Shown piece by piece: positions 1 through 64,000 of a DNA stretch of 64,000 nucleotides. Every line of letters starts with the position of its first letter. Position 1 is the first letter of the stretch. The notes under the pieces are model-generated. The model was not told the origin of the DNA. It did not search any database and saw nothing but the letters and a program-made list of their open reading frames with translations. The stretch spans positions 429,542-493,541 of the forward strand of contig NZ_GL476310.1 in NCBI RefSeq assembly GCF_000148725.1, in the 5' to 3' direction. This DNA comes from Roseibium sp. TrichSKD4 (GTDB lineage: Bacteria; Pseudomonadota; Alphaproteobacteria; Rhizobiales; Stappiaceae). A program made the position numbers and the translations under genes.

Positions 1-400
1 GAATGAACAGTACAAGAAAGGCCATCCAGGACAGCTCGCGTCCTTTTTGTGCCCACATTGTCGAGAGGATTGCCCCCCACGTGAGCGGTTCCTCTTTTTC
101 AATTCGCCGACTAACCTCATAAAGGCCGACGGCTGCAAAAGGGCCGATCAAAACAAAACCCGCTGCCAAGGGGTAGCTGAGGTAACTCATGCCAAGCGCA
201 GAGGCGCTAAGGATCACGAGAACGCCGCCAACGGCGAACAGGGCTCCAATGACAAGACCGATATGCGGTGCGGTTTTGAAGTCCTTCAATCCAGACATCA
301 AGGCATCAACAATATCGTTTGCAGTAATTGCCCGAACCACTGGTGCAGGGCGGAGCGGCTCCTGCATGTCGGTGGGTGTACCAGCTCCTTGATTTTCCAT
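1..400 (-). CDS. DUF2189-like integral membrane protein (3' end outside window)
   Basis: The reverse strand is open from an ATG at 398-400 to the window edge (133 codons seen). A good ribosome binding site (GGGAGGAAG) lies just upstream. The N-terminus is polar and proline rich. It is followed by hydrophobic segments at about residues 45-70 and 75-95 and the start of another at the edge. The stretch with ANDIVDAL, LSYPLAAGFVLIGPF and YEVSRRIE resembles the DUF2189 family of predicted inner-membrane proteins, whose role is unknown. It is divergent from the DUF805 gene at 583. The function cannot be stated, and the C-terminal part is missing. Confidence 0.72.
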   Translation of the reverse strand, partial: MENQGAGTPTDMQEPLRPAPVVRAITANDIVDALMSGLKDFKTAPHIGLVIGALFAVGGVLVILSASALGMSYLSYPLAAGFVLIGPFAAVGLYEVSRRIEKEEPLTWGAILSTMWAQKGRELSWMAFLVLFI

Positions 401-582
401 AATCGAGCTTCCTCCCAAAAGCATCAAAACCATAGGATGCACCGCTGTGAGCCAATTGCCAATGTATCTTTTAGTTACAATTGAAAATGGAGATGCGTTT
501 CCTTCTAACGTTTCTCCTTGATCCGAATAGGACTTCCGACTAACTCCAATGCAGGAAAAGCGAACCTCGAGAATGGTTTTTC

Positions 583-1014
583 ATGAGTTCTGACATACCA
601 CCAGCCAACTACACGCCAGGTCTTGCCTGGTTGTTCCTCAGTCCTTTCGGCCGTCTTGGCCGACATGCCTACTGGCTGGGGTTTGGATTCATCTGGATGG
701 TGATTGCCATTGCAATTCGCCTTTGGTGGGTGTCCCTTGATGGCAATGTAAATTTGGAGACACTGGATCTTGCGAGTTTTATGAACTCCAATCCTTTGTT
801 GCCCTATCTCTTCTTTATTCTGCAATGGTTGGAACTGGCCTTTGTCATCAAGCGGTGTCAGGACTCGGGAATTACGGGGTTTGCCGCACTTCTTGTTTTT
901 GTGCCGCTGGTCAACCTTTTGGCGGTGGTGATCTTCGGCTTCATGCCAAGTACCAATGGGCCTAACCGCTATGGTCCTGCACCGAACAGCTATTACCGAA
1001 GCCCCAAAGCGTGA
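583..1014 (+). CDS. DUF805 family small membrane protein
   Basis: This 143-residue protein has the layout of DUF805 (YhaH-like) inner-membrane proteins. An opening WLFLSPFGRLGRHAYWLG motif is followed by three to four transmembrane stretches (about 30-50, 75-95, 105-122) and the RCQDSGITGF segment between helices, which is typical of the family. No biochemical role is established for the family. It ends 13 bases before the dapE start and is probably co-transcribed with it. The C-terminal tail is polar and proline/tyrosine rich. Confidence 0.8.
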   Translation: MSSDIPPANYTPGLAWLFLSPFGRLGRHAYWLGFGFIWMVIAIAIRLWWVSLDGNVNLETLDLASFMNSNPLLPYLFFILQWLELAFVIKRCQDSGITGFAALLVFVPLVNLLAVVIFGFMPSTNGPNRYGPAPNSYYRSPKA

Positions 1015-1027
1015 GTCACTTTACCTA

Positions 1028-2203
1028 ATGCCTGATCTGTCTTCTGCCGTCCGTGTTGCTCGTGATCTTATCCGCTGCCCGTCAGTCACACCGAAGGAAG
1101 GTGGTGCACTCAATTCGTTGCAAAGCACGCTCGAGGCTGCGGGATTCAAGGTCGAGCGCGTGACGTTTTCCGATCAAGATACGCCCGACGTCGAAAACCT
1201 GTTTGCCAGCATCGGAAGCGGCAAACCGCATTTCGTCTTTGCCGGGCACACGGATGTTGTTCCTCCCGGGGACAATAGCTCTTGGTCTCATGACCCGTTT
1301 GCGGGGGATATAGCCGGTGGGCGCCTTTATGGTCGCGGTGCGGTCGACATGAAGGGCGGTATTGCCGCTTTTGCCGCTGCGGCTTTGTGGTTTGTCGAGG
1401 AAAACGGAACCGACTTCGGCGGCCAGATTTCGTTTCTGATCACCGGCGATGAAGAAGGACCGGCGGTCAACGGGACTGCGAAACTGCTGGACTGGGCGCA
1501 AAGCCAAGGCCATGTGTTTGACGCTTGTATTGTCGGAGAGCCCACCAACCCTGATCATCTGGGTGATGCGATCAAGGTTGGTCGCCGTGGGTCGCTATCT
1601 GGCACCATTGAGGTGACGGGAACGCAAGGCCATGCGGCCTATCCTCATCTTGCCGACAACCCCATACCGGGTCTCATCAAGCTGCTCTCCGGTTTGGACC
1701 AGATGAAGCTGGACGATGGCAACGAACGTTTCCAACCTTCCAATCTTGAAATTGTGACAGTGGATGTTGGCAATACGGCCTTCAACGTGATCCCAGAGCG
1801 CGCCACCGGAAAATTCAACATTCGCTTCAATGATGAATGGGATTTGGCAGGGCTGAAAGACAAAGTCACCGGCGTTCTGCAACAGGCGGCGCCCGAGGGG
1901 CTAAACTGGACGATCGAGTTTAAACGCGATGCCAGTGAACCGTTTCTGACAAAAGATCAGAAGTTGATTGAAACGCTGTCCAACGCAATTGAAAATACAG
2001 TTGGACGGACGCCGGAACTCTCAACCGGCGGCGGCACGTCCGACGCAAGGTTTATCAAGAATTATTGCCCGGTGGTTGAATTTGGCCTTGTCGGGCAGAC
2101 CATGCACAAGGTTGATGAACATGTTGCCATCGCGGATCTTGATCAACTCGCTGTTGTATACAGCCAATTCCTCAAAAGCTATTTCGGGCTGAAGGGGCAG
2201 TAA
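1028..2203 (+). CDS. dapE: Succinyl-diaminopimelate desuccinylase
   Basis: It hydrolyses N-succinyl-LL-2,6-diaminopimelate to LL-diaminopimelate and succinate, in the succinylase branch of lysine and peptidoglycan precursor synthesis (cytoplasm). I chose the ATG at 1028 (391 aa), because an upstream in-frame ATG at 956 would add 24 residues that lie inside the previous gene and match nothing in the family. The M20 metallopeptidase signature is complete: FAGHTDVVPPGD (His74, Asp76), GRGAVDMKGG (Asp107), TGDEEG (Glu142-Glu143), GEPT, and the C-terminal MHKVDE with the last zinc-ligand histidine. dapD, which acts two steps earlier, lies on the opposite strand at 5415-6263. The pathway genes are therefore neighbours but not one operon. 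Confidence 0.95.
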   Translation: MPDLSSAVRVARDLIRCPSVTPKEGGALNSLQSTLEAAGFKVERVTFSDQDTPDVENLFASIGSGKPHFVFAGHTDVVPPGDNSSWSHDPFAGDIAGGRLYGRGAVDMKGGIAAFAAAALWFVEENGTDFGGQISFLITGDEEGPAVNGTAKLLDWAQSQGHVFDACIVGEPTNPDHLGDAIKVGRRGSLSGTIEVTGTQGHAAYPHLADNPIPGLIKLLSGLDQMKLDDGNERFQPSNLEIVTVDVGNTAFNVIPERATGKFNIRFNDEWDLAGLKDKVTGVLQQAAPEGLNWTIEFKRDASEPFLTKDQKLIETLSNAIENTVGRTPELSTGGGTSDARFIKNYCPVVEFGLVGQTMHKVDEHVAIADLDQLAVVYSQFLKSYFGLKGQ

Positions 2204-2206
2204 GAC

Positions 2207-2800
2207 ATGGTCTCGGTCCGTGAGGTTGAGGCATCTATAAAAGGATCGTGGCTGCTCTTCTTAAATCGTGAAGAGGGCCTTCGTTGGTTCGATCTTTCCA
2301 TCAGCGGATTCTGGCGATCCTTTTTTGTCATTGTTCTTTTGCTGCCTCTTTTCGCCATAACCTCACTTGCCGAAAAACAGCTGCTCCTGACTGAAACCGA
2401 ACTGGCATCTGAAGTATTTGAGACAGCCGCATTCTGGAGTGTTCGGCTGATTGGTCTGGGGCTGGACTGGATCGCGATGCCACTTGTGTTGGCAGTGATG
2501 GCCAAGCCCCTGGGGCTTGAAGCGCATTATCCCGCTTTCATAGCAGTCAGAAACTGGACAAGCCTTTTTGTCTCAATTCCTTACGTCTTTACTGCGTCGC
2601 TTTATCTTGGTGGGGTTTTATCCGGCGGACTGATGTATCTCACCTGGCTCACGTTCTTGGTGATGATCTTGTGGTACCGGTTTCAGATAACCCGGATGAT
2701 TTTTGGTGCCTCGATGGGACTGACGCTCGGTATCGTGTTTCTTGACTTTGTGTTGTCAATATTCATCCAGACCACAGTGGACCGTTTGGTTGCTATGTGA
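2207..2800 (+). CDS. Membrane protein of unknown function, downstream of dapE
   Basis: This 197-residue protein starts 3 bases after the dapE stop, so the two are almost certainly co-transcribed. It has about five hydrophobic segments (roughly residues 34-54, 72-95, 110-130, 137-157, 165-188) and few charged residues in the second half. The N-terminal stretch with SIKGSWLLFLNREEGL and FDLSISGFWRSF is characteristic of a membrane protein often seen next to dapE in alphaproteobacteria. I cannot assign a function. The IS1380 element follows 50 bases after its stop and does not cut it. Confidence 0.75.
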   Translation: MVSVREVEASIKGSWLLFLNREEGLRWFDLSISGFWRSFFVIVLLLPLFAITSLAEKQLLLTETELASEVFETAAFWSVRLIGLGLDWIAMPLVLAVMAKPLGLEAHYPAFIAVRNWTSLFVSIPYVFTASLYLGGVLSGGLMYLTWLTFLVMILWYRFQITRMIFGASMGLTLGIVFLDFVLSIFIQTTVDRLVAM

Positions 2801-2845
2801 CTTAGTAAAACTATGATGATAGGCTCTTAAGTTAACTATATATTA

Positions 2846-2850
2846 ATTAT
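2846..2850. repeat. Left target-site duplication of the IS1380-family element (ATTAT)
   Basis: ATTAT here directly abuts the left end of the insertion sequence and is repeated exactly at 4507-4511. A 5-bp duplication is in the range known for the IS1380 family, so it is probably the scar of the insertion. Confidence 0.7.
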
Positions 2851-2867
2851 CCCGGATTTCCCAAGTA
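2851..2867 (+). repeat. Left terminal inverted repeat of the IS
   Basis: CCCGGATTTCCCAAGTA. Positions 6-17 match the right end perfectly and positions 2-5 differ. Confidence 0.75.
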
Positions 2868-2944
2868 GTCAGCTGATTTAGCTTCTTCTATCCTATTTTT
2901 CTCTTTATATTACAGCGTGTTACTTGATGACGGAGGGCTGAAAA

Positions 2945-4297
2945 ATGGCACACCCAACGGGTGCGGGTTCTGAGAGCGATTTTCGGCTGGATTTTGACCC
3001 TCGGGTGCGGTTGGAATTCCACGGTTCAAAGATCAGTTCTGATGGCGGTCTTCTGCTTTACCGGGAGCTTGATGACGCCCTTGGCCTTTTCGGCAAAGCG
3101 GTTCGGTTCCTTCGGGATACCCGCAAAGGTAAGAATGGCGTTCACACCTTGATGGGCCTGCTGCGCCAATCGATATTTGGTCGCCTTGCGGGCTATGAAG
3201 ATGTGAATGATGCCGTGCGTCTGTCGCGTGACCCGGTAATGCGCCAGATTATCGGGGGCCGTGCCGTTGACACTCAGGCGGCATCCTCCTCCCAGATGGG
3301 CCGCTTTGAGACTGAGGTGCTCGCGACTGCCGCCAACAGGGAAGCCTTGGCCGATATGCCCGGTCAATGGATTGATGCGGTGCATGGTCGCCAAGGACTG
3401 AACTACATCACCTTGGACATGGATAGCTCTGTCAGCCCCACCCATGGCGCTCAGGAGGGAACCGCATGGAACGGGCATTTCGGCTGCAACTGCTATCACC
3501 CATTGTTCATCTTCAATCAGTTTGGCCACTTGGAACGCTGTGCCCTGCGCAATGGCAGCGTCCACAGCGCGGATGACTGGAAGGCTCTTCTGATACCCGT
3601 CATTGCGCGCTATGCAGAGCGCGACATCATGCGCTTCTTTCGCGCTGATGCCGCCTTTGCCATTCCGGAACTTTACGAGACTTTAGAGGCTGAAGGGTAC
3701 CGCTACGCCATCCGCCTCAAAAAGAACGCTGTGCTGGAAGAGAAGATCAGCCATCAGCTGACCCGCCCCGTGGGACGTCCCTCAAAGACAAAGATCAAGC
3801 GCTTCTATGAGGTTTTTGAGTATCAGGCTGCTTCATGGAGCAAGCCCCGTCAGGTGGTTGCCAAGATCGAATGGTATCCCGGTGATCTATTCCCTCGCGT
3901 GGGTTTTGTCGTCACCAACTTGCCGATGGAGCCGGAATGGATCATCCGCTTCTACAATCAGCGCGGCACAGCCGAACAGCACATCAAAGAAGGCAAGAAC
4001 GCCATCACTTGGACCCGCCTGTCCTGCAAGCGGTTCTGTGACAATGAGGTCCGGCTTCAGCTTCACGCATTGGCGTATAACCTTGGTGTCTTCCTGCAAG
4101 GGCTAGACCTCCCGGAAGAGGTCGCCGACTGGTCGCTGACAAGTATCCAGAGCCGCCTCATCAAAATCGGGGCAAAGGTCGTACGCCATGCGCGCAAAAT
4201 CACGTTCCAACTGGCAGAGGTGGCTGTATCAGGCTACGTCTTCGGACGAATCCTCGCCGCAATCCGCGCCCTCAAGCCCCCGCCGAGGCCTGCATGA
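2945..4297 (+). CDS. IS1380-family DDE transposase
   Basis: This 450-residue transposase catalyses excision and insertion of the surrounding element. The N-terminus (FHGSKISSDGGLLLYRELDD) is the usual IS1380 opening. The RNase-H-like core shows LDMDSSV (first Asp, about residue 158), FRADAAFAIPELY (second Asp, about 236) and RGTAEQHIKEGK (Glu, about 347). The first two lie in the expected strand contexts. A strong GGAGGG ribosome binding site precedes the ATG. The length is normal for the family and no frameshift is seen. Confidence 0.93.
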   Translation: MAHPTGAGSESDFRLDFDPRVRLEFHGSKISSDGGLLLYRELDDALGLFGKAVRFLRDTRKGKNGVHTLMGLLRQSIFGRLAGYEDVNDAVRLSRDPVMRQIIGGRAVDTQAASSSQMGRFETEVLATAANREALADMPGQWIDAVHGRQGLNYITLDMDSSVSPTHGAQEGTAWNGHFGCNCYHPLFIFNQFGHLERCALRNGSVHSADDWKALLIPVIARYAERDIMRFFRADAAFAIPELYETLEAEGYRYAIRLKKNAVLEEKISHQLTRPVGRPSKTKIKRFYEVFEYQAASWSKPRQVVAKIEWYPGDLFPRVGFVVTNLPMEPEWIIRFYNQRGTAEQHIKEGKNAITWTRLSCKRFCDNEVRLQLHALAYNLGVFLQGLDLPEEVADWSLTSIQSRLIKIGAKVVRHARKITFQLAEVAVSGYVFGRILAAIRALKPPPRPA

Positions 4298-4489
4298 CGC
4301 TCCAAACAACGAAACCAACACAAATGCGGCTCCACAGCTGTGTCTTGTCGCAGCCCAAACGGGATAAAGTCCACGAAAAGCTCAAAAACCGCGCTTACGT
4401 AACCGTCAAAATCGATAATCGCCCCGACAACGCTGCCGTCAGAGTTGCAAACGTCCGTGAAAACGGTCAACCTCGTCGCAACACACAGT

Positions 4490-4506
4490 TACTTGGGAAA
4501 TATCCG
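4490..4506 (-). repeat. Right terminal inverted repeat of the IS
   Basis: Read on the minus strand it is CGGATATTTCCCAAGTA, which matches the left end in the ATTTCCCAAGTA core. Confidence 0.75.
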
Positions 4507-4511
4507 ATTAT
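4507..4511. repeat. Right target-site duplication of the IS (ATTAT)
   Basis: Exact copy of 2846-2850, directly after the right inverted repeat. Confidence 0.7.
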
Positions 4512-4544
4512 ATAAAATCAGTGCTTGTTATTTTTTGTAATTCA

Positions 4545-5330
4545 ATGAAAAGTTTAAGTCGTCTGAAGTATATTAAATGCGGTAGCTCAATTATGGACCT
4601 CTCTCCGGTATCGACCTCCAACAAATTCCGACGCATGCGAATGCAGGAGTTCTGGAATTTGGTTGAAACGTACCTTTCCAAGGGACGGATATGCCGCATC
4701 CTTGATCTTGGCGGAACCATTGAGTTTTGGCGGACTTGGGGTTCAGTGTTCGATCTTAGCGAAACTGAGATTGTCTGTATCAACACGTTCGATCAACCAG
4801 CGGATTTTGTTCTGCCAAATGTGACCTGCATCAAGGGTGATGCGTGCAATCTGAGCCAATTTTCTGACAGCACTTTTGATGTGGTTTTTTCCAATTCCTG
4901 TATTGAGCATGTTGGTGCATGGCCGCAAATGTCGCAGTTTGCTTCTGAAGTCCGCCGAGTTGGGAGAAGTTATTTCATTCAGACACCGAACTTTTGGTTT
5001 CCAATCGAGGCTCATGCGCGGATGCCATTTATCCACTGGCTGCCGGATCAAATTACCTACCGCCTTCATATGATGACTAAGACCGGTTTTTATCCAAAGG
5101 CAGATGATGTTGAAGGCGCAATGGAGATCGTGGAAGACGCCCGTTTGCTGGATATTCGGCAGATGAGGACGTTGTTCCCGGATGCAGAAATTCAAAAAGA
5201 AAAGTTCTTTGGGCTTACCAAAGCACTGGTCGCTGTAAGGCGAAAGAAATCGGCTGTTGGCGAAATGGGCGAGAGCTGGGGCGAGGTGGTTGCAAATGAA
5301 CCCGGGCGCGAAAAACAGGCTGCCATTTAA
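4545..5330 (+). CDS. Class I SAM-dependent methyltransferase, substrate unknown
   Basis: This is a small-molecule-type methyltransferase with a Rossmann fold. It shows motif I ILDLGGT near residue 50, an acidic loop (GDAC), and VVFSNSCIEHVG, the usual motif IV region of the Methyltransf_11/25 type. The start is uncertain. ATG at 4545 and ATG at 4593 are both possible and neither has a clear ribosome binding site. The gene is more AT rich at its 5' end than its neighbours, and the IS lies just upstream, so its original promoter may be disturbed. It converges with dapD and shares a bidirectional terminator. The substrate cannot be predicted. Confidence 0.7.
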   Translation: MKSLSRLKYIKCGSSIMDLSPVSTSNKFRRMRMQEFWNLVETYLSKGRICRILDLGGTIEFWRTWGSVFDLSETEIVCINTFDQPADFVLPNVTCIKGDACNLSQFSDSTFDVVFSNSCIEHVGAWPQMSQFASEVRRVGRSYFIQTPNFWFPIEAHARMPFIHWLPDQITYRLHMMTKTGFYPKADDVEGAMEIVEDARLLDIRQMRTLFPDAEIQKEKFFGLTKALVAVRRKKSAVGEMGESWGEVVANEPGREKQAAI

Positions 5331-5380
5331 GCAGCGCCAATAATATTGAACACGTCTTGTCGAATAAGATGAAAAAAGTA

Positions 5381-5412
5381 GGGGCCGAAGAAAATGACTG
5401 CGGCCCCTTTTT
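5381..5412. terminator. Bidirectional rho-independent terminator between methyltransferase and dapD
   Basis: GGGGCCG (5381-5387) pairs with CGGCCCC (5401-5407) around a 13-base loop. It is followed by TTTTT on the plus strand and preceded by AAAAAA (5372-5377), which gives a T run on the minus strand. It lies between two convergent genes. Confidence 0.85.
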
Positions 5413-5414
5413 GA

Positions 5415-6263
5415 TTAGTCGCGCAGCAATTCGTTGATGGAGGTTTTTGAGCGGGTTTGCTCGTCAACGGTCTTCACGATAACGGCGCAATAAAGGCTCG
5501 GGCCATAGTTTTCACCCGGCAGGTTCTTGCCCGGCAAGGAACCGGAAACAACCACAGAGTATGGCGGGACTTTTCCAACATGGATTTGGCCGGTTTGGCG
5601 ATCAACAATCTTGGTTGACTGGCCGATGAACACACCCATGGAAATCACGGACCCTTCGCCGACCACAACGCCTTCCACGACTTCAGACCGAGCGCCGATA
5701 AAGCAGTTGTCTTCAATAATGACCGGGCCGGCCTGAAGTGGCTCCAATACACCGCCGATTCCGACACCGCCGGACAAGTGAACATTCTTTCCAATTTGGG
5801 CGCAGGAGCCGACTGTTGCCCAAGTGTCCACCATGGTGCCTTCGCCAACATAGGCACCGAGATTAACAAAGGACGGCATCAAGACAGCGCCTTTGCCAAT
5901 AAAGGCCGAGCGGCGAACGGTACAATTCGGAACTGCGCGGAAACCGGCGTTTTCAAAGTCAACACCGCGCCAGCCGTCAAACTTGGAGGGAACCTTGTCC
6001 CACCAAGTCGCATCGCCCGGTCCGCCTTTGATAACTTCCATCGTATTCAGGCGGAATGACAAAAGAACGGCTTTCTTGGCCCACTGATTGACCTGCCAAT
6101 TGCCGTCGACCTTTTCAGCCACGCGGAGCTGACCGCGATCCAGAAGGTTAAGCGTAGTATCAACGGCATCGCGAACCTCGCCGGTCGTGTGCGTGTCGAT
6201 TGCGGCCCGGTCTTCAAAAGCGGCATCGATAACTTTTTCAAGTTGCGCAAGGTCGTGGGTCAT
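5415..6263 (-). CDS. dapD: 2,3,4,5-tetrahydropyridine-2,6-dicarboxylate N-succinyltransferase
   Basis: It transfers succinyl from succinyl-CoA to tetrahydrodipicolinate in lysine/diaminopimelate synthesis. The start is the ATG at 6261-6263 (282 aa, the usual DapD length). Upstream in-frame codons to 6497 are rejected because they would add 78 non-homologous residues. The N-terminus ([20 protein letters not shown]) is the helical DapD domain. Then come hexapeptide repeats of a left-handed beta helix (for example [30 protein letters not shown]) and the C-terminal [18 protein letters not shown] segment. It is divergent from the transporter gene at 6501, with about 240 bases between them that should hold both promoters. 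Confidence 0.94.
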
Positions 6264-6500
6264 TGGCAGGTATCTCTCCGAGAGTATCAGGTAATGGCGC
6301 GGACCTAAGCGGTCCGGAAGGGCTCTGTCAAGCAAGCATGACGGAAATGCGGTTGTTAGAGCAGGGAAGGGAGAGCCCGTCGCGCTTGAGTTCCCTTCAC
6401 TGCTGCAATCGGATTGCTCAATTGAGCCAACAAGACGGGAGGCGCAGGATAGCGGTCTCGAGGTTGGACCCTCAGTTGGCATATTGGAAGGCTGCAAAAG

Positions 6501-7406
6501 ATGGACTTATGGATCCCGATTACAGTATGCGCGGCCTTTTCGCAAAACATTCGATCTGCGTTGCAAAAACACTTGAAAGGGGAGCTGGGGACAATTGGAG
6601 CCACATTTGTGCGCTTTGGATATGGGCTCCCGTTCGCAGCGGTTTATCTGGCCGGTCTGCATTTCGGCTTTGGGATGGCAATCCCAAAGCCATCTCTTGT
6701 CTTTGCAGGGTTTGTCGCGCTGGGCGGGATTGCCCAAATCATTGCGACGTTCTTGTTGGTGCATTTGTTCTCACACAAGAATTTCACAGTTGGAACCGCA
6801 TATTCCAAAACCGAGCCCATTCTTGCCGCGCTATTTGGCTGGGTGTTTCTGGGCGAAACGGTTGGGCTTTGGTCAGGTGCAGCCATCATGGTTGGTGTGA
6901 TTGGCGTCATCGTGATTTCTCTGGCCCGGCGTGGTCTTCAGGGCATCACAATTCGCTCTGCCTTGTTGGGCCGCCCCGCCTTGATAGGTTTGGCATCTGC
7001 TGCATTCTTCGGAATTTCCGCGGCAGCCTATCGGGCGGGGTCTTTGAGCCTTGCAGAAGGGGAGGTTTTTGTTAGGGCTGCTTTTGCGCTTGTCTGTGCA
7101 ACCGCGTTTCAGACATTGGTTATGGCTGTCTGGATGGCACTGATGGCACGGTCTGAATTGACCGCAAGCCTACGGACCTGGCGGGTGAGTATCTGGGTAG
7201 GTCTCACGGGTGTCGCAGGGTCGGTCGGCTGGTTTACAGCTATGACGTTGCAACAGGTTGCTTATGTCAGGGCTTTGGCACAGGTGGAGCTGATTTTCAC
7301 GTTAGCTGCGTCGGTATTCCTGTTTCGGGAACAGATCCTCAAAATGGAGGTCTTCGGCTGCGCGCTGATCGCCGAATCAGTGGTGGTCCTGATCCTAAGC
7401 ATTTGA
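6501..7406 (+). CDS. DMT-superfamily (EamA-type) transporter
   Basis: The 301-residue protein consists almost entirely of hydrophobic helices (ten predicted), arranged as two EamA repeats. The first has the [20 protein letters not shown] motif and the second has [23 protein letters not shown], the typical end of each repeat. Family members export amino acids or other metabolites through the inner membrane. The substrate is unknown here. The LysR gene that follows is convergent, so regulation by it is possible but not shown by the layout. Confidence 0.85.
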
Positions 7407-7425
7407 GGCTCAAGCAAGTTGCTGT

Positions 7426-8289
7426 CTATGCAGCGCTGTGGAGCCAGTCGCGGAAAGCAGCGACCGGTCGTGATTGTGGCCTGTTGGGAGAGCGAACAAA
7501 CCAGTACCCGGTTTCCAGTTCCTTGACCGGCCATTCAGGGGCAATCAAATGTCCGGCCGCGATCTCCTGAGCGACAAATCGTTTATCGATCACGATTGCC
7601 CCCATGCCGGCGATAGCGGCCTGAATGGCAAGGTCTCGGCTTTCCAGGACCATGCCTGCCGATGCTTCCCCGTGCTCCAGATCAACATGCGCAAGCCATT
7701 GCATCCAGTCGCCGCGACGACTGGCGCTGTGGAGCAGCCGCAAATCCTTTATACGGGATGGATCTGCGGTTGGCTGGCTCCCCAAAAGACTTGGTGCGAG
7801 CGCAACAGCAAGGTGCTCCTGCCACAAGAGCGAACTATCGACGCCTTGCCAATTGCCTTTGCCAAGTCTGATCGCGCAATCGTAGTTTTCGCGGTCCAGA
7901 TCGACCGCGCGGGTCGAGGCGGAAAGAAGGATTTCAACATCGGGTTGGAGAGCTTGAAACTCCGGCAACTTCGGGATCAGCCAGCGGGTCGCAAATGTTG
8001 AAACGGTGCTGATTCTGAGTTCCGTGCGGCCCCGGCGCTTGAACGTGTCGACAGCCTCTTCAATCTGATCGAACGAATCACCCAGTCCAAGAGCAAGACG
8101 CTGGCCTTCTTCAGTCAAGCTCAACCCTCTGCCATCTCTGAGAATGAGTGTTGCGCCTAGCTCGTCTTCCAGTTTGCGCATGAGGTGCGACAGCGCGGAC
8201 GGAGACACTCCGAGGCGCTCAGCCGCTAAAGAGGCCCTGCCCAGTTTGGCCAGAAGGGAGAAAGCATGAAGCGCGCGCAAGGAGGCCAT
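7426..8289 (-). CDS. LysR-family transcriptional regulator (GcvA-like)
   Basis: The N-terminal winged helix-turn-helix spans about residues 1-60 (SLAAERLGVSPSALSHLMRKLEDELG), followed by LysR_substrate domain from about 88 to 285. The opening SLRALHAFSLLAKLGRASLAAE and the phrase CAIRLGKGNW, with GDWMQWLAHV further on, resemble the GcvA subgroup. Its target and inducer are unknown. It ends 20 bases from the convergent transporter gene. LysR proteins usually control divergent genes, but the gene upstream of it (8377-9117) runs in the same direction. Confidence 0.88.
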   Translation of the reverse strand: MASLRALHAFSLLAKLGRASLAAERLGVSPSALSHLMRKLEDELGATLILRDGRGLSLTEEGQRLALGLGDSFDQIEEAVDTFKRRGRTELRISTVSTFATRWLIPKLPEFQALQPDVEILLSASTRAVDLDRENYDCAIRLGKGNWQGVDSSLLWQEHLAVALAPSLLGSQPTADPSRIKDLRLLHSASRRGDWMQWLAHVDLEHGEASAGMVLESRDLAIQAAIAGMGAIVIDKRFVAQEIAAGHLIAPEWPVKELETGYWFVRSPNRPQSRPVAAFRDWLHSAA

Positions 8290-8376
8290 GAAAATTCACT
8301 CAAAGGACGGTGCATCACATAGTTTACCGGACGACTCGCGCCAAAACCAACCTGTTTGTGCCATAGGGCAAGACCA

Positions 8377-9117
8377 CTAAAGGTGGCCCGGAAGCGCCTT
8401 CAAGAAACCGGTCAAATCGTCGGTTACAAAATCCACATGAGGTGCTCGGTCGTCTTCCAGTTCCCATTCCCCATGGAACAGGTCCCTTGTATTCAGTGGA
8501 ACAACCAGAACAGTTCTCATGCTCAATTTGTGCGGAACCACCAGGTTGCGGGAAAGGTCTTCGAACATGGCTGCACGGGCGGGTGAGACACAAGTCTGTT
8601 TCAAAAACAGATCATAGGCTTCGCGGTCTGGCTTGGGCACCAACCCAGCTGCAACAATGTCAAAGATATCTTCGAAGAGCTCAGTTACGCCAAGCGCTGC
8701 GGCAGTCCGTTCTGCATGAGGTCGATCGCCATTTGTAAAGATAAACTTCTTTCCCGGCAGAGCCTGAATTGCGGACTTGAGGTCAGCATTCGGCTTGACC
8801 GCCGAATAATCAATGTCATGAGCTTTTTCCAGAAAGTCGTCCGGATCGACATTGTGCTCCACCATGAGGCCGCGCAAGGTGGTGCCATAGGCTTTGTAAT
8901 ATGCTTTTTGCTGAACTTCTGCGGCCGCCCGATCCAAGCCTAAAAGATCTGCGACGTAATCTCCGATCTTTTCGTTGATCTGGGAAAAGAGATCAGCATC
9001 GAAGGGGTATAGAGTGTTATCGAGGTCAAACACCCACGCCTCGACACCGGAAAACACCCGAAGGTCTGTTAAGTGGGCGTGACGACCTTCTCGCGGAATG
9101 ACGCGGCGGCCGGTCAC
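8377..9117 (-). CDS. HAD-family pyrimidine 5'-nucleotidase-like hydrolase
   Basis: The protein is a haloacid dehalogenase-type phosphatase. Motif I is FDLDNTLYP (about residues 30-38), motif II is [12 protein letters not shown], and motifs III-IV are [10 protein letters not shown] and [18 protein letters not shown]. This arrangement (the Phm8/SDT1-like group, TIGR01993) fits pyrimidine nucleotidases. The ATG overlaps the argB stop by four bases, so it is translationally coupled to argB. The same pairing is common in Hyphomicrobiales. The substrate is inferred only from the family. Confidence 0.88.
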
Positions 9118-10001
9118 GGGCAGATCAGCGTCCCGGCGCCGCGGTCGGTGAACAGCTCCAGAAGGACGGCATGTTCGACCTTGCCATCCAGAATAACGAC
9201 GCCTTCAACCCCTCGGTTCAAGGCTTCGATGCAGGTCTCGACTTTGGGTATCATGCCGCCTGAGATAGTGCCGTCTTCAATCAACTCACGCGCCTTGGCG
9301 ACGGTCAGTTGTTTGATGAGTTTGCCGTCTTTGTCCAGAACGCCCGGAACATCGGTCAGAAATAAGAGTCGCGTGGCATTCAAGGAGCCGGCGATCGCCC
9401 CAGCAAAAGTATCCGCATTGATATTGTAGGTGTTGCCGTCTGGACCTGGTGCAACAGGGGCTATGACCGGGATAAGGTCTTCCTTCAGCACTAGCTTCAA
9501 TACAGTCGGGTTGACCTCAGCAGGTTCACCAACAAATCCAAGATCAACGACCTTTTCAATGTTGGAGTCCGGATCAACAACGGTCCTCTCCAACTTCTTG
9601 GCGGCGACCATGTTGCCATCCTTGCCGCACAAGCCGACGGCCCGGCCACCTTCGGAGTTGATCGAGTGGACAATCTCCTTGTTGATGGAACCTGCCAGAA
9701 CCATTTCGACAACCTCGATTGTCGATTTGTCGGTTACGCGAAGGCCTGCTCTGAATTCACTGTCAATGCCGAGCCGGGTCAGCATTTTGCCAATTTGCGG
9801 ACCACCGCCATGAACAACCACCGGATTGACTCCGGATTGGCGCAAAAGGGTGATGTCACGTGCAAAGGCCTCACCCAGAACCGGATCCCCCATGGCGTGG
9901 CCGCCGTATTTAACGACAACCATCTTGTTGTCATAGCGCTGCATGTAGGGCAGCGCCTGAGCAATGACATGGGCACGGCTGTGATGGTCTGGGATACTCA
10001 T
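9114..10001 (-). CDS. argB: Acetylglutamate kinase
   Basis: It phosphorylates N-acetyl-L-glutamate with ATP, the second step of arginine synthesis (cytoplasm). At 295 aa it has the normal length. The amino-acid kinase fold signatures are visible: VVKYGGHAM near residue 28, [14 protein letters not shown] near 62, AGSINKEIV, and [10 protein letters not shown] near the C-terminus (nucleotide/acetylglutamate loop). The N-terminal helix ([13 protein letters not shown]) is the extension seen in hexameric, arginine-inhibited ArgB proteins, so feedback inhibition by arginine is likely. It overlaps the HAD hydrolase gene. Confidence 0.95.
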
Positions 10002-10122
10002 TTCAAAACGGGCTCTTGGGGTGCGATCAGAAACTTTAAAGAAGCTCTATAGCCGGTTTGCGAAGAGACCACAAACCTTCCGCTGCTGACTTTTCCGATA
10101 TCGCTTTCAAGAGGAGTGTTAC

Positions 10123-12264
10123 TCAACCAAACAGAATGGTTTCCAATGCGTTGGCGGAAACTGCATCATCGACCTGATCCCTCAGATAAGTCCTGCCGCC
10201 AAGTGTTTTGACTTGCGTGTCATCCAAGTGTCCTTGGTAGCCGCTGACGCAGACTTCACATCCGAGCTGATGTGCAAAATTGACCAGAGCCCTGCCAAGT
10301 GACTGGCGTGTCGAGTGGTGGTCTAGCCTGTCGATCTGGGACAGATCCAGGTTCAGCTTTTTGATCCCCGCCGAAACGTAATGAAAGGGACTGACCATTA
10401 AGGAGCCATAGTCAACAAGCCCCAGTGCAACCCCTAACTCGGACAAATGTAGCAATTGCCGTTTGAGCGACACCGAATCGCGTCGCAGGCTTTCGGGCAA
10501 AATGTTCAGTTGAAGGTTGGAATAGCCCAAACCAGTTTCTGCCACGATCCTGGAGATGGTTTGCGACAGGTTTGGATCTTCGGCCTGTGCCGGATTAAGC
10601 GCAACAGAAACAAACTTCTGGGTGTCGAGCCTTTGGTTCCAATCAGCCATTTGGATGCAGGCACGTCGTATAAAGTTTGTGCCTATTTCCACGGCTTCAT
10701 CGGTTTGGGCCAATGTGAAGCGCAATGCACGCATATGCTGGGCCCCAATTTCGCCGCGCGCGCAGGTCAGGACAGCTTCCGCTCCAAGGAGCGTGTCGCC
10801 GTCCATGTCTCTGATTTCGAGGAATTTCAGGCCAATCTCGTTTGCCCGGTGGGCTTCTCCGATTGCCTGTCGAGCCGTTTCCTTGGCTTCCACTTTGCCG
10901 CGCATTTGGGGCGTGAAAAAATGAAAGCGGTTTCTCCCGGCTTTCTTTGCAGAATAAAGGGCCAGATCCGCATTGCCGAGCAGCTGCTCACCAGTCGCGC
11001 CATCTTCTGGCAGGACTGAAACTCCGATACTGCAGCCGAGGCGGATGCAGGTTCCATTGATCTCAAGCGGTTCATTCAGTGTCCTGATCAAAGCCTGTGC
11101 GCAGTCCTTGATGGCGACGCGGCGAAACAGGGCAGGGTCGATGATCGCAAACTCGTCGCCGCCTAAGCGCGCAATGGTCGCTTCTTCTGAAGGGATGGTT
11201 TTGAGCCTGCGGGCCACAACTTTCAGGATTTGATCCCCAAATGCGTGCCCGTAAGTGTCGTTCAGCATCTTGAACTTGTCGAGATCAAGATGAAACAGTG
11301 TGGCTCTGTCACCATGCTCCATCCAGTCGTCAAAAGTGCGTTTCAGTTGTTTTTTGAATGTTGTTCGATTGGCGAGGCCCGTTAAGGGATCGCGTTTGGC
11401 CTGAAAACGGATACGCTTTGTGTAAGCTTCCTCTTCGCTTACGTCCCGAGCAATACCGCGACAGCCGAGATAATCGCCGTTTGAAGTGAACACTGGTTCA
11501 CCTGACAGGCTAACCGTCTTCTTCCCAGTCCCAACGTCAACGCTTTGCCGCTCGTCCCGAAAAGGTACCCTGCTATCAATAAGGGTTTTGAAGCGCGCAG
11601 AGTAAGCGGGATTGTGAAGCGCATGGGTCAGCAGGTCTTCGCTCGTTGAGGGGGGGCGTTTCGAACAATGGTGAATTACCGTCCGGCCGTCGGCATTCCG
11701 CTCCCATGTCCAGTCTGCGGCAATATTCAAAAAAGCCTTGGTATGGGCATAAGCAATTTGCGGGGCCAACAGAGCTTGCAGTGTCTGAACGAACCCATTC
11801 GTTTGGGTCTTTCGAGAGAGCAGCAATCGTTGCCATTGTGTGTTTTCAAAAAGCAGGACCAGAACGCCAAGCGCTTTACCCGTTATGCCGATAAGCGGAA
11901 AGGCAGAGGCTGCAGAGCAGTGGGGCGGGAGAAGGTGACTTTCCTGGGTCCTGCTTCCGGCCAATGGTGCTGAAATATGATGAGGCTGTTCAGTATGATG
12001 AACAATGCGGGTGAGGCTTGAAACGCAGTCAGTATGCGATTTTTGAGGGGTTACCCCCACATTGATCGGCGCGCGATTATCTGCAGCACTTAAATAAGCG
12101 GCACAGGCACCTGATGATTGACACGCTTCGCTGACTATAAAGCGAAGAGCATCTCTATTCGGTTCAGCATTGCGAGGTGCTGGTGCATTTTTGTTCTTAT
12201 TTCCTGGCGTCGCTTCCATAGGGTCGTCAGGGGCGAATGCGCGCGTCTCGCAGTTCGCGGTCAT
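10123..12264 (-). CDS. GAF-PAS-GGDEF protein with a degenerate EAL domain
   Basis: This 713-residue signalling protein has a GAF-like region at about 40-165, a PAS-like region at 175-280, GGDEF at about 285-445 and an EAL-like domain at about 455-713. The GGDEF signature is intact (RLGGDEF, residues 366-372), with the preceding RDPLTGLANR and DLDKFKMLND. The protein may therefore make cyclic di-GMP. No RxxD inhibitory site is seen just before it. The EAL-like domain keeps AEAVLT and LNILPES. However, the DDFG loop reads VDYGSL, the KID motif reads KKLNLD, and the QGY motif is lost, so phosphodiesterase activity is unlikely. There is no transmembrane segment. It separates argB from yihA. Confidence 0.85.
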   Translation of the reverse strand: MTANCETRAFAPDDPMEATPGNKNKNAPAPRNAEPNRDALRFIVSEACQSSGACAAYLSAADNRAPINVGVTPQKSHTDCVSSLTRIVHHTEQPHHISAPLAGSRTQESHLLPPHCSAASAFPLIGITGKALGVLVLLFENTQWQRLLLSRKTQTNGFVQTLQALLAPQIAYAHTKAFLNIAADWTWERNADGRTVIHHCSKRPPSTSEDLLTHALHNPAYSARFKTLIDSRVPFRDERQSVDVGTGKKTVSLSGEPVFTSNGDYLGCRGIARDVSEEEAYTKRIRFQAKRDPLTGLANRTTFKKQLKRTFDDWMEHGDRATLFHLDLDKFKMLNDTYGHAFGDQILKVVARRLKTIPSEEATIARLGGDEFAIIDPALFRRVAIKDCAQALIRTLNEPLEINGTCIRLGCSIGVSVLPEDGATGEQLLGNADLALYSAKKAGRNRFHFFTPQMRGKVEAKETARQAIGEAHRANEIGLKFLEIRDMDGDTLLGAEAVLTCARGEIGAQHMRALRFTLAQTDEAVEIGTNFIRRACIQMADWNQRLDTQKFVSVALNPAQAEDPNLSQTISRIVAETGLGYSNLQLNILPESLRRDSVSLKRQLLHLSELGVALGLVDYGSLMVSPFHYVSAGIKKLNLDLSQIDRLDHHSTRQSLGRALVNFAHQLGCEVCVSGYQGHLDDTQVKTLGGRTYLRDQVDDAVSANALETILFG

Positions 12265-12341
12265 GATTTTTGCCTCAACTTCTAAAAAATTGCCTTTTCA
12301 GGCATTGTAAAAAATTACAATTAGAAGCTGCGTAAAAAAGA

Positions 12342-12989
12342 TTAACTAATCGTAAAGCGAGAGATCTCTGCTTTCAAAAGATCGATGCACAGATCCTTTT
12401 CAGAGGATGTGGCGATAATTTCGGGATAAGCGGCTATACGTTTGGCAAGTGCCGTTTGTGTGTCCGTGAGCAGTTTGGCGAGCTGAGGCTTCTTGATCTT
12501 GTCGGATTTGGTGAGAACGACCTGATAGACAACAGCGGCTTTGTCCAGAAGGTCCATTGTCTCCAGATCATTTTTCTTCAATCCGTGACGGCTGTCGATA
12601 AGAAGGAACACACGCCGAAGGTTTGGTCGACCCCTAAGGTATGAAAAGACCAGCTTCGTCCATGCATCAACAAGGCCTTTGGGGGCTTGCGCGTAGCCAT
12701 ACCCGGGCATGTCAACAATCGTGATGGGCGTGTCGGGCGCATGGAAGAAGTTCAGCATCTGAGTCCGGCCCGGCGTGCTTGACGTCCGAGCCAGCCCCTT
12801 GCGGCCGGTCAAAGCGTTGATCAAACTGGATTTGCCGACATTCGAGCGTCCTGCAAATGCAATTTCCGTATCTGCCGATTCTGGCAGGTTGACCATTTCT
12901 GTAACGCTGGTCTGAAAAGTCCAGGGCCGGGCGAACAGCAAGCGTCCGCGTTCCAGCTCTTCCGGTGAATATGTTTCATCTTCGCTCAT
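12342..12989 (-). CDS. yihA: Ribosome biogenesis GTP-binding protein YihA/YsxC (EngB)
   Basis: This essential-type TRAFAC GTPase is involved in large ribosomal subunit assembly. The G motifs are complete: G1 GRSNVGKSS (about residues 47-55), G2 TPGRT, G3 DMPGYG, G4 TKSDK and G5 TSS. At 215 aa it has the usual length. In related genomes it follows yidC directly. Here an acetyltransferase gene (13035-13679) has come between, and a 45-base gap separates it from yihA. Confidence 0.94.
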
Positions 12990-13034
12990 AGGCGCGTTCT
13001 ACATCGGCTTTGGCAGTGCGTCGAGCATTTACAC

Positions 13035-13679
13035 TCACACAACCGAAGCCTTTTCCAGCGCTGTTAGATCTGCACCGCGTATAGCGTCGAGGTTTTGCGT
13101 GATTTTTTCAGTTGGCCAGTCCCACCAAGCGATCTCAAGCAGGCGGTCAATGGTGTGTTGTTCAAAGCGGAGGCGCACCACTTTGCCGGGGTTCCCCACA
13201 ACAACTGCATAGGGTGGGACGTTTTTGGAAGCCATCGCATTGGCTCCTATGATTGCGCCACATCCAATCTCAACACCCGGTAGAATAGTGGAGTTCGTAC
13301 CAAACCAAACGTCGTTGCCAACGACGGTATCTCCGCGGATATGATCGAAGATTATTCGCTCATCAAATCCCTCTCTCCAAGTTTCGCCGAAGATGTGGAA
13401 CGGGTAGGTTGAAAAGCCGGTCATGGCATGATTGGCCCCGCTCATGATGAACGTTGTGCCTTGAGCAAGGGCACAGAATTTGCCGATCACCAATTTGTCG
13501 CCAATGAAATCAAAGTGATAACGAACATTTTGATCCTCAAATGCAGTCGGATCAATCAGGTCGTTGTAATAGGTGTAGTCACCCACCTCGATGTTAGCGC
13601 GGGAGATAACGTTTTTCAGGAAAACCGTGTGCGGTTCGCCGTTAAAGGGAAACCGGAGTTCGGGAGAAAGAGCAGGCAT
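13035..13679 (-). CDS. CatB-like hexapeptide acetyltransferase
   Basis: The 214-residue protein is a left-handed beta-helix acyltransferase of the xenobiotic acetyltransferase group (CatB/Vat-like). It shows GDYTYYNDL near the start, IGKFCALAQGTTFIMSGANHAM (the catalytic-type His in SGANH), the GDTVVGNDVWFGTNSTILPGVEIGCGAIIGANAMA repeats, and the tail VVGNPGKVVRLRF. The family uses acetyl-CoA. The acceptor is unknown, and many chromosomal members are not drug resistance genes. It appears inserted between yidC and yihA. Confidence 0.85.
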   Translation of the reverse strand: MPALSPELRFPFNGEPHTVFLKNVISRANIEVGDYTYYNDLIDPTAFEDQNVRYHFDFIGDKLVIGKFCALAQGTTFIMSGANHAMTGFSTYPFHIFGETWREGFDERIIFDHIRGDTVVGNDVWFGTNSTILPGVEIGCGAIIGANAMASKNVPPYAVVVGNPGKVVRLRFEQHTIDRLLEIAWWDWPTEKITQNLDAIRGADLTALEKASVV

Positions 13680-13805
13680 ATGGACACCATTAAAAGCAAG
13701 AACAAGGGAATGGGGAAGCGTCTAAAACGCGTGTGATCTCCCATTGGGCACGTCGCCTTGTTGGAAAGATCCTGCTTCAGTGGTTCATATCACCTGCTCC
13801 AAAAT

Positions 13806-13835
13806 GAAAAAGAGGCCCACTGGGTAGCGGGCCTC
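13806..13835 (-). terminator. Rho-independent terminator after yidC
   Basis: GAGGCCC (13812-13818) pairs with GGGCCTC (13829-13835). Read on the minus strand the stem is followed by TTTTTCATTTT. It lies 28 bases after the yidC stop and closes the rpmH-rnpA-yidC operon. Confidence 0.85.
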
Positions 13836-13862
13836 CTTTGAAGTTTCAACTGAAAAGAGCAA

Positions 13863-15674
13863 TTACTTCTCTTCTTCCGCCTTGGCCGGTTTTCGTTTGA
13901 ACGTCGACTTCAGATTGTCGAACAGTTCCACCTTCACACCCTGGCGGCTCATAATGACCCACTGCTGCGCGATAGAGAGGAAGTTGTTCCACGCCCAGTA
14001 GATCACGAGGCCTGCCGGGAAAGATGCCAGCATGAACGTAAAGATGATCGGCATCCAGGTGAAAATCATCTGCTGCGTTGGGTCCGGTGGAGCCGGGTTC
14101 ATCTTCATCTGGACAAACATGGTGATGCCCATGAGAAGCGGCCAAATGCCAACCGTCAGGAGCTGCGGCGGATCCCAAGGGATCATGCCGAACAGATTGA
14201 AAATGGTTGTTGGGTCCGGCGCGGACAAATCCTGAATCCAGCCAAAGAACGGCGCATGCCGCATTTCAATGGTGACGAACAGAACTTTATAGAGGGCGAA
14301 GAACACCGGGATCTGGATCAGGATCGGCAAGCAGCCGGCCAGCGGGTTGATCTTCTCTTTCTTGTAAAGTTCCATCAAGGCTTGCTGCTGCTTTGCCTTG
14401 TCGTCGCCATAGCGGTCTCGGATTTCCTGCATCTGAGGCTGAACAAGCTTCATCTTGCTCATTGAGACGTAGGATTTGTTCGCCAACGGGAAGAAGACAA
14501 GCTTGATCGCAACGGTGACCAGCAAGATCGCGACACCGAAATTGCCGAACATCATGAAGAGCCAGTCGATCGCAAAGAACATCGGCTTGGTGAGGAAGTA
14601 GAACCAACCCCAGTCAATCAACAGCTCGAACTGTTCGATATTCAGCGTCGCTTCGTAGGAATCCAGTAGCTTGGTTTCTTTGGCACCAGCAAAAAGGTAC
14701 GAATTGGCTTCGGATGTCGAACCGGCAGCAATAACAACAGCGCTTCCAAGGAAGTCAGCCTGGTAGTTGTCGGTCACATTCGAATGAGTAAAGCTCGGCT
14801 GGAATGTCTGGCCAGGCTCCGGAACCAGCGTTGCCGCCCAATACTTGTCAGTGATGCCAAGCCAGCCGCGGTCCACCTTGCCGGGACGATCAACACCAGT
14901 TTCGGCCAGATCGTCATAGTCAACTTCCTTCAGACCTTCTTCACCGAAGACACCAAGCAGGCCCTCGTGCAGAATGTAGAAATTGGTTGTCTCTGGTTGT
15001 CCGGTGCGGGCCAAAAGACCGTATGGGTAAAGCGTGACTGCTTCAGAACCGGAGTTTTCAACGGACTGTGTGACGGAGAACATGTAGTTCTCGTCGATAG
15101 AGAATGTCCGCTTGAACGTCAGGCCTCCGCCATTGTCGAAGGTAAGGGTAAGCGGTGTATTTGGTGTCAGCTGCGCGCCTGCAGGGGCTGACCAGACCGT
15201 GTCTGCGCCGGGAAGGGCAACGTCTGCACCTGGATCACTGACCCATCCGTAATCAGCGTAAAATGGCTCGGGGCTGCCTTTGGGTGAAAACAGAACCACC
15301 GTCGGGCTGCTCTTGTCGACAGTCTCATGATAATCCTTCAAACGGATATCATCGATCCGCCCGCCGACCAGATTGACCGAGCCAGAAAGACGCGGCGTGT
15401 CAAGCGTGACGCGTTCGCTGGCGGCAATTGCCTGCTCTCTTGTTTGAAACTGTTCCTGTCCGGATGCCGATGGTGCGCCGGTTGTAGCTGCACCCGGTGC
15501 ATTTTGTGCTGAAGGGCGTTGGGGATCAGATTGCGCCTGCTCTGCAGCCTGCTGCGCTTGCAACGCTGCCTGCTGTTTCTCAAGCTGAGGTTGGGCAACA
15601 AAATACTGCCATGCCAGCAAAACAGCGAGGGACAGGGCAATCGCAAGAAGTGTGTTGCGGTTTTCGGAGAACAA
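13863..15674 (-). CDS. yidC: Membrane protein insertase YidC
   Basis: YidC inserts and folds inner-membrane proteins, alone or with SecYEG. At 603 aa it has the long Gram-negative form. It has an N-terminal transmembrane helix (about residues 6-24), a low-complexity Gln/Ala linker, a large periplasmic beta domain (about 75-350) and the conserved five-helix core from about 365. The core shows [19 protein letters not shown], the cytoplasmic helical hairpin ([37 protein letters not shown]) and the hydrophilic-groove arginine-bearing second core helix region. The C-terminus is basic, as expected for ribosome contact. It lies 6 bases after rnpA. Confidence 0.96.
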
Positions 15675-15680
15675 CGGAAC

Positions 15681-16076
15681 TTACCTCTGCTTCTTGCTCG
15701 ATTGGGACCGTGATGTACGCTTTTGCGGCCGTCTTGGCCCGCGGGGCGTGCGCGGATCGAGCACCTGCACAAGACCTGACTTAAGGTCTGCGATCATTTT
15801 GGGGAAGGGGGCTGTCAGGGCATCCTGACGAGCAACAATGACGAAATCGGCCTCTGTTGGGACTTCTTTGGGATCAAGCGCTGCAACAACCGCCCTTAAA
15901 CGACGCTTGATGCGGCTGCGAACCACCGAGTTCCCTGTTTTCTTCGTGACCGTGTATCCGACACGCGATTGGGCGGCTCCCTTCCGCGCCAACCCTTGAA
16001 TCAAAAAAGCGCGCCGTCCAATGCGACCTCCCTTGGAGACCGCGAGGAATTCGGCGCGCTTTCTTAAAGTTTCCAT
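15681..16076 (-). CDS. rnpA: Ribonuclease P protein component
   Basis: This is the protein subunit of RNase P, which helps the RNA subunit bind and process the 5' ends of tRNA precursors. At 131 aa it has a basic N-terminal half (LRKRAEFLAVSKGGRIGRR). The RNR motif region is present as GNSVVRSRIKRRLRAVV, and the fold continues with ADFVIVARQDALTAPF. The C-terminal 25 residues are Pro/Arg/Lys rich and probably disordered. It lies between rpmH and yidC, the classical order. Confidence 0.94.
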   Translation of the reverse strand: METLRKRAEFLAVSKGGRIGRRAFLIQGLARKGAAQSRVGYTVTKKTGNSVVRSRIKRRLRAVVAALDPKEVPTEADFVIVARQDALTAPFPKMIADLKSGLVQVLDPRTPRGPRRPQKRTSRSQSSKKQR

Positions 16077-16139
16077 TGCGGCTGCATTTCCGTGCTGCGG
16101 GTAGCAAGCAAAACCGGCTGCGCCGCAATCGGTTGCCGA

Positions 16140-16274
16140 TTAGGCGCTCAAACGCTTCCGGCCTTTGGCGCGGCGGCGAGCCAGAACTTGACGTCCGTTC
16201 TTGGTTGCCATGCGCGTGCGAAAGCCGTGGCGGCGCTTGCGGACAAGACGGCTCGGTTGGTACGTACGCTTCAT
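16140..16274 (-). CDS. rpmH: 50S ribosomal protein L34
   Basis: This 44-codon gene encodes [20 protein letters not shown] followed by [20 protein letters not shown] and RLSA, a textbook L34. It starts at the ATG 16272-16274 and ends with TAA at 16140-16142, 63 bases before rnpA. The three genes rpmH, rnpA and yidC form one operon on the minus strand. No good Shine-Dalgarno sequence lies directly before the ATG. Instead a hairpin (16283-16301) sits 8 bases upstream. Confidence 0.96.
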
Positions 16275-16603
16275 TGTTCTACCCGCGTGCCAAACACGCG
16301 GCCCTTTTTGTCATAAACATGTTTGGAGAAAGCACCCGAGCCCCAATAAGGAGCGGTCCGAAAAGACCTGCGTCGATCGGATGCGAGTTCCAGTCGTGCG
16401 CGCTTATACGGGGCGTGCGCTTTCAAGTCAACGCACACAACGCAAAAACCGACGTTAAAGTGCCGTTCACGGGACAGTGAAGAACTGGCAAGGTGTCATA
16501 ACTTGTCAGTGATCCAGCCTTTGCACACGAGAAATTCATGTACATCTGAAATCGTGGACAATGCCAAGGGGCGAGTGCAACGCAAATACGGGGCTTCTTC
16601 GTT
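16275..16603. promoter_or_regulatory. Divergent intergenic region upstream of rpmH and the TVP38-like gene
   Basis: These 329 bases hold no gene that I can support. They must contain the rpmH operon promoter (minus) and the promoter of the TVP38-like gene (plus). A hairpin CCGCGTG (16283-16289)/CACGCGG (16295-16301) lies just ahead of rpmH. In plus orientation it is followed by TTTTT, so it could stop transcription from the left. In the rpmH mRNA leader it sits next to the start codon and could affect translation. The exact promoters could not be fixed. Confidence 0.5.
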
Positions 16604-17419
16604 ATGACAATCGACAAGAATGTCGGCTTGAAAGAAACCGAGCGAACTATGGAAGTGACTGAAAAAACCTCCACTCAAGAGGGAAAGTCTGGCTCCTTTC
16701 TGAAAGCGTGGGGACCTCTCGCTCTTCTCGTCGCCGTTATGGGGTTCGGGTTTAGTCAAGGGTGGCACGAGGTCCTGTCTCTTTCCACGCTGATTCAGGA
16801 GCGGCAAAGCCTTATTTCCTCCGTGGAAAATAATTTTCTGCTCAGCCTTGGACTGTTCGCATGGATTTATGTCTGTGCAGTTGCTCTCAGTTTTCCTGGC
16901 GCGTCCCTTCTAACGATTTCGGGCGGCTTTTTGTTCGGCTGGATCGTTGGCGGGGCAGTCACAGTGCTTGCGGCCAGCCTTGGCGCGACAATTGTTTTCC
17001 TTATTGCTCGCTCGTCTTTTGGCGAATTTCTTACGCAGAAGGCTGGCCCATTTGTTGAGCGCCTGTCCGAAGGGTTTCGCTCCAATGCGTTCCACTATCT
17101 CTTGTTCCTGCGCCTGACGCCGGTTTTTCCATTCTGGTTGGTCAACATCGCGCCTGCCTTGTTCAAAGTGCCCTTGGGAACCTATGCTGTTTCAACTGCG
17201 CTGGGCATTCTGCCGGGAACGTTTGCCTTTGCCTTCATTGGCGCGGGTCTCGACAGCGTTATTGAGGCGCAGGAAGCAGCCAATCCCGGTTGCGCAGCAG
17301 ATGGGACATGCTCGGTGGAGATCAGTGCATTGGTGACACCGGAATTGTTGGCCGCGTTTTTCGTTCTGGGAATCGCCAGTTTGATTCCGGTTGCAATCAA
17401 ACGCCTTCGTTCCGCCTGA
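16604..17419 (+). CDS. TVP38/TMEM64 (SNARE-associated/DedA-like) membrane protein
   Basis: The 271-residue inner-membrane protein has the TVP38/TMEM64 domain. One N-terminal helix (about 37-55) is followed by a core with SFPGASLLTISGGFLFGWIVG (about 100-120), the FLIARSSFGEF stretch and FLRLTPVFPFWLVNIAPAL (reentrant region, about 167-185), and a last helix at about 243-262. Family members are implicated in lipid scrambling or envelope homeostasis. The role here is unknown. ATG at 16649 (MEVTEK) is an alternative start. The FAD oxidoreductase gene follows after 26 bases, a pairing seen in other bacteria, so the two may work together. Confidence 0.85.
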   Translation: MTIDKNVGLKETERTMEVTEKTSTQEGKSGSFLKAWGPLALLVAVMGFGFSQGWHEVLSLSTLIQERQSLISSVENNFLLSLGLFAWIYVCAVALSFPGASLLTISGGFLFGWIVGGAVTVLAASLGATIVFLIARSSFGEFLTQKAGPFVERLSEGFRSNAFHYLLFLRLTPVFPFWLVNIAPALFKVPLGTYAVSTALGILPGTFAFAFIGAGLDSVIEAQEAANPGCAADGTCSVEISALVTPELLAAFFVLGIASLIPVAIKRLRSA

Positions 17420-17445
17420 TCCTGAACGCTTACTCCTGAAAACCG

Positions 17446-18888
17446 ATGGGACCGAAAATGACAGTTCAACTGACGCCGGATATTTGTGTCATCGGGGCAG
17501 GCTCAGGTGGCCTTTCCGTTGCTGCTGCAGCCGCCGCTTTTAGTGTGGATGTGGTGCTGCTTGAAAGGGCGGAAATGGGCGGGGATTGCCTCAATACCGG
17601 CTGTGTACCCTCCAAATCCCTACTATCCGCCGCGAAAGCAGCCTATTCGGTTGGTCAGGCTGGAGCATTCGGAATTGATGCAAAGATAGACGGTATCAAC
17701 TTTGCCAAGGCCAACGACCATGTTCATAACGTGATCGCAGCCATTGCCCCTCATGATTCCGTGGAGCGGTTCGAAGGGCTGGGTGTTCGGGTGATCAAGT
17801 CTCACGGTTCATTCGTCTCCGCCGACTGTGTCGTTACCGAAGGCTATGAGATCCGGGCGCGCCGATTTATTGTCGCAACTGGGTCAAAGGCTGCCGTGCC
17901 TCCGATAAAGGGTTTGGAGAGCGTCCCCTACCTGACCAATGAAACGATTTTCGATTTGCGCGAGGCTCCCGAGCACCTCCTCATCATCGGCGGTGGCCCT
18001 ATTGGATTGGAAATGGCGCAGGCTCATAGGCGGCTTGGTAGCAAGGTCACGGTCGTCGAGGGGCAAAAAGCTCTTGGTCGAGATGATCCAGAACTGGCTG
18101 CAATCGTCCTGGATCAATTGCGCGGGGAAGGCATCACAATTGAAGAGCAGGCCACTGTTTCCGAGGTTGAGGCCGATGGCAGCGACATAACAGTGCGTTG
18201 GACGGGCAGTGACGGCACAGCTGGCGAGGTATCGGGTAGTCATCTTCTTTTGGCTGTTGGGCGCAGCCCAAATGTCGACGGTATGGGGCTGGCTGAGGCC
18301 GGGATCGAATATGATCGCAAAGGCATCAAGGTCGGGGCGGATCTGAGGACAAGCAACCGAAAAGTCTATGCAATCGGCGATGTGACGGGAGGTCTTCAGT
18401 TTACTCACGTGGCCGGTTATCATGCCTCACTTGTGGTGCGCTCTATCCTGTTTCGCCTTCCTGCCAAGGGAAACAGGGATGTCATTCCCTGGGTTACTTA
18501 TACGTCCCCTGAATTGGGTCATGTGGGCTTGAGGGAACCAGATGCCAGACACCGCTATGGCGACAAGGTAAAGGTTCTGGAAGCTGCCTACTCTGGCAAT
18601 GATCGGGCTCTCGCGGAGGCGCAGGGCAAAGGCAAGTTGAAACTGATTGTCGGCCCTAAGGGAAAGCTGCTGGGCGCTGATATCGTCGGTCCTCAGGCTG
18701 GGGAGATCATCAATCTCTTATCTCTGGCGATTTCTAAAAAGATGTCCATGAAGGACCTTGCTGGATTTATACCCCCGTATCCGACACTGGGTGAGCTGGT
18801 GCGCCGTGCTGCAATCACCTATTATGCTGATTTGCCGAAGAAAAACTGGCTCCGGCAAGTTCTTGCCCTGTTGCGCAAGTTTGGGTGA
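17446..18888 (+). CDS. MerA-like FAD-dependent pyridine nucleotide-disulfide oxidoreductase
   Basis: The 480-residue class I disulfide reductase has the FAD motif GAGSGG near residue 17, the redox-active pair GGDCLNTGCVPSK (about residues 45-57), a second Rossmann motif GGGPIGLE near 184 and the C-terminal FAD motif YAIGDVTGG near 310. The interface domain ends in PYPTLGELV. The catalytic His of the His-Glu pair in lipoamide dehydrogenase and glutathione reductase is Tyr here, as in mercuric reductase. No NmerA domain and no C-terminal vicinal cysteines are present, so mercury reduction is not implied. ATG 17458 is an alternative start. The substrate is unknown. The gene is probably co-transcribed with the TVP38-like gene. 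Confidence 0.85.
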   Translation: MGPKMTVQLTPDICVIGAGSGGLSVAAAAAAFSVDVVLLERAEMGGDCLNTGCVPSKSLLSAAKAAYSVGQAGAFGIDAKIDGINFAKANDHVHNVIAAIAPHDSVERFEGLGVRVIKSHGSFVSADCVVTEGYEIRARRFIVATGSKAAVPPIKGLESVPYLTNETIFDLREAPEHLLIIGGGPIGLEMAQAHRRLGSKVTVVEGQKALGRDDPELAAIVLDQLRGEGITIEEQATVSEVEADGSDITVRWTGSDGTAGEVSGSHLLLAVGRSPNVDGMGLAEAGIEYDRKGIKVGADLRTSNRKVYAIGDVTGGLQFTHVAGYHASLVVRSILFRLPAKGNRDVIPWVTYTSPELGHVGLREPDARHRYGDKVKVLEAAYSGNDRALAEAQGKGKLKLIVGPKGKLLGADIVGPQAGEIINLLSLAISKKMSMKDLAGFIPPYPTLGELVRRAAITYYADLPKKNWLRQVLALLRKFG

Positions 18889-18927
18889 GACTGGCAATCG
18901 CCACAGCGATAACGGGAACGGCTGCGC

Positions 18928-20403
18928 ATGAAGCATGAGAACCGACCGGACGAAACGGCACCAGAACAGCAAACGTCCAATGCAAATGCCATGAAGGCAT
19001 TGAATGTGAAGACCAAGCCAATCAGCGGTTTGGGGGGGCTGTCAGGCAAGCTGCTGTTGTTGACTATCCTCTTTGTCATGCTTTCGGAAGTGTTCATTTA
19101 TGTTCCCTCAGTGGCGAACTTCCGCAACACTTGGCTGATGGACCGGCTGACGACCGCAGGGGTGGCCGCGTCCGTCCTCACGCAGACCAATACGGTCGCG
19201 CCGAGATTTCAGGAGGAGTTGCTGGAAGCCACCGGCGCGGTCGCGATCTCCCTTGATCGGCAAAGCCAGCGCAGTCTGGTGGCGATGAAGGCGGTGCCGC
19301 TCAATATCGAATTTGAAGTCGATATGGGCAAGGTCACGCCGTGGAACGCGATCATGGAGAGTTTTCGCGTTCTGCTTTATCGCGGAGATGGTTTGATGCG
19401 TGTGATCGGCGCTGGCAAGATGGGCGATAGCGAGCGGGTAGATATCGTCATTCCCATATCTTTGCTGCAGAACGACATGTTGGCCTTTTCTGGCCGCATT
19501 CTCGCATTGTCGCTTTTTATCTCGATCCTCACGGCGTCACTCGTCTATATCAGCCTGAGAGCATTGTTCGTGAGGCCGCTGCAGCTGCTCACCGCCAACA
19601 TGGAGCGCTTTTCCGAAGAACCTGAAGACCCGGAAAGAGTGCTGAAAGCCAGCGGGCGAAAGGACGAGCTGGGTGAGGCCGAAATGCGCTTGGCAGCCAT
19701 GCAGCAGGTGCTGTCACGCAGTCTTGCTCAAAAACAGCGACTGGCCGACCTCGGACTGGCCGTATCCAAGATCAACCACGACCTTAGAAATCTCTTGGCA
19801 TCCGCCCAGCTGTTTCTTGAGCGCATTGAAAATGTTCCGGACCCAACCGTCACCCGGTTGGCTCCAAAAATTCTGGCCACTCTGGACAGGGCAGTTGGCT
19901 ACACACAGGCGGTTATGGCTTATGGAAAAGCACAGGAAGGCCCGCCTCAGCGGCGACTTATTAATTTGTCCAAGGTGGTCGAAGACGTCGCGGATGTGTT
20001 GGGCCTGTTCGAAGGGTCCGAGATTGAGTTCGTCAACGCTGTGGACCCGGGTCTGGAGTTGAATGCTGACCCGGATCAGCTGTTCCGCGTGATGATGAAC
20101 CTTAGCCGAAATGCCGTGCAAGCCATGGAAGCAGATCGGAGCGACTTGGTGGTCAAACGCCTTGTCGTATCTGCTGAAGCTGACAAAGGTACCATGCTGA
20201 TCCGGGTCTCAGATACTGGACCGGGCATTCCGGCCAATATCAAGGCGTCTCTCTTCAAAGCCTTTCACAGCGGATCAAAAAAAGGCGGGGTCGGGCTGGG
20301 ACTGGCAATCGCTGCCGAATTGATCAAGGCTCACGGTGGTCAGATCCATCTGGAAGATGCCAAAAACGGGACGTGCTTCTGTCTGCAGCTCCCGCAAACC
20401 TGA
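18928..20403 (+). CDS. Membrane-bound sensor histidine kinase
   Basis: The 491-residue protein has a transmembrane helix at about 43-62, a periplasmic region of about 120 residues, a second helix at about 188-208, a HAMP-like linker with ALFVRPLQLLTANMERFSEE, and a cytoplasmic kinase. The phospho-acceptor His lies in KINHDLRNLLASA (about residue 289). The ATPase domain shows NLSRNAVQAM (N box), VSDTGPGIP (G1), and GGVGLGLAIAAELIKAHGG (G2). No response regulator gene is next to it, so its partner must be elsewhere. It starts 39 bases after the oxidoreductase stop and is probably in the same transcript. The signal it senses is unknown. Confidence 0.9.
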   Translation: MKHENRPDETAPEQQTSNANAMKALNVKTKPISGLGGLSGKLLLLTILFVMLSEVFIYVPSVANFRNTWLMDRLTTAGVAASVLTQTNTVAPRFQEELLEATGAVAISLDRQSQRSLVAMKAVPLNIEFEVDMGKVTPWNAIMESFRVLLYRGDGLMRVIGAGKMGDSERVDIVIPISLLQNDMLAFSGRILALSLFISILTASLVYISLRALFVRPLQLLTANMERFSEEPEDPERVLKASGRKDELGEAEMRLAAMQQVLSRSLAQKQRLADLGLAVSKINHDLRNLLASAQLFLERIENVPDPTVTRLAPKILATLDRAVGYTQAVMAYGKAQEGPPQRRLINLSKVVEDVADVLGLFEGSEIEFVNAVDPGLELNADPDQLFRVMMNLSRNAVQAMEADRSDLVVKRLVVSAEADKGTMLIRVSDTGPGIPANIKASLFKAFHSGSKKGGVGLGLAIAAELIKAHGGQIHLEDAKNGTCFCLQLPQT

Positions 20404-20521
20404 TTGACAACGCCAAGCTCCTCGTATTGGCGTACCGTCATTTGTGGAGAAGTGAAAATATAACAAAAACAATAGCTTGAGCAAAAATTGTGACGGTCGG
20501 GTGAAAAAAGTGGAATTTCCT

Positions 20522-20549
20522 CTTGCATTCAATCAGGGTCAGCTATAGA
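20522..20549 (+). promoter_or_regulatory. Likely promoter of tRNA-Arg
   Basis: CTTGCA (20522-20527) and CTATAG/TATAGA (20543-20549) lie with a 15-16 base spacer about 85 bases upstream of the tRNA. The boxes resemble alphaproteobacterial housekeeping promoters (CTTGAC and CTATAT-like). The spacing is slightly short. Confidence 0.45.
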
Positions 20550-20635
20550 GGTAGCGCCCTGTTCAGGGGGTACACACAAACGCCCGCCGGAACAGACCCA
20601 TCCGAAGCATCAACGTAGATGCAAAAACGGATCAA

Positions 20636-20712
20636 GCACCGGTAGCTCAGCTGGATAGAGCACCAGACTACGAATCTGGGGGTCGGGGGTTCGAATCCTC
20701 CCCGGTGCGCCA
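20636..20712 (+). tRNA. tRNA-Arg(ACG)
   Basis: A full cloverleaf is visible. The acceptor is GCACCGG/CCGGTGC, the D arm has AGCTCAGCTGGATAGAGC, and the anticodon stem CCAGA/TCTGG surrounds the loop CTACGAA, which gives anticodon ACG (read as ICG). The T arm has GGTTCGAATCC, the discriminator is G, and CCA is encoded. The prophage right end lies within the 200 bases after it. The prophage is a Mu-type transposable phage, so the tRNA is probably a chance neighbour and not an attachment site. Confidence 0.97.
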
Positions 20713-20906
20713 CTAATTTCTTGATATATCTAACTTAATTTGAATGCGGAAAGCGCGCCGAAACTCGCTCTCCCGCTGTGTCGGCACCTGTAGCGCGCCA
20801 TTTTGTTTGGCAAAAAACGTCATTTCGAATGGCAACCATTTTTGGCTATTTTTGTGCCCCCTTTTAGAAAGGTTTTAAAGCCGTCTTAAATGGCGTTGAG
20901 CCGTCC
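20713..20906 (-). other. Right-end region of the Mu-like prophage, with phased TTTAAA-like boxes
   Basis: These 194 bases lie between the tRNA and the last phage gene and must contain the phage right end and the junction with the host. TTTAGA (20863), TTTAAA (20874) and CTTAAA (20885) are spaced 11 bases apart. Further out lies an AT-rich stretch (20811-20853) with repeated GGCAA/TTGCC and AATGG elements, of the kind in which transposase binding sites would be expected. Mu-type ends start with 5'-TG. TGTG at 20777 and TGTAGC at 20789 are candidates. The left end is outside the window, so the exact end cannot be fixed. Confidence 0.5.
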
Positions 20907-21539
20907 TCATGAATTCGAAATGATCCAGCCTGCGAAGTCCGCAAACCGGAACGCCTCAACAGCGGGTGCAATTTCAGCGGTGGAGACAGGACGTTGAACT
21001 CCTATCAGCCGCATTTCCTTCTCGGTGACCTCTGCCGGTGGTGCACCTGATTGCAGCTTATGGTGCCAAGTCAAACGGCTAAGGACGGTCCCCTCGTAAC
21101 CTGCGGCCGAGACGCATTTGTCGAATACGATAATTGCCCCGCCTGGACGAAGTTTCTCCCTCAGTCTCGCCATGAGTTCTTGCCGTTCCGCAACGGGTAA
21201 AAACATCAGGGTCAGGAAAAGGATTGCTACGTCGAATGGCTGGTAGTCATAGGCCGTTGCATCGGCGGTGATTGCTTCTCCGGGGGCTTGGTAAGCCCGG
21301 ATCATATCTGCACATTCATCCAGTGCTATGAGCCGCGCTTTGCGCTCCAATAATACCCCGTTGAGGTTTCGACCCATGTTCCCGGTCGAACATCCGATAT
21401 CGTAGATCAAGCCACCCTTTGGGATGTAGTGCTTGGCAATCAGAACCGCCGCATCTGTCGCCAGTTCGTACCAGGGCAGTTGTTCGCGGACGTGCCGGTC
21501 AAATTCATCGTGAAAACCCTTGAAGGTCCAATCGCTCAT
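20907..21539 (-). CDS. CmoA-like class I methyltransferase (putative carboxy-SAM synthase-like), last gene of the Com operon
   Basis: The 210-residue Rossmann-fold protein has motif I IYDIGCSTGNMG (residues 45-56) and the acidic IALDECADMI (71-80). It then has a run of features that parallels E. coli CmoA: LTLMFLPVAERQELMARL, LRPGGAIIVFDK, and WHHKLQSG followed by EVTEKE. CmoA makes carboxy-S-adenosylmethionine from SAM and prephenate, used in tRNA wobble uridine modification. The ATG overlaps the ParB-methyltransferase stop by four bases and has a strong GGAGG site, so the two are coupled. I infer a role in phage DNA modification from position. It could instead be an ordinary methyltransferase. 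Nothing else follows before the phage end. Confidence 0.72.
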   Translation of the reverse strand: MSDWTFKGFHDEFDRHVREQLPWYELATDAAVLIAKHYIPKGGLIYDIGCSTGNMGRNLNGVLLERKARLIALDECADMIRAYQAPGEAITADATAYDYQPFDVAILFLTLMFLPVAERQELMARLREKLRPGGAIIVFDKCVSAAGYEGTVLSRLTWHHKLQSGAPPAEVTEKEMRLIGVQRPVSTAEIAPAVEAFRFADFAGWIISNS

Positions 21540-23011
21540 AACTGGACCTCCAACCGTTTTTCAAACGCCTGGATTGCCTCGCAAACAAGACCCATGCGCC
21601 CGCCGGGATAAGGTAGGTCAAACTCAAATGACAAGGCATCGACGAGCGCCTTCCGGTCAATCTGCAGCGGCTTGGAACATATCGCCGTTACATTGTTGAT
21701 GTGCACCCCGATCTCCACCGAGCCAAACCGTTGTTTAAACAAGCGTTCAAATTCACTTGGCTGAAAGAACTTCTGGATCTTCGGCGCATCGTTCAATTCA
21801 GAAACGGCGGTTCCCGGCTCATCCTTTAAGATAAATCGCGCACTGCGGGCCGCTGTTGTTCCTAAGCCAATACCAACCGAGCACTCCCGCCAATTAGGGT
21901 CTTTGCAGGATCTTGCAGCGGCATAAAGGACAGTTTCAGGTGAAGCCAGCGCTGCACATATGGTGACTATGTGATCGCGGTCGCCGGGAAAGGGTACAGA
22001 GTTCAAGACGCTGGCAAGGAAAATACTGGAATAGGTTTGGCCCTCAGCCACCGTTTTGAGGAACCTTCGAGCAGTACGGCGACCCGCCTTCACACAAGGT
22101 TTTTGACCATTTGACTTGTAAGGCTCGAAGGTTGTTACTTTCAGCCCGATCTTGCGCAGTATCTTTGCCTCGTCACCGTGCCCAGCTCCAAAGTCCAGAA
22201 CGCGCGAGCCGTACAGGCTACGCATTCGGGCCGCTTCACGTCCGGGCGAGAAGTCCTTGCACCGCCCGGCACCCAGCGCAAATAGGAAACCGCTCCCGAG
22301 CGAAGTCCGTCTTTGGCGACTACGCCGATAGGCATTGGACCTAAGAATGTCGCGAAAGGGTTCCGAAAACTGAAAATCCATACTCAGCCGGTTAAGCGCA
22401 AACGCGACAAGATCAGGATCAATCGAACTATCCAGAACCACACAATCAATTTCCGCCTCTTGACGCGCCGAGGCATCCTGAAGGCGGCCTATGCCGTTGA
22501 TCACTTCACCTTCAGCCGAGACAATGATGGGCATTTGAAAACCGTAGCTTGCCAGCTGCCGGGCTGCGTTAGCTGCATAGCGCTCGAACTTTTCAAAGTT
22601 CAACGTCAACAATTCCGGCACAGAGCGCCGTTCTGTGATCAGACACGGGTAGCGATTTTCAGTATCAGAAAGTGACGCCAGTTGTTTGAGCAAGTCAGCC
22701 GCGGAGATCCGGCTGTGATCGATATCTGTCAGGGCAAAATCATTTGTTGCCCTATTGAACGTCAGGTTCGCGCCAGCTGTGTCGCAACCGTTTTTCTGCC
22801 CAATCACAACAGGAACAAGCCAGCCAAGATCATCAGCGGCCGTTGACCGTTGATGTCCCGACAACAACATGCGTTCAGAAGTGGCATAGATAGGTAGGAG
22901 AAAGCCGAACTTTTGCAGAGAAAGGCGGATAAGTTCCAGGCGATCAGGATCTGTCTCGCGCGGATTACGAGTGTCCCCGTGAAGGGACGATGGGGCGACA
23001 AGTTCAATCAA
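21536..23011 (-). CDS. Fusion of two ParB-like domains with a SAM methyltransferase domain, putative DNA-modifying enzyme
   Basis: The protein has about 491 residues. Domain 1 (about 10-75) has the ParB fold pattern with LLSGHQRSTAA. Domain 2 (about 135-195) repeats it with VINGIGRLQDAS. From about 270 a class I methyltransferase domain begins (RVLDFGAGHGDEA), followed by TTFEPY and SIFLASVLNSVPFPGDR. ParB-like domains bind nucleotides and DNA, so the fusion suggests that the methyltransferase acts on DNA. The likely start is TTG at 23009-23011, seven bases after GGGGAGG. The TTG at 23017 is too close to that site. A poor start codon suits translational control by Com. The gene occupies the place of mom in Mu. 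Target base and product are unknown. Confidence 0.72.
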   Translation of the reverse strand: MIELVAPSSLHGDTRNPRETDPDRLELIRLSLQKFGFLLPIYATSERMLLSGHQRSTAADDLGWLVPVVIGQKNGCDTAGANLTFNRATNDFALTDIDHSRISAADLLKQLASLSDTENRYPCLITERRSVPELLTLNFEKFERYAANAARQLASYGFQMPIIVSAEGEVINGIGRLQDASARQEAEIDCVVLDSSIDPDLVAFALNRLSMDFQFSEPFRDILRSNAYRRSRQRRTSLGSGFLFALGAGRCKDFSPGREAARMRSLYGSRVLDFGAGHGDEAKILRKIGLKVTTFEPYKSNGQKPCVKAGRRTARRFLKTVAEGQTYSSIFLASVLNSVPFPGDRDHIVTICAALASPETVLYAAARSCKDPNWRECSVGIGLGTTAARSARFILKDEPGTAVSELNDAPKIQKFFQPSEFERLFKQRFGSVEIGVHINNVTAICSKPLQIDRKALVDALSFEFDLPYPGGRMGLVCEAIQAFEKRLEVQL

Positions 23012-23201
23012 TTCCAAGCCTCCCCTTGATTTCTGCGATTACATCATCGCGTGCAAAGCCAACGCTTGCGTTGAGCTGCCGCTCCCAATCCTCGAACCGC
23101 TTGCGATCAACGAGGAAACTGTGCGGTCCAATCCGAATGGTGGCCATCGGAGCGGTGGAGCACACGTCATAGTCCTTTAAGGGCTGAGTTTTCTTGCCCA
23201 T
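23004..23201 (-). CDS. Small protein of unknown function in the Com operon
   Basis: This 65-residue protein begins inside the end of com (overlap 35 bases) and ends inside the start of the ParB-methyltransferase gene. It has no membrane segment and I recognise no domain. The middle (MATIRIGPHSFLVDRKRFEDW) looks like a small beta-strand and helix fold. The nested arrangement between com and the modification gene suggests translational coupling, so it may be a cofactor, a leader for coupling, or both. Confidence 0.6.
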   Translation of the reverse strand: MGKKTQPLKDYDVCSTAPMATIRIGPHSFLVDRKRFEDWERQLNASVGFARDDVIAEIKGRLGID

Positions 23202-23370
23202 CTTTAAAGCCTTTCAGGGTGCGCTCGCTCGGGCGCTCTGGAAGGGGCTCAACCGGCCTCAAACTGTTCATCGTGCCACATCGTGGGCACTTGACCTCGA
23301 CTGTGCCGCGAATGGCGGCGGGTTCTGACTTCATCAAAAGCTTGCGGCACCTGCCACATCGAATTTCCTG
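23167..23370 (-). CDS. com: Com-like zinc-finger translational activator
   Basis: The 67-residue protein starts MQEIRCGRCRKLLMKSE and continues with VEVKCPRCGTMN. This is two CxxC knuckles and the same pattern as phage Mu Com, which opens with IRCxxCxKLL and has IxCPRC. Mu Com binds the mom mRNA leader and turns on its translation late in infection. Here the C-terminal half is Pro/Glu/Arg rich. The gene is in the same place as in Mu, next to the phage right end and upstream of predicted DNA-modification genes. ATG at 23368-23370 was chosen over upstream starts because homology begins there. The ribosome binding site is weak. Confidence 0.85.
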   Translation of the reverse strand, partial: QEIRCGRCRKLLMKSEPAAIRGTVEVKCPRCGTMNSLRPVEPLPERPSERTLKGFKDGQENSALKGL

Positions 23371-23524
23371 CATGACAACCGTCTGCCGACTCAGCCACAC
23401 TGCACTTGCCCGCGCGGGCAGCGGGTGCGGCGGTTATCCTCATTTACTGTCGGGCGGGTTCACGTTTTGCGACACCAGATCCCGCCGTCCGGACTTTCGG
23501 GTCCGGACCACCCGTGTCTCTTTC
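23371..23524 (-). promoter_or_regulatory. Leader/promoter region upstream of com with two perfect palindromes
   Basis: It lies between a small phage gene and com. GCCCGCGCGGGC (23408-23419) is a perfect 12-base palindrome. GTCCGGAC at 23487-23494 and again at 23501-23508, six bases apart, forms a perfect hairpin and is also itself palindromic. Neither is followed by a T run, so they look more like operators or mRNA structure than terminators. Mu com-mom is regulated at this place by transcription factors and DNA methylation. Control here is inferred by analogy only. Confidence 0.4.
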
Positions 23525-23689
23525 TTAGTCCTCTGTTTTCCGCTTTGCCGGTCTGAAGCCAGAGGGAACAAATCCAACCGGCTCCGGCTCTCTCAAAAGC
23601 TCGCGGCCGTGAAGATCGAGCAAGCCGGTTCGCCTTGCTCCAAACTCGTCAAATTCACTTTCTTCTGGTTCCGGCACGTATTTTGTCAC
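23525..23689 (-). CDS. Small phage protein of unknown function
   Basis: This is a 54-residue acidic and proline-rich protein (TKYVPEPEESEFDEFGARR, ending in FRPAKRKTED). I chose GTG at 23687-23689, which overlaps the end of the upstream hydrolase gene and has GAGG about nine bases before it. Longer forms would start inside that gene without a site. No domain is recognised. It could be a baseplate- or hydrolase-associated peptide. Confidence 0.5.
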   Translation of the reverse strand: MTKYVPEPEESEFDEFGARRTGLLDLHGRELLREPEPVGFVPSGFRPAKRKTED

Positions 23690-23690
23690 C

Positions 23691-24203
23691 TCATTCCACC
23701 TCAGGCGTTCTGATGGATCGAAGCGTTGCCCCCCGGTCCAGAAAGTGTTCAACGAGTTCGCTTGGCGTTACCGGGTTGGGCCAGCCTTTCCGGCCGCTCA
23801 GGCGAAAGGCGTACTCTGTCCGGCGCAAGAGATCGACGGCGAACTCCGAGCAGATCTTTCCCTTGCCTGCGAATTTGACACCCAGCCCGGCGCGGGCCGC
23901 GTCCGCATAGGAGTATTTTCGGCCAAAGACACTGATACCGTAGGTTTCAGCCTCGTCCGTCCAGTCAGCGCCCGTTGCGATATGATCGAATGGCAGGGTT
24001 TCAGAAACAGCCCTGAAGCCAACGCCAACACCTTCACGCGCTTCCATGACAAAGAGCCGATCCTTGAACCACCACGCAACACCGACGTGGCTCCAGGAAC
24101 CGGCGGACACAATGCGAATAAAGAGAGATAAAAGGCTATCCGAACGCCACGCCAGCAAATCGCCAGAGCGGATACTTTCGCGAGCCGTTGCATAGTCAAC
24201 CAT
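23691..24203 (-). CDS. Permuted papain-like cysteine hydrolase (YiiX/NlpC-P60-like)
   Basis: The 170-residue protein has GDLLAWR near the start, then SWSHVGVAWW (His39) and, much later, KGKICSEFAVDLL (Cys118). This His-before-Cys order is that of circularly permuted papain-fold enzymes such as YiiX, which cut amide or ester bonds. In a phage tail operon, peptidoglycan amide cleavage during DNA entry or release is the likely role, but lipid or protein substrates are possible. It starts 5 bases after the gpD gene, with a GGTGACAG site 68 bases upstream. There is no signal peptide. Confidence 0.7.
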   Translation of the reverse strand: MVDYATARESIRSGDLLAWRSDSLLSLFIRIVSAGSWSHVGVAWWFKDRLFVMEAREGVGVGFRAVSETLPFDHIATGADWTDEAETYGISVFGRKYSYADAARAGLGVKFAGKGKICSEFAVDLLRRTEYAFRLSGRKGWPNPVTPSELVEHFLDRGATLRSIRTPEVE

Positions 24204-24207
24204 CCAT

Positions 24208-25194
24208 CTACTCCCTCATTTCACAAGAGGCCGATGTATCGAATGCCATGCCTTCAGCATCGAATGAGTGGGTGACAGATGTCGTGAGCCAGTCCCGGTC
24301 CGCTTCCGGGGATAAACCGGTCAAGGTGAGGTTCATCTGTTCAAGCAAATCCGGGTCGCCGCACTTGCACGTAATCTCGATCTGCCGCTCTTTCCGGTTA
24401 AGCTGCTTTGCCTTGGAACGCGCCGCCGCCGTTGCCGTTTTTTGATCTGGAAAGAGCTTGCGGTGTTCGTACCAAGGGTCACCCTTGTCGAGCTTTTCCT
24501 TCACGACAACCCGCTTGCCCTTGTCATGATCGCGGTAAGCGGTTTTCACCCCGGCGTAGTTGTTCCGAAAGTCCCGGCTCCAGTTCCAGGACTTCAAATC
24601 GTCACGGGTGAGCGCATGGGTCCGCAAGGCTCCCGAAAGATCAAGGGCGCTACCTCGTTCCAAAAACAGGATCTTGCCGTCCTCGTATTTTTCGATGGCA
24701 TCGTGAAGGTCGGCAAGTTCCCCGACCATCTGCATCAGAGACTTTTCACCTCTGAAGAAATGGTCATAAGGAACGCTCTCAAAGGCCGGTGAGACAATGG
24801 CCTCAAAGCCAGCGCTTTTGGCTTCCGACTTCAATATCTGCCCGAGCGTTGTGTCCTTGTGTGTCTTGGTTGCCCGATGTTTGGCACTTGCCCTAAAATC
24901 AACGGAGGTGCCCCGGATTTCCAGAAACTCGCCGCTCTCTTCCTCAAAGCCGCCGCTGTAACCGTCGCAGATAAATGGACCAAAGCGCCGCTTGCGCCCT
25001 TCAACATAGCCGAGCGTCGCCCGGATCTTTGCCCCTTCACGCGGTCTTGGGAGCTGCGCAAAGGGGTCGGCAAGGCGAGCGGTGATCTTGTCCGGATCGC
25101 CGCCGCTGTTGAGAACAATATCCACTTTCAGAAGATGGGTTGTGACCAGATCGCTCGATGCGCCATCAAAGGTCAGCTCACAAAACGGCGTCAT
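24208..25194 (-). CDS. D: P2-type tail protein gpD (baseplate hub/late control)
   Basis: The 328-residue protein matches the gpD/gp27-like hub family. It opens with a beta domain (ELTFDGASSDLVTTHLLKVDI and KITARLADPF), contains FGPFICDGYSG, ends one domain with GTSVDFR, and has the conserved DTTLGQILKSEAKSAGF and SWNWSRDFRNNYAGVKTAY. In P2 it sits between tail tube and spike. It overlaps gpX by four bases. The 3' end carries a GGTGACAG site that may serve the next gene. Confidence 0.85.
   Translation of the reverse strand: MTPFCELTFDGASSDLVTTHLLKVDIVLNSGGDPDKITARLADPFAQLPRPREGAKIRATLGYVEGRKRRFGPFICDGYSGGFEEESGEFLEIRGTSVDFRASAKHRATKTHKDTTLGQILKSEAKSAGFEAIVSPAFESVPYDHFFRGEKSLMQMVGELADLHDAIEKYEDGKILFLERGSALDLSGALRTHALTRDDLKSWNWSRDFRNNYAGVKTAYRDHDKGKRVVVKEKLDKGDPWYEHRKLFPDQKTATAAARSKAKQLNRKERQIEITCKCGDPDLLEQMNLTLTGLSPEADRDWLTTSVTHSFDAEGMAFDTSASCEMRE
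24271..24281 (-). promoter_or_regulatory. Putative late-block site, copy 4 (before the hydrolase-com block)
   Basis: Plus strand GGTGACAGATG, so the minus strand reads CATCTGTCACC. It lies inside the end of gpD, 68 bases before the hydrolase start, in the same orientation as the copies at 31045, 45467 and 53937. Confidence 0.4.
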
Positions 25195-25397
25195 CGGTTA
25201 AACCCCGATTGCGGCACTGAGGGCTTAGGCGCGCTCCATTCGGGCAGGGTTATTGTCACCCCGGCCGGAAGGGTCAGGCCGAGATCCGCAAGGCCGGGAT
25301 TGACCTCATAAATGGCCTCGCGGGCATCCTCGGTGCCGTAGGTCTCAAAGGCGATCAAGTCCACCATGTCGCCGTCGCGGGTCATGTAGTCCCTCAT
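25191..25397 (-). CDS. X: P2-type tail protein gpX (LysM-like)
   Basis: The 68-residue protein fits gpX: DMVDLIAFETYGTEDAREAIYEVNPGLADLGLTLPAGVTITLP. This is a LysM-like fold that carries the AIYEVNPGLA signature. In P2-like phages it links tail parts and may touch the cell wall. It overlaps gpD by four bases and lies just after the gpU gene. Confidence 0.85.
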   Translation of the reverse strand: MRDYMTRDGDMVDLIAFETYGTEDAREAIYEVNPGLADLGLTLPAGVTITLPEWSAPKPSVPQSGFNR

Positions 25398-25406
25398 GCC
25401 AGTCTC

Positions 25407-25862
25407 CTAAAACAAGGTCTGCGCGAGACGGTTCAAGGCATTGCCAATGCCGCCGCCCATCAACGGGTTCGGGTTTTCTCGGCCGGAATATCTGGACACT
25501 TTGATGTCGTGCGCCCCTTCAAGGATTATTCCGCCTGGTCCGATTGTGTCCTGTGATAGACGGACGCTCAGAATTTTCACCTTGCCGAAGGTCTTTCCCG
25601 ACCTTGAATAGAGCGGGACCGGCTGGCCTCTCATGGCCGTCTCGGCAATGGCTTCGGCCTCAGAAAACCCGCCAAAGGCTTGGTCGAAGATGGCCCCGGA
25701 GATGGTCACAGCAAGCGGATTTGCGCCGAAGAAGTGATCGACCTGACCGCCTCCGGCCGTGAAGTTTTCCTTCCAGCGCGCCTCATATTCGGTGACCAGC
25801 TTTTGGTAGTTGAGGCCGGAGACCGTGAAGTGATGCGGGCCAAGGCGCATAAGAATGTCCAT
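25407..25862 (-). CDS. U: P2-type tail protein gpU
   Basis: The 151-residue protein resembles the gpU family (tail terminator or baseplate initiation). It has LGPHHFTVSGLNYQKL near the start, ANPLAVTISGAIFDQAFGG and GKTFGKVKILSVRLSQ. The C-terminal tail is glycine rich. It lies between the tape measure region and gpX as in P2. Confidence 0.82.
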   Translation of the reverse strand: MDILMRLGPHHFTVSGLNYQKLVTEYEARWKENFTAGGGQVDHFFGANPLAVTISGAIFDQAFGGFSEAEAIAETAMRGQPVPLYSRSGKTFGKVKILSVRLSQDTIGPGGIILEGAHDIKVSRYSGRENPNPLMGGGIGNALNRLAQTLF

Positions 25863-25873
25863 CGCCTAGTTCC

Positions 25874-26128
25874 CTATAGTTTTAGCGCAAATTCCGAAAG
25901 ACGTTCAAAACGGCCATCCAGAAACTCATTTGTTGGCCGAACCCAGCAAGTGCCCGTATGACAGTCCCGATAGATAACAACTGGTTCCCGATCTTCTTCA
26001 CGTAACGCTACCGCCTGAACCCAATATTCGGTCCCGCGCTTTACGTGCTTCCAGTGGCTTTCGATACCAATGTCATGCCGGACGACAGCAAGGTTTCGGC
26101 GTGCTTCGATGATGTTAAATTCCGGCAT
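25874..26128 (-). CDS. Small DUF1653-like protein inside the tail operon
   Basis: This 84-residue protein has the DUF1653-like arrangement of a short beta domain: HWKHVKRGTEYWVQAVALREE, PVVIYRDCHTG and CWVRPTNEFLDGRF. DUF1653 proteins are small and of unknown function, and appear in bacteria and phages. P2 has no gene here between T and U, so this is an addition to the tail module. It lies 11 bases after U on one side and 8 bases from the tape measure gene on the other. Confidence 0.6.
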   Translation of the reverse strand: MPEFNIIEARRNLAVVRHDIGIESHWKHVKRGTEYWVQAVALREEDREPVVIYRDCHTGTCWVRPTNEFLDGRFERLSEFALKL

Positions 26129-26136
26129 GTTTGCTC

Positions 26137-28575
26137 CTAATCGATATCCCGCATGAGGGAGTTGTTTGCCGCCTTGATTGAACCTGTCGCCGCTTGCCCG
26201 GCTGCAACTGGCACCCCGTGAACGTGGGTGTGGTAGTGATTGGTTTGGCTCATGTGCTTGGACTGATCGACCGACTGCGGCACCTCAACGACCTTTGGTT
26301 CGCCGCCCGCCTGGTTGTGATTGGCTGCGGCCCGTTCAAGCGCGGCGATCAAGGCGGCCTGATTGGCAGATTGAACCTGTGCCGGACTTGGCACCCGTTC
26401 AAACTTTGAGGGCAATGGCAGGCGGTCACCTTTCGGCCCGGCACTGCTTTGTGCTGTCTGGGCTGCTTTGGGTTCATCGCGTTCGCTGCTGCCAAGAAGC
26501 GCAAAGCCGCCTATGGTGAACTTCTCCTGAAGGGCGGCGATCTTGCCGTCTAACCAGCTCTCCAGACTGCCCCAGGCGCTTTCCAGTCCGGCCCGGATTG
26601 CATCGACAATCATCGCCCCGAGATTTGCCAAAGCCTTAAATGTGTTCTCGATAGCCGAAACCACCGCCTCGCCAAATGCAGCGCCCAGCTCCTTGCCTGA
26701 GGCTTCAAAGGCGGCCTTTTCCTCACTGCTGAGTGTTTCGCGGGTGAACAGGTTGGAGAAGAAGTCGCTGACGGCTTCGCTTATGCTGTCCAGTGCCGGG
26801 CGCACCCATTCGAAGGAGAAAACTGACCGGAAGGCGGCTTTTGCCTTTTCAGCGTCAATCCCGAGCCGGTCTGCCCATCTTCCAACATCCGCCTCAAGAG
26901 CATCGAAATAGCCTTTGAAGATGTTTTTAAGGCCGTTTAACGCCGGTTCAAAAGCGGACAAAAGCCCGTCGGCAAAACCAGACACAAAGCTGGAAAAGCG
27001 GTCCCAATATTTCCAGAGGGCAAAGAGCGCACCGGCGATCAGGCCAATGATCAGGACAACGGGCCAGCCTGCCGCGACAATCGCAGCGAGCGCCGCACCG
27101 GCGGCAACCTTGAGGCCCGTCAAAAGCGGGCCGACCCAAGCAAGGCGAACAAGTGCCCAGCCCAATCGGCCAAGGGCGGCACCCATCTTTGCGACAAAAC
27201 CAGCTGCAATGCCAACAGCTCTCAGCGCCTTCAGGAAGCCGAACAGGCTCGAACCGGCAAGGGCAAAGAGGAAGGATGCGACACGGGTCGCAACACCCAG
27301 CCCCAAAAGCCCGGCCGTTGCCTTGACGATATTGGCGACAAGCTCCGGGTGTGCTTCAGAAAACGCATTGAACCTGCGCACAAGGTCTGTGAGCTGATCG
27401 AGAATGTATTTGATCCCGCCGGAAAGCCCGCCGGTTGCCGTGGTCGCATTGTCCAGCTCGATAACAAAGGCTTTCCACTTCTCGACCACCGTATCCATGA
27501 CACGGTTATAATCCTTGTCGATGACCCCATCGGCCTGAGCGGTCTCGTCGCGGATGCGCCGGTATTCTTCCAGCTGTGCGATAATCGGATTGAGGAATTG
27601 CTGGACCTGCATGTCGCCGTAGATGTCGCCGATGATGTGCTTGTTCTTCTCGGCAAGGTCATGCATGCGGATGAGCATGTATTCCATCGGGTCTTTGCCG
27701 TTCTCAACGGCCGTCGCGACTTCCTTTCGGATATCGATCCCGAGCTTCTTGAATTTCTTGACCGTCTCCGGACTGGTCATCTTGATCAGGAAGTTCATGA
27801 AGTTGTTGGCAGCCTGACTGGTATCGCCAGCGCCCTTGACCGCGATCTGCAAGGCAGACGCCATCTTGATCAGGGCGTCTTCCCCTTCCATGCCAAGATT
27901 GTAGGCCGCTGCCGTCAAGCCGGGAAAATGCCGGGCCATGTCCTTCAGCTCAAAACCACCGAGCTTTCCGGCCGCTGCCATTTTCTCAATGGCCGTGTCG
28001 ATGCTGGAGACCGGGATCTTCAGATTGCTGATGGACGCATAGGCGGCGGCTGAAAGGTCTTCAATGGCCGCACCCGTTGCGGTTGCCGCCTTGCCAATAG
28101 TCTTGATTGATCCGCTCGCCTCGTCCTTGGAAAGGCCCTTAGCCATCAGGAAGTCGAGACCGCCGAGAAGATCGGTCGCCGTTTGATTGACCGCGCTCGC
28201 CGTCTTGCGCAGCTCGCTTTCGATCCCCTTCATCTGTGTGACGGTCATATCTGCCACGTTGCCGAAGTGGGCAAGCTGGTGTTCGAACTTCGCGGACTTT
28301 AAGACAGGCGCAATGACAATTGCCCCCATGGCGGCGGCATCCATGAGCCTTGTGCGGGCTGCATTCAGCTTGCGCTCATATTTGGCAACGTTCCTGTTGA
28401 GCTGTTCACCATCAAAGACCTGCCCAAAGGCCCGGTTAAGCCCTCCGCCCATGCGCCGCCCGGCCGCAGCTGCGCGGTCTGCCATCCGGTCAAGGTTCCG
28501 GCTGATGGTGTTTGCCGTAGAGGACGCCTGATCGATCAGGCGCAGAACCATGGAAAAGGAGAGCTTGCCGCTCAT
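26137..28575 (-). CDS. T: Tail tape measure protein (P2 gpT-like)
   Basis: The 812-residue protein sets the tail length and probably helps DNA pass through the membrane. The N-terminal quarter is helical. It then has the TP901-type tape measure core (EHQLAHFGNVADMTVTQM onward, TATGAAIEDLSAAAYASISNL), hydrophobic segments at about 395-530 (LLGLGVATRVASFLFALAG, VVLIIGLIAGALFALWKYW), and a low-complexity His-rich C-terminus. It starts 4 bases after the E' stop, as expected from P2. Confidence 0.92.
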   Translation of the reverse strand: MSGKLSFSMVLRLIDQASSTANTISRNLDRMADRAAAAGRRMGGGLNRAFGQVFDGEQLNRNVAKYERKLNAARTRLMDAAAMGAIVIAPVLKSAKFEHQLAHFGNVADMTVTQMKGIESELRKTASAVNQTATDLLGGLDFLMAKGLSKDEASGSIKTIGKAATATGAAIEDLSAAAYASISNLKIPVSSIDTAIEKMAAAGKLGGFELKDMARHFPGLTAAAYNLGMEGEDALIKMASALQIAVKGAGDTSQAANNFMNFLIKMTSPETVKKFKKLGIDIRKEVATAVENGKDPMEYMLIRMHDLAEKNKHIIGDIYGDMQVQQFLNPIIAQLEEYRRIRDETAQADGVIDKDYNRVMDTVVEKWKAFVIELDNATTATGGLSGGIKYILDQLTDLVRRFNAFSEAHPELVANIVKATAGLLGLGVATRVASFLFALAGSSLFGFLKALRAVGIAAGFVAKMGAALGRLGWALVRLAWVGPLLTGLKVAAGAALAAIVAAGWPVVLIIGLIAGALFALWKYWDRFSSFVSGFADGLLSAFEPALNGLKNIFKGYFDALEADVGRWADRLGIDAEKAKAAFRSVFSFEWVRPALDSISEAVSDFFSNLFTRETLSSEEKAAFEASGKELGAAFGEAVVSAIENTFKALANLGAMIVDAIRAGLESAWGSLESWLDGKIAALQEKFTIGGFALLGSSERDEPKAAQTAQSSAGPKGDRLPLPSKFERVPSPAQVQSANQAALIAALERAAANHNQAGGEPKVVEVPQSVDQSKHMSQTNHYHTHVHGVPVAAGQAATGSIKAANNSLMRDID
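26892..26952. repeat. Phased array of TTTnAA-like boxes, 11-base period (in tape measure gene)
   Basis: CCTCAA (26892), TCGAAA (26903), TTTGAA (26914), TTTTAA (26925), TTTAAC (26936) and TTCAAA (26947) follow each other at exactly 11-base steps. Amphipathic helix coding can give such a period, so a DNA-level function is uncertain. Confidence 0.4.
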
Positions 28576-28578
28576 GGT

Positions 28579-28797
28579 CTAGTCCTCGTTCGGGGCGGTT
28601 TCGTTTGAACGGCGTAGGTGGTCATGGAAGGCACAGGCCCGGAGGAACTCCATGGCCTCCCAAGGGTCCGGCCCGCCGCCATAGCCTTGCATCAGGTCGG
28701 CGAGCATGTCGTCTGAATGGATTGCGAAGCTTAAGAGCCTTGCTCTTCGCTCGTTTCGTCCTTCACCATCCCGGCGATCATGGGTGCAACTTCTGTA
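28579..28797 (-). CDS. Tail assembly chaperone extension E' (reached by -1 frameshift)
   Basis: In the -1 frame relative to E, the reading stays open from the slippery site (28797-28803) through the E stop to TAG at 28579-28581. This adds 72 residues that include DDMLADLMQGYGGGPDPWEAM, a typical E' sequence with a conserved GGGPDPW-type turn. The fusion product would be 218 residues. A separate start at the internal ATG (MLADLMQG) is possible. The frame ends 3 bases before the tape measure start. Confidence 0.8.
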   Translation of the reverse strand, partial: YRSCTHDRRDGEGRNERRARLLSFAIHSDDMLADLMQGYGGGPDPWEAMEFLRACAFHDHLRRSNETAPNED

Positions 28798-29234
28798 AAA
28801 AAACCGACCACCTTGCCAGCAATGACCACGAGATCCTGCAAGGACAGGCGAGCTGCCTGATCCGGTTCAAGGCTGAGATAAGACCCAAGGGCTGCGTTAA
28901 AGGCGTCAAAGCGTTCCTGCCGGATCAGGTCACCAAGCAACTTGGCAAGAAGCGCCCGGTCGAACGAATTGTCCTCCGGCAGCTCTTCGTCTGCCTGTTC
29001 CTCATTTGGCTCAGCGTCCAGGTTGACGCGTCGTGCTTTGCCTGATGGTTCTTTTGCCGGAGTTGGATTTGCCTCGTCTCGGTCTGCGTTTTCCATGAGG
29101 GTGCGAATGGTGTCCGGACCAATGGCAAGCAGGAACTTTTGAATGTCCGCCAGTCGCGGCGCGCCAATCATGATACTGGCAATGACCTTGCCATCACCGG
29201 TCGGGATTGGATCTTTGAGATTTAGGCTTTCCAT
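28731..29234 (-). CDS. E: Tail assembly chaperone E (P2 gpE-like)
   Basis: The 167-residue protein lies between the tail tube and tape measure genes, the normal place for the chaperone. It has a small N-terminal beta part (MESLNLKDPIPTGDGKVIAS), an acidic linker (about 47-90) and a helical C-terminal part with QDLVVIAGKVVGFFTEVAPM. The run of seven T at GGT-TTT-TTT in GFFT is a classic -1 slip site. Ribosomes that slip would make the E-E' fusion. A good ribosome binding site (GAGGGTGAC) precedes the ATG. Confidence 0.85.
   Translation of the reverse strand: MESLNLKDPIPTGDGKVIASIMIGAPRLADIQKFLLAIGPDTIRTLMENADRDEANPTPAKEPSGKARRVNLDAEPNEEQADEELPEDNSFDRALLAKLLGDLIRQERFDAFNAALGSYLSLEPDQAARLSLQDLVVIAGKVVGFFTEVAPMIAGMVKDETSEEQGS
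28797..28803 (-). promoter_or_regulatory. Programmed -1 frameshift site for E/E'
   Basis: Seven A on the plus strand give T_TTT_TTT in the E frame (codons 144-146, Gly-Phe-Phe). It is the same kind of heptamer as in phage P2. The -1 frame is open for 72 codons after it. I did not establish a downstream stimulatory structure. Confidence 0.8.
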
Positions 29235-29241
29235 GATTTTG

Positions 29242-29751
29242 TCACCCTCGCTGCAGGAAGCGGTTGCGGTTCGCCCAAATTTGCTTGCCGTTGAGTATGA
29301 GTGAGTTCTTTTTCAGATCCCCCTCATCGATGAGCTTGTCGTTCTTGTATTTGCGGTAGCGCCGCAAATTGGTGACCTCATAGTCCCACTCAACGAGATC
29401 CTCGCGCTTGCGATCGGCTTCCTTGGCCGGATCAAGCTCGCCCTCGTAGTAATGGCGAATGCCGATCTCATTGGTCGGATCATCCTCATCGACCATGTAT
29501 TCGGACCAACTCAATGCGATTGGCTCGCCAATCGGCAATTCATCAAAGCCGTTCGGGTAGGTCACGACCTTGAACTTGAAGGCCTTGAACTTGAAGCCGG
29601 TGATCGGGTTGGCGTTGAGAATTGAACCACCAGCGTGAAACTCCTTGCGCACCGGCTCAATGCCGCCCGGTGTGGTGGTTTGCAAGGTGCCGTAAAGATC
29701 CAGCGTTTCATTTACGACGAGGTTGAAATCGCGCGGTATTAGTCGAGACAT
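29242..29751 (-). CDS. FII: Major tail tube protein (P2 FII-like)
   Basis: The 169-residue protein forms the inner tube of the contractile tail. It opens with LIPRDFNLVVNETLDLYGTLQ and has the beta-rich FKFKAFKFKVV segment and VEWDYEVTNLRRYRKYKNDKLI, which is typical of FII (YxxxxGGxxLxxID-type end). It follows the sheath gene closely and precedes E, as in P2. Confidence 0.88.
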   Translation of the reverse strand: MSRLIPRDFNLVVNETLDLYGTLQTTTPGGIEPVRKEFHAGGSILNANPITGFKFKAFKFKVVTYPNGFDELPIGEPIALSWSEYMVDEDDPTNEIGIRHYYEGELDPAKEADRKREDLVEWDYEVTNLRRYRKYKNDKLIDEGDLKKNSLILNGKQIWANRNRFLQRG

Positions 29752-29769
29752 GAAGGCCTCCCGTGAAGG

Positions 29770-30969
29770 TTATTGAGAAAAGGACCAATTTCCGGAGGCG
29801 GCCAAAATCGCAGCGACCGTACGTTTCAGGTAACGCGGCTGGCGCTTGTGCTCGATGTCGACCAAGGTGATCGGCGGCGGCGGGAAGCTGTCGTAACTCA
29901 ATACAATTCTGCCGAGTTCCAGCGCCCTGTCCGAGTTCCGATCACCTTCAAAGCTGGCATGACCACCGACCAATTTTTGATCGTCGATCATATCCGAGAA
30001 CAGCCCGTTCATGCGGTCAAGGACGGCCGTCACCTTGTCGGCGATGAGCGGTTCGGAAATCACCCGCCAGATATGGCGAGCCAAGGCTTCATTGACGATA
30101 TCATCGACGCGAAGCTGGCAATAAAACCGCATTTCGCTATCGGTCGTTGCGGCATAGTCGCCCCATGTTCGCCAGCCGCCTTGATGGGAAATGATCGTAT
30201 TGACCTGATTGGAAAGCAGGTAATTTGCCCGCGTGTCACTCTCGCTCATGTGGTGCGGCACAATCCGGTTGACGCCCAAAATGGCGAGCACCTTGTTGCC
30301 CCATGAGGCGTGGAAGCCGACTTCCTTGTCTGTCTGGACACCAGCGGCCGCGACATGAGCTTCTGCTGTCATCATGCCGCCAGCCGTTTTGACGAGCGGG
30401 TCAAAGATGATCATGCGCTCGTCGTCAAAGTCCTTTCGGAAGGTGATTGCGTCCTCGTCGGTCGTTCCCGGTCCGGAAGTGATGTGAACCGCACCAAGGC
30501 GCTTTGCGATCTGTCCTTGCGCGACGGCCACAGGGTTCGCTGCATTATCTACCCGGAACCCGGTCAGCGTCGGCGTCAGGATGATCTTCGGGCGATAATG
30601 GACATGGCCTTCGGCGGCTTCCAAAGCGTAAAGACCGGATTGTGCGGCCTCGTCGCCGCGCGCTTTTTCAAGTGTCGCATCCGGACTATCACCCGGCTCA
30701 AACAAATTGACTACGACGGCCGCACCGGACACGCTCTCAAAAAGAGCGTCGGTGTATTTACGGGCTGTGCCTGTCGTGCCGAGTTTCTCGCGCTTGTCCG
30801 TATCGGACTTGAACAGCATAAACGGCTCGTTGCGCGGCAGACTGGCGTCAGCGTCGTCAGAATAGACATTCATGCCGACCGTGGTGGTGTCGTAGATATC
30901 GATCGCACCAAGGCCGGAGCCCACGCGCTTGAAGCGTAAGCCCTGATGAAACTCGTCCGTTGCGGCCAT
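29770..30969 (-). CDS. FI: Tail sheath protein (P2 FI-like)
   Basis: This 399-residue contractile sheath subunit opens with FHQGLRFKRVGSGLGAIDIYDTTTVG. It contains RPKIILTPTLTGF, the family core with NRIVPHHMSESDTRANYLLSNQVNTII and GGWRTWGDYAATTDSEMRFYCQLRVDDIVNEAL. The C-terminal part includes the DNRSDRALELG-type domain and a basic end. It begins a new block, separated from the fibre genes by a terminator, which corresponds to the separate F operon in P2. Confidence 0.93.
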   Translation of the reverse strand: MAATDEFHQGLRFKRVGSGLGAIDIYDTTTVGMNVYSDDADASLPRNEPFMLFKSDTDKREKLGTTGTARKYTDALFESVSGAAVVVNLFEPGDSPDATLEKARGDEAAQSGLYALEAAEGHVHYRPKIILTPTLTGFRVDNAANPVAVAQGQIAKRLGAVHITSGPGTTDEDAITFRKDFDDERMIIFDPLVKTAGGMMTAEAHVAAAGVQTDKEVGFHASWGNKVLAILGVNRIVPHHMSESDTRANYLLSNQVNTIISHQGGWRTWGDYAATTDSEMRFYCQLRVDDIVNEALARHIWRVISEPLIADKVTAVLDRMNGLFSDMIDDQKLVGGHASFEGDRNSDRALELGRIVLSYDSFPPPPITLVDIEHKRQPRYLKRTVAAILAASGNWSFSQ

Positions 30970-31017
30970 GAGGCCCTCCCATCAATGAAACAAGGGATGT
31001 CTTCAGATGGGAGCAGG

Positions 31018-31047
31018 CTAAAAAGAAACCGGGCACGAAGGCCCGGT
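31018..31047 (-). terminator. Rho-independent terminator between fibre and sheath blocks
   Basis: ACCGGGC (31028-31034) pairs with GCCCGGT (31041-31047) around a 6-base loop. On the minus strand it is followed by TTTCTTTTTAG. It lies 30 bases after the last fibre-block gene. Confidence 0.85.
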
Positions 31048-31055
31048 GACAGGTG
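31045..31055 (-). promoter_or_regulatory. Putative late-block site, copy 3 (before sheath block)
   Basis: Plus strand GGTGACAGGTG, which overlaps the terminator stem and lies 76 bases before the sheath start. One base differs from the other three copies. Confidence 0.4.
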
Positions 31056-31076
31056 CGAGGGAAACGAAGTCAGGCG

Positions 31077-31613
31077 TCAGATTACCGGATACTGCGGGAA
31101 TGCGATCTCTTCCCCTTTAGCGGCTTGCGCCATTGCCGTTCGAATACAGCTTTCAGCCCATTCGGTACGAATGCCGACCTTGACCAGCTTCACAAGCATT
31201 GCCGTTGCATAGGCTTTGCGCTCGGTCTTGGTCTTGCCCTGAACCTTGCCCAACACCTCAGCATCGAGCGCATTGACCACCGAGGCGCAGGCTGAGTCGA
31301 AGTCCTTGCCCGCTGCAATAATCCCAAAGACCGTCGCTTCCAGACTTGGCACACCGGCTGCTACAAGTTTGGTGCGGTAGCTCTCTGCCCACTTGGCATC
31401 CTGCGCCTGCTTTTCGGCGCTATAGTGGGCGTAGATATGATCTGAGATCCGGGCACGCAGATGTGTCTCTTGCGCGGCGTTCGGAAATTGCTCTCGAAGT
31501 TCTTCAGCCTTTTCCACGATCTGATCATTGGAGGCATCGGCCCCAAGAATATCTCTTGCCTTGCCCTCGTAAGCTGCCGAGCCGTCTGGCATCAATGCAA
31601 AGTCCATGATCAA
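31077..31613 (-). CDS. Protein of unknown function at the tail-fibre chaperone position
   Basis: The 178-residue protein is largely helical, with charged N-terminal parts (DQIVEKAEELREQFPNAA) and alternating hydrophobic segments later (LEATVFGIIAAGKDF). It follows the fibre gene with a four-base overlap and is the last of its block. In P2 this place holds the fibre assembly protein G. I see no clear homology, so chaperone is only a position-based guess. ATG two codons later is an alternative start. Confidence 0.55.
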   Translation of the reverse strand: MIMDFALMPDGSAAYEGKARDILGADASNDQIVEKAEELREQFPNAAQETHLRARISDHIYAHYSAEKQAQDAKWAESYRTKLVAAGVPSLEATVFGIIAAGKDFDSACASVVNALDAEVLGKVQGKTKTERKAYATAMLVKLVKVGIRTEWAESCIRTAMAQAAKGEEIAFPQYPVI

Positions 31614-32203
31614 TCCCCCATATAGGTTAGGAAAAAGCGGGTGTAATAGCCGTGTGAATGAGCCGCATAGAGGTTTGTTCCGGTCGCCCAGGCATGGAAC
31701 GAGATCGTGTCGCCTTCATTGAAATATGCGGTGTAATCTGCGGTCGTCGTCATCCAGTAAGCGCCATACATGTAGTTGTACTGCACGGTGTTCGCATTGT
31801 GCCGGATCTGGAAGTAGCGGTGCCCTGAATTGGTGTGTTGCATCACGTATCCGCCGACCCGATAAAAGCCAGGTTTCTGGATCGTAATCACTGAGTTGTC
31901 GACACTGGCGTAAGCGGGATCTGCCTCAACATGCGTCGAAGATATGTCTAGGCTAGAGCCAGCAGCGCTCGCGTGACTGTGCCCGTTCGGCCCTCCAGCC
32001 CAAACCAGTTTGGATTGCGCATACCCTTGGGCCATTATGTTCCAAGTGGCGGTGTCCGTTGGATCGACGCCCGTTTTCGGATCTGTTCCCACGAAGATGA
32101 AAGATGATCCGTCATAGAAAACGGCGTCATCCCGTTCATAGGTAGCCTCCGGATCGTAAGCGCCTTTCCAGGCGATCTTGATTTTGCCTAGATCAATCTG
32201 CAT
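31610..32203 (-). CDS. Tail fibre tip protein with carbohydrate-binding and C1q-like domains
   Basis: The 197-residue protein starts with a carbohydrate-binding-module-like part (WKGAYDPEATYERDDAVFYDGSSFIFVG, a CBM5/12 or ChtBD3 pattern). It continues with a C1q/TNF-like beta sandwich (ITIQKPGFYRVGGYVMQ, FNEGDTISFHAW, and a final RFFLTYMG strand). Such trimeric heads often form the receptor-binding tip of fibres. It overlaps the gene before it by 11 bases. Many His, Tyr and Asn residues in the head fit a glycan-binding surface. Confidence 0.65.
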   Translation of the reverse strand: MQIDLGKIKIAWKGAYDPEATYERDDAVFYDGSSFIFVGTDPKTGVDPTDTATWNIMAQGYAQSKLVWAGGPNGHSHASAAGSSLDISSTHVEADPAYASVDNSVITIQKPGFYRVGGYVMQHTNSGHRYFQIRHNANTVQYNYMYGAYWMTTTADYTAYFNEGDTISFHAWATGTNLYAAHSHGYYTRFFLTYMGD

Positions 32204-32657
32204 GGCTCAGGCCCTCATTGTTCATGATCAAATGACCGCTGTCATCGAGCTGGAAAGTGACGGTGCCCGGCAACACAGCAAAGCAGGCAAAGTCTGATGC
32301 GGCACAAGGCTCGCGGGTTTGAGTGAGCTGCAAATGACCACCCACGCGGTTGAAGCCGAAGACGGTAACTTCACGATCACTGATCATGTCATCAACATCA
32401 GACCGCAAAGCTCGTCGTTCGATGAGACCGAGCAGCTTGCCAAGTGTGTTGCCGGTTTGCGAAGCCCCGCCGATCAGTGCGCGGATCGCTGCCTCCAACC
32501 CGCTTCTATTTGCCTTTTCCTTCAGCCGAGCGTCATGCTGTCCATACGCTTGGTCAACGAGGCCGAGCGCCTCATTGATCCGGCGCATGCCTGTTATCTG
32601 CGGCCCTTCAGGATCAGCAAGCGGCAGTTTGAGATTTTCCGTTTCCTCACTCATCAC
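32193..32657 (-). CDS. Tail fibre-associated protein, unknown function
   Basis: The 154-residue protein has a helical N-terminal half (LKLPLADPEGPQITGMRRINEALGLVDQ) and a beta-rich C-terminal half with TFQLDDSGHLIMNNEG. The N-terminal pattern resembles an adaptor or shaft piece between baseplate and fibre. No family is recognised with certainty. It lies between the long DUF4815 protein and the fibre tip gene. Confidence 0.55.
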   Translation of the reverse strand: MMSEETENLKLPLADPEGPQITGMRRINEALGLVDQAYGQHDARLKEKANRSGLEAAIRALIGGASQTGNTLGKLLGLIERRALRSDVDDMISDREVTVFGFNRVGGHLQLTQTREPCAASDFACFAVLPGTVTFQLDDSGHLIMNNEGLSHAD

Positions 32658-32664
32658 CGCGTCC

Positions 32665-35600
32665 TCAAATCTTCAAGGGTGAGGCATGGCAATAAGCCAT
32701 TGCCGGGCGGTGAAGCGCCGAGCCTGTTGCCGTGATCTGAATGGCGGTGGTCTCGGTTGTCACCCCGGCAAGGCGATAGGTCCGCTTGAACCAGCCTTCG
32801 CCATGCTCTTCCTGAGCGTGAAGGTCTGTCAGTTGGAACACCCCGTCGCTATCGCGAACCGCAACAACAAAGGAAGAATTGCCCGGCGTGCGCTCCAGTG
32901 TCGTGATCTCCACCGTCATGTCATTGCCGCAAGTGAACGCGCGGCTGACATAGCGCTCGGTTTCAACAAGCTTGCCAAGCACAATCTGGATGTTGGGGAA
33001 GAGGATCGGGGTGGCCTCCTGGGTGCCCTTTAAAACCGCTTTAACGGTCAATTCCTCGTCCAGAACTTCGCTTAAGGAAATCACCTGTCCCGGCGCACTT
33101 TTCAGCTCGCCGCCGTTTTCCCGTTCAAAGATCAGCTCTACTTCCGTGCCTGCAACCGGCGTTTCAACGCCCGCCAGCGCCAGAAGATCCGTTGCTGCAC
33201 CTGCTGGCACTGTCCCAAGCTCAACCGTGCGTGTTGTTGCAACCGGCTTGGCTTCCTTGATGATCGTCCAAAGATCCATGGAATGATGATGGACATAGGC
33301 CGTGTTATTGGACGAGGAAATCATCACCATGTTGAGATTGGGCTGTCGTGTCACCCAGCCCTTGTCCGGGTCAAACTTGCCAAGCTCGGCAATGGCAAGC
33401 GCATGCCGGTCATCATTGGTAAGCCAGATATGAGCCTTTTGCTCAAACGCTTCCATCCAGAGGGGAACGGGCAGAACGAACTCAAGAATGTCACCCTTTT
33501 TGACGCCGCGCATGTCCATTTCAACCTCGGCCAAAGCCGGGCCGGTCGGCTGCGCGCTTTGAACATTGCGGATCTGCAGGATGACGGGGCGGGTTTCGTC
33601 TCCGACTTCCTCAACAAGCACGCTGACAGACCCAAGATAAAAGCCCTTGGGCGGTGTCCAGATATAGCCAAGCGGATCGAACAGGCGACGGGTAATCACA
33701 CGCTGAACGGTGGTCACGGCCCGCATTTCGTTGATGGTAATAGAGCCACGACCGACATAGGTCGCAAAACCTTCATTGCCGGTCTTGCTGACAAAACGAA
33801 CGCTCTTGGCACCCGCCGTCAAACCTTCGGGAATACGGAATGACCCGACAAGGCGGCCATTTGCGTCTGCCTTCGGGGCGGGATCAGGCAGTGCAAGAGA
33901 TATCCCGTCAAACTCGATGAGCGCCAAAGGCTCATTCGGCCCATAGCCGTTGACCTCATAGACAACATCACGGGAGCGCAAACGCTCATCTGCGACCGTT
34001 GATCGCGTGAACATCTCCGTTCTGGTGTTGACATTGACGGACGTTGAAACTGCCGCCCGAAAACCGCGCCCAATTGTCCGCGTCCAGTCAGCAAGGCGCT
34101 GAGTGATTGCTGAATGCCACCGGCTGGTCGTGCTTGTCCATTGGTCCATCGCCGGATTAAGGCTCACGCGCACCGGAACCGGATCAGCGGCCTGATAGGG
34201 ATTGACCCGCATTTGTCCGGTTTTAAGGCGTTGCTCAAGGATGGTTTCAAATGTCACCTCGTTGAACAAGGTTTCATTTGCGGTAAAGCCCTCTACAAGG
34301 CTGGCGGAAATTGGCAGGGTCAAAACGCCGTTGACGATGGCAAGCCCTTGGTCAACACCCTGATCGCGGCGGCTGTCATCATCAAAGTTGTCCGCAAAAA
34401 TCTCGGACTTGGCATATCCGTTGGCAATATTGGCATCGAGAATGAGCTGCATGCGGGCAATCTCATTCCGGTTGGCAATGGTCTGGTCTCGAATGTACTC
34501 CCGATCCTGCATGGAGACCGTGCGAACTGCGACATTTCGAACGTCCGGCCCCTCAATCCAGTCGTGGTGCAGTTCCGCCAGGACAAGTTTGACAGTTGGT
34601 GCATTGGGTGTAACCGGACTATAGGCGCGCGCTGTCCCCTTGATCCGCTCCAACCGGCCATCCTTATCGAGCGTAATCAGGTCGATGCGCGGCATCTTCC
34701 AGCGGTAGTCAATATCAACTTGCGAGCCTGTAACGGCCCCGGAAATTGTCACGGACGTGTCGTCCTGAAGGTCCGGATCAATCGAGCGCTTATAGGTATA
34801 TGTCACCTGATAGGTGGAGCCGGTTGCTGGCTCACTGCCTTGAGCGCCCCAATCCACCTCATCGCCAATGAGCTGATAGTCGGTTCCAACTTCAAATGTA
34901 GTCTCGCCTTGAACGACAGAGACAATTCGCGCGACTTGCGCATCGGGCAATGGATCACGCCCGCCGATGATCTGGCTGCGATGAACGTCCGCTGTCTTTT
35001 CTTCCAGAACAGACACATCAAGGATTTCGGCAATCGGTGTCCGGTTGAGAGTGATCTTCAATGACCCTGTACCGCCATCATTAAAATAATGTGGCTCGGC
35101 CCGAATGGTCTCTAGATCCGGGTCGCTTGCATATTCCAAGCGTTTGGCCGTGTCCCGGTCAATCTTCTTGCCCTTGACGTTGGCCGTGCCTTCTTCAACC
35201 GAGAGCGCAAGGATATCTGCCGCGCTGGAAAGCAGGCTGACCTTGCAGCCCCAGACCACATAGTGACTGTTGCTCTCGTAGTCATAGCGGCCCAGAAGAT
35301 CATTGATCCCGGAAAATTCAGGCGGCGGGCTGGTGTCGAGAATAACCCGGTCCTCCACCTCATAGATCGGCACGAAGCGATATTCGATTTCATTCGTGGA
35401 AATCATGCCTTCCGTGGACAGGCCCCAGCGCAGCTTTTCCTCCCATTGCGGGCAGCGTGGTTTGTTGTGGGACTCGAAGGACTGATCGTTGAATTTCAGG
35501 CTGACATCTTCCAGATGGGTGATGATCCGCCGTTCCAAAATGGCTCCGATCTGAAGCTTGCCCTCAGCCGGGATTTGCAGTTCGGCCTCTTCAATGTCCC

Positions 35601-35859
35601 GGCCCATCCCGAAATAATAGATTTTGCCGCTTTCTGCGATGGCCGCGCCGGTCTCCTTGTTGATGGTGACCGTGCAGCCTTCCATTTTGTCACCATCACT
35701 GAACATGCCGTCGCCAATAGAGCGAATGCGATGTTCCAGCATGGACCGGGCCACATTGGCGTCCGCCCCGAAATAATAAGTGTCTTCTGTCTCCAGAAGG
35801 CCGGTGCGGTTCTTCTTCGGATCAAAGTCGTTGATGTACTTGTCTGGCAGGTTCACCAT
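32665..35859 (-). CDS. Large DUF4815-containing baseplate/fibre protein
   Basis: The 1064-residue protein is the largest phage gene product here. The N-terminus has the DUF4815 pattern (FDPKKNRTGLLE, SMLEHRIRSIGDGMFSDGDKMEGC), found in proteins that bridge the baseplate to fibres. The rest is beta rich with repeated immunoglobulin-like segments (EGPDVRNVAVRTVSM, GYIWTPPKGFYLGSVSVLVEE). It replaces the H fibre of P2. The downstream small genes (32193, 31610) look like further fibre parts. Confidence 0.75.
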   Translation of the reverse strand: MVNLPDKYINDFDPKKNRTGLLETEDTYYFGADANVARSMLEHRIRSIGDGMFSDGDKMEGCTVTINKETGAAIAESGKIYYFGMGRDIEEAELQIPAEGKLQIGAILERRIITHLEDVSLKFNDQSFESHNKPRCPQWEEKLRWGLSTEGMISTNEIEYRFVPIYEVEDRVILDTSPPPEFSGINDLLGRYDYESNSHYVVWGCKVSLLSSAADILALSVEEGTANVKGKKIDRDTAKRLEYASDPDLETIRAEPHYFNDGGTGSLKITLNRTPIAEILDVSVLEEKTADVHRSQIIGGRDPLPDAQVARIVSVVQGETTFEVGTDYQLIGDEVDWGAQGSEPATGSTYQVTYTYKRSIDPDLQDDTSVTISGAVTGSQVDIDYRWKMPRIDLITLDKDGRLERIKGTARAYSPVTPNAPTVKLVLAELHHDWIEGPDVRNVAVRTVSMQDREYIRDQTIANRNEIARMQLILDANIANGYAKSEIFADNFDDDSRRDQGVDQGLAIVNGVLTLPISASLVEGFTANETLFNEVTFETILEQRLKTGQMRVNPYQAADPVPVRVSLNPAMDQWTSTTSRWHSAITQRLADWTRTIGRGFRAAVSTSVNVNTRTEMFTRSTVADERLRSRDVVYEVNGYGPNEPLALIEFDGISLALPDPAPKADANGRLVGSFRIPEGLTAGAKSVRFVSKTGNEGFATYVGRGSITINEMRAVTTVQRVITRRLFDPLGYIWTPPKGFYLGSVSVLVEEVGDETRPVILQIRNVQSAQPTGPALAEVEMDMRGVKKGDILEFVLPVPLWMEAFEQKAHIWLTNDDRHALAIAELGKFDPDKGWVTRQPNLNMVMISSSNNTAYVHHHSMDLWTIIKEAKPVATTRTVELGTVPAGAATDLLALAGVETPVAGTEVELIFERENGGELKSAPGQVISLSEVLDEELTVKAVLKGTQEATPILFPNIQIVLGKLVETERYVSRAFTCGNDMTVEITTLERTPGNSSFVVAVRDSDGVFQLTDLHAQEEHGEGWFKRTYRLAGVTTETTAIQITATGSALHRPAMAYCHASPLKI

Positions 35860-35868
35860 GAAACTCTC

Positions 35869-36597
35869 CTAGATTTCCAAAATGAACGTCACGTCCAAAC
35901 TGCTCATTCCATCGCGGGCAAGGGGCCGCACGCGATCAGCCATGAGCAGCGTTCCGGGAGTGGCGATTTGGTCGGGGGTGTAGAAAAGCTGCCCCGGTGG
36001 CAGATCAGCTGCGACTTCACAACCGGAAAACAGCCCAAATTCGGTAATGGCCTTGCCAACGGCATCGCCAGCGGCCAGACGGCCACGAATGAGCAACATG
36101 CGTGTCGGCTCATCACTGAAGGCGTAGCTTTGATTGCCGACAGGCAAATGCCGCGCATCCGGGTTTTCGTTCTCAGCCGATGGCAACACGTAATCAATGT
36201 TGGTCATCCGGCCCCGGCCAACTTCATCGACAAGGGCTGATTCATGAAGGGTTGGCGCTGGAATGGCCGCCTCATAGGAAACAGACAGCATGGCATCTGG
36301 CGCAATATTGCTTGCCTCAGTGCGGGCAATGACCCCTGAAGGGCCTATTGCAAAATCAGCCTCAACAAAGTTTTGAGACCCATCGGCCAAAGAGACCGAG
36401 ACCGGGGTGCTGTCAAAAACCGGATGTTTGAGCGCGGCGCTGCCATCTTCACCAAGCGTGACCACTTCCGCCTGCGGTTTGCCCCACCATGGCTCTCCGG
36501 CCCCAAAGGCAAACAGGGTTCCGGCCTGATTGGCATCCATACGCTCCCGGATCATGCTGACCAGCATGGCCCGCCCTGCGTTCATGTTCACGGGCAT
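35869..36597 (-). CDS. Baseplate/tail protein of unknown family
   Basis: The 242-residue protein starts with MNAGRAMLVSMIRERMDANQ and is then mainly beta strand. It contains a motif common in phage baseplate-fibre connectors (AITEFGLFSG, LFYTPDQI). It follows the gpI gene by 12 bases, so it corresponds in place to the start of P2 H. The role in the baseplate is inferred only from position. Confidence 0.6.
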   Translation of the reverse strand: MPVNMNAGRAMLVSMIRERMDANQAGTLFAFGAGEPWWGKPQAEVVTLGEDGSAALKHPVFDSTPVSVSLADGSQNFVEADFAIGPSGVIARTEASNIAPDAMLSVSYEAAIPAPTLHESALVDEVGRGRMTNIDYVLPSAENENPDARHLPVGNQSYAFSDEPTRMLLIRGRLAAGDAVGKAITEFGLFSGCEVAADLPPGQLFYTPDQIATPGTLLMADRVRPLARDGMSSLDVTFILEI

Positions 36598-36625
36598 TTA
36601 AAGGCTCCTTCAAGACGGCTTTAAA
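36597..36625. repeat. Three phased TTTAAA-like boxes over a gene junction
   Basis: TTTAAA (36597), CTTCAA (36608) and CTTTAA (36619) lie at 11-base steps. The 14-base AAGACGGCTTTAAA inside (36612-36625) recurs exactly on the minus strand at the right end (20874-20887) and nearly so at 47169. Confidence 0.45.
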
Positions 36626-37755
36626 TCCAGCAAGGTGCTTGGCGATGACCCAAACTCTTGCGGACCGGGCGGCAGGCCGGACCAGGGCGCATTGTCCAGA
36701 TCAGCAAGCCCGCCGATATGGTGCTCAATGTGCAAAAGAGAGGGGCTTTGCGGCACGGTGACATGTGCACTGACAGAAACGGCAACATCACCATGTACCC
36801 GCGCTGCAAGACTGACCTTGCCGCCGATCCGGTGTGGCTCTGGAACTGCGCTTAAGCGGTGAGACTTTGGCGTATATCCGAAGGGGCGTTTGGCCTTTGC
36901 TCGCTTGAAGGAACGGGCCGTCTCGATCCGATAAGCCCCACGCACGCTTTGAAGTGCGCCGCGCTTGCTGACAGCCCGGATAACACCGGCAACCGGGCGA
37001 ACAGACATTTCCAGATCGGGCGTACCCCATGCAAAAGCACCGCGTCCCAAATCATAGGTGACTGTAATTTGGGAGGGGTGTGCCAGCGCTGCCTTTGCCG
37101 GTCTGATCGAGCGGGCGCGAACGATATCTGAGTGACGGCGCGTAGCCCCGCCAATCCCGATTGTGATTGCCCCGCTGATCTGGGTATCCAGTCGCCCGAC
37201 CAGATCCACCTTCTCCATAAAACTGATAAGCGGCCAGTCAGGACGGAACCTGATCCCGGACGGATTGCCCCGAATGGAGTTGGTGCGCTTGCGCTGCCCC
37301 TTTATGAGTGCCCGGTGATCGAGCTGCCATGTGACCCGGTAAAGTTTGGAGCGCAAAGACTGCGACAGCCTTGAAAGGGTGATGATCCCTTCAAGCTCGC
37401 CTTCCGTCGCGCTTTTGCCCAAATGCAAATGAGTGCGCTTGGAGCGCTCCTGTTCATGGGTCGCATATGCGTCGATCCAACTGCGGGCAACATGCCCGGC
37501 CGGGATGGTTCCCCGGATCTTCTGCCAGCGCCGCCCTTCCGCCAAAGCGCGCCGGGGATTGTCCAGGAATGGCAGCACCGGCTGCAGTCCCCATTCCCAA
37601 ACCAGAAAGGGCAGATCCTCGTCAGTCGGGTTTCTGAGGCGTTCTCCCAGAACCTTGTGAAGGTTCAAAAGATCATCGGGGAGCGCCAAGGCAGCTGCCA
37701 GGGCAACTTCCAGCGCTGAAGCATTGGGAGGGAGCGGAAGACGGCGGGCCATCAC
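36610..37755 (-). CDS. I: P2-type baseplate protein gpI
   Basis: The 381-residue protein opens with LPPNASALEVALAAALALPDDLLNLHKV. It then has the gpI core LPFLVWEWGLQPVLPFLDNPRRALAEGRRWQKIRGTIPAG. The C-terminal two thirds is longer than in P2 and beta rich, possibly a fibre-binding addition. It overlaps gpJ by four bases. Confidence 0.85.
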   Translation of the reverse strand: MMARRLPLPPNASALEVALAAALALPDDLLNLHKVLGERLRNPTDEDLPFLVWEWGLQPVLPFLDNPRRALAEGRRWQKIRGTIPAGHVARSWIDAYATHEQERSKRTHLHLGKSATEGELEGIITLSRLSQSLRSKLYRVTWQLDHRALIKGQRKRTNSIRGNPSGIRFRPDWPLISFMEKVDLVGRLDTQISGAITIGIGGATRRHSDIVRARSIRPAKAALAHPSQITVTYDLGRGAFAWGTPDLEMSVRPVAGVIRAVSKRGALQSVRGAYRIETARSFKRAKAKRPFGYTPKSHRLSAVPEPHRIGGKVSLAARVHGDVAVSVSAHVTVPQSPSLLHIEHHIGGLADLDNAPWSGLPPGPQEFGSSPSTLLDLKPS

Positions 37756-38609
37756 CAGCCCCGCGACTGGCTAAGTTCAAGAAGAAGGTCTTGAAGGTAA
37801 GCGACCTGATAGGGCAGCACCGCAGGCGGCTCATCGCCCAGCATTTCCACCTTGTGAACACCGGGCACCTGAAGGCGGCTCGATGACCATGACCAGGGCA
37901 CGTCGCGGCCAAGCCCGATATGTTCGGCAAAGGCTCCGCGATATCTCGGCTCCAAAGCGTCAAAAACCTGCGGGTCCGTGTCCGGTTCCAGCGTAATGCG
38001 GGAACGAACCACTACCGGAACCGGCTCCGCGCCAATCACATCAATCTCGGTGTGATCGTCTGGGTGAACTTCATCAGATGTCAGGCGGGCGCGAACCCGT
38101 GCCACCAGATCTTCAGACGGTATGCCGTCCAGTGTCTTTGCAAGGATTGCCACCCGCACACGGCTGCCGCCTGGAAAGTCAACGGAGATATCAGCAATCT
38201 CGTCAGGCGCAACTTCAATGGCCTTGCGCCGATACCACTCAAGCGGCCCGGCCGCCGATGATCCGGTGCGGTTTAGAATAATCCGCTCTTGGCGGCGGGC
38301 CTCGGTTTCGCCGTCGATTGGTTGAAGGCCCTCATCTTCCAGAAGGAGTTTTAAGTTGTCACCAGATGCAAAATAGACAAACCGCGCCCGGTACCGCTCA
38401 TTGACCCGTTGGCGCATGACGGTCTCGTCCTCAGAAGCGGATCGAAGCGCACGAACAATTGGAGAGCTTTCAGTGAGCGCTGAAAAATCTTGTCCCGCCT
38501 CTTGCCTGTAGACTTCCAGAAAGACGGCAAGGCGTCGGTCAAGGATGGCCTCGGTCGAAACTTCCTCAACCAATTTCGGGCGGGGAAGAATATCAAGCGC
38601 CTTGAGCAT
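37752..38609 (-). CDS. J: P2-type baseplate wedge protein gpJ
   Basis: The 285-residue protein matches the gpJ/gp6-like wedge family. It contains VFLEVYRQEAGQDFSALTESSPIVRALRSASEDE and RVNERYRARFVYFASGDNLKLLLEDEG, then GPLEWYRRKAIEVAPDEIADISVDFPGGSRVRVAILAK. Such wedge proteins ring the tail tube. It overlaps gpW by 17 bases and gpI by four. Confidence 0.9.
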   Translation of the reverse strand: MLKALDILPRPKLVEEVSTEAILDRRLAVFLEVYRQEAGQDFSALTESSPIVRALRSASEDETVMRQRVNERYRARFVYFASGDNLKLLLEDEGLQPIDGETEARRQERIILNRTGSSAAGPLEWYRRKAIEVAPDEIADISVDFPGGSRVRVAILAKTLDGIPSEDLVARVRARLTSDEVHPDDHTEIDVIGAEPVPVVVRSRITLEPDTDPQVFDALEPRYRGAFAEHIGLGRDVPWSWSSSRLQVPGVHKVEMLGDEPPAVLPYQVAYLQDLLLELSQSRGW

Positions 38610-38955
38610 TTGCCAAAACCCCCTTGCCGATGATCCGCCTCACAACTTCGTCGCTCGGAATGAAACGGAAGGAATAGAAGATATCGACACGGCCGTGTTC
38701 ATCCGCATCGTTTAGGCCGAAGTCTTTCAGCTCTGCTTCCGGTTCCCATTCCACCGCATCAACGATCGCGCCAAACACATCCATGATCGTGTCTTCAGTG
38801 AGCGGTCTGGAAATGAGGTCCGGGGCTGGTGAGCCGAAATCACGCTTGCCGGGCTGGGTTTTAAACGGCGTTGAAAAGGTCGTTTCAATGCTTTGAACGA
38901 CCCGTTCAACACCGGATATTTCTTCGCCGGTAAACCGGCACATCCCGACCAGCAT
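38593..38955 (-). CDS. W: P2-type baseplate protein gpW (gp25-like)
   Basis: The 120-residue protein belongs to the gpW/gp25 lysozyme-like baseplate family. Signs are VERVVQSIETTFSTPFKTQPGKRDFGS and, at the end, FRFIPSD. It is the inner wedge protein that starts sheath assembly. ATG at residue 5 is an alternative start. It overlaps gpJ. Confidence 0.88.
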   Translation of the reverse strand: MLVGMCRFTGEEISGVERVVQSIETTFSTPFKTQPGKRDFGSPAPDLISRPLTEDTIMDVFGAIVDAVEWEPEAELKDFGLNDADEHGRVDIFYSFRFIPSDEVVRRIIGKGVLANAQGA

Positions 38956-38967
38956 CGACCCGCGTCC

Positions 38968-39327
38968 CTAAGCCTCGGGGAGTGGTTTAATCACCCCCTG
39001 TAATTCCAGCGTTTTCGCAATGTCGTTGTCGAGAACCAGAACATCAGCAAGGGAGGTGACGCTCGGAATTGGTTCATCAGAAATCAGAACAAGCGCACCC
39101 GCTTGATAAGCCCGCCCCACATGGAAGTTATGAGCCAGCACGCGGGCTTGATCTTTGCCGAACCCCTCCGGCAGGCGCTTTTCATAATCGGATAGGGACG
39201 AGCCTTGTTCTGTCACCCCGGCGTCTTCTGTTACCGGCGCTTCAGGGATTGCCTCGGTTTCCACGACCTCAACATCTTCGGCCTTTGTCTCAGGTGCCGC
39301 TTTCGTCTTTCGTGATGCGCGTGCCAT
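38968..39327 (-). CDS. Acidic phage protein between V and W, unknown function
   Basis: I chose ATG at 39325-39327 (119 aa, MARASRKTKAAPE). The first 50 residues are a low-complexity Glu/Ala/Val/Pro stretch, followed by a folded part with FGKDQARVLAHNFHVGRAYQAGALVLISDE. Longer starts would reach into gpV. No family is recognised. Confidence 0.55.
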   Translation of the reverse strand: MARASRKTKAAPETKAEDVEVVETEAIPEAPVTEDAGVTEQGSSLSDYEKRLPEGFGKDQARVLAHNFHVGRAYQAGALVLISDEPIPSVTSLADVLVLDNDIAKTLELQGVIKPLPEA

Positions 39328-39341
39328 CTCAAAAAATCCCT

Positions 39342-39884
39342 TCACTTTGCAAACGTGTTGCTTGCAGCCGTCACAATCGGCCAAAGCCCGGCAGAAGACC
39401 CGACCTTCACCAGGACGAAATCGCCTTTACGAGCCACGGGCGGTCCGCCCGTTGACCCAAGATCAACCCGCTCTGCGGTCAGTTCCGCGCCGCCCGCCGT
39501 CAAGCGGTGCCGTGTTTCTCCTACTGTTGTGATGTCTTCTTCCGCCTCATTGGACGGTGACTGATTGTCAGCGTTTGGCCCAAGCGGAAGGGCAAGCGAG
39601 CCGGGACCGAAATCACCACCCGGCGAGAGGATCAAAAGCTGTTCACCGGCTGAAATCGTAGAGCGTTTCTTGATCGCCCCCGATTGACCCAGAACACGAA
39701 TAGGCGGGGTTTCAGGGCGACCGTTTTCATCATCGCCTTCAGCGTCATCGACACCGACGACACGGTCCTTCTCCGGATCATATTCTGCGGCCGTTGCAAC
39801 CCGGAACATGTTCCGGATCATTTCCTGAAGGCGAACGACCTCATCTTCAAGGGCAGCGATCCGATTATAAAGATCCGCGCTCAC
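39342..39884 (-). CDS. V: P2-type baseplate spike protein gpV
   Basis: The 180-residue protein has an N-terminal coiled region (RIAALEDEVVRLQEMIRNMFRV), an OB-fold-like part (VVGVDDAEGD, PPIRVLGQSG, ISAGEQLLILSPGG) and a repetitive beta stretch, all as in gpV, the needle that pierces the outer membrane. There is no clear C-terminal iron-binding HxH. It overlaps the gp37-like gene by four bases. Confidence 0.82.
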   Translation of the reverse strand: MSADLYNRIAALEDEVVRLQEMIRNMFRVATAAEYDPEKDRVVGVDDAEGDDENGRPETPPIRVLGQSGAIKKRSTISAGEQLLILSPGGDFGPGSLALPLGPNADNQSPSNEAEEDITTVGETRHRLTAGGAELTAERVDLGSTGGPPVARKGDFVLVKVGSSAGLWPIVTAASNTFAK

Positions 39885-40420
39885 TTGTTTTCTCCGGTAT
39901 TTTCCCTGTCATAGAGAACGGTTCCATCGGTGCGCACGATCTGGTCAACCTCGTGCTTTCGCGGAGCCGGATCGATTACCGTCATGTCCTGTTTCCATGT
40001 CAGCGCCGTCAGCGCATGGCCCTTGCTGCGCTCATCGCTGGTCAAAATGGGCAGATAGGTAAAGTCGTTCGGCTGAGAAACGCCCTTGAACCCGAAAACA
40101 TTGCGGTGAACGAGATTGAGACATTCAAGGCATATCTCGGATGGATCTTGTCGGGTGTCTGCGGTCCTTGTCACCAGCATGATTGCGAACTCGCAATCAA
40201 GCCGGATTTGGCCGGAATGCTGGATCTGGGGTTTTGCAAGAACCATAGAGACGAATGCGGAGGGAGTTTTGAACTTGATCCTGCCCAGATCATCAATCTT
40301 GAACTTACCATGAAGCACCGCCGCTGAGGTAATTGAGGCAAGCTTTGAAACTTCATCCGCCACGGTTTTCAAATAGGCGCCGGGCTTTTTAAGGTCACTG
40401 TCATTTGACGAAATGCTCAT
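39881..40420 (-). CDS. Mu gp37-like protein (DUF1834)
   Basis: The 179-residue protein fits the gp37 family, which connects head and tail. It has FAIMLVTRTADTR, LECLNLVHRNVFGFKG and ALTALTWKQDMTVID. Neighbours on both sides overlap by four bases. It marks the joint between the Mu-type head genes and the P2-type tail genes. Confidence 0.72.
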   Translation of the reverse strand: MSISSNDSDLKKPGAYLKTVADEVSKLASITSAAVLHGKFKIDDLGRIKFKTPSAFVSMVLAKPQIQHSGQIRLDCEFAIMLVTRTADTRQDPSEICLECLNLVHRNVFGFKGVSQPNDFTYLPILTSDERSKGHALTALTWKQDMTVIDPAPRKHEVDQIVRTDGTVLYDRENTGENK

Positions 40421-40893
40421 TCGATCAGGTTCCTCAACAGGGTTCCGACAAGTCCGTCAATCTCGGCCCGGTTGGCCGCTGACAGGCCGAGATAGGGCCG
40501 CGCGGGGATTTCAACTTTTTTGGCGCGGATCGTTCGACCGCCAATTCGGAACACCAAAGCCTCGGCATCCTTGGGAACGATGGTTCCGCCGAACTGGTGA
40601 ATGCCGGCATAAACAAGAGAAGAGCCGACCACGGCCGCGTCGCCGTCAACTTCATGGTCAATGGAGTCCACAAGAGCGCCGGAGCGCACGAGCGTCTCGG
40701 TGCCTTCGCTGTTGTCCTTCCAGGCGTCCCCGTCAGGCGAGGTCTTTTCCGTATCGATCCGCCGCTGGACTTGGCTTGTCACCAGTGCGCCGATTGGGTC
40801 GAGCAGATAGGCAGGATCAAGTGTGGTGAACTTTTTGAGCGCCGCCCGCATTTCCTCGCGGGGGATATCGATCTCAACGCCAATGCCCGCCAT
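40417..40893 (-). CDS. Virion morphogenesis/tail completion protein (gpG/gpS-like)
   Basis: The 158-residue protein has the family pattern: RIDTEKTSPDGDAWKDN, LVRSGALVDSIDHEVDGDAAVVGSSLVYAGIHQFGG and PARPYLGLSAANRAEIDGLV. Such proteins complete the tail or help join it to the head. The ribosome binding site is weak. It follows the gp36-like gene by 4 bases. Confidence 0.85.
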   Translation of the reverse strand: MAGIGVEIDIPREEMRAALKKFTTLDPAYLLDPIGALVTSQVQRRIDTEKTSPDGDAWKDNSEGTETLVRSGALVDSIDHEVDGDAAVVGSSLVYAGIHQFGGTIVPKDAEALVFRIGGRTIRAKKVEIPARPYLGLSAANRAEIDGLVGTLLRNLIE

Positions 40894-40897
40894 AACA

Positions 40898-41338
40898 TCA
40901 CATGGATTTCAGCCGGTCGCGGGTCATGACCCGTTCGGGCGGCGCGTCAAAGATCACATTGTCCGAGCCGTCCGCATCTTCCGGGACAGCTGCCTGTGGC
41001 TCAGACAACCCAAGGCCAATCATCCCCTTGGAAATCTGTTCCAGGCGCTTGATCGCCGCCTCGTAGCGTTTTTCGATATCGTCAGTCAGGCTCGCATGCG
41101 TCCCGGCAAGAAAGTAAACGGCAATATCAATGCACGGGCGGCGCAGGAACGCCGGTTCGCTGGAAAGCGGCAGCTCATATTTATGGGTCAAATACCCGTC
41201 AATGGTCCGGCTCGCATCTTCAAGAGCTGAGAGCGCGGTCGCCGGAACAGGCTCCCCGGTGTTCTCCCTGTCGGTCAGAATGCGGAGTTCATCTTCGCCC
41301 TTGGCCGCCAACATCTGGTCATAGGAAGCGTAGAGCAT
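40898..41338 (-). CDS. Mu gp36-like protein (DUF1320), head-tail connector
   Basis: The ATG at 41336-41338 (146 aa, MLYASYDQMLAAKGEDELRIL) has GGAG seven to ten bases before it and fits the DUF1320 family start. Longer forms begin inside the upstream gene. It contains LEDASRTIDGYLTHKYELPL and PCIDIAVYFLAG, the common family lines. It connects head and tail in Mu-like phages. Confidence 0.83.
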   Translation of the reverse strand: MLYASYDQMLAAKGEDELRILTDRENTGEPVPATALSALEDASRTIDGYLTHKYELPLSSEPAFLRRPCIDIAVYFLAGTHASLTDDIEKRYEAAIKRLEQISKGMIGLGLSEPQAAVPEDADGSDNVIFDAPPERVMTRDRLKSM

Positions 41339-41525
41339 GGCCTCGCACTCCTTCGGGATGGACCCCGACAATGATCTCGTTGGCCTCTTCGGGCGCAACC
41401 TCGAGGCCATTCTTGCAGGGCCAGTACTCGAACTCAGCGATATCGCTGTCGACGGTGTAAATCGGCAGGTCTCCGCATTGGTCTTGAGCCTTCTGCAGAA
41501 TTTTGATGACCTGAGATATTTTCAT
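41319..41525 (-). CDS. Small phage protein of unknown function
   Basis: This 68-residue protein starts MKISQVIKILQKAQDQCGDL, followed by PIYTVDSDIAEFEYW. This is a common form among small phage proteins with one helix and a beta sheet. It overlaps the start of the gp36-like gene, so the two are coupled. Confidence 0.55.
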   Translation of the reverse strand: MKISQVIKILQKAQDQCGDLPIYTVDSDIAEFEYWPCKNGLEVAPEEANEIIVGVHPEGVRGHALRFL

Positions 41526-41563
41526 GCTGCTCATCTGTCCCGCTCCGCTTGATTGAAATGGGC

Positions 41564-41860
41564 TTACTCCGCTGGCTTGCCTTGCGTGCCCGCTTTGTCA
41601 CCCTTTGGAGCGCTCGCCCGTTTGGCGCGCGAACGGCCACGCGACTTGGGCTTGGTCTCCCCGTCTTGAGGGTCTTCAGCTTCGTCGTCTTCATCGAACG
41701 GAACAATTGCCAAAACCGGGTCCGCGATAAGTGCGGAAAGCAAACGTTCAGCCGCATCGTCGTCCTCCGGCCGGTCAACAATCGTCCGCTGACCCGCCTT
41801 GAACTTCAGACCGGCCCGACGGCGGTCGTGGGATGCAATGACGCAAATCTTCTCAGACAT
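41564..41860 (-). CDS. Mu gp35-like small head-region protein
   Basis: The 98-residue protein starts MSEKICVIASHDRRRAGLKF, contains VDRPEDDDAAERLLSALIADPVLAI and ends in a low-complexity Lys/Arg/Ala-rich tail. Its place between the major head protein and gp36 corresponds to gp35 of Mu. A strong AAGGAG site precedes the ATG. The role is unknown. Confidence 0.6.
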   Translation of the reverse strand: MSEKICVIASHDRRRAGLKFKAGQRTIVDRPEDDDAAERLLSALIADPVLAIVPFDEDDEAEDPQDGETKPKSRGRSRAKRASAPKGDKAGTQGKPAE

Positions 41861-41918
41861 GGGAAGGCTCCTTGCTCCCTACGCGGGAATGTCCCGCGCA
41901 GGAAATCAAAAATGAGGT

Positions 41919-42818
41919 TTAGTTAAGAGCGGACTGGATTTGGCTGCCCACGCGCCGTGCAACCCGGCGCAAGGTTTTCTCGGTTCGCCTGTCAATCGAG
42001 CCTTTGACCAAATAAAGCTTGGCCTGCATCTTGTAGCTGTCCGTGCAGCCGAAAAAACAGCTGGTCAGGTTGGACGTGATCCCGTTTGACGGAACCCCCA
42101 CGGACACCAGAAGCGGATCTCCGGCAAGATCGACCGCATCATCAACATCACCGTCATTCATCGCGCCAATACGGAGCTTTTTGGAAAGATAACTGTTGGC
42201 CTCCGACAAGGCCCGGTTTGCCTTTATACCCGTCACCAGAAGGATTGCATCCACTTCCCCTTGAGCGAGTGCTTCCAAAGCAAACTCCGGATCATCATGT
42301 TCACTGGCAATGCGGACCGCGCCATAGTCATCATCTTCAGCAACAAGGTTCGCCCAGGTCTGAACGGCTCCGGAAAAGTCCGGATCGCCGAGAACAATGG
42401 AGGCTTCCTTGCCATAGCTTTCCAGATCATCCAGTTCACCCACCTTGCCATCCCGGTTGACCAGGAGGATCAGGTATTCTTCGTGAAGCGAGGCGACGGT
42501 TACAAACTCTCGTGCAGAGGCTGGGTCATTGCGTTTCAAGTTGACCATGGCGTCGGGCTGAGAAACGAGCACATTGCATTCGCCGCGCAAAGCCCGGCTG
42601 ATATTGCCGAGCGAGCCGCCCGTATCGACAAGCACCTCAGACGTGATCTTTTCTTTTGCCAGACTGTCGGCAATGGCCTTGGCGGCAAGATAGTAGCTAC
42701 CGCCATCGGTGCCCGAGCATATTGATATCGGTGGCTTGAGGTCTTGGGCAAATGCGCTTGGGAGGCAGATGGCTATCAAGCCGGTAAGGGCGGAAATAAG
42801 AAAAAGATTACGTTTCAT
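41919..42818 (-). CDS. TAXI-type (TRAP) periplasmic solute-binding protein encoded within the phage head operon
   Basis: The 299-residue protein has an N-terminal signal peptide (MKRNLFLISALTGLIAICLP, cut after SAFA). It then has the TAXI-family pattern ICSGTDGGSYYLAAKAIADSL and LVDTGGSLGNISRALRGECNVLVSQPDAM. TAXI proteins bind ligands such as glutamate for TRAP transporters. No transporter membrane subunits are near. The gene lies between gpT and gp35-like genes, has a good ribosome binding site (GGAG) and overlaps the 61-aa membrane protein gene. A host protein gene carried by the phage (moron) is the likely explanation. It may alter the lysogen's envelope or exclude other phages. Confidence 0.8.
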   Translation of the reverse strand: MKRNLFLISALTGLIAICLPSAFAQDLKPPISICSGTDGGSYYLAAKAIADSLAKEKITSEVLVDTGGSLGNISRALRGECNVLVSQPDAMVNLKRNDPASAREFVTVASLHEEYLILLVNRDGKVGELDDLESYGKEASIVLGDPDFSGAVQTWANLVAEDDDYGAVRIASEHDDPEFALEALAQGEVDAILLVTGIKANRALSEANSYLSKKLRIGAMNDGDVDDAVDLAGDPLLVSVGVPSNGITSNLTSCFFGCTDSYKMQAKLYLVKGSIDRRTEKTLRRVARRVGSQIQSALN

Positions 42819-42993
42819 TGGTTTTCACTCCAATTTTGACGATCAGGGAAACAAGGGCGGCAACGCACAAGCCATAGAGTTCATCAAGGCCAAAACCGCC
42901 GAGAGCCATGTCAACGGCGGGGATGGAAGCGGTCAGCGTTCCGACAAAAAGGAACAACTTGGCGATGACCCATCTTTTGAAACGGTTGATCAT
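42808..42993 (-). CDS. Small two-helix membrane protein in head operon
   Basis: The 61-residue protein has two predicted transmembrane helices (about 8-28 and 36-56), short loops and basic ends, which resembles a small holin or a transporter-associated peptide. It overlaps the start of the TAXI gene by 11 bases and has GAGGAACC before the ATG. It was probably acquired together with the TAXI gene. Confidence 0.6.
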   Translation of the reverse strand: MINRFKRWVIAKLFLFVGTLTASIPAVDMALGGFGLDELYGLCVAALVSLIVKIGVKTNET

Positions 42994-43072
42994 GGTTCCT
43001 CACTAAAGGCGCGCTCGCGGGCTATCCCCGCGAGAGGCCAATTCAATTTTTGGAAAAAAGCCGACTACTTGG

Positions 43073-43972
43073 TCAGCTGGAGAGCCACGGGCAAACTTCG
43101 ACCTTGCACTTGTTGCGGTGCGGGTTCGGCTTGCCGTTTTCAAACTTTTCGACGCTCATCAGGATATTGGCTGCATCTTCAAGCGAAGGCGGAACCATGA
43201 GGATATTCGGCTGAATGGTCAGCTTGGTCCCGTAGTCGCCTTCTTGCGACTTCATGGCCGTGTAAACCTTGGCGAAGTTGTCAGGCGTGAACTCTTCCTT
43301 GGACGCAAAGGCCAATTGCCAGAAACCGTACCCGGCGGCCTCGCGGGTCTTTGCCCCATAGACAACTTCGTCCAGCATGAAGACGCGCTCGGAATTGATG
43401 TCGGTCATGGCGTTGAAGACCGGCTTTTGGCGAACCTGTCGCACAAGCGGCTTTAAAGAACGGGTTGTGTCGAACAAATACCAGGCAGGCTTGTCACCGG
43501 CCCAGAAGTTGGAGACGGACTTTTCCTTGCCTTCCTCGTCCAGAACCGGATGATCGGTATCAAAGAAGTTCTGACCGTCATAGCACTCGGCAGAGAACCC
43601 AAGTTCCAGCGCTTCAAAGATCAGCTTGTCAGGATGACGGGCAACGCCATTGCCCAAACCTTCCATGCGCGGCTTGTAGATCCCCAGATTGTCATCGGCC
43701 AAATCATCAAGCTTGAAGGCAACCGTCAATTCGAACTTGCGGTTCTTGATCCGGTAATCATGAGACCCGAGCTGGCGGATGACACGCTCGCCGATCCACT
43801 CCCGCATTCCCGGAAACTCGCCAAGCCAGCCATATTCATTGGCCGTGGTGGTTGAGGGAACTTCCGTGGCAATGGTCGGCCACATCGGCTTGTGCTGATC
43901 AAAGCCCTGCTGATAGTTGCGGCGAAAGCCAATCCCCGCCGTGCGCAGGTTTTCGAGTGTAAAGTCAGCCAT
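43073..43972 (-). CDS. T: Major head protein gpT
   Basis: The 299-residue major capsid protein opens with LENLRTAGIGFRRNYQQGFDQHKPMWPTIATEVPSTTTANEYGWLGEFPGMREWIGER, the signature of Mu gpT. It also has the DDLADDNLGIYKPRMEGLG segment and, near the end, PNILMVPPSLEDAANIL. The N-terminal part should be cut by the phage protease only if a delta domain is present, and none is obvious. Ends agree with Mu gpT size. Confidence 0.94.
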   Translation of the reverse strand: MADFTLENLRTAGIGFRRNYQQGFDQHKPMWPTIATEVPSTTTANEYGWLGEFPGMREWIGERVIRQLGSHDYRIKNRKFELTVAFKLDDLADDNLGIYKPRMEGLGNGVARHPDKLIFEALELGFSAECYDGQNFFDTDHPVLDEEGKEKSVSNFWAGDKPAWYLFDTTRSLKPLVRQVRQKPVFNAMTDINSERVFMLDEVVYGAKTREAAGYGFWQLAFASKEEFTPDNFAKVYTAMKSQEGDYGTKLTIQPNILMVPPSLEDAANILMSVEKFENGKPNPHRNKCKVEVCPWLSS

Positions 43973-43983
43973 TGAAGCGGCTC

Positions 43984-44385
43984 CTATTCAAACTCGACAT
44001 AGACAAGATCACCCTCGATCTCGCGAAGGATACCGGCCTTGGACCGGGAACCACCGCCATCGGTGCGGGCAATCGTCTCATCGTCGATGATGTAACAAGG
44101 GGAGTTGATATCGGCCCGGCTCACCGGATCGCCGTTATCGTTCTCAAAGTGGAACCAGCCGTCCCGGCGGCAGTCCACGCGGATGGCACCATTCGCCCCA
44201 CCGAGATTGTCGGCCGTGTTTTCAGCAACACCGGCAACAGTGAGGTTTGCCGCCTCATAGGCCGGTTTGGCAAACCCGCCCTCAAGGACAACAAGTCCGC
44301 CCTTGAAGATCTTCACGTCACCGGCAACCGGCGGGGAGGTTCGATCACCGCCACGGCGGCGAACCTCGCGTGATTTGGAAAGCAT
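43984..44385 (-). CDS. Phage head decoration-like protein
   Basis: The 133-residue beta-rich protein precedes gpT. It has GGLVVLEGGFAKPAYEAANLTVAGVAENTAD and GDPVSRADINSPCYIIDDETIARTD, a pattern typical of DUF2190-like or gpD-like decoration proteins. A good ribosome binding site (AGGAGACCC) precedes the ATG. The decoration role is inferred from position and pattern. Confidence 0.65.
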   Translation of the reverse strand: MLSKSREVRRRGGDRTSPPVAGDVKIFKGGLVVLEGGFAKPAYEAANLTVAGVAENTADNLGGANGAIRVDCRRDGWFHFENDNGDPVSRADINSPCYIIDDETIARTDGGGSRSKAGILREIEGDLVYVEFE

Positions 44386-44449
44386 TTTTTTGGGTCTCCT
44401 GAATGACCGCTTCTTTTCCCGAAGGTTCAGCGGCTAAGGTCGGCCAGCG

Positions 44450-44959
44450 TTACGCGCTGGCTTTCAAGTCCTTCAAAACGTCTTCATTGGCCGGGTCGAT
44501 CCCGAGGCTCGCAAGGATCTTGGACTGATCCTTGTTGAGGGCGATCTTGTCACCGCCCGGATCACCCGACTTGTCACCCGGCTTGGTCTCAATAAGTGTT
44601 GGCGCGCCCTCGACCATCTTGCGGAAGCTGTTCAATCCGTCTTCCGTTTTGCAGGCTGCAAGGTGATAGTCTTTGGAGGACGGCGTAATCTTACCGTCCT
44701 TGATGGCCTGATCGACAACCTGTTCAGCTTCCGCGCCCTCAAGCTCGGCAACCTTGTTCAAGGCCGTTGAGAGCTTGCCGCTCACCAGCTCGTAATCTGC
44801 TTTGGGAACAAACTTCTGCGGATCTGGTTGATCCGCCTTGTTGAGCGCCGTCTGCAATTCTCCATCTTTTGCCTTCACGGCTTCAAGAATGGCAGTGTCA
44901 GACGCCTCGTCAGCCAGCCCAAGCTGACGACACAGCGCAATGCGCATTTCCTTGTCCAT
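44450..44959 (-). CDS. Z: Scaffold protein Z, internal in-frame start within protease gene
   Basis: The ATG at 44957-44959 is residue 157 of the protease (MDKEMRIALC). It is preceded by GGAG at a spacing of six bases, stronger than expected by chance. This gives a 169-residue protein made of the helical scaffold half. Mu itself makes Z from an in-frame internal start in the protease gene, so a separate scaffold is expected here. Confidence 0.7.
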   Translation of the reverse strand: MDKEMRIALCRQLGLADEASDTAILEAVKAKDGELQTALNKADQPDPQKFVPKADYELVSGKLSTALNKVAELEGAEAEQVVDQAIKDGKITPSSKDYHLAACKTEDGLNSFRKMVEGAPTLIETKPGDKSGDPGGDKIALNKDQSKILASLGIDPANEDVLKDLKASA

Positions 44960-45427
44960 AGTACACTCCGGCTCGCTGATCTCTTCGCGATTGAGCGCTT
45001 TCATCATCAGGTTTGGCTTGTTGGTCAGACCGGCATCGGCAATCTTGTGAATGACGCCGCTGGTGTCATGACGAAACACGGGCGACAGATACCGGTACTC
45101 ACGCTCGGCGATCATGTTGATCGCCTTTTTCGTCCACTCCACCGTGCCCCAGACCTCGCCGCCACGAACCTCAAGGCCCGTGATCCAGCCTGCAGCTGGC
45201 ATGGGTTCGCCCTTGCGCAGGTGGTTGGCGTGTTCATAGTCGATGACAAGAGGCTGGCTGTTTCGAGCCTCAAACTCGGCAACAACCTTTTCCGGCTGAC
45301 TGTTGATCCAACGCCGCCCGTCCAATCCGTTCACTTCCCCCTTGGGGAGAAGCTGGATCTGGTTCGGCGCGCCGTTAGACGCATTCAATGCAATAGCCAA
45401 ATGGCCCTGATTTGATGACTTGCTCAT
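44450..45427 (-). CDS. I: Phage protease gpI with C-terminal scaffold
   Basis: The 325-residue protein has an N-terminal protease domain with the Mu gpI signature (FEARNSQPLVIDYEHANHLR and EREYRYLSPVF, near IADAGLTNKPNL). Its C-terminal half is helical and Lys/Glu rich, as in the scaffold Z. An internal in-frame start with a strong ribosome binding site lies at 44957-44959. It follows a site GGTGACAG 40 bases upstream of its ATG and starts the head block. Confidence 0.88.
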   Translation of the reverse strand: MSKSSNQGHLAIALNASNGAPNQIQLLPKGEVNGLDGRRWINSQPEKVVAEFEARNSQPLVIDYEHANHLRKGEPMPAAGWITGLEVRGGEVWGTVEWTKKAINMIAEREYRYLSPVFRHDTSGVIHKIADAGLTNKPNLMMKALNREEISEPECTMDKEMRIALCRQLGLADEASDTAILEAVKAKDGELQTALNKADQPDPQKFVPKADYELVSGKLSTALNKVAELEGAEAEQVVDQAIKDGKITPSSKDYHLAACKTEDGLNSFRKMVEGAPTLIETKPGDKSGDPGGDKIALNKDQSKILASLGIDPANEDVLKDLKASA

Positions 45428-45466
45428 GACCCCGCCAAATTGGCAAAGGGGCGAGCAAATTCAGCC

Positions 45467-45477
45467 GGTGACAGATG
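45467..45477 (-). promoter_or_regulatory. Putative late-block site, copy 2 (before protease/head block)
   Basis: Plus strand GGTGACAGATG. The 17 bases AGCCGGTGACAGATGAC (45463-45479) are identical to 53933-53949. It lies 40 bases before the protease start, in the block that corresponds to the I promoter of Mu. Confidence 0.45.
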
Positions 45478-45618
45478 ACTGGGGAGTTTTACGCATATGG
45501 GGGGGCAACCCGCCCGCGCAGGATCAAATTTAAAGGGGTCTTAAATAGGGTAGATCGTGCGTTTTTAAATTTTGGGTAACTTCACCCGTCTTGGACTGGA
45601 AAGCGCTTCTATGGCCGT

Positions 45619-45861
45619 TTATTTATCACCCAGCTTGACAGGGCGCTCTGTCAAGCTTTGAGACCAGTCGCCATCAAAATTGAAAGTCGGAGCTGGCTTG
45701 GGTTCGGAAAACCAAAAATCTGTGAAGGCCGCAACATCTGGAACACAAAACCAATGCGCCTCGCCGTCCTTGTCCATAGCCCACCAACGTGCATTTTTCG
45801 GAGCCTGCTTCCAGTCAATGTTGGTAAGGGAAGGTTCTTTGTTTTTTATATCATTTCCCAT
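45619..45861 (-). CDS. Small phage protein of unknown function between gpF and protease
   Basis: I chose ATG at 45859-45861 (80 aa, MGNDIKNKEPSLTNIDWKQA). The middle has WWAMDKDGEAHWFCV and FWFSEPKPAP, a pattern found in many small phage proteins of unknown role. GAGG lies about 12 bases before the start, so a longer form is possible. An AT-rich stretch with TTTAAA boxes lies downstream. Confidence 0.55.
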   Translation of the reverse strand: MGNDIKNKEPSLTNIDWKQAPKNARWWAMDKDGEAHWFCVPDVAAFTDFWFSEPKPAPTFNFDGDWSQSLTERPVKLGDK

Positions 45862-46024
45862 TATTTGACGACGCCTCAAATTTGCAGCCACACGCTTTTA
45901 ATGGTATGGTCCCGGCCAAGGTGCTCACGTAGGACGCTCGTGCCCTGTGTGCGCGACGAAAGATCCACCCCAACTGGACTTTCTGAGAGTAACTTCCGGC
46001 TCTCAGGGCACCTTACCAAAATCC

Positions 46025-47251
46025 CTAGTTCCTGTCTTCTTCCGGTACGGTTCGCAAAAGCGGCCCGCGCTTTTGGTAGAACTTCAGCTGGTTCGAATTT
46101 GTGCGCCGGAAGGACTTCAGGAAGATTTCTCTCCCGTCTTTTGTCACCCTGAAAAGCGCCCGCCACCAAACTCCATCTATGAGCGCGCTTGCTGCAAAGT
46201 CATTCGCTTTTGGTTCTGCACTCAAGTCGCGCCGGATCTCGCCCACATCAAGGCTCCGCTGAACAAGCTGATAGATATCGGCATCAAGATCGGCCCGCTT
46301 ACCAATCTGCTTTGCCGCATCGGCAGTTGAGAAAAACGCCGTGCGCGTGGTGGCCCCAATCTTTTCCGCAATCGTCTCCGGCACCATGGCAACAGGGGCA
46401 AATACAGGCTTGCCGGCAAGCGCCCCCGACTGAACACGGCGGAACATCTGCGAGCCGACCAGATCGGTAATCGCCGCGCGCCGGATATGAGGCGGGGCGG
46501 TATCCAGTTTGCCCGAAAGATGATTTGCCAATGTCCGGTGACGTGACTTGCCGGGATTGGTCTGCCAGCCCGGATCGATCCCCTCAGGGATTTGATGCAC
46601 CGAGCCATCCCGCTTGTTCACCCATTGCCGGGTCGGAATATCCGGCGTCTCGCTGACACCGCCCAGGCTATCGGCTTCGGCTTGGGTGATCTGGCGAACC
46701 CAGCACACACAGCCCCAGCCATTGGGCGGCATCCATGTATCCCAGAAGGGATGATCAATGGGGAGGATGGTGTTTTCCCGAGCGACATGGTGCGGGCGAT
46801 GTTCGCGCGCAACGCCCAGCCGATACACCAGATAGGGCAAGGCGTGCTTGGTCCGCTGGAACCGTGTCCACTTTCCCGCCGCCATGGCAGAGCGGGTATT
46901 AGCCCAATAAATCGTCTTTAAACGCCGGTTGCTGCCCAGCTGAACAGTTTCGAGGTCGCCGGTCTTTGGATCAATCCGATCCGCCTTGCCCCACCACCCC
47001 ATGCTTTTGAGCTTTGGAGAAAGCTGCTTTTTAAAATCCTCAAACGTCGCCCCTGTTCGAATGGCTTTTTCAACCGCTTCATGAAGCTCGGTTAAAACGG
47101 CGACTTGATCCGCTTTGGCGACCGTAAAAGCATAGGCGTGTTCTTCCCCATGAAGATCCTGCCAGTGATAAGACGGTTTTAAGGTCTTGCCGTCCAGATA
47201 ACTCAGAACCTCAGGAGCCGGTCCCTTGCCAAATCGAAACCGGTCAGCCAT
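46025..47251 (-). CDS. F: Mu gpF-like minor head/head morphogenesis protein
   Basis: The 408-residue protein has the Mu F/SPP1 gp7 pattern: YHWQDLHGEEHAYAFTVAKADQVAVL, IYWANTRSAMAAGKWTRFQRTKHALPYLVYRLGVAREHRPHHVAREN, and WDTWMPPNGWGCVCWVRQIT. It is needed for head assembly and may be injected with the DNA. It overlaps the portal gene by eight bases. Confidence 0.9.
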   Translation of the reverse strand: MADRFRFGKGPAPEVLSYLDGKTLKPSYHWQDLHGEEHAYAFTVAKADQVAVLTELHEAVEKAIRTGATFEDFKKQLSPKLKSMGWWGKADRIDPKTGDLETVQLGSNRRLKTIYWANTRSAMAAGKWTRFQRTKHALPYLVYRLGVAREHRPHHVARENTILPIDHPFWDTWMPPNGWGCVCWVRQITQAEADSLGGVSETPDIPTRQWVNKRDGSVHQIPEGIDPGWQTNPGKSRHRTLANHLSGKLDTAPPHIRRAAITDLVGSQMFRRVQSGALAGKPVFAPVAMVPETIAEKIGATTRTAFFSTADAAKQIGKRADLDADIYQLVQRSLDVGEIRRDLSAEPKANDFAASALIDGVWWRALFRVTKDGREIFLKSFRRTNSNQLKFYQKRGPLLRTVPEEDRN

Positions 47252-48827
47252 CAGACTTGTCGTCGCCTAGGGCGCGGGCCTTGAGTGTGGCAGCGGCAAG
47301 CGCATCAGTAAGCGGTCCCACATCCTGATCTGCGAACAAGCTATCGAGACCGGCCGCAAACGTTTCAAGGCTATCGGAGTTTTCCAAAAGGCGGTGGATC
47401 GGTTCCAGCATCGGATCGCCCTGAAGCCGGTAATCCTTGAGGGCGTGGGCCATGATTTCGGCAAGGTCATCACCCTCGCTGCCGTGGTCATGATGCTCCC
47501 GGTTCAGTGCCTTCTTGTCGGGCTTGTCCTTTTCCTCGTCTTCTTCTTCGTCGCTGTCACTATCTGACTTTTCAGGTGCTCCACCGATGGTCTCTTCCCT
47601 TTCGCCCGGTTCGTCATAACCGAACTTGTCCCGCACCTGCCGCGCCGACAATCTGACGCCAACCTTGTGAAGCCGTTCCAGAACCTTGCTCTCAAGGTCC
47701 AGATCCTCCGGCTCATCCGGTTCCAGCTTGAACCGGGGGAAACCATCCAGCTGACCGAAGTTGATCAGACAATAGGGAATGATCAAATCCCGGTTGATCG
47801 TGAACGCCAACTGGCGTCCATCAGCCTTCATGATATCTGTGCGCACCCGGTCATGAACTTCTGCCTGACCAAGCGATGACCCGTCATCCGTGGTCATGGT
47901 CTGGCCCAAAACAGCCTTTGACATGGCTCCGTCCAGATACTCGGCAAAATCCTTGAAGACAGGACCGCCAGACGTTTTCGCCTGGATCAGTTCCATTTGC
48001 ATGCTGTCAGGAATGATGGCCGCTGCATCCCTTGCTATGGATCGCACGGCCCGCAAGAGTGCCTTCTTGTCCTTGTCGTTCGCGCCCTTGCCGTATTTGC
48101 CGAGGCGAAGCGGTTGGCCGAAGATTTCACAAAAGGCCGCCCAGTCCTTGATCGTGTAGCTTTTCAGCATCCATGACCAGACCGCAAGACGGGCAAGCCC
48201 GCCACGGATCGGCAAGCCTGATTTGATTTGCGGTTTATGGACAAGATAGCGCCACGGTTGAAGCTCGATCCCTTCAGGAAGGTTGGCCTCTTTCAGGCGA
48301 ACCTCACGGCGGGTTTTCTTGTCAAAGGTCAACCAACGCGGATCCACCCGCTCAAAGGTTTCCGGGACAACACGGGACGGGTTATCGGTGTTCCAGCTGA
48401 TCTCTATTGCAGACACGCCCTTGCCAAGCGCATCAAGCAAATCCCCGAGCATCAGCCCGAAAGTGGGATTGTCCAGAATGTCCTCGCGGACCTGTTCGGC
48501 AATCTTCACGTCGTCCGGATCTTCACTTGCCGCCTGTATCTCCGGCTCAATCCCCAAAAGCGCAAGTTTGCGGGTGGCAATGACGGACCCATAGTGGCCG
48601 TCCCGCTCTTCCATTTCTTCGGCAAGGATAAAGAACTCGGCCGGATCGCCTTCGACAGCCTCCCGCAAAACCCCGGCGAGCTTTTCCGGGGTGATGTAGG
48701 TGGCAACCTCATCATGAAGAACCGTGCGCGGCCCGCTCTCTTCTGCCGTTGCAATCGGATTGCTTAGCGCACCGAGTTTCAACGCCTTTTGAACCGCCTT
48801 TAAAGGGGATTTAAAAACACTCACCAT
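47244..48827 (-). CDS. Portal protein (DUF935, Mu gp29-like)
   Basis: This 527-residue portal subunit forms the DNA entry ring of the head. It has the DUF935 pattern: ITPEKLAGVLREAVEGDPAEFFILAEEMEERDGHYGSVIATRKLALLG, then RGGLARLAVWSWMLKSYTIKDWAAFCEIFGQPLRLGKYG. The C-terminus has an acidic low-complexity region (SDSDEEEDEEKD) and ends in a helical part. The N-terminal Lys-rich start (VFKSPLKAVQKALKLG) codes the 11-base phased TTTnAA array. Confidence 0.9.
   Translation of the reverse strand: MVSVFKSPLKAVQKALKLGALSNPIATAEESGPRTVLHDEVATYITPEKLAGVLREAVEGDPAEFFILAEEMEERDGHYGSVIATRKLALLGIEPEIQAASEDPDDVKIAEQVREDILDNPTFGLMLGDLLDALGKGVSAIEISWNTDNPSRVVPETFERVDPRWLTFDKKTRREVRLKEANLPEGIELQPWRYLVHKPQIKSGLPIRGGLARLAVWSWMLKSYTIKDWAAFCEIFGQPLRLGKYGKGANDKDKKALLRAVRSIARDAAAIIPDSMQMELIQAKTSGGPVFKDFAEYLDGAMSKAVLGQTMTTDDGSSLGQAEVHDRVRTDIMKADGRQLAFTINRDLIIPYCLINFGQLDGFPRFKLEPDEPEDLDLESKVLERLHKVGVRLSARQVRDKFGYDEPGEREETIGGAPEKSDSDSDEEEDEEKDKPDKKALNREHHDHGSEGDDLAEIMAHALKDYRLQGDPMLEPIHRLLENSDSLETFAAGLDSLFADQDVGPLTDALAAATLKARALGDDKSDG
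48777..48815. repeat. Four TTTnAA boxes at exact 11-base steps
   Basis: TTTCAA (48777), TTTGAA (48788), TTTAAA (48799) and TTTAAA (48810) in the portal start. GC-rich 5-base spacers separate them. An amphipathic helix coded here could produce the same period. Confidence 0.45.
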
Positions 48828-50500
48828 GGGCTGTCCCGCCTTGTGTTCATGAGCGTGCCGTTATGGAAATCGTCGTCATCATCGAACCCGTCATCATCCG
48901 GGTCCGGATCGTGAATGGAGGTGTAGGCATATTCGGGCAGGTTTTGCCGTGACGCGTAATAGGCCAATGCTCCGGCTGGCGCGCTGTCGCCGTGACGCTC
49001 CAAGCCATCGGAACCTTTGGTGCGGTGGTCATCCGGCACCTTGATAATGCCGTTCACGTAGCTGAGCGCCTGATGGTCCCGAAGAATGTCCTCGTGGCGC
49101 GGCAGCAAAACCGTTCGATCGGTGAACGCCTCGATGTAGGGCGGCATTTCTGCCGAGTACCAGGCCGTCGACAAGTGAACCTCAATGACGCTCTCGCCAT
49201 AGCGCTGCGCGGCCTTCTCGGCCAAATATGCGCCGTTGCCGGTTTTGTCCAAAGCGCCGCCCGACATGCGCGGCAATCTGTCGACTACAAAATAGAGAAT
49301 GTCCCGCTGCTGATCGAACGGCACATTATGAAGTTCCAGGACAAAGCAGGCACGGCGAACCAGATCGATCCCGACTTCCATCGGCAGGATGACCGTCTTG
49401 TCACCCGAACGGGCAAAATCTTCGCCAAAGACATGCTGGCGTCGGTCATCCAGCTTTTTCAAGAGCGGTTTGAGTTCCCGGTCGCAGAAGGCCCGCGCTA
49501 TGGTTTTCCGTTCATCGTCGGGCAGGTTCTTGAAATCATCATCGCAGGCCCAGCGAACAATCGGAATGCCGTCCGTCATGCAGGCTTCAATCTGCACCCG
49601 TGTGAGTGCCGCTCCTTCCGCTTCGGCCGGAATGGCGTCCAGCTCTTGGCGCATGGCAGCTGTTCGCGAGCCATAGGCAGAACGGATGTCAGCTTCCCAT
49701 TGCTTTTGCGCTTCCTCTGACCATTCTTCGCCCTTGATGAGGCACACCCGTTTAAAGAGGCCGTTCTCAATCGCTTCGCTAAACGGGATGTGGTGAATGG
49801 AGTAAGGCGGCTTGCCAGTGCTTTCCACTTCCCGGATCAGCTCATTAAAGGGGCTTAAAACGCCGTTATGCGTCGAGATAATCCGGATCTTGCCGCCCCA
49901 GATCAAAAGAGCGTTGACCGCATCTAGCACCCCACGCACATCCTTGTGGAAGGCCGCCTCATCGATAACGACAATTCCCTGAAGGCCGCGAATGTTTTCC
50001 GGGCGTGAGGACAGCGCCTCGATCCGAAAGCCGGACGCAAACTGAACACGGAAGGCAGCAATCTGGCCCGTTGACCCGTCGGTGCGCTGGTCAACGAACA
50101 TGAACTCCTCAACTTCTGCCAGCTCACCGGCCACGATCTTGGCAAAATGGGCGACATAGCCGATGAACTCTCGGCCCTTGTCCTTGGTGTCGCCGATATA
50201 GAAAACGTTATCGCCGCCATCATCGCGCCGTGTTGAGGCAATGAGCGTGTCGTCCAGCGCTTCTGCAAAGGTAATCCCGGTGCGTCGGCCCTTTTGGCAG
50301 AGTTTCAATTTTGATGTATCTGCCAGCCAGTCAGACTGGTGCATCATCAGCACCCCGTCCTTGAGCGGGTCCAGATCTTCAGGAATATCAGCGCCGCGTG
50401 GAAGTTCCTCCGCCAACTCTTCCATCTCGCGGGTGAGAACGGGCGGTCCGGCGAACACATCCGGCTTGCCGATGAATGTCTCGTCGTTGGCCTTGCTCAT
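48821..50500 (-). CDS. Terminase large subunit (Mu gp28-like)
   Basis: The 559-residue packaging ATPase and nuclease has a Walker A-like QKGRRTGIT (residues 69-77), Walker B GIVVIDEAAFH (175-185) and coupling region with ISTHNG. In the nuclease domain GEDFARSGDKTV, ALDKTGNGAYLAE and RHGDSAPAGALA supply acidic residues. It overlaps the small-subunit-like gene by four bases and the portal by seven. Confidence 0.93.
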   Translation of the reverse strand: MSKANDETFIGKPDVFAGPPVLTREMEELAEELPRGADIPEDLDPLKDGVLMMHQSDWLADTSKLKLCQKGRRTGITFAEALDDTLIASTRRDDGGDNVFYIGDTKDKGREFIGYVAHFAKIVAGELAEVEEFMFVDQRTDGSTGQIAAFRVQFASGFRIEALSSRPENIRGLQGIVVIDEAAFHKDVRGVLDAVNALLIWGGKIRIISTHNGVLSPFNELIREVESTGKPPYSIHHIPFSEAIENGLFKRVCLIKGEEWSEEAQKQWEADIRSAYGSRTAAMRQELDAIPAEAEGAALTRVQIEACMTDGIPIVRWACDDDFKNLPDDERKTIARAFCDRELKPLLKKLDDRRQHVFGEDFARSGDKTVILPMEVGIDLVRRACFVLELHNVPFDQQRDILYFVVDRLPRMSGGALDKTGNGAYLAEKAAQRYGESVIEVHLSTAWYSAEMPPYIEAFTDRTVLLPRHEDILRDHQALSYVNGIIKVPDDHRTKGSDGLERHGDSAPAGALAYYASRQNLPEYAYTSIHDPDPDDDGFDDDDDFHNGTLMNTRRDSPW

Positions 50501-51168
50501 GGGTTGGCCTGCTTTTGGGCCGGGGTGTCGTCCTGTTCGTCGCGTGGCTCGTCTTGTTCTTTGACCTGTTGTTTTCTCACGCCAAGGAACTCACGGCGGA
50601 GCTGGGCAACGCGCTCGCCAGACAGGCCAACCTTCTTCGCCGCCGTGTCGATTGCCTTGCCGAGTTTCTTGTTGACCTCGTCCTCATCCGTGCGGCGGGT
50701 GCGTCCGGACAGATTGCGCCCCTGTTCAATCTTGAAGAAGGCGTTCGACAGGGATTGCAGATCTTTTGGCGACGCACTACCGCGCCCATTGATGGCCTCT
50801 TCTGCAATGTTGGCGATCAACGTTTTCATGGCTTCGCTGATCCAGACCGTCAAATCGTCACTGTCCTTGGCTGACAGGTCGTCAGAAAGAGCGGCATAGA
50901 TTTCCCGGCGCTCGGACATGGCGCGAGCGGTCGCTGCCTTGCGGGTGGAATAGCGGTTAAACGAGGAAAAGGACGGGATATCAAAACCAAGTCCAAGCTC
51001 GCCCTGAAGGCCAATCAGCTTTTCCTTGAACTCACCATAAATCTCGGTCTGTGTGCGGTCGTTCTTGATCAACTCACCTGCCGCCCAGACAATAATGCCG
51101 TCGCATTCTTCAGGAAGAAGATCAATCTTTGAAAGCCGACCGCGACCGCGTTTTCTGCCCTTGCCCAT
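50497..51168 (-). CDS. Terminase small-subunit-like protein (DUF3486, Mu gp27-like)
   Basis: The 223-residue protein opens with a basic KGRKRGRGRLSKIDLLPEECDGIIVWAAGELI. This DNA-binding start and helical repeat pattern is that of DUF3486, which is thought to be the small terminase subunit of Mu-like phages. The C-terminal part is highly charged. It is coupled to the large subunit gene. Confidence 0.85.
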   Translation of the reverse strand: MGKGRKRGRGRLSKIDLLPEECDGIIVWAAGELIKNDRTQTEIYGEFKEKLIGLQGELGLGFDIPSFSSFNRYSTRKAATARAMSERREIYAALSDDLSAKDSDDLTVWISEAMKTLIANIAEEAINGRGSASPKDLQSLSNAFFKIEQGRNLSGRTRRTDEDEVNKKLGKAIDTAAKKVGLSGERVAQLRREFLGVRKQQVKEQDEPRDEQDDTPAQKQANP

Positions 51169-51176
51169 GGTTCACC

Positions 51177-51485
51177 TCACTGGCTCGCGCTAGGCCGGGC
51201 AATGCCCTCGACAATCATGCGGCATTCGCAGTGGTCAACACCTGTTTGGGTAATTTCCGCGACCATGGCCGAGCCAATCTCACGAATGGAAATCACACCA
51301 AGTTCGGACATTGCGCGAAGCTGGGTGCGCAGCCAGTCACGGGACTTGCGGTGCCCGAACAGGTCCAGCTGCTTTTGAATGAGAATGTCATTCAGGCGGC
51401 GGTCCGTTTGCTCATAAACCGCCTTTAAAATCGTGATCCGGGCATTCAGCTCTTCATCCCGGCGATATTGATCAGAAAGGTTCAT
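51177..51485 (-). CDS. Mu gp26-like protein
   Basis: The 102-residue protein has MNLSDQYRRDEELNARITILKAVYEQTDRRLND and RSRDWLRTQLRAMSELG-like pattern (here HRKSRDWLRTQLRAMSELGVISIREIG), as in the family VpaChn25_0724 of Mu-like phages. It looks like a small winged-helix protein. It sits directly before the terminase genes. Confidence 0.72.
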   Translation of the reverse strand: MNLSDQYRRDEELNARITILKAVYEQTDRRLNDILIQKQLDLFGHRKSRDWLRTQLRAMSELGVISIREIGSAMVAEITQTGVDHCECRMIVEGIARPSASQ

Positions 51486-51820
51486 GACTGGCCTCCCTTG
51501 TTCAGAAGAAAATCGTCAAGGCGCTTGGCGATCCTTGCGACCGATGCAAGCTCTGTTGAAACGGTTGCCACCTTGCCGTTCATCTCCGTGATTGCCATTT
51601 CCACCTTGTGAAAATCGTCCTTGGTCGGCTGGTTTTTCACCGCGCTTTCCAGATCTGAAACCCGGTCGCACAGATCATTGTGTTCAGCTTCCAGCTTGGC
51701 GATGGACACCGCATTGGCCTTGGAGCCGCGCGTAATCCACGAGACAACTAACGCAACGGCCGCAAACATCATGGCCGTTACACTGAACGCCGCTTCAAGG
51801 CCCTTTATCCAGTCAAGCAT
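51482..51820 (-). CDS. DUF2730-like membrane-anchored coiled-coil protein (Mu gp25-like)
   Basis: I chose ATG at 51818-51820 (112 aa, MLDWIKGLEAAFS). A transmembrane helix (about 10-30) is followed by a coiled coil (IAKLEAEHNDLCDRVSDLESAVKN) and further heptads to the C-terminus. This is the DUF2730 layout, a common gene in Mu-like lysis regions, possibly a spanin-like or regulatory role. It overlaps the gp26-like gene by four bases. Confidence 0.68.
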   Translation of the reverse strand: MLDWIKGLEAAFSVTAMMFAAVALVVSWITRGSKANAVSIAKLEAEHNDLCDRVSDLESAVKNQPTKDDFHKVEMAITEMNGKVATVSTELASVARIAKRLDDFLLNKGGQS

Positions 51821-51898
51821 TGAGGGCCTCCGAGCTGTCGGAGTAGCCATGCCGTTCTGGTACTATGCTTGTCGGCGTGCACATTCATTTCGACCTTC

Positions 51899-52081
51899 TT
51901 ATTGTTGAGGTTCGCTCACACAGACGGCAATCCGTTTGCCATCCATTTCAAAACACCAGGTGACTTGTGCGTCGGGGCAGAACTTCAATTGATCTGCCAT
52001 CTGCACGATCTGACGACCAATGTTGATCGCATCTTCGATATGCACGTCCCTTGACCCAGAAACGCTATCTACATCATCCAT
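51899..52081 (-). CDS. Small protein of unknown function in the lysis region
   Basis: It has 60 residues from ATG 52079-52081 (64 from GTG 52093). It contains DVHIEDAINIGRQIVQMADQLKFCPDAQV and CFEMDGKRIAVCV. No transmembrane part is visible and I recognise no family. It overlaps or abuts the end of the 56-aa membrane protein gene. Confidence 0.45.
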   Translation of the reverse strand: MDDVDSVSGSRDVHIEDAINIGRQIVQMADQLKFCPDAQVTWCFEMDGKRIAVCVSEPQQ

Positions 52082-52089
52082 CTTCAGCC

Positions 52090-52260
52090 TCACTCGTTCC
52101 CTTCCAAAGGCGTGAGCGAGTAATACGCGCCGTCCTTCTCAAGAATGCCGGTGTCAAATGCATGGGTGATCTTGGGCGCAAACATCAGCCAGCCGAGAAA
52201 ACAGCCAATCAAAATCCCTGAGACAAACCCGAAAACGAAACCCTCTTCCATGTCACTCAT
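52090..52260 (-). CDS. Small membrane protein of the lysis region
   Basis: This 56-residue protein starts MSDMEEGFVFGFVSGILIGC and continues FLGWLMFAP, a single transmembrane helix with a GxxxG-like pattern (about residues 8-28). It ends in a polar tail (DGAYYSLTPLEGNE). It begins 10 bases after the holin-like gene. Size and place suit a second holin, antiholin or spanin component. Confidence 0.65.
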   Translation of the reverse strand: MSDMEEGFVFGFVSGILIGCFLGWLMFAPKITHAFDTGILEKDGAYYSLTPLEGNE

Positions 52261-52270
52261 GGCACAAGTC

Positions 52271-52663
52271 TCACCGCAGCATTTTCAGGGCACCAACGGC
52301 GGTGCCGGTGTAAAAAATCCAGCTGATCATCTGGCCGCCCCATTCTTCGAGGATCGGCACACTGGCAACGCCCCAGCCGAACAGGAACACGCTGTCGAGA
52401 ATGACCGCAGACCACCAGAACGCGAGCAGGACGACAAAGGCGGCCGATAGCACCCAAAAGGCCCAATGCTCGAGTTTTGATTTTTGAAGATCAGCCATCG
52501 CCTTGGTGTGGGCGACGGCCGCCTCAATCTCGGCAATTGTCACCTCGGCGCGGATTTTTGCTTCGCCGGTTTTGTGGGCGGTATCGGCGCGCAGGTAAGT
52601 CAGCACCTTCTCAACGGCACCATCCGACAAAAACTTCAGGACAAGCGAGAGAAGAAAGCTCAT
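52271..52663 (-). CDS. Holin-like membrane protein
   Basis: I chose ATG at 52661-52663 (130 aa, MSFLLSLVLKFLSDGAVEK), with GGAGG eight bases upstream and a four-base overlap with the endolysin stop. It has a helix-rich N-terminus, then transmembrane helices at about 67-87 and 90-125. Its place behind the endolysin suggests a holin (a phage 3TM-type holin). It forms a lysis cassette with the endolysin and the 56-aa protein. Confidence 0.72.
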   Translation of the reverse strand: MSFLLSLVLKFLSDGAVEKVLTYLRADTAHKTGEAKIRAEVTIAEIEAAVAHTKAMADLQKSKLEHWAFWVLSAAFVVLLAFWWSAVILDSVFLFGWGVASVPILEEWGGQMISWIFYTGTAVGALKMLR

Positions 52664-53859
52664 CCGACATGCCTCCATTCTTTTGCATCATGGAGACGGC
52701 GCTGTTTGATCTGGCGGGCAATGACAAACACCCCAACCCCAATCGCGGCAAAGGCCAACCACTTGTTGGAAGCAACGAGGCTGAGAATTGGCTCGATAGC
52801 GGCCCGCACTGACAGGACCGTTTCTGAAAAGCCCTGAAGCGCTGCAATGCCGGTGATCTGATCGGCGTTCTCAACGATCTTGCCAACCGCGCCGCCAACA
52901 ATCGCAACACCCGCACCTTGTTGCAGGCGGTCAGCCGACTTGATTGTCTGAGATCCGCGCTTGCGAAGATCTGAAACCGTCAGCTTTGTGCGGCCGTCAA
53001 TCTTGCTGGCATTGATTGGGACGGCCTCATCCATCCGTTCCTCGGTCAAAGGACCGACAACGCCGTCTGGCTTCAAGCCGTGATCGACTTGAAAAGCAAC
53101 CACCTGTCGCCGTGTTGCCGGTCCGAAGTCTCCATCTGCCTGAAGATGATAGCCAAGCGTGATCAGCCGCTCTTGAAGCGCCTTGACCCGATAGCCTTCC
53201 GAGCCGAGCCGCAACATGCGACCACGCGGGTTTGATGTAGTTTCGCCGCTCTTGCCAATCCGCTGATAAGCGGCCTGCATCAAGGACGCGTAGTGGCTGA
53301 CTTGTCCCGGCCCGTTGTAGCGCCGCGCAATCGCCCGAAAATCCCGTTCGCGGAGTTCATCGGCAAGGCCGGATTTTTCCAAAAACCGGATAAAGGCTTC
53401 GTCCTGTTTGTCACCACTGGACGCCAGTGCCAGGACAAACTCTCCAATCGTGGCATAGCCGCACAAAAGGTGATTGAACCCCATGATCTGCGGCCCACCA
53501 TAAGAGGCTGAGCGCAAACCCGCCGTCTCATCAAGGGCAACCATTTTGCCCAAACGGTCCCACCGCTTGTCTGATCCAGAACCGCCAAGGCCCTTGTAAT
53601 TCGCCTTACGCCATTTTGGTGTTGCCAGCCCAAGCGCACGAGCGCGCAAACGTTTTGGAAGCTCGCGCCAGAAGACATGCTTTTCGGTGAGGATGATCAG
53701 GCGGCCTTGAGCATCGTAATCCTTCTGACCGCTTTCCACTTCCAGAATAGCTTCAAGTACGGCCAGCTCGCAGCCGATCCGCTGGACCGCATCAAGAAGA
53801 GCCACCCCGGTGGATTTCTCACCACCGCCTGATTTCAAAGTCTGGAAGATGTCGGACAT
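52660..53859 (-). CDS. Endolysin: N-acetylmuramidase with peptidoglycan-binding domain and C-terminal membrane anchor
   Basis: The protein has about 399 residues from ATG 53857-53859 (53877 is an alternative). The N-terminal N-acetylmuramidase domain runs to about 210, with the catalytic Glu in AILEVESGQKDYD, the RLIILTEKHVFWRELP strand and the SYGGPQIMGFN motif. A peptidoglycan-binding domain (VKALQERLITLGYHLQADGDFGPATRRQVVAFQ) follows at about 225-280, and a hydrophobic helix (WLAFAAIGVGVFVIARQI) near 370-390. There is no signal peptide. The tail helix may tether it to the membrane until release. It opens the lysis block. Confidence 0.88.
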   Translation of the reverse strand: MSDIFQTLKSGGGEKSTGVALLDAVQRIGCELAVLEAILEVESGQKDYDAQGRLIILTEKHVFWRELPKRLRARALGLATPKWRKANYKGLGGSGSDKRWDRLGKMVALDETAGLRSASYGGPQIMGFNHLLCGYATIGEFVLALASSGDKQDEAFIRFLEKSGLADELRERDFRAIARRYNGPGQVSHYASLMQAAYQRIGKSGETTSNPRGRMLRLGSEGYRVKALQERLITLGYHLQADGDFGPATRRQVVAFQVDHGLKPDGVVGPLTEERMDEAVPINASKIDGRTKLTVSDLRKRGSQTIKSADRLQQGAGVAIVGGAVGKIVENADQITGIAALQGFSETVLSVRAAIEPILSLVASNKWLAFAAIGVGVFVIARQIKQRRLHDAKEWRHVG

Positions 53860-53927
53860 TTTTAGCCAGTTTCCCACGCAAGGTTCCGGTTTGGTCGCTT
53901 GGGTAGAAACTGGCAGGCAAAAGGCAC

Positions 53928-53956
53928 AAAAAAGCCGGTGACAGATGACACCGGCT
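53928..53956 (-). terminator. Rho-independent terminator upstream of the lysis block
   Basis: AGCCGGTG (53933-53940) pairs with CACCGGCT (53949-53956) around TCATCTGT. On the minus strand it is followed by six T. It would end transcription coming from the Mor-like gene. It also contains the GGTGACAG site (53937-53947). Confidence 0.8.
53937..53947 (-). promoter_or_regulatory. Putative late-block site, copy 1 (before lysis block)
   Basis: GGTGACAGATG on the plus strand within the terminator stem-loop, 60-78 bases before the endolysin start. It is identical over 17 bases to the copy before the protease. Confidence 0.45.
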
Positions 53957-54185
53957 GGAAGTAGTAATCAGGCCTCATAACAAGAAGTTGTAATTACTGC
54001 GACTTAGATGATGGATCGAGGCACATCCACGCTTTAGAAACCCAGTTTGTCGAATGTCTGGAGAACGGACCATTTGACCATGGTCGCAAAAAGGATGGTT
54101 TTTGCAACACACTATTTCGGCCATTGAAAACAAGTAATCCGCCTCCTACTTCATGCAATATAGACCAACTATTTAGGGTGAATGC

Positions 54186-54590
54186 ATGCCAAGAAAATTG
54201 AGAGGCAGTGACGGGCGAGATATTGCCATTCCAGACGGTGGGCGCGGCCTTCAGGGGAGCGATGGAAGAATGGTAGCCATTCCAAAAGGCGGGCGCGGCC
54301 TTCAGGGGAGCGATGGAAGAATGGTAGCCATTCCAAAAGGCGGGCGCGGCCTTCAGGGAAGCGATGGAAGGATGGTAGCCATTCCAAAAGGCGGGCGAGG
54401 CCTTCAGGGGAGCGATGGAAGAATGGTAGCCATTCCAGAAGGCGGACGGGGTGTACAAGGTAGCGACGGGCGTATGGTAGCTATTCCCGCAAATTGCCGA
54501 GCTGTTCAAGGTAGTGATGGACGTATGGTCGCCATTCACCCAGGAAAACAGGCTGTGCAGGATTCAAAAGGACGTATGCGAAACAAATAA
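54186..54590 (+). CDS. Tandem-repeat protein (17-residue repeats), opposite to the phage operons
   Basis: The 134-residue protein consists of about 7.6 copies of a 17-residue unit with consensus LQGSDGRMVAIPKGGRG. The middle units are nearly identical and the last two have drifted (NCRA, GKQA). A short polar start and a basic end (MRNK) frame the array. It is on the plus strand, has AGGGTG six bases before the ATG and converges with the Mor-like gene, so it may be expressed in the lysogen. It has no signal peptide, membrane helix or known domain. Gly/Asp turns and alternating hydrophobics suggest a beta-repeat fold. The opposite strand also has an open frame, so coding is likely but not certain. 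Confidence 0.55.
   Translation: MPRKLRGSDGRDIAIPDGGRGLQGSDGRMVAIPKGGRGLQGSDGRMVAIPKGGRGLQGSDGRMVAIPKGGRGLQGSDGRMVAIPEGGRGVQGSDGRMVAIPANCRAVQGSDGRMVAIHPGKQAVQDSKGRMRNK
54198..54587 (+). repeat. 51-bp tandem repeat array, about 7.6 units
   Basis: Units start at 54198, 54249, 54300, 54351, 54402, 54453, 54504 and 54555 (partial). Units 2-4 are almost identical. Each contains the inverted repeat GAATGGTAGCCATTC or a near copy. The array could therefore also be a set of protein-binding sites. Confidence 0.85.
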
Positions 54591-54740
54591 AGCCAATTTT
54601 GCTTGTTATTTTGCGACAAGTTTCTGCGACGCTTAACGTCTTGAAATCACTGGTTGCAGATAGCCATTGCAAAAACCTTCCCATTTGCCATCGAGATCAA
54701 CGCCCGAAATTCAGCCTGTTTATAGATCATGGCCTTAGAA

Positions 54741-54757
54741 TGAGGAAATTTTCCTCA
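54741..54757. terminator. Palindrome at the end of the Mor-like gene
   Basis: TGAGGAAATTTTCCTCA is a near-perfect palindrome (8-base arms). It contains the stop codon of the Mor-like gene and lies between two convergent genes. No T run follows, so it may be a weak terminator or a binding site. Confidence 0.35.
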
Positions 54758-55198
54758 GGCAGATTTTAGCTTTTTGTCACCTCTTGGACGCGGGTGGAAA
54801 TCCTCGAACATCTCGCCTTGATCCGGGTCTTTAGGACGGTTTGAAGTGCCCTTAACGTGGCGAATAACAGTGCGTCGATCGCATCCTACAAGCCGAGCGA
54901 TTCTCTCGTAGGTGAAACCGGCCCGATCAAGGTCCCGGATCTTCCGATGACGTTGGGCGCCGCTGGACATTGGCCCCATTGGAACTTCAATTTCCTCACC
55001 CGCATAATAGGCGCATAGTTTGTCGGCATTCTCCTGCCCGACCAAAAGCGCCAGCCAATGATCAGGGCCAACCTTGACCGGGATTGTCACCCGTGTGCCA
55101 CCGCGCTCTTCCGCCAACAACATTGCCGCCTGTTCGGAAATCCCGGCATGTTCCATCCACTCATACATTTTCGGAGTAAGAAACGCACTCTCGCTCAT
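54755..55198 (-). CDS. mor: Mor-like transcription activator of the phage middle/late genes
   Basis: The 147-residue protein has an N-terminal helical part (MYEWMEHAGISEQAAMLLAEERGGTRVTIP, then HWLALLVGQENADKLCAYYAG) and a C-terminal helix-turn-helix (KIRDLDRAGFTYERIARLVGCDRRTVIRHVKG), the layout of Mu Mor/C proteins. These form dimers and activate middle and late promoters. It follows GemA and precedes the lysis block as in Mu. I see only one such gene, so Mor may drive the late blocks directly. Confidence 0.78.
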   Translation of the reverse strand: MSESAFLTPKMYEWMEHAGISEQAAMLLAEERGGTRVTIPVKVGPDHWLALLVGQENADKLCAYYAGEEIEVPMGPMSSGAQRHRKIRDLDRAGFTYERIARLVGCDRRTVIRHVKGTSNRPKDPDQGEMFEDFHPRPRGDKKLKSA

Positions 55199-55228
55199 CT
55201 TCTTCTCTCCCGTAGGCAGAGCCGGATC

Positions 55229-55879
55229 TCAGATCCGGCGAACCAGTTCACCGAGCCGGTTCATGATAGAGATCCACTCTTTGTCCGTGAGGTCAGAGAG
55301 GGGGCGGTCGATGTCAAATTCAGAAAGCAGAAATCCCGCAAGGGTTCCGGGCTGTTGATCCGCGCGAACCAGTAACCCCCATTGTAGCTGGACAATCTGG
55401 TAACGGTGATCATTCAGGGTCGGGGGAAGAGACTTGTCGAAGGTGAAGAAACCCACCGCATTAAGGCCCAGTTCCTTTGAGACCATCTCGCGCTTGAGCC
55501 ATGCCTTCAGCGCTTCAATGACCTTGTTGGCGTCCTCGCCATGGTGCAGGAACCTGGAATGCTCAATTCCCGTCTGACGGAAAAGAAACGCCAGCATTGC
55601 CTTGTCGGTGCGGTTCTTGACCACACCAAGGTTCCAACCCGCGATCCAGAGTGCTTGCAGTTTTGGGGCAAACTTGCCTGTTGCGCGGCCTGCCTTCGGA
55701 GCCGGGCGCTTGGGAACAAAGCCATCCGCCTGGAAGGCCGTATAGACCTTCTGCCGTTCCCGTTCACTCAGATCGCGGGTGGAACGCTTGCCGGTAAGCG
55801 TTTCCAGCTTGTCCCGATAGGTGTCGTCATCAAGGCCAAGCTGCTTTTGGGCAATTCGTAACATCTGGACGCTGGTCAT
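55229..55879 (-). CDS. gemA: GemA/gp16-like regulatory protein (DUF1018)
   Basis: The 216-residue protein opens with MTSVQMLRIAQKQLGLDDDTYRDKLETLTGKRSTRDLSERER, then GKFAPKLQALWIAGWNLGVVKNRTDKAMLAFLFRQTGIEHSRFL, the DUF1018 pattern. In Mu, GemA affects host DNA gyrase function and gene expression. The C-terminal half differs from Mu. Confidence 0.85.
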   Translation of the reverse strand: MTSVQMLRIAQKQLGLDDDTYRDKLETLTGKRSTRDLSERERQKVYTAFQADGFVPKRPAPKAGRATGKFAPKLQALWIAGWNLGVVKNRTDKAMLAFLFRQTGIEHSRFLHHGEDANKVIEALKAWLKREMVSKELGLNAVGFFTFDKSLPPTLNDHRYQIVQLQWGLLVRADQQPGTLAGFLLSEFDIDRPLSDLTDKEWISIMNRLGELVRRI

Positions 55880-55897
55880 GACAGGGCCCTCATCGTC

Positions 55898-56152
55898 TCA
55901 ATCCTTGTAAGGAAGCCTGGGCTGGTTCTGCTTGCCAACGGACCCGGCATCTCCGAGCGGTTCCGGCTTTGCCCTTGCTTCCAGTTCTAATCTCAAAAGG
56001 TCTTTGGTGATTTCTTCGATCTGGTCATGCAGCTCGCGCTGCCGAGCCTTGCGAATTCTCAGCTTGTAAGCCCGCGCCAGAAGTTCATCCCGGCGAAGGC
56101 GCAAATTCGTCACCTCACTCAACCCGTTTGATGTGTTGGCGAGGCGGGACAT
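55898..56152 (-). CDS. Small early phage protein, unknown function
   Basis: The 84-residue protein has a helical, highly charged middle (LRRDELLARAYKLRIRKARQRELHDQIEEITKDLLRLELEA) and a disordered end. It is likely a coiled coil. GGAGG precedes the ATG. No family is recognised. Confidence 0.55.
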   Translation of the reverse strand: MSRLANTSNGLSEVTNLRLRRDELLARAYKLRIRKARQRELHDQIEEITKDLLRLELEARAKPEPLGDAGSVGKQNQPRLPYKD

Positions 56153-56154
56153 TC

Positions 56155-56379
56155 TCAGCCTCCTTGCCGTTTGAGTTGGCGGGTGAAGTCCCGAACCAAT
56201 TGGCTCTGGTATTTGAGAGCTGACTTCCGGTCCGTCCGGTTCATGGACCCAAGCATAGGAGCCAGGAGAAGGACGAGGGCGGAAACCACCTCGCTTGCCG
56301 AAAGCCGGTGCCTGACCAGAACGGTGCGGGTTTCTTCTGCAGCCGCCGCTGTGCGTTTATGGGAGCTGTCTGCAAGCAT
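56155..56379 (-). CDS. Small early phage protein, unknown function
   Basis: This 74-residue protein has an amphipathic or weakly hydrophobic segment (SASEVVSALVLLLAPMLGSM) and a basic end. The start overlaps the stop of the gene before it (TAATG). It may be a small DNA- or membrane-associated protein. Confidence 0.5.
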   Translation of the reverse strand: MLADSSHKRTAAAAEETRTVLVRHRLSASEVVSALVLLLAPMLGSMNRTDRKSALKYQSQLVRDFTRQLKRQGG

Positions 56380-56654
56380 TAGGCAGCCTCCCGAGCTTGC
56401 TGGATATCGACACCGATGGACTGCAACTCGAAACGCAGTCCCAAGTCGGTGGAATTCGCATATCCAATTGAGGAAAACACCCGAGACGTTCCGATGGTTT
56501 CACTGACGATCTCAATCACAGTCTGGTGCAGCTTCTCGTCTGGAGTATTGGCCGGGAAAAACGAAGTCTTCACATCACGGTCAAAGGCTTCAAAGAAGGT
56601 TTCTTCGTTGATCTCCACTTCCGCGCAGACCATCACTGTCAGGGAACGTTTCAT
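56379..56654 (-). CDS. Small early phage protein, unknown function
   Basis: The 91-residue protein contains MVCAEVEINEETFFEAFDRDVKTSFF and TVIEIVSETIGTSRVF, an alpha/beta pattern with many acidic residues. It starts directly after the Gam gene and is probably co-transcribed with it. No function is known. Confidence 0.5.
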   Translation of the reverse strand: MKRSLTVMVCAEVEINEETFFEAFDRDVKTSFFPANTPDEKLHQTVIEIVSETIGTSRVFSSIGYANSTDLGLRFELQSIGVDIQQAREAA

Positions 56655-56656
56655 GG

Positions 56657-57181
56657 TCAGGCTGCCTCGCCGTTTAATTCGGTTTCAAACGGTTTGACCT
56701 GAAAGTCCTCACCTGCAGACTTGACCGTGATCCCCGAAACGGAAAAGACAGCGTTCGGGTCTTCAAGGATGGCCTCCTTATTGATCTCTTCCTTCGTGCG
56801 GATGAACTTCTCAAGGCCGTGTTCCCTGAGCGCTGCAAGGGCAGCGTCAATTGAGCGACAGACCACCCGAGGTGGGCGAACACGCCACGCAATCTCACCA
56901 TTCATGAATTTGGCAAACTTGACCTTGCCCCCGGTCAGGCTGTCACGATTTGCGGCGCACCATGTCTCAATTCCCTTGAGCAGTTCCTTTGCCTTGCTCT
57001 TCACAGGAGCGGCCTGTTTCTCAAAGCGCTCTTTGACAAGCGCCAGCTCGTCATTCATGTCAGCCTTGATCCGCTCAGCCTCACGGTTCAGTTCCCCGAG
57101 TTGACGGATCATGTCGTCACACTCTTCTTTTGACTGAGGAACGATAAAACCGCCGGTGAGTTTCTTTGTACTTTGGCTCAT
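56657..57181 (-). CDS. gam: Host-nuclease inhibitor protein Gam
   Basis: I chose ATG 57179-57181 (174 aa, MSQSTKKLTGGFIVPQSKEECDDMI), with AGGAG upstream. The long helix REAERIKADMNDELALVKERFEKQAAPVKSKAKELLKGIETWCAANRD and the beta part (KFAKFMNGEIAWRVRPPRVV) are the Mu Gam layout. Gam binds DNA ends and shields them from host exonucleases such as RecBCD or AddAB. Confidence 0.9.
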   Translation of the reverse strand: MSQSTKKLTGGFIVPQSKEECDDMIRQLGELNREAERIKADMNDELALVKERFEKQAAPVKSKAKELLKGIETWCAANRDSLTGGKVKFAKFMNGEIAWRVRPPRVVCRSIDAALAALREHGLEKFIRTKEEINKEAILEDPNAVFSVSGITVKSAGEDFQVKPFETELNGEAA

Positions 57182-57555
57182 GTTCTGTCTCCTGAATTGT
57201 TCGTGGAGTTGCATTCTTCGAACCGATCAGGGTCCGGGTCGCCAAAGAACGCGGCGGTCACATCATGCTTGGGTCTCGGAAGGCAGCGAACCGCCTCCCG
57301 TGACACCCTGAATTTTCGAGGCTGGTATTTGGCGGGCTGAGCGAGCGTTTCTGCGGACGCCGGTTTTTGCGCCACACGCACCTTCGGCAGTTCATCTGGA
57401 AAGGCGAGCAGGCACATCGCCAGATAGTAGGCGCGTTCAATGTCGAGGTGAGAGCGCCCCATGGTCAGGGCGATCTCGTCGAAATCATCCCCCAAGCGTT
57501 CAAGCCCGAGAACGGCCGCAAGCTCAATGCGAGTAAAGTCGCCGGTGGAAATCAT
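57178..57555 (-). CDS. Early phage protein, unknown function
   Basis: The 125-residue protein has IELAAVLGLERLGDDFDEIALTMGRSHLDIERAYYLAMCLL, which looks like a helix-turn-helix, and a basic C-terminal half. It overlaps Gam and the next gene, so it is part of the early operon. It may be a DNA-binding protein. Confidence 0.5.
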   Translation of the reverse strand: MISTGDFTRIELAAVLGLERLGDDFDEIALTMGRSHLDIERAYYLAMCLLAFPDELPKVRVAQKPASAETLAQPAKYQPRKFRVSREAVRCLPRPKHDVTAAFFGDPDPDRFEECNSTNNSGDRT

Positions 57556-57827
57556 GCCGCCCCTCCATCATCACGGGAGGAAACAAGGATCGGACGCTTG
57601 GCAACCGGAAAGACAACAATCGTATCGTCGGAAAGATCGATCTCCGTGAGCCGGGAGCCTTCGGCAACCCGAGACAATTCCAGCGACCGCGCCCGGTCCG
57701 CAAACTCGTCAAGGCGCATGCTGATATCGATGAAAATGTTGAAGGCCGGATCGTCTTCTGCAATCAAACCGTCGATCTTGCGTTCAAGCATCTTGCGGTA
57801 GGTGTAGAGGTCGAGACTAAGAGGCAT
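57552..57827 (-). CDS. Small early phage protein, unknown function
   Basis: This 91-residue protein opens with a helical MPLSLDLYTYRKMLERKIDG and has FIDISMRLDEFADRARSLEL, then a beta part with LTEIDLSDDTIVVFPVAKRP. Overlaps on both sides show tight coupling. I recognise no domain. Confidence 0.5.
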   Translation of the reverse strand: MPLSLDLYTYRKMLERKIDGLIAEDDPAFNIFIDISMRLDEFADRARSLELSRVAEGSRLTEIDLSDDTIVVFPVAKRPILVSSRDDGGAA

Positions 57828-58203
57828 TGCCGCCTCCTTTCAATCGGGAGTGAGGACAGCCGTTACGGCAGGCGCGGTAAAGTTCAGCTCGCACCGAGTT
57901 GGTGCTGACCCGCCGCTTGTCTTGCCAGTGAAGGCAGTCATTGCGTCCAATTTCACCAAGGACAGGGCATTGAACCATTTCGCCCATCAGTGCGCCGCGA
58001 ACCTTGGCCTCAAGGTCGGACAGTTTTCCCGGATACTTGTTCGAAATCGCCTGGCTGATCATTGTCGTGGAACACCCAAGGAACTTTGAGCAGCCTTTTA
58101 GGGCGTCACGTTCAGCCAGATGGGCCAGTTCACGGACCCAATCAGGCAGACTGTCACCCCAGGCGCGCTCGGCCTTTTGAGGGAAGGTGAGTTCATCCGT
58201 CAT
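57817..58203 (-). CDS. Early phage helix-turn-helix protein
   Basis: The 128-residue protein has WVRELAHLAERDALKGCSKFLGCSTTMISQAISNKYPGKLSDLEAKVRGALMG, a Cro/CI-like helix-turn-helix with the recognition helix at TTMISQAI. The C-terminal part has four Cys/His residues (QCPVLGEIGRNDCLHW, CRNGCPHS) that could bind metal. It probably regulates early transcription. It overlaps the gene before it by four bases. Confidence 0.62.
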   Translation of the reverse strand: MTDELTFPQKAERAWGDSLPDWVRELAHLAERDALKGCSKFLGCSTTMISQAISNKYPGKLSDLEAKVRGALMGEMVQCPVLGEIGRNDCLHWQDKRRVSTNSVRAELYRACRNGCPHSRLKGGGNAS

Positions 58204-58841
58204 GCCGCCAGCTCCTCTGCAACCGGCGTGCCCATAACCTTTTTCAAGTTGGCGTCATAAACAACCTTGGTGGAAAGGATTTTCGGAGGCTTGGGCCCGG
58301 TGTTCATGGACGCCTTTAATCGCCATATTTGGGCAATCGAACCGCGACCCTTTCTCATGATTTGCAGATAGCCTGCATCACTGAGAAAGCTGACATACTT
58401 CTTGGCCGTGGAACGGGGCACCTCAATCTCTGGGGTTGAGGACAGCAGCGCCAATTCCTGAAGGTCAAACTGCGACAGGATGCGGATGGTGCGCCAGAGA
58501 TTGCGCTGAGCTAAGCCTTGTGTGCCGCGTGTGCCATCGCGGTTGATGATCGGGGTGACGGACGGGCGCTTTAAGAGCCGGTAAACGTTGTGAGTGTGGT
58601 ATCCGCCATGAGGGAAGGGGGCGGTGATCTGGTCAACCACTTCTACAAAATTGGCGGCAAGCAACCGTTTTAGGAAGTCGCCGATGGCGCGGTCGTTGCG
58701 ATCATTGCTGCGCAGCCCGATTTCCCGTTTGGTGAAGTGCGCACCGTTCTTGCCAAGCTCCCGGATGACACTCCAATAGTGATCATGGCCCCGGTAAATC
58801 GGCTTTGACGCAGTGACCCGCATTTCAAGCTGGATTGACAT
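58200..58841 (-). CDS. Winged-helix-like early phage protein
   Basis: The protein has about 213 residues (58844 is an alternative start). It has two helix-turn-helix-like segments: HYWSVIRELGKNGAHFTKREIGLRS and EIEVPRSTAKKYVSFLSDAGYLQIMRKG. Between them lies a basic linker. Such duplications are common in phage replication and regulatory proteins. It follows MuB directly (ATGATG overlap). Confidence 0.58.
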   Translation of the reverse strand: MSIQLEMRVTASKPIYRGHDHYWSVIRELGKNGAHFTKREIGLRSNDRNDRAIGDFLKRLLAANFVEVVDQITAPFPHGGYHTHNVYRLLKRPSVTPIINRDGTRGTQGLAQRNLWRTIRILSQFDLQELALLSSTPEIEVPRSTAKKYVSFLSDAGYLQIMRKGRGSIAQIWRLKASMNTGPKPPKILSTKVVYDANLKKVMGTPVAEELAA

Positions 58842-59611
58842 CATGCGGCCCTCTTTGCTGTCCGGCCAGTCGGCTTGCCGGTGTAGAAAAAGTTCTCGTT
58901 GAAATCGGCGAAGGTGTAGGTCGTCTGGCGCGTGTTGCGCGCGTGTTCCTTGATCCGGTTCAAGTTGACCGTGATCCGCCGCGCCCTGCCGCCAGACTTT
59001 TCAATCAAGCCGTCAATCAGGCAGTCGCTCAATTCCAGCTGGTCGCAGATGAGGCCAGCCAGCAGGCCGGCGTCCTCGAAATCACACTTTTCCGCAGGCA
59101 CCCATTCCAGGACCCGGTTATGGACCCGCTCCACCCGCTCAAGTTTGGCGGGGAGGTTCTCCTCGCCGATCAAAAGAAGGGCGACCCGGCTCTGGTCCTG
59201 AATTTCCCGGACAAGTTCCAGCATGCCCTTGTCGGCCAGCTTGTCCGCTTCATCAATAATGAGAGGGCGATCAACCGTGTCGCTTAGAACGTCAATGACC
59301 TGTTCGGTGAGATCGGAAACAGAGCCGCGTGAGGGAACGTTGTCTTCTTTCTCAATTGCTTCGTGCAGAATCTTGAGAAGAAGCTTTTTGCGCGTCCAGC
59401 TGTCGCCAACCTCCACGACACGGGCTTGGGTCATGTTGGCTGCCAAGGCCGCCGCATAGGTTTTGCCGTAGCCCGAATACCCGTGGAACACGCCAATGCC
59501 CGGCATGTTTGGTCCTCTTCCCAAAACTGTTTCCACAAGCGTGACAAAACGAAACACGTTTTTGAGGTTGACCATTCCAAGGGAGTTGACGGGAGAGCCG
59601 CCGTTTGTCAT
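58841..59611 (-). CDS. B: MuB-like transposition ATPase
   Basis: The 256-residue AAA+ protein starts at ATG 59609-59611 after GGAG. Walker A GYSGYGKT lies at 44-51, Walker B LIIDEADKL at 117-125, and arginine-rich ends. It binds target DNA, stimulates MuA and protects the phage from self-integration. It is shorter than Mu B (312 aa) and lacks part of the N-terminal DNA-binding region. An upstream in-frame extension to 59785 overlaps MuA and is rejected. Confidence 0.92.
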   Translation of the reverse strand: MTNGGSPVNSLGMVNLKNVFRFVTLVETVLGRGPNMPGIGVFHGYSGYGKTYAAALAANMTQARVVEVGDSWTRKKLLLKILHEAIEKEDNVPSRGSVSDLTEQVIDVLSDTVDRPLIIDEADKLADKGMLELVREIQDQSRVALLLIGEENLPAKLERVERVHNRVLEWVPAEKCDFEDAGLLAGLICDQLELSDCLIDGLIEKSGGRARRITVNLNRIKEHARNTRQTTYTFADFNENFFYTGKPTGRTAKRAA

Positions 59612-59645
59612 TTTGAAAGTCTCCTTAAATCGAAAATCCGATTGA

Positions 59646-59672
59646 CCCTGGCGCGGCAACGCCGGGGTTTTT
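59646..59672 (+). terminator. Terminator-like hairpin between A and B, in antisense orientation
   Basis: CCCTGGCG (59646-59653) pairs with CGCCGGGG (59660-59667, one GU) around CGGCAA and is followed by TTTTT on the plus strand. The genes run on the minus strand, so it would stop antisense transcription. In the A-B mRNA it would be only a hairpin. Confidence 0.55.
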
Positions 59673-59681
59673 CTTTGCCCA

Positions 59682-61862
59682 TCAGGACGCGGGCGGTACG
59701 CTTGTTTTTTGCCCTCCCATTTGATTGAGCATCTTGTGAGCGCGGTATTCCGCACCGCTCTGGTAGTTGACCAGCCAGAGAGCATCGTCCTCGCAAAGGG
59801 ACGCGCCTTCTGCGATCCGCGCTTCCAGCGTCATGGCGCGGGAGAACCGTCGCTCGGGTGTTTCCTGTCTTGCGATTGAGTGAACGCTGGCGCTCTTGCC
59901 GCCTGGAGCCTGTCCCGGCTGTTCAGCCGCCCGCATGCGCTCCATGACCTCTTGCTCTTTTTGAGAGAGAGGACGCGGGCCGCGCTTTGCCTTCGCACTA
60001 CCTGCCGCCTGCATCTTGGCCGTTGAATGCTCGCCCCGCTCTTTCGGGAACGGCACTACATCGCCGTTGTGTTTGTAGCGTTCGCGGCGCGCATCCATCA
60101 CAGTGCGTGGTGTGATCTTGCGCAGCTCTTTTTTGATATCGGCGGTTTTTTCATCATGAAGTGCCTTTTGACGTTCCTTCATGCGGGCAGCGATCTCGGC
60201 CCGGTCCACGCCTGCCAGATCAGGGCAGACGGCTTCGCCGAGATAGGTTTCTCCCTCAGGGTCAAACAGCCACAAACGACCTTGATCAGCAGGGTCTTCG
60301 CGGCACAAAACCTCTTCGCCAGCGGGAACGTCGAACGTGACGTATTTCTCGTTATCGTGACGAATGCCCTCTTTTGTCACTGTGCGAATACCGTTCTTGC
60401 CCGCAATCGGTGCAAGTAGAACATCAAGGGCCGCTTCGTTCTGAATACCCCGGATCTCACCTTTCCAGTCTTGGGCAAGCTCAAAAGGTGTTTTGCCCTT
60501 GAGACGGGAGTGCTTCTTGTGCGCATAAATCTGGTTGGTCCAGAAATCGGCATGCTCTTGCAGCTCGTTTGCCGACAGGTCCACATGAAACATTTTGGCG
60601 TCGTCAGTCCCAAGGCGGCTGGAGAATGCCTTGCGGGCTTCGATCTTCTTGCGGTCAGCGACCGAGTGACCGACAAAGCCGGGCAAGGTAGCCGCGCAAT
60701 CGCGCTGGAAGGTTCCGATAACCCGCTCAACCGAACCCTTTTTCTCCGGCGAGTAAGGCGGTGAAAGCTCTTGCTCAATATCAAGCGCGTCCAGCAGTTT
60801 GACGGTCGCCTTGGCGGTAAAATCCGACCCATTATCGGTCTTGATGAGTTCGGGAACGCCCCAACCGATGAGGCACTTGCGAATAAGAAGGCCGACAGCC
60901 GAGGCTCGCGGTGTCTTTGTCACCAGAAGAATGATGCGGCGGGAATAAAGGTCGATTGCCATATAGATGTTCATGCGACCGTCAGTGGTCATTACATCTG
61001 AGGGCGAAGCGTCGATCTCCCAGATCTGGTTCAACCGGTCGGCTGAATGTGCACCCGCCATGGAAAAGCGGACTTTGGATTTCCACGCATCCGGGTTCGT
61101 GATCTTGAGAAGCTCGTTTCTGTTTTCCTGCTTCCACTGTTTAAGTGCCCTTTGAAACGTCCTTAAAGGGGGCATGGATTTGCGGACCTGACCGCGTGTT
61201 GTCTCCAGAAGAACGCTTTCGCCAAACTCAACTATGGCCGTGTCCCGGATGTGTTCAGCGGTCAGAAAATCGTTATGGGCGACAAGGGCCAGACAATAGG
61301 ACTTGAGCCGTCCGTCTTCGGCCCGGTCCAGCACTCCGGTTCCCTTGCGCACCTTGGATGGATCATTGGCAAGCGAGCTGGCATCGCTCGCCTTTGCATC
61401 GCGCCACCTTGCTAGTGTGCGGGTTGAAAGTCGTCTGACAGCGCCGCGCACCCATTCCGGCACGGGAACCTTGCCCGCCAGATAAAGACGGACAAAGAGA
61501 TCATCCGCGCCGGTTGCGCCCATGGAACTTGTTTTGCGGAACCGTTCGGCCACCCGCAGGATGATGAGCCGCGCATCGCGGGCCTCGCGCTCGGTGCCGT
61601 TCAAGGTTTCGTCGTAATCGGTCAGGCAGTCGGCCTGTTCAACACGAACAAAGCGGCTGGTGTAATCCAGCCTTTGTGGCAGCGGCAGCAAACTTAAATG
61701 ATATTCAAACCCGCCGCCGCCATCGCGGCCCTCGCGCTTGCGACACAGATCGCACTCCTGCCAACCGTCCCGATCAATGATCTTTTGAACACCGCGCTTG
61801 GTCACCGGAAAGCCTTCCAGTTGAAGATCGGCCAGTTCTTGAGCGGTCAGCCAAAGTTTCAT
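59682..61862 (-). CDS. A: MuA-like DDE transposase
   Basis: The 726-residue transposase carries out replicative and integrative transposition of the phage. The N-terminal Mu-type DNA-binding domain (WLTAQELADLQLEGFPVTKRGVQKI) is followed by the DDE core. Asp284 lies in IWEIDAS, Asp343 in IKTDNGSDF and Glu379 in KKGSVERV. The C-terminal part has the Mu_transpos_C beta domain (KYVTFDVPAGEEVLCRED) and a basic end that contacts MuB. The length is a little above Mu A (663). Confidence 0.95.
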   Translation of the reverse strand: MKLWLTAQELADLQLEGFPVTKRGVQKIIDRDGWQECDLCRKREGRDGGGGFEYHLSLLPLPQRLDYTSRFVRVEQADCLTDYDETLNGTEREARDARLIILRVAERFRKTSSMGATGADDLFVRLYLAGKVPVPEWVRGAVRRLSTRTLARWRDAKASDASSLANDPSKVRKGTGVLDRAEDGRLKSYCLALVAHNDFLTAEHIRDTAIVEFGESVLLETTRGQVRKSMPPLRTFQRALKQWKQENRNELLKITNPDAWKSKVRFSMAGAHSADRLNQIWEIDASPSDVMTTDGRMNIYMAIDLYSRRIILLVTKTPRASAVGLLIRKCLIGWGVPELIKTDNGSDFTAKATVKLLDALDIEQELSPPYSPEKKGSVERVIGTFQRDCAATLPGFVGHSVADRKKIEARKAFSSRLGTDDAKMFHVDLSANELQEHADFWTNQIYAHKKHSRLKGKTPFELAQDWKGEIRGIQNEAALDVLLAPIAGKNGIRTVTKEGIRHDNEKYVTFDVPAGEEVLCREDPADQGRLWLFDPEGETYLGEAVCPDLAGVDRAEIAARMKERQKALHDEKTADIKKELRKITPRTVMDARRERYKHNGDVVPFPKERGEHSTAKMQAAGSAKAKRGPRPLSQKEQEVMERMRAAEQPGQAPGGKSASVHSIARQETPERRFSRAMTLEARIAEGASLCEDDALWLVNYQSGAEYRAHKMLNQMGGQKTSVPPAS

Positions 61863-62326
61863 TTGATCCCCCGCACCTGTGTCAGAAGGATCTTGCGTTG
61901 GCTCTCGATCTTGGCTTGATGGTCATCAAGCATCTTGAGCCGAACAACATTCTCATAGCGGGCAGGCATGACGACATGGCCGAACATCTCAGCCACAAAG
62001 CCCAGGATTTCCGTCCGGCCTGTTGCCTCCATGAGCGCGACCAGTTGATCAACGGTGATGTTGTGGCCGGTCTTGCTCTCGGATGCATAGGTTTCCAGCA
62101 TCGAAACTGTCACCTTGCGGCCAAGACGCTTGCTCATAAGGCCAGCGATTGTCACCCGGTCCTTGCCGCAATCCTTCATGGTTCTGGCAACGGCCCGGCT
62201 CAGCCGGGAGGAGAGGTCGTTTCCGGGAATGGCCCCTTCTTCAAAACCGATACTGACCTTTGGTGGCGTCCAGTCGAGGAAGAAGTCCGGCGTGTTCGGA
62301 TCACGGGGTGTGCGGCGCTTAGTCAT
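61859..62326 (-). CDS. Early phage protein of unknown function between ParB-like and A
   Basis: The 155-residue protein has DLSSRLSRAVARTMKDCGKDRVTIAGLMSKRLGRKVTVSMLETYASESKTGHNITVDQLVALMEATGRTEIL, a helical DNA-binding-like region similar to proteins that often precede MuA in alphaproteobacterial Mu-like phages. It overlaps MuA by four bases and the ParB-like gene by eight. Confidence 0.65.
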   Translation of the reverse strand: MTKRRTPRDPNTPDFFLDWTPPKVSIGFEEGAIPGNDLSSRLSRAVARTMKDCGKDRVTIAGLMSKRLGRKVTVSMLETYASESKTGHNITVDQLVALMEATGRTEILGFVAEMFGHVVMPARYENVVRLKMLDDHQAKIESQRKILLTQVRGIK

Positions 62327-63155
62327 TGAGCCAGCCCTCCGATTTGACCAGCTCTATGATCTCGTCCTTAAAGGTGCGATAAACACTGCGCCGACCGGCA
62401 AGCGATAGCTTGGGCATGGTGTTGTAGATGGTGCGCACCCGCTTGTCCGGATCGCTTTCCGCCCGGCCATGACGCACAAGGGTGATGGCATCGCCAACCG
62501 TTCCAGCTTCCGGCTCTTCCGCAAACAGGATGTTGAGTACCTTGGCCTGTTCGTCGGGATCGCAGTCGGCGAGAAGTTTGAGGTCATTCTGTTTTTCCGC
62601 GAACTTGGTGTTCTTCAAACGCTCGCGTGAAGCGGGGGTGAGGGCTTCATAGATTTGAACTGCAAACTCTATTGAGCGACGTGAAAGCCCTGTTGCTTCT
62701 GTCGCATTCTGGCAAAACGCAAAAATTGCGACTTGCCTCTTTTGGCCGCCTGTATGCTGGTTTCCGCGCTTGCCGCCGTGTTTGGTTTCCGGATGCAGTG
62801 CCTCATGAATTTGCTTCATCTCATAGAGAGCCTCGCAGCGCTCCAGTGCGTTGAAATCCCAACGGGCAAGGTTTTCGAGGATCTCGCGAAGGCGCAGCTC
62901 GTGGGCTGATTGTCCGACGTCCGGATCAAGCACGCGAGCGTCAATCTCTTTCCATTTGCAAAGCTTGGCAGCTTGAAGGCGGTGCGCTCCTGCCACAAGC
63001 TCAAACCGCTTGTCCCGCTGCACCACATCAATGGGGGTTAAATGGCCGACTTCCTTAAACATGCCAGCCAGCAATTCTGCCCGGTCCGGGTCCACATCGC
63101 GCAGCCGGTTGTCCGGCACATCAATCAGTTTGATCTCTATCTTTTTGTCAGTCAT
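62319..63155 (-). CDS. ParB-like protein of the transposition region
   Basis: The 278-residue protein (ATG 63153-63155, GAGG upstream) has a ParB N-terminal domain (VDPDRAELLAGMFKEVGHLTPIDVV and ELVAGAHRLQAAKL, the GxHR box II variant), a helix region (ENLARWDFNALERCEALYEMKQI) and a KorB-like helix-turn-helix (TEATGLSRRSIEFAVQIYEAL). Such a gene is typical of alphaproteobacterial Mu-like phages. It may bind early promoters or phage DNA. The start at 63266 is rejected for lack of homology. Confidence 0.8.
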   Translation of the reverse strand: MTDKKIEIKLIDVPDNRLRDVDPDRAELLAGMFKEVGHLTPIDVVQRDKRFELVAGAHRLQAAKLCKWKEIDARVLDPDVGQSAHELRLREILENLARWDFNALERCEALYEMKQIHEALHPETKHGGKRGNQHTGGQKRQVAIFAFCQNATEATGLSRRSIEFAVQIYEALTPASRERLKNTKFAEKQNDLKLLADCDPDEQAKVLNILFAEEPEAGTVGDAITLVRHGRAESDPDKRVRTIYNTMPKLSLAGRRSVYRTFKDEIIELVKSEGWLND

Positions 63156-63186
63156 GTAAGTGACCTCATTTGTTTCCGATGGGAGA

Positions 63187-63228
63187 AAAAGACCGGGCGG
63201 CAGGCTGCAGATCTGTGGGTCCGCCCGG
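63187..63228 (-). terminator. Rho-independent terminator/attenuator before the ParB-like gene
   Basis: CCGGGCGG (63193-63200) pairs with CCGCCCGG (63221-63228). On the minus strand the stem is followed by TCTTTTTC. It lies in the 154-base gap between the 103-aa gene and the ParB-like gene and could limit early transcription. Confidence 0.7.
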
Positions 63229-63309
63229 CAAGTTGATTGGGAGGCGTCAGCCAGACCCTTCGACAAGGGTGAGGGTGACTAAGAACGGGTAGCCCCGCGA
63301 CCGCACCAC

Positions 63310-63621
63310 TCAGCAGGTGCCGCTATTTGCCAATGGGTCAGAAAGGGGAATTGCAAGCCAAGGGGCACCGCCGATCCCGAGGATGTTTAGGCTTGCGGCG
63401 ATAGCTTGAGCCGCGTTGTCAGTAGGGAAGACCACAGCGTCACCGGGGAGGTAACCGGTCTTTGCTACGATGAACGGACGCTCACCCGGCCCTTCTTCAC
63501 TGGTCTCACCCATGTAGAAATACTGCCGTCCTGACTTTGATATCTTGGTCAGGATGAACGCATCGTCCGGACAATCAGCGGGTGTCAGATGCTCGCTCTT
63601 TTTTTGATCAAGCTGTGTCAT
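63310..63621 (-). CDS. Early phage protein of unknown function next to ner
   Basis: The 103-residue protein has a beta-rich middle (DDAFILTKISKSGRQYFYMGETSEE) and ends in PLSDPLANSGTC. It overlaps ner by three bases. I recognise no family. It is the second gene of the early transcript. Confidence 0.58.
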   Translation of the reverse strand: MTQLDQKKSEHLTPADCPDDAFILTKISKSGRQYFYMGETSEEGPGERPFIVAKTGYLPGDAVVFPTDNAAQAIAASLNILGIGGAPWLAIPLSDPLANSGTC

Positions 63622-63932
63622 CAGGCAGCCTTCCTGTCTGGAGCTACCGAGCTTTTCTGACTAGCGCGCCTGGTTATTTGTTTGGTAGAAACACGGTGAG
63701 AGGTTCGAACCGGATAGCGATCCGGCCAAAGCTCTTCGGCAGGGGTTTCGAGGAACTCTGAAATGACCGTCTCGGCAGCACGTACAGTGCGTGTCCAGAC
63801 ATGGGGAAAGGCACGGCGGGACATTCCAGCCCGCTCCGCAAGCTCCTTGATGGTCATCCCTTGCCGAAGAATTTCGGCATAGATCGAGTGTCGATCCCAG
63901 CCATTCTCTGGCGGGAACTCGGGCTTGGACAT
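63621..63932 (-). CDS. ner: Ner-like helix-turn-helix regulator
   Basis: I chose ATG 63930-63932 (103 aa, MSKPEFPPENGWDRHSIYAEIL), with GAGG 7 bases upstream. The helix-turn-helix QGMTIKELAERAGMSRRAFPHVWTRTVRAAETVISEFLETPAEELWPDRY has the Ner/SfsB layout: WDRHSI start and WP-RY end. Mu Ner shuts off early transcription and lets the lytic cycle go forward. The C-terminal 30 residues are basic and longer than in Mu Ner. Confidence 0.85.
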   Translation of the reverse strand: MSKPEFPPENGWDRHSIYAEILRQGMTIKELAERAGMSRRAFPHVWTRTVRAAETVISEFLETPAEELWPDRYPVRTSHRVSTKQITRRASQKSSVAPDRKAA

Positions 63933-63951
63933 GTGAAGCCTCTTGGTTGGG

Positions 63952-63979
63952 AAAACGGCTTGCGGCAACAAGCCGTTTT
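63952..63979. promoter_or_regulatory. Strong hairpin upstream of ner
   Basis: AAAACGGCTTG (63952-63962) and CAAGCCGTTTT (63969-63979) form a perfect 11-base stem with loop CGGCAA. T runs occur in both directions, so it can end transcription. It is the last phage feature before the window edge. The repressor gene and left end lie beyond. Confidence 0.6.
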
Positions 63980-64000
63980 CTTTGGAGTTATGTGTGGCAA

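Follow-up and report, generated by a model that had tools for sequence, protein, structure and literature searches.

A Com-led cassette in a Mu-like Roseibium prophage is predicted to carboxymethylate DNA through carboxy-SAM

At the right end of a Mu-like prophage of Roseibium sp. TrichSKD4, within the 64,000-nt stretch of contig NZ_GL476310.1 that we analysed (the window), four genes form a cassette that we read, with a probability of roughly two in three, as a DNA carboxymethylation module that depends on carboxy-SAM (Cx-SAM) and carries a new, non-C5 transferase. We infer the Cx-SAM cofactor, the DNA acceptor and its atom, Com control, late timing and protection. As proposed, the cassette would modify DNA late and under Com control: its CmoA-like enzyme would convert SAM and prephenate to Cx-SAM, and a ParB-ParB-methyltransferase fusion, aided by the p65 adapter domain, would bind DNA via its ParB-like part and pass the carboxymethyl group of Cx-SAM on to a base. 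The modified base would then shield phage DNA from restriction.

Table 1. Cassette features and prophage end, in window positions.
Feature	Position	Strand	Description
com	23167..23373	-	zinc-ribbon translational regulator; cassette gene 1; Pfam PF10122 E 2.2e-12, PHROG_6417 2.1e-14
p65 (65-aa ORF)	23004..23201	-	domain shared with ParB-containing subunit
ParB-ParB-methyltransferase fusion	21536..23017	-	PHROG_5475 2.7e-83; CmoA-like gene in 93/98 loci; AF2 pLDDT 88.3
fusion, ParB/Srx-like domain 1	22739..23008	-	~residues 4-93; LSGHQR, FNRxTND; PHROG_620 6.7e-17
fusion, diverged ParB-like domain 2	22388..22570	-	~residues 150-210; NGIGR; PHROG_18056 stretch 150-210
fusion, class I SAM-dependent transferase domain	21668..22228	-	~residues 264-450; Pfam Methyltransf_23 1.2e-6
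CmoA-like gene (predicted Cx-SAM synthase)	20907..21539	-	last cassette gene; TIGR00740 8e-15, below cut-off; Foldseek; partner-swap tree
prophage right end, approximate	20887..20906	.	Roseibium sediminis prophage similarity ends here

All four genes lie on the minus strand (Table 1), and each overlaps its neighbour, as the first-pass annotation of this DNA had described for the overlaps. The Mu-like setting that it proposed is confirmed by matches to a Mu-transposase C-terminal domain, a Mu portal and a gpT head protein, and the match to a Roseibium sediminis prophage (93% over 113 nt) has window position 20887 as its last. The call of com likewise stands, with 46.7 bits against Pfam Zn_ribbon_Com (gathering cut-off 22.9) and residues C6, C9, C29 and C32, which form the paired CxxC knuckles, invariant among five com genes; so does the reported lack of a Mom-like gene, as none of the four matches an acetyltransferase family in Pfam at E up to 1. 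The weak TTG starts that had been taken as a mark of Com control fare less well. TTG applies to one gene in four, the fusion, which alone has no ATG; com, the p65 gene and cmoA can each use ATG, and we dropped this signature. The likelier start of the fusion, judged from the sequence, is the second TTG at 23011 (MIELV...), because AAGGGGAGG stands ~7 nt ahead of it and the sequences of several homologues open with MIEL or MIKL.

Across 80 loci from related phages, the Com slot is occupied 71 times by a DNA-methyltransferase or Mom-like gene (63 DNA methyltransferases, 8 GNAT/Mom-like; another gene in 5 and none in one, L363). These are the best 80 of 378 Com loci, the sample closest to the query, and were classed by best tblastn match to representatives, some of which were also run against Pfam. 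Position and partners make it very probable that this Com-led, non-Mom cassette modifies DNA, and does so by a chemistry other than Mom's. The earlier suggestion of an undescribed hypermodification pathway holds to that extent, though not wholly: a phage CmoA acting with a DNA transferase is already published (PMC12783734), and the new element looks to be the transferase. That annotation had overlooked what a CmoA-like gene implies, namely Cx-SAM. Nor is the fusion mainly a companion of com, which is present in 4 of 27 fusion clusters (80% identity).

The published system, reported in December 2025, is that of Synechococcus phage S-B43, where phage CmoA makes Cx-SAM and CmoX, a C5-methyltransferase homologue proven to be Cx-SAM-specific, carboxymethylates DNA cytosine to 5-carboxymethylcytosine (PMC12783734). 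The two systems share a phage CmoA-family gene adjoining a DNA-directed transferase, and ParB-domain neighbours occur in S-B43 too (PMC12783734). They differ in the transferase, which in S-B43 is a C5-methyltransferase with SPPC and Arg350 and here is the fusion. S-B43 also has an amide ligase, CmoY, which found no match in the surveyed fusion loci, whereas fusion loci, unlike CmoX loci, bring a p65 subunit of their own and in many cases a HAD-like gene.

The CmoA-like product is probably a Cx-SAM synthase, as predicted from its sequence and modelled fold. Its match to TIGR00740 reaches 55.2 bits, below the equivalog cut-off of 193.3; this cut-off is strict (among 14 control genomes, one reaches it), and no CmoA exceeded it in the three prophage-bearing genomes. 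The AF2 model (pLDDT 93.1) finds E. coli CmoA (4iwn/4gek) as its best Foldseek matches (E 2e-15, TM 0.83-0.86), with the ordinary methyltransferases CysG and BelI close behind. At the column of E. coli Arg199, which contacts the Cx-SAM carboxylate, the window protein has E. We set this catalytic-residue argument aside, since the biochemically proven SpCmoA carries E there too and R199 is therefore not diagnostic for phage CmoAs. Phage CmoAs seem to bear a basic residue at varying places in this segment.

Pairing of the fusion with CmoA is close to obligate. Our own HMM thresholds give 98 loci in which the fusion matches strongly; 93 of them have a CmoA-like gene, always on the strand of the fusion, and in the other five the contig ends within 3 nt of the fusion. 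These loci comprise 82 viral contigs, three phage records, 12 bacterial genome contigs (classed by record type) and this prophage, and include the partial genes L020, L024 and L025; the viral scan for the fusion kept the best 80 of 247 hits, those closest to the query, and the genome scan all 29. The first-pass annotation had named one outcome that would count against its proposal: a fusion family residing chiefly outside phages and apart from com, with a different known role. This is not what we see, since the fusion loci are largely viral or phage and nearly all carry CmoA. The counts contain duplicates from IMG/VR and genome re-fetches (L002, L045 and L132, for example, are all the relative of the window prophage), and the 27 clusters are safer figures than raw locus counts.

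Fusion and CmoX exclude one another in the loci sampled. A CmoA-centred scan of the best 80 of 581 loci, three of which were already sampled and left out, gave 77 new loci: 63 with CmoX, 10 with the fusion, one with part of a fusion cut off by the end of its contig (L175), three with neither and none with both. All 63 CmoX proteins have the Cx-SAM-binding Arg in motif X, and none of the 10 fusion loci matches CmoY. Among SpCmoA-type loci (best 80 of 280; like the first, a sample closest to the queries), the fusion occurs in 0 of 80. C5 genes near seven fusion loci all read GN, not GR, in motif X; the window has no C5-methyltransferase ORF at E<1e-8. In the CmoA tree, a single clade of fusion-linked CmoAs is rejected (AU p 1.7e-10), with at least 6 partner changes (9 in a wider tree), and CmoA partners have therefore been swapped repeatedly. 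Many members of the window CmoA's own clade are paired with CmoX.

This history bears on a reading in which plain SAM serves both enzymes, the fusion methylating DNA and the CmoA-like protein being a second methyltransferase that makes no Cx-SAM. The sub-cut-off equivalog score, the fold relatives CysG and BelI and the existence of fusion homologues without CmoA are in its favour. Yet the same CmoA lineage is repeatedly partnered with CmoX, whose S-B43 member is Cx-SAM-specific (PMC12783734), and a near-obligate second methyltransferase is hard to account for; we consider this reading unlikely, if the strongest of the alternatives.

The p65 protein is a stand-alone version of a ~48-aa domain that in other phages forms the C-terminal part of a ParB-containing subunit encoded ahead of the fusion. 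Of 86 fusion loci for which upstream DNA was at hand, 83 have a p65-like domain, and none of 134 CmoX loci does; the count leaves out the com-led loci that supplied the profile and their re-fetches. On sequence grounds, p65 is not an arbitrary ORF.

The fusion aligns over residues 10-490 with positions 9-457 of 458 in PHROG_5475, which is annotated as of unknown function. Towards the N-terminus it is matched by ParB-like PHROGs, in two stretches for several of them. Pfam ParB (PF02195) leaves the window protein unmatched at E up to 1, while the CmoA-free homologues L027 and L028 pass it. Domain 1 (residues 3-93) matches the ParB part of PADLOC MTase_II and, by family profile, ParB/Noc structures (5e-8); in domain 2, N174, G175 and R178 are invariant across 94 distinct rows. 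In the alignment, the transferase domain shows the motifs DFGAG, EPY, VLNSVPFxxDR and PKxQK. Its fold matches lie around residues 214-453, and the predicted fold is that of a generic methyltransferase, with the tRNA enzyme METTL6 as the best VIA match.

A second alternative would have Cx-SAM made and the fusion carboxymethylating RNA, such as tRNA, or another non-DNA acceptor. The METTL6 match and the classic CmoA/CmoB chemistry, which acts on tRNA (PMC4482062), speak for it. The ParB-like domains, the DNA-modification genes in the Com slot (71 of the best 80 of 378 loci) and a CmoA partner shared with the DNA enzyme CmoX argue against it, and we rank it next, also as unlikely. E. coli CmoA/CmoB wobble carboxymethylation resembles the cassette in a Cx-SAM donor made by CmoA; it differs in that the sequence and fold matches listed for the fusion include no CmoB, and the acceptor here is predicted to be DNA.

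Under our preferred reading, transfer to DNA, the acceptor atom is most likely a nitrogen, because the fusion lacks CmoX-type C5-methyltransferase chemistry: it has neither SPPC nor an Arg350-type motif X. The (D/N/S)PP(Y/F/W) motif IV is also absent, VLNSVPFxxDR occupying that region, and Pfam gives no match to the exocyclic-amine DNA methyltransferase families PF01555 and PF02086. Adenine N6 is our favoured guess, by analogy, because the Mom product is the amide of N6-carboxymethyladenine. The fusion may, tentatively, found a second DNA carboxymethyltransferase class that uses Cx-SAM at a non-C5 position, most excitingly adenine N6. The likeness to phage Mu Com-Mom lies in Com coming first, the Mu-like right end and predicted late DNA modification; unlike Mu, the cassette genes have no Mom/GNAT match and would use Cx-SAM chemistry instead.

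Alternatively, an unseen enzyme or one of the host could install the carboxymethyl group, and the fusion, not itself the carboxymethyltransferase, could act on the resulting base, for instance in a CmoM-like methyl ester step. Its generic methyltransferase fold would allow this, but whole records of the fusion-bearing phages Evaa, PA_L9 and HJ05 and of the prophage's 43-kb relative contain no C5-methyltransferase match (PF00145 for the relative). The pathway would therefore be without an initial enzyme in hosts that are unrelated, which makes this distinctly improbable. That CmoA drains SAM as a counter-defence with the fusion as by-stander, a question raised for phage CmoA in PMC12783734, would leave the near-obligate co-occurrence of CmoA with fusion and p65 unexplained and is very improbable.

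A preliminary search in PMC12783734 found no N6/N4 carboxymethyltransferase candidate, and the fusion family is one candidate; the non-C5 reading, if true, would fill that gap. A function is thereby predicted for PHROG_5475 and another meaning suggested for PHROG_4752 ('tRNA methyltransferase'). If correct, our reading would extend natural DNA carboxymethylation to positions other than cytosine C5 and tie Mu's long-known Com/Mom control logic to a newly discovered DNA-modification cofactor. With adenine N6, Com would in a Mu-like phage govern an unrelated route to the acid counterpart of the base that Mom makes. Carboxyl groups placed at a new position on DNA would also offer a useful handle for labelling.

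Homologues without CmoA (L026-L042, mostly Streptomyces) share the ParB-ParB-methyltransferase layout and a C-terminal EF[DN][LM]PYP-like motif with the fusion; unlike the cassette, their fetched loci yielded neither CmoA nor the p65 domain. Residues R232, R347 and K413 are fixed in 94 of 94 CmoA-linked rows and absent from all 17 CmoA-free rows, in which the columns of R231, R232, R347 and K413 are never basic and R226 is replaced by Q in 16 rows and by K in one (L028). An eighteenth row, L175, has R347 and K413 and is the contig-edge fragment of a CmoA-linked fusion noted above. Because the branches are distant, 58 columns pass the same filter, and the CmoAs themselves retain an Arg after motif IV; these residues are therefore a candidate list only.

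The HAD-like gene (PHROG_32036) is absent from the com-led group and present in 89 of 111 fusion loci, a set that, like the residue columns, includes L124-L126, apparent re-fetches of L016, L014 and L015. None of 134 CmoX loci or 17 CmoA-free loci has it, its single match in the CmoA-free set being L175. A search of the PDB with the protein gave nothing at E up to 1, and its motif I reads D-L-[NH]-Y-T, which we take to be atypical for phosphatases.

The window contains a Mu-like prophage on its minus strand, with com, a 65-aa ORF encoding p65, a ParB-ParB-methyltransferase fusion and a CmoA-like gene consecutive at its right end, every gene overlapping the next. The first-pass annotation had observed this arrangement correctly, including the identity of com, which is a true Com. 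Likeness to a Roseibium sediminis prophage (L014) ends at about window position 20887, ~20 nt beyond the cmoA stop.

Features of the Mu-like prophage and its right end, in window coordinates
Feature	Position	Strand	Remark
Mu-transposase C-terminal domain	59682..61862	-	domain match
AAA/TniB-type ATPase	58841..59785	-	
Mu portal	47244..48827	-	
gpT head protein	43073..43972	-	
com	23373..23167	-	among the last genes, prophage right end
65-aa ORF (p65)	23201..23004	-	between com and fusion
Fusion	23017..21536	-	nearly full-length PHROG_5475 match (unknown function)
CmoA-like gene	21539..20907	-	PHROG_4752 match, 2.1e-42, label 'tRNA methyltransferase'
tRNA-Arg	20636-20712		beyond prophage right end

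In Synechococcus phage S-B43, CmoA makes carboxy-SAM (Cx-SAM), with which CmoX, a C5-MTase homologue, makes 5-carboxymethylcytosine in DNA; the phage also encodes a ligase, CmoY, and Arg350 of CmoX occupies the position of HhaI Asn304 (PMC12783734, December 2025). Unlike S-B43, the window's cassette lacks CmoX and has the fusion as its predicted transferase: a search of the window at E<1e-8 gave no C5-MTase ORF, and PF00145 is absent from a 43-kb IMG/VR relative of the prophage (G001). The first-pass annotation had proposed an undescribed non-Mom pathway, which was right in direction, but Cx-SAM DNA modification was published in 2025; the cassette probably belongs to this kind, with the fusion as a new transferase family. 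A preliminary search by the S-B43 authors yielded no CmoA-associated adenine N6- or cytosine N4-carboxymethyltransferase candidate in phages (PMC12783734). Among the matches of our full-text search, the others judged from their listings or passages, natural DNA carboxymethylation is the topic of that paper alone; the search, with bioRxiv and most subscription papers outside its reach, returned no modified base reported for phages carrying the fusion, a point against the Cx-SAM reading of the cassette.

Fusion loci were collected from genome contigs (29 loci), viral contigs (2, plus the best 80 of 247) and 3 of 14 matching phage records, giving 98 strong matches (E<1e-100; 27 clusters at 80% identity) and 17 weaker ones that were kept apart. 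A CmoA-like gene accompanies the fusion in 93 of the 98 strong loci (the viral part being the best 80 of 247), always on the same strand (93/93); the remaining five (L001, L024, L025, L043, L044) all stop within 3 nt of the fusion. The three phage records, those of Gordonia phage Evaa, Pseudomonas phage PA_L9 (Samunavirus) and Aeromonas phage HJ05, contain no C5-MTase match over their whole length; PHROG_4752 is matched by the CmoA of PA_L9 at 1e-64 and by that of HJ05 at 3.5e-46. A C5 gene flanks the fusion at seven loci, and its motif X reads GN in all seven, as in ordinary methylases. The fusion gene is annotated 'tail fiber protein' in four Pseudomonas phage records (OL343755, OL473897, OL622073, OQ383211), very probably a misannotation. 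The 17 weaker homologues (L026-L042, mostly from Streptomyces) have no CmoA-like gene within the fetched DNA and are possibly ordinary prophage DNA methyltransferases; by eye, a downstream gene is terminase-like in 7/17 loci and one is portal-like in 7.

Viewed from the CmoA side, the fusion and CmoX exclude each other among the loci sampled. Scanning with a CmoA alignment (A3; best 80 of 581 loci, 77 of them new) recovered a C5-MTase in 63/77 loci, all 63 with the motif X Arg that is the CmoX signature, and the fusion in 10/77, with no locus containing both. Of the other four, one holds a fusion fragment at a contig edge (L175), one only a ligase (L146), and two a CmoA near the contig start (L148, L182). 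CmoY-like ligases occur in 23 of these 63 CmoX loci versus none of the 10 fusion loci. Around relatives of the biochemically proven SpCmoA (best 80 of 280), a C5-MTase is present in 67/80 loci and the fusion in none. In two staphylococcal phages (L007:4681-5679, L010:5497-6504), the CmoA-adjacent C5-MTases have VVGGVINQ in place of the GR of other CmoX genes, and for this reason may differ in their Cx-SAM binding or lack it altogether.

The two kinds of partner are intermingled in the CmoA tree. For 33 window-type CmoAs (13 fusion-linked, 18 CmoX-linked and 2 unlabelled, grouped by partner genes rather than by the tree), at least six partner changes are required in a careful tree with 15 of 30 inner branches open, in which the label of L135 was entered by hand and equals its automatic label on a wider tree. 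A single clade of fusion-linked CmoAs is rejected by the AU test (p = 1.7e-10). The wider, quick tree (54 rows; 23 of 51 inner branches open) requires a minimum of nine changes, and its starred pairs unite unlike partners, such as Evaa (fusion) and Streptomyces phage TurkishDelight (CmoX). The best phage-record match (47% identical), the CmoA of Moraxella phage Mcat8, adjoins a CmoX-type C5-MTase with SPPC and GRMV. The simplest reading is that one product, Cx-SAM, would serve two alternative transferases.

A profile built from five p65 proteins detects a p65-like domain in 83/86 fusion loci with upstream DNA (missing in L004, L005 and L025) and in 7/10 with little upstream DNA, but in 0/134 CmoX loci and 0/43 others. 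The domain is C-terminal in 89/91 cases and belongs to the product of the gene immediately preceding the fusion, a ParB protein by neighbour clustering (PF02195 match in example L049). This distribution marks p65 as a minimal version of a fusion-specific subunit rather than a stray ORF. A second accessory, the HAD-like PHROG_32036, occurs in 89/111 fusion loci (17/27 clusters), and where it is matched it lies between the fusion and cmoA (88 of 90 loci); it was found in 0/134 CmoX loci and is absent from the com-led group. The usual HAD motif, DxDxT, is replaced in this protein (L055:9422-9928, L003:2636-3115) by D-L-[NH]-Y-T.

For the best 80 of 378 Com relatives from viral contigs, classed by the best match beside com, the neighbouring gene is a C5-MTase in 24, N6_N4_Mtase in 24, D12 Dam-type in 15, a Mom-like ATPase-GNAT in 8, the fusion in 3, other in 5 and none in 1 truncated locus. 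Judged by its occupants, the Com slot is an exchangeable module for DNA modification, and this speaks for DNA being the acceptor in the window's case. Among the fusion clusters, com is the leading gene in only 4/27 (window/Roseibium, Stappia, Allorhizobium and L046). Eight com-led loci of L289-L368 (best 80 of 378), including L310:4804-5955, fuse an ATPase-like N-terminal part, with GPSGSGKS by eye, to a GNAT/Mom-like domain.

The CmoA-like enzyme would make Cx-SAM, with which the fusion and p65 would carboxymethylate DNA at a non-C5 position. A C5 target is unlikely because the fusion lacks the Cys/SPPC chemistry; a nitrogen target is not proven, as (D/N/S)PP(Y/F/W) is missing too. Our favoured guess is adenine N6, since Mom makes the amide of N6-carboxymethyladenine and the Com-slot enzymes include many amino methylases. 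Both AlphaFold models are of good quality. That of the CmoA-like protein (pLDDT 93.1) best matches E. coli CmoA (E 2e-15, TM 0.83-0.86), with CysG/BelI methyltransferases close behind. The fusion (model pLDDT 88.3) has a generic class I methyltransferase for its C-terminal half, and its N-terminal part is matched to ParB/Noc structures by family profile. Four residues, R226, R232, R347 and K413, are fixed in 94/94 distinct CmoA-linked fusion rows; in the 17 CmoA-free homologues the R226 column is K once and the other three are never basic. By analogy with CmoX Arg350 and with Lys91/Tyr200/Arg315, which grip the Cx-SAM carboxylate in CmoB (passages of PMC4482062), these are first candidates for such a grip, as a lead only. 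Counting against the Cx-SAM reading, the CmoA-like protein falls below the TIGR00740 cut-off and lacks Arg199, and CmoA-free relatives of the fusion exist. A CmoA above the family cut-off, a strict one reached by 1/14 control genomes, was found in 0/3 genomes with com-led cassettes; if these hosts do lack CmoA, this would explain why the phage carries its own. One of them, a Stappia genome (G003), has on another contig (contig 6, L123) a CmoA-like match of 127.7 bits, below the cut-off and stronger than the prophage copy; the genome also has two weaker matches.

Two other genes stand out within the prophage. An ORF at 54186-54590, on the plus strand and thus opposite to its phage neighbours, matches DUF3640 and is built of 51-bp tandem repeats (5.2 copies, unit GSDGRMVAIPKGGRGLQ). 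Amid the head genes, an NMT1/TAXI-like solute-binding protein gene (41919-42818, minus strand), whose start by eye resembles a signal peptide, is a possible cargo gene.
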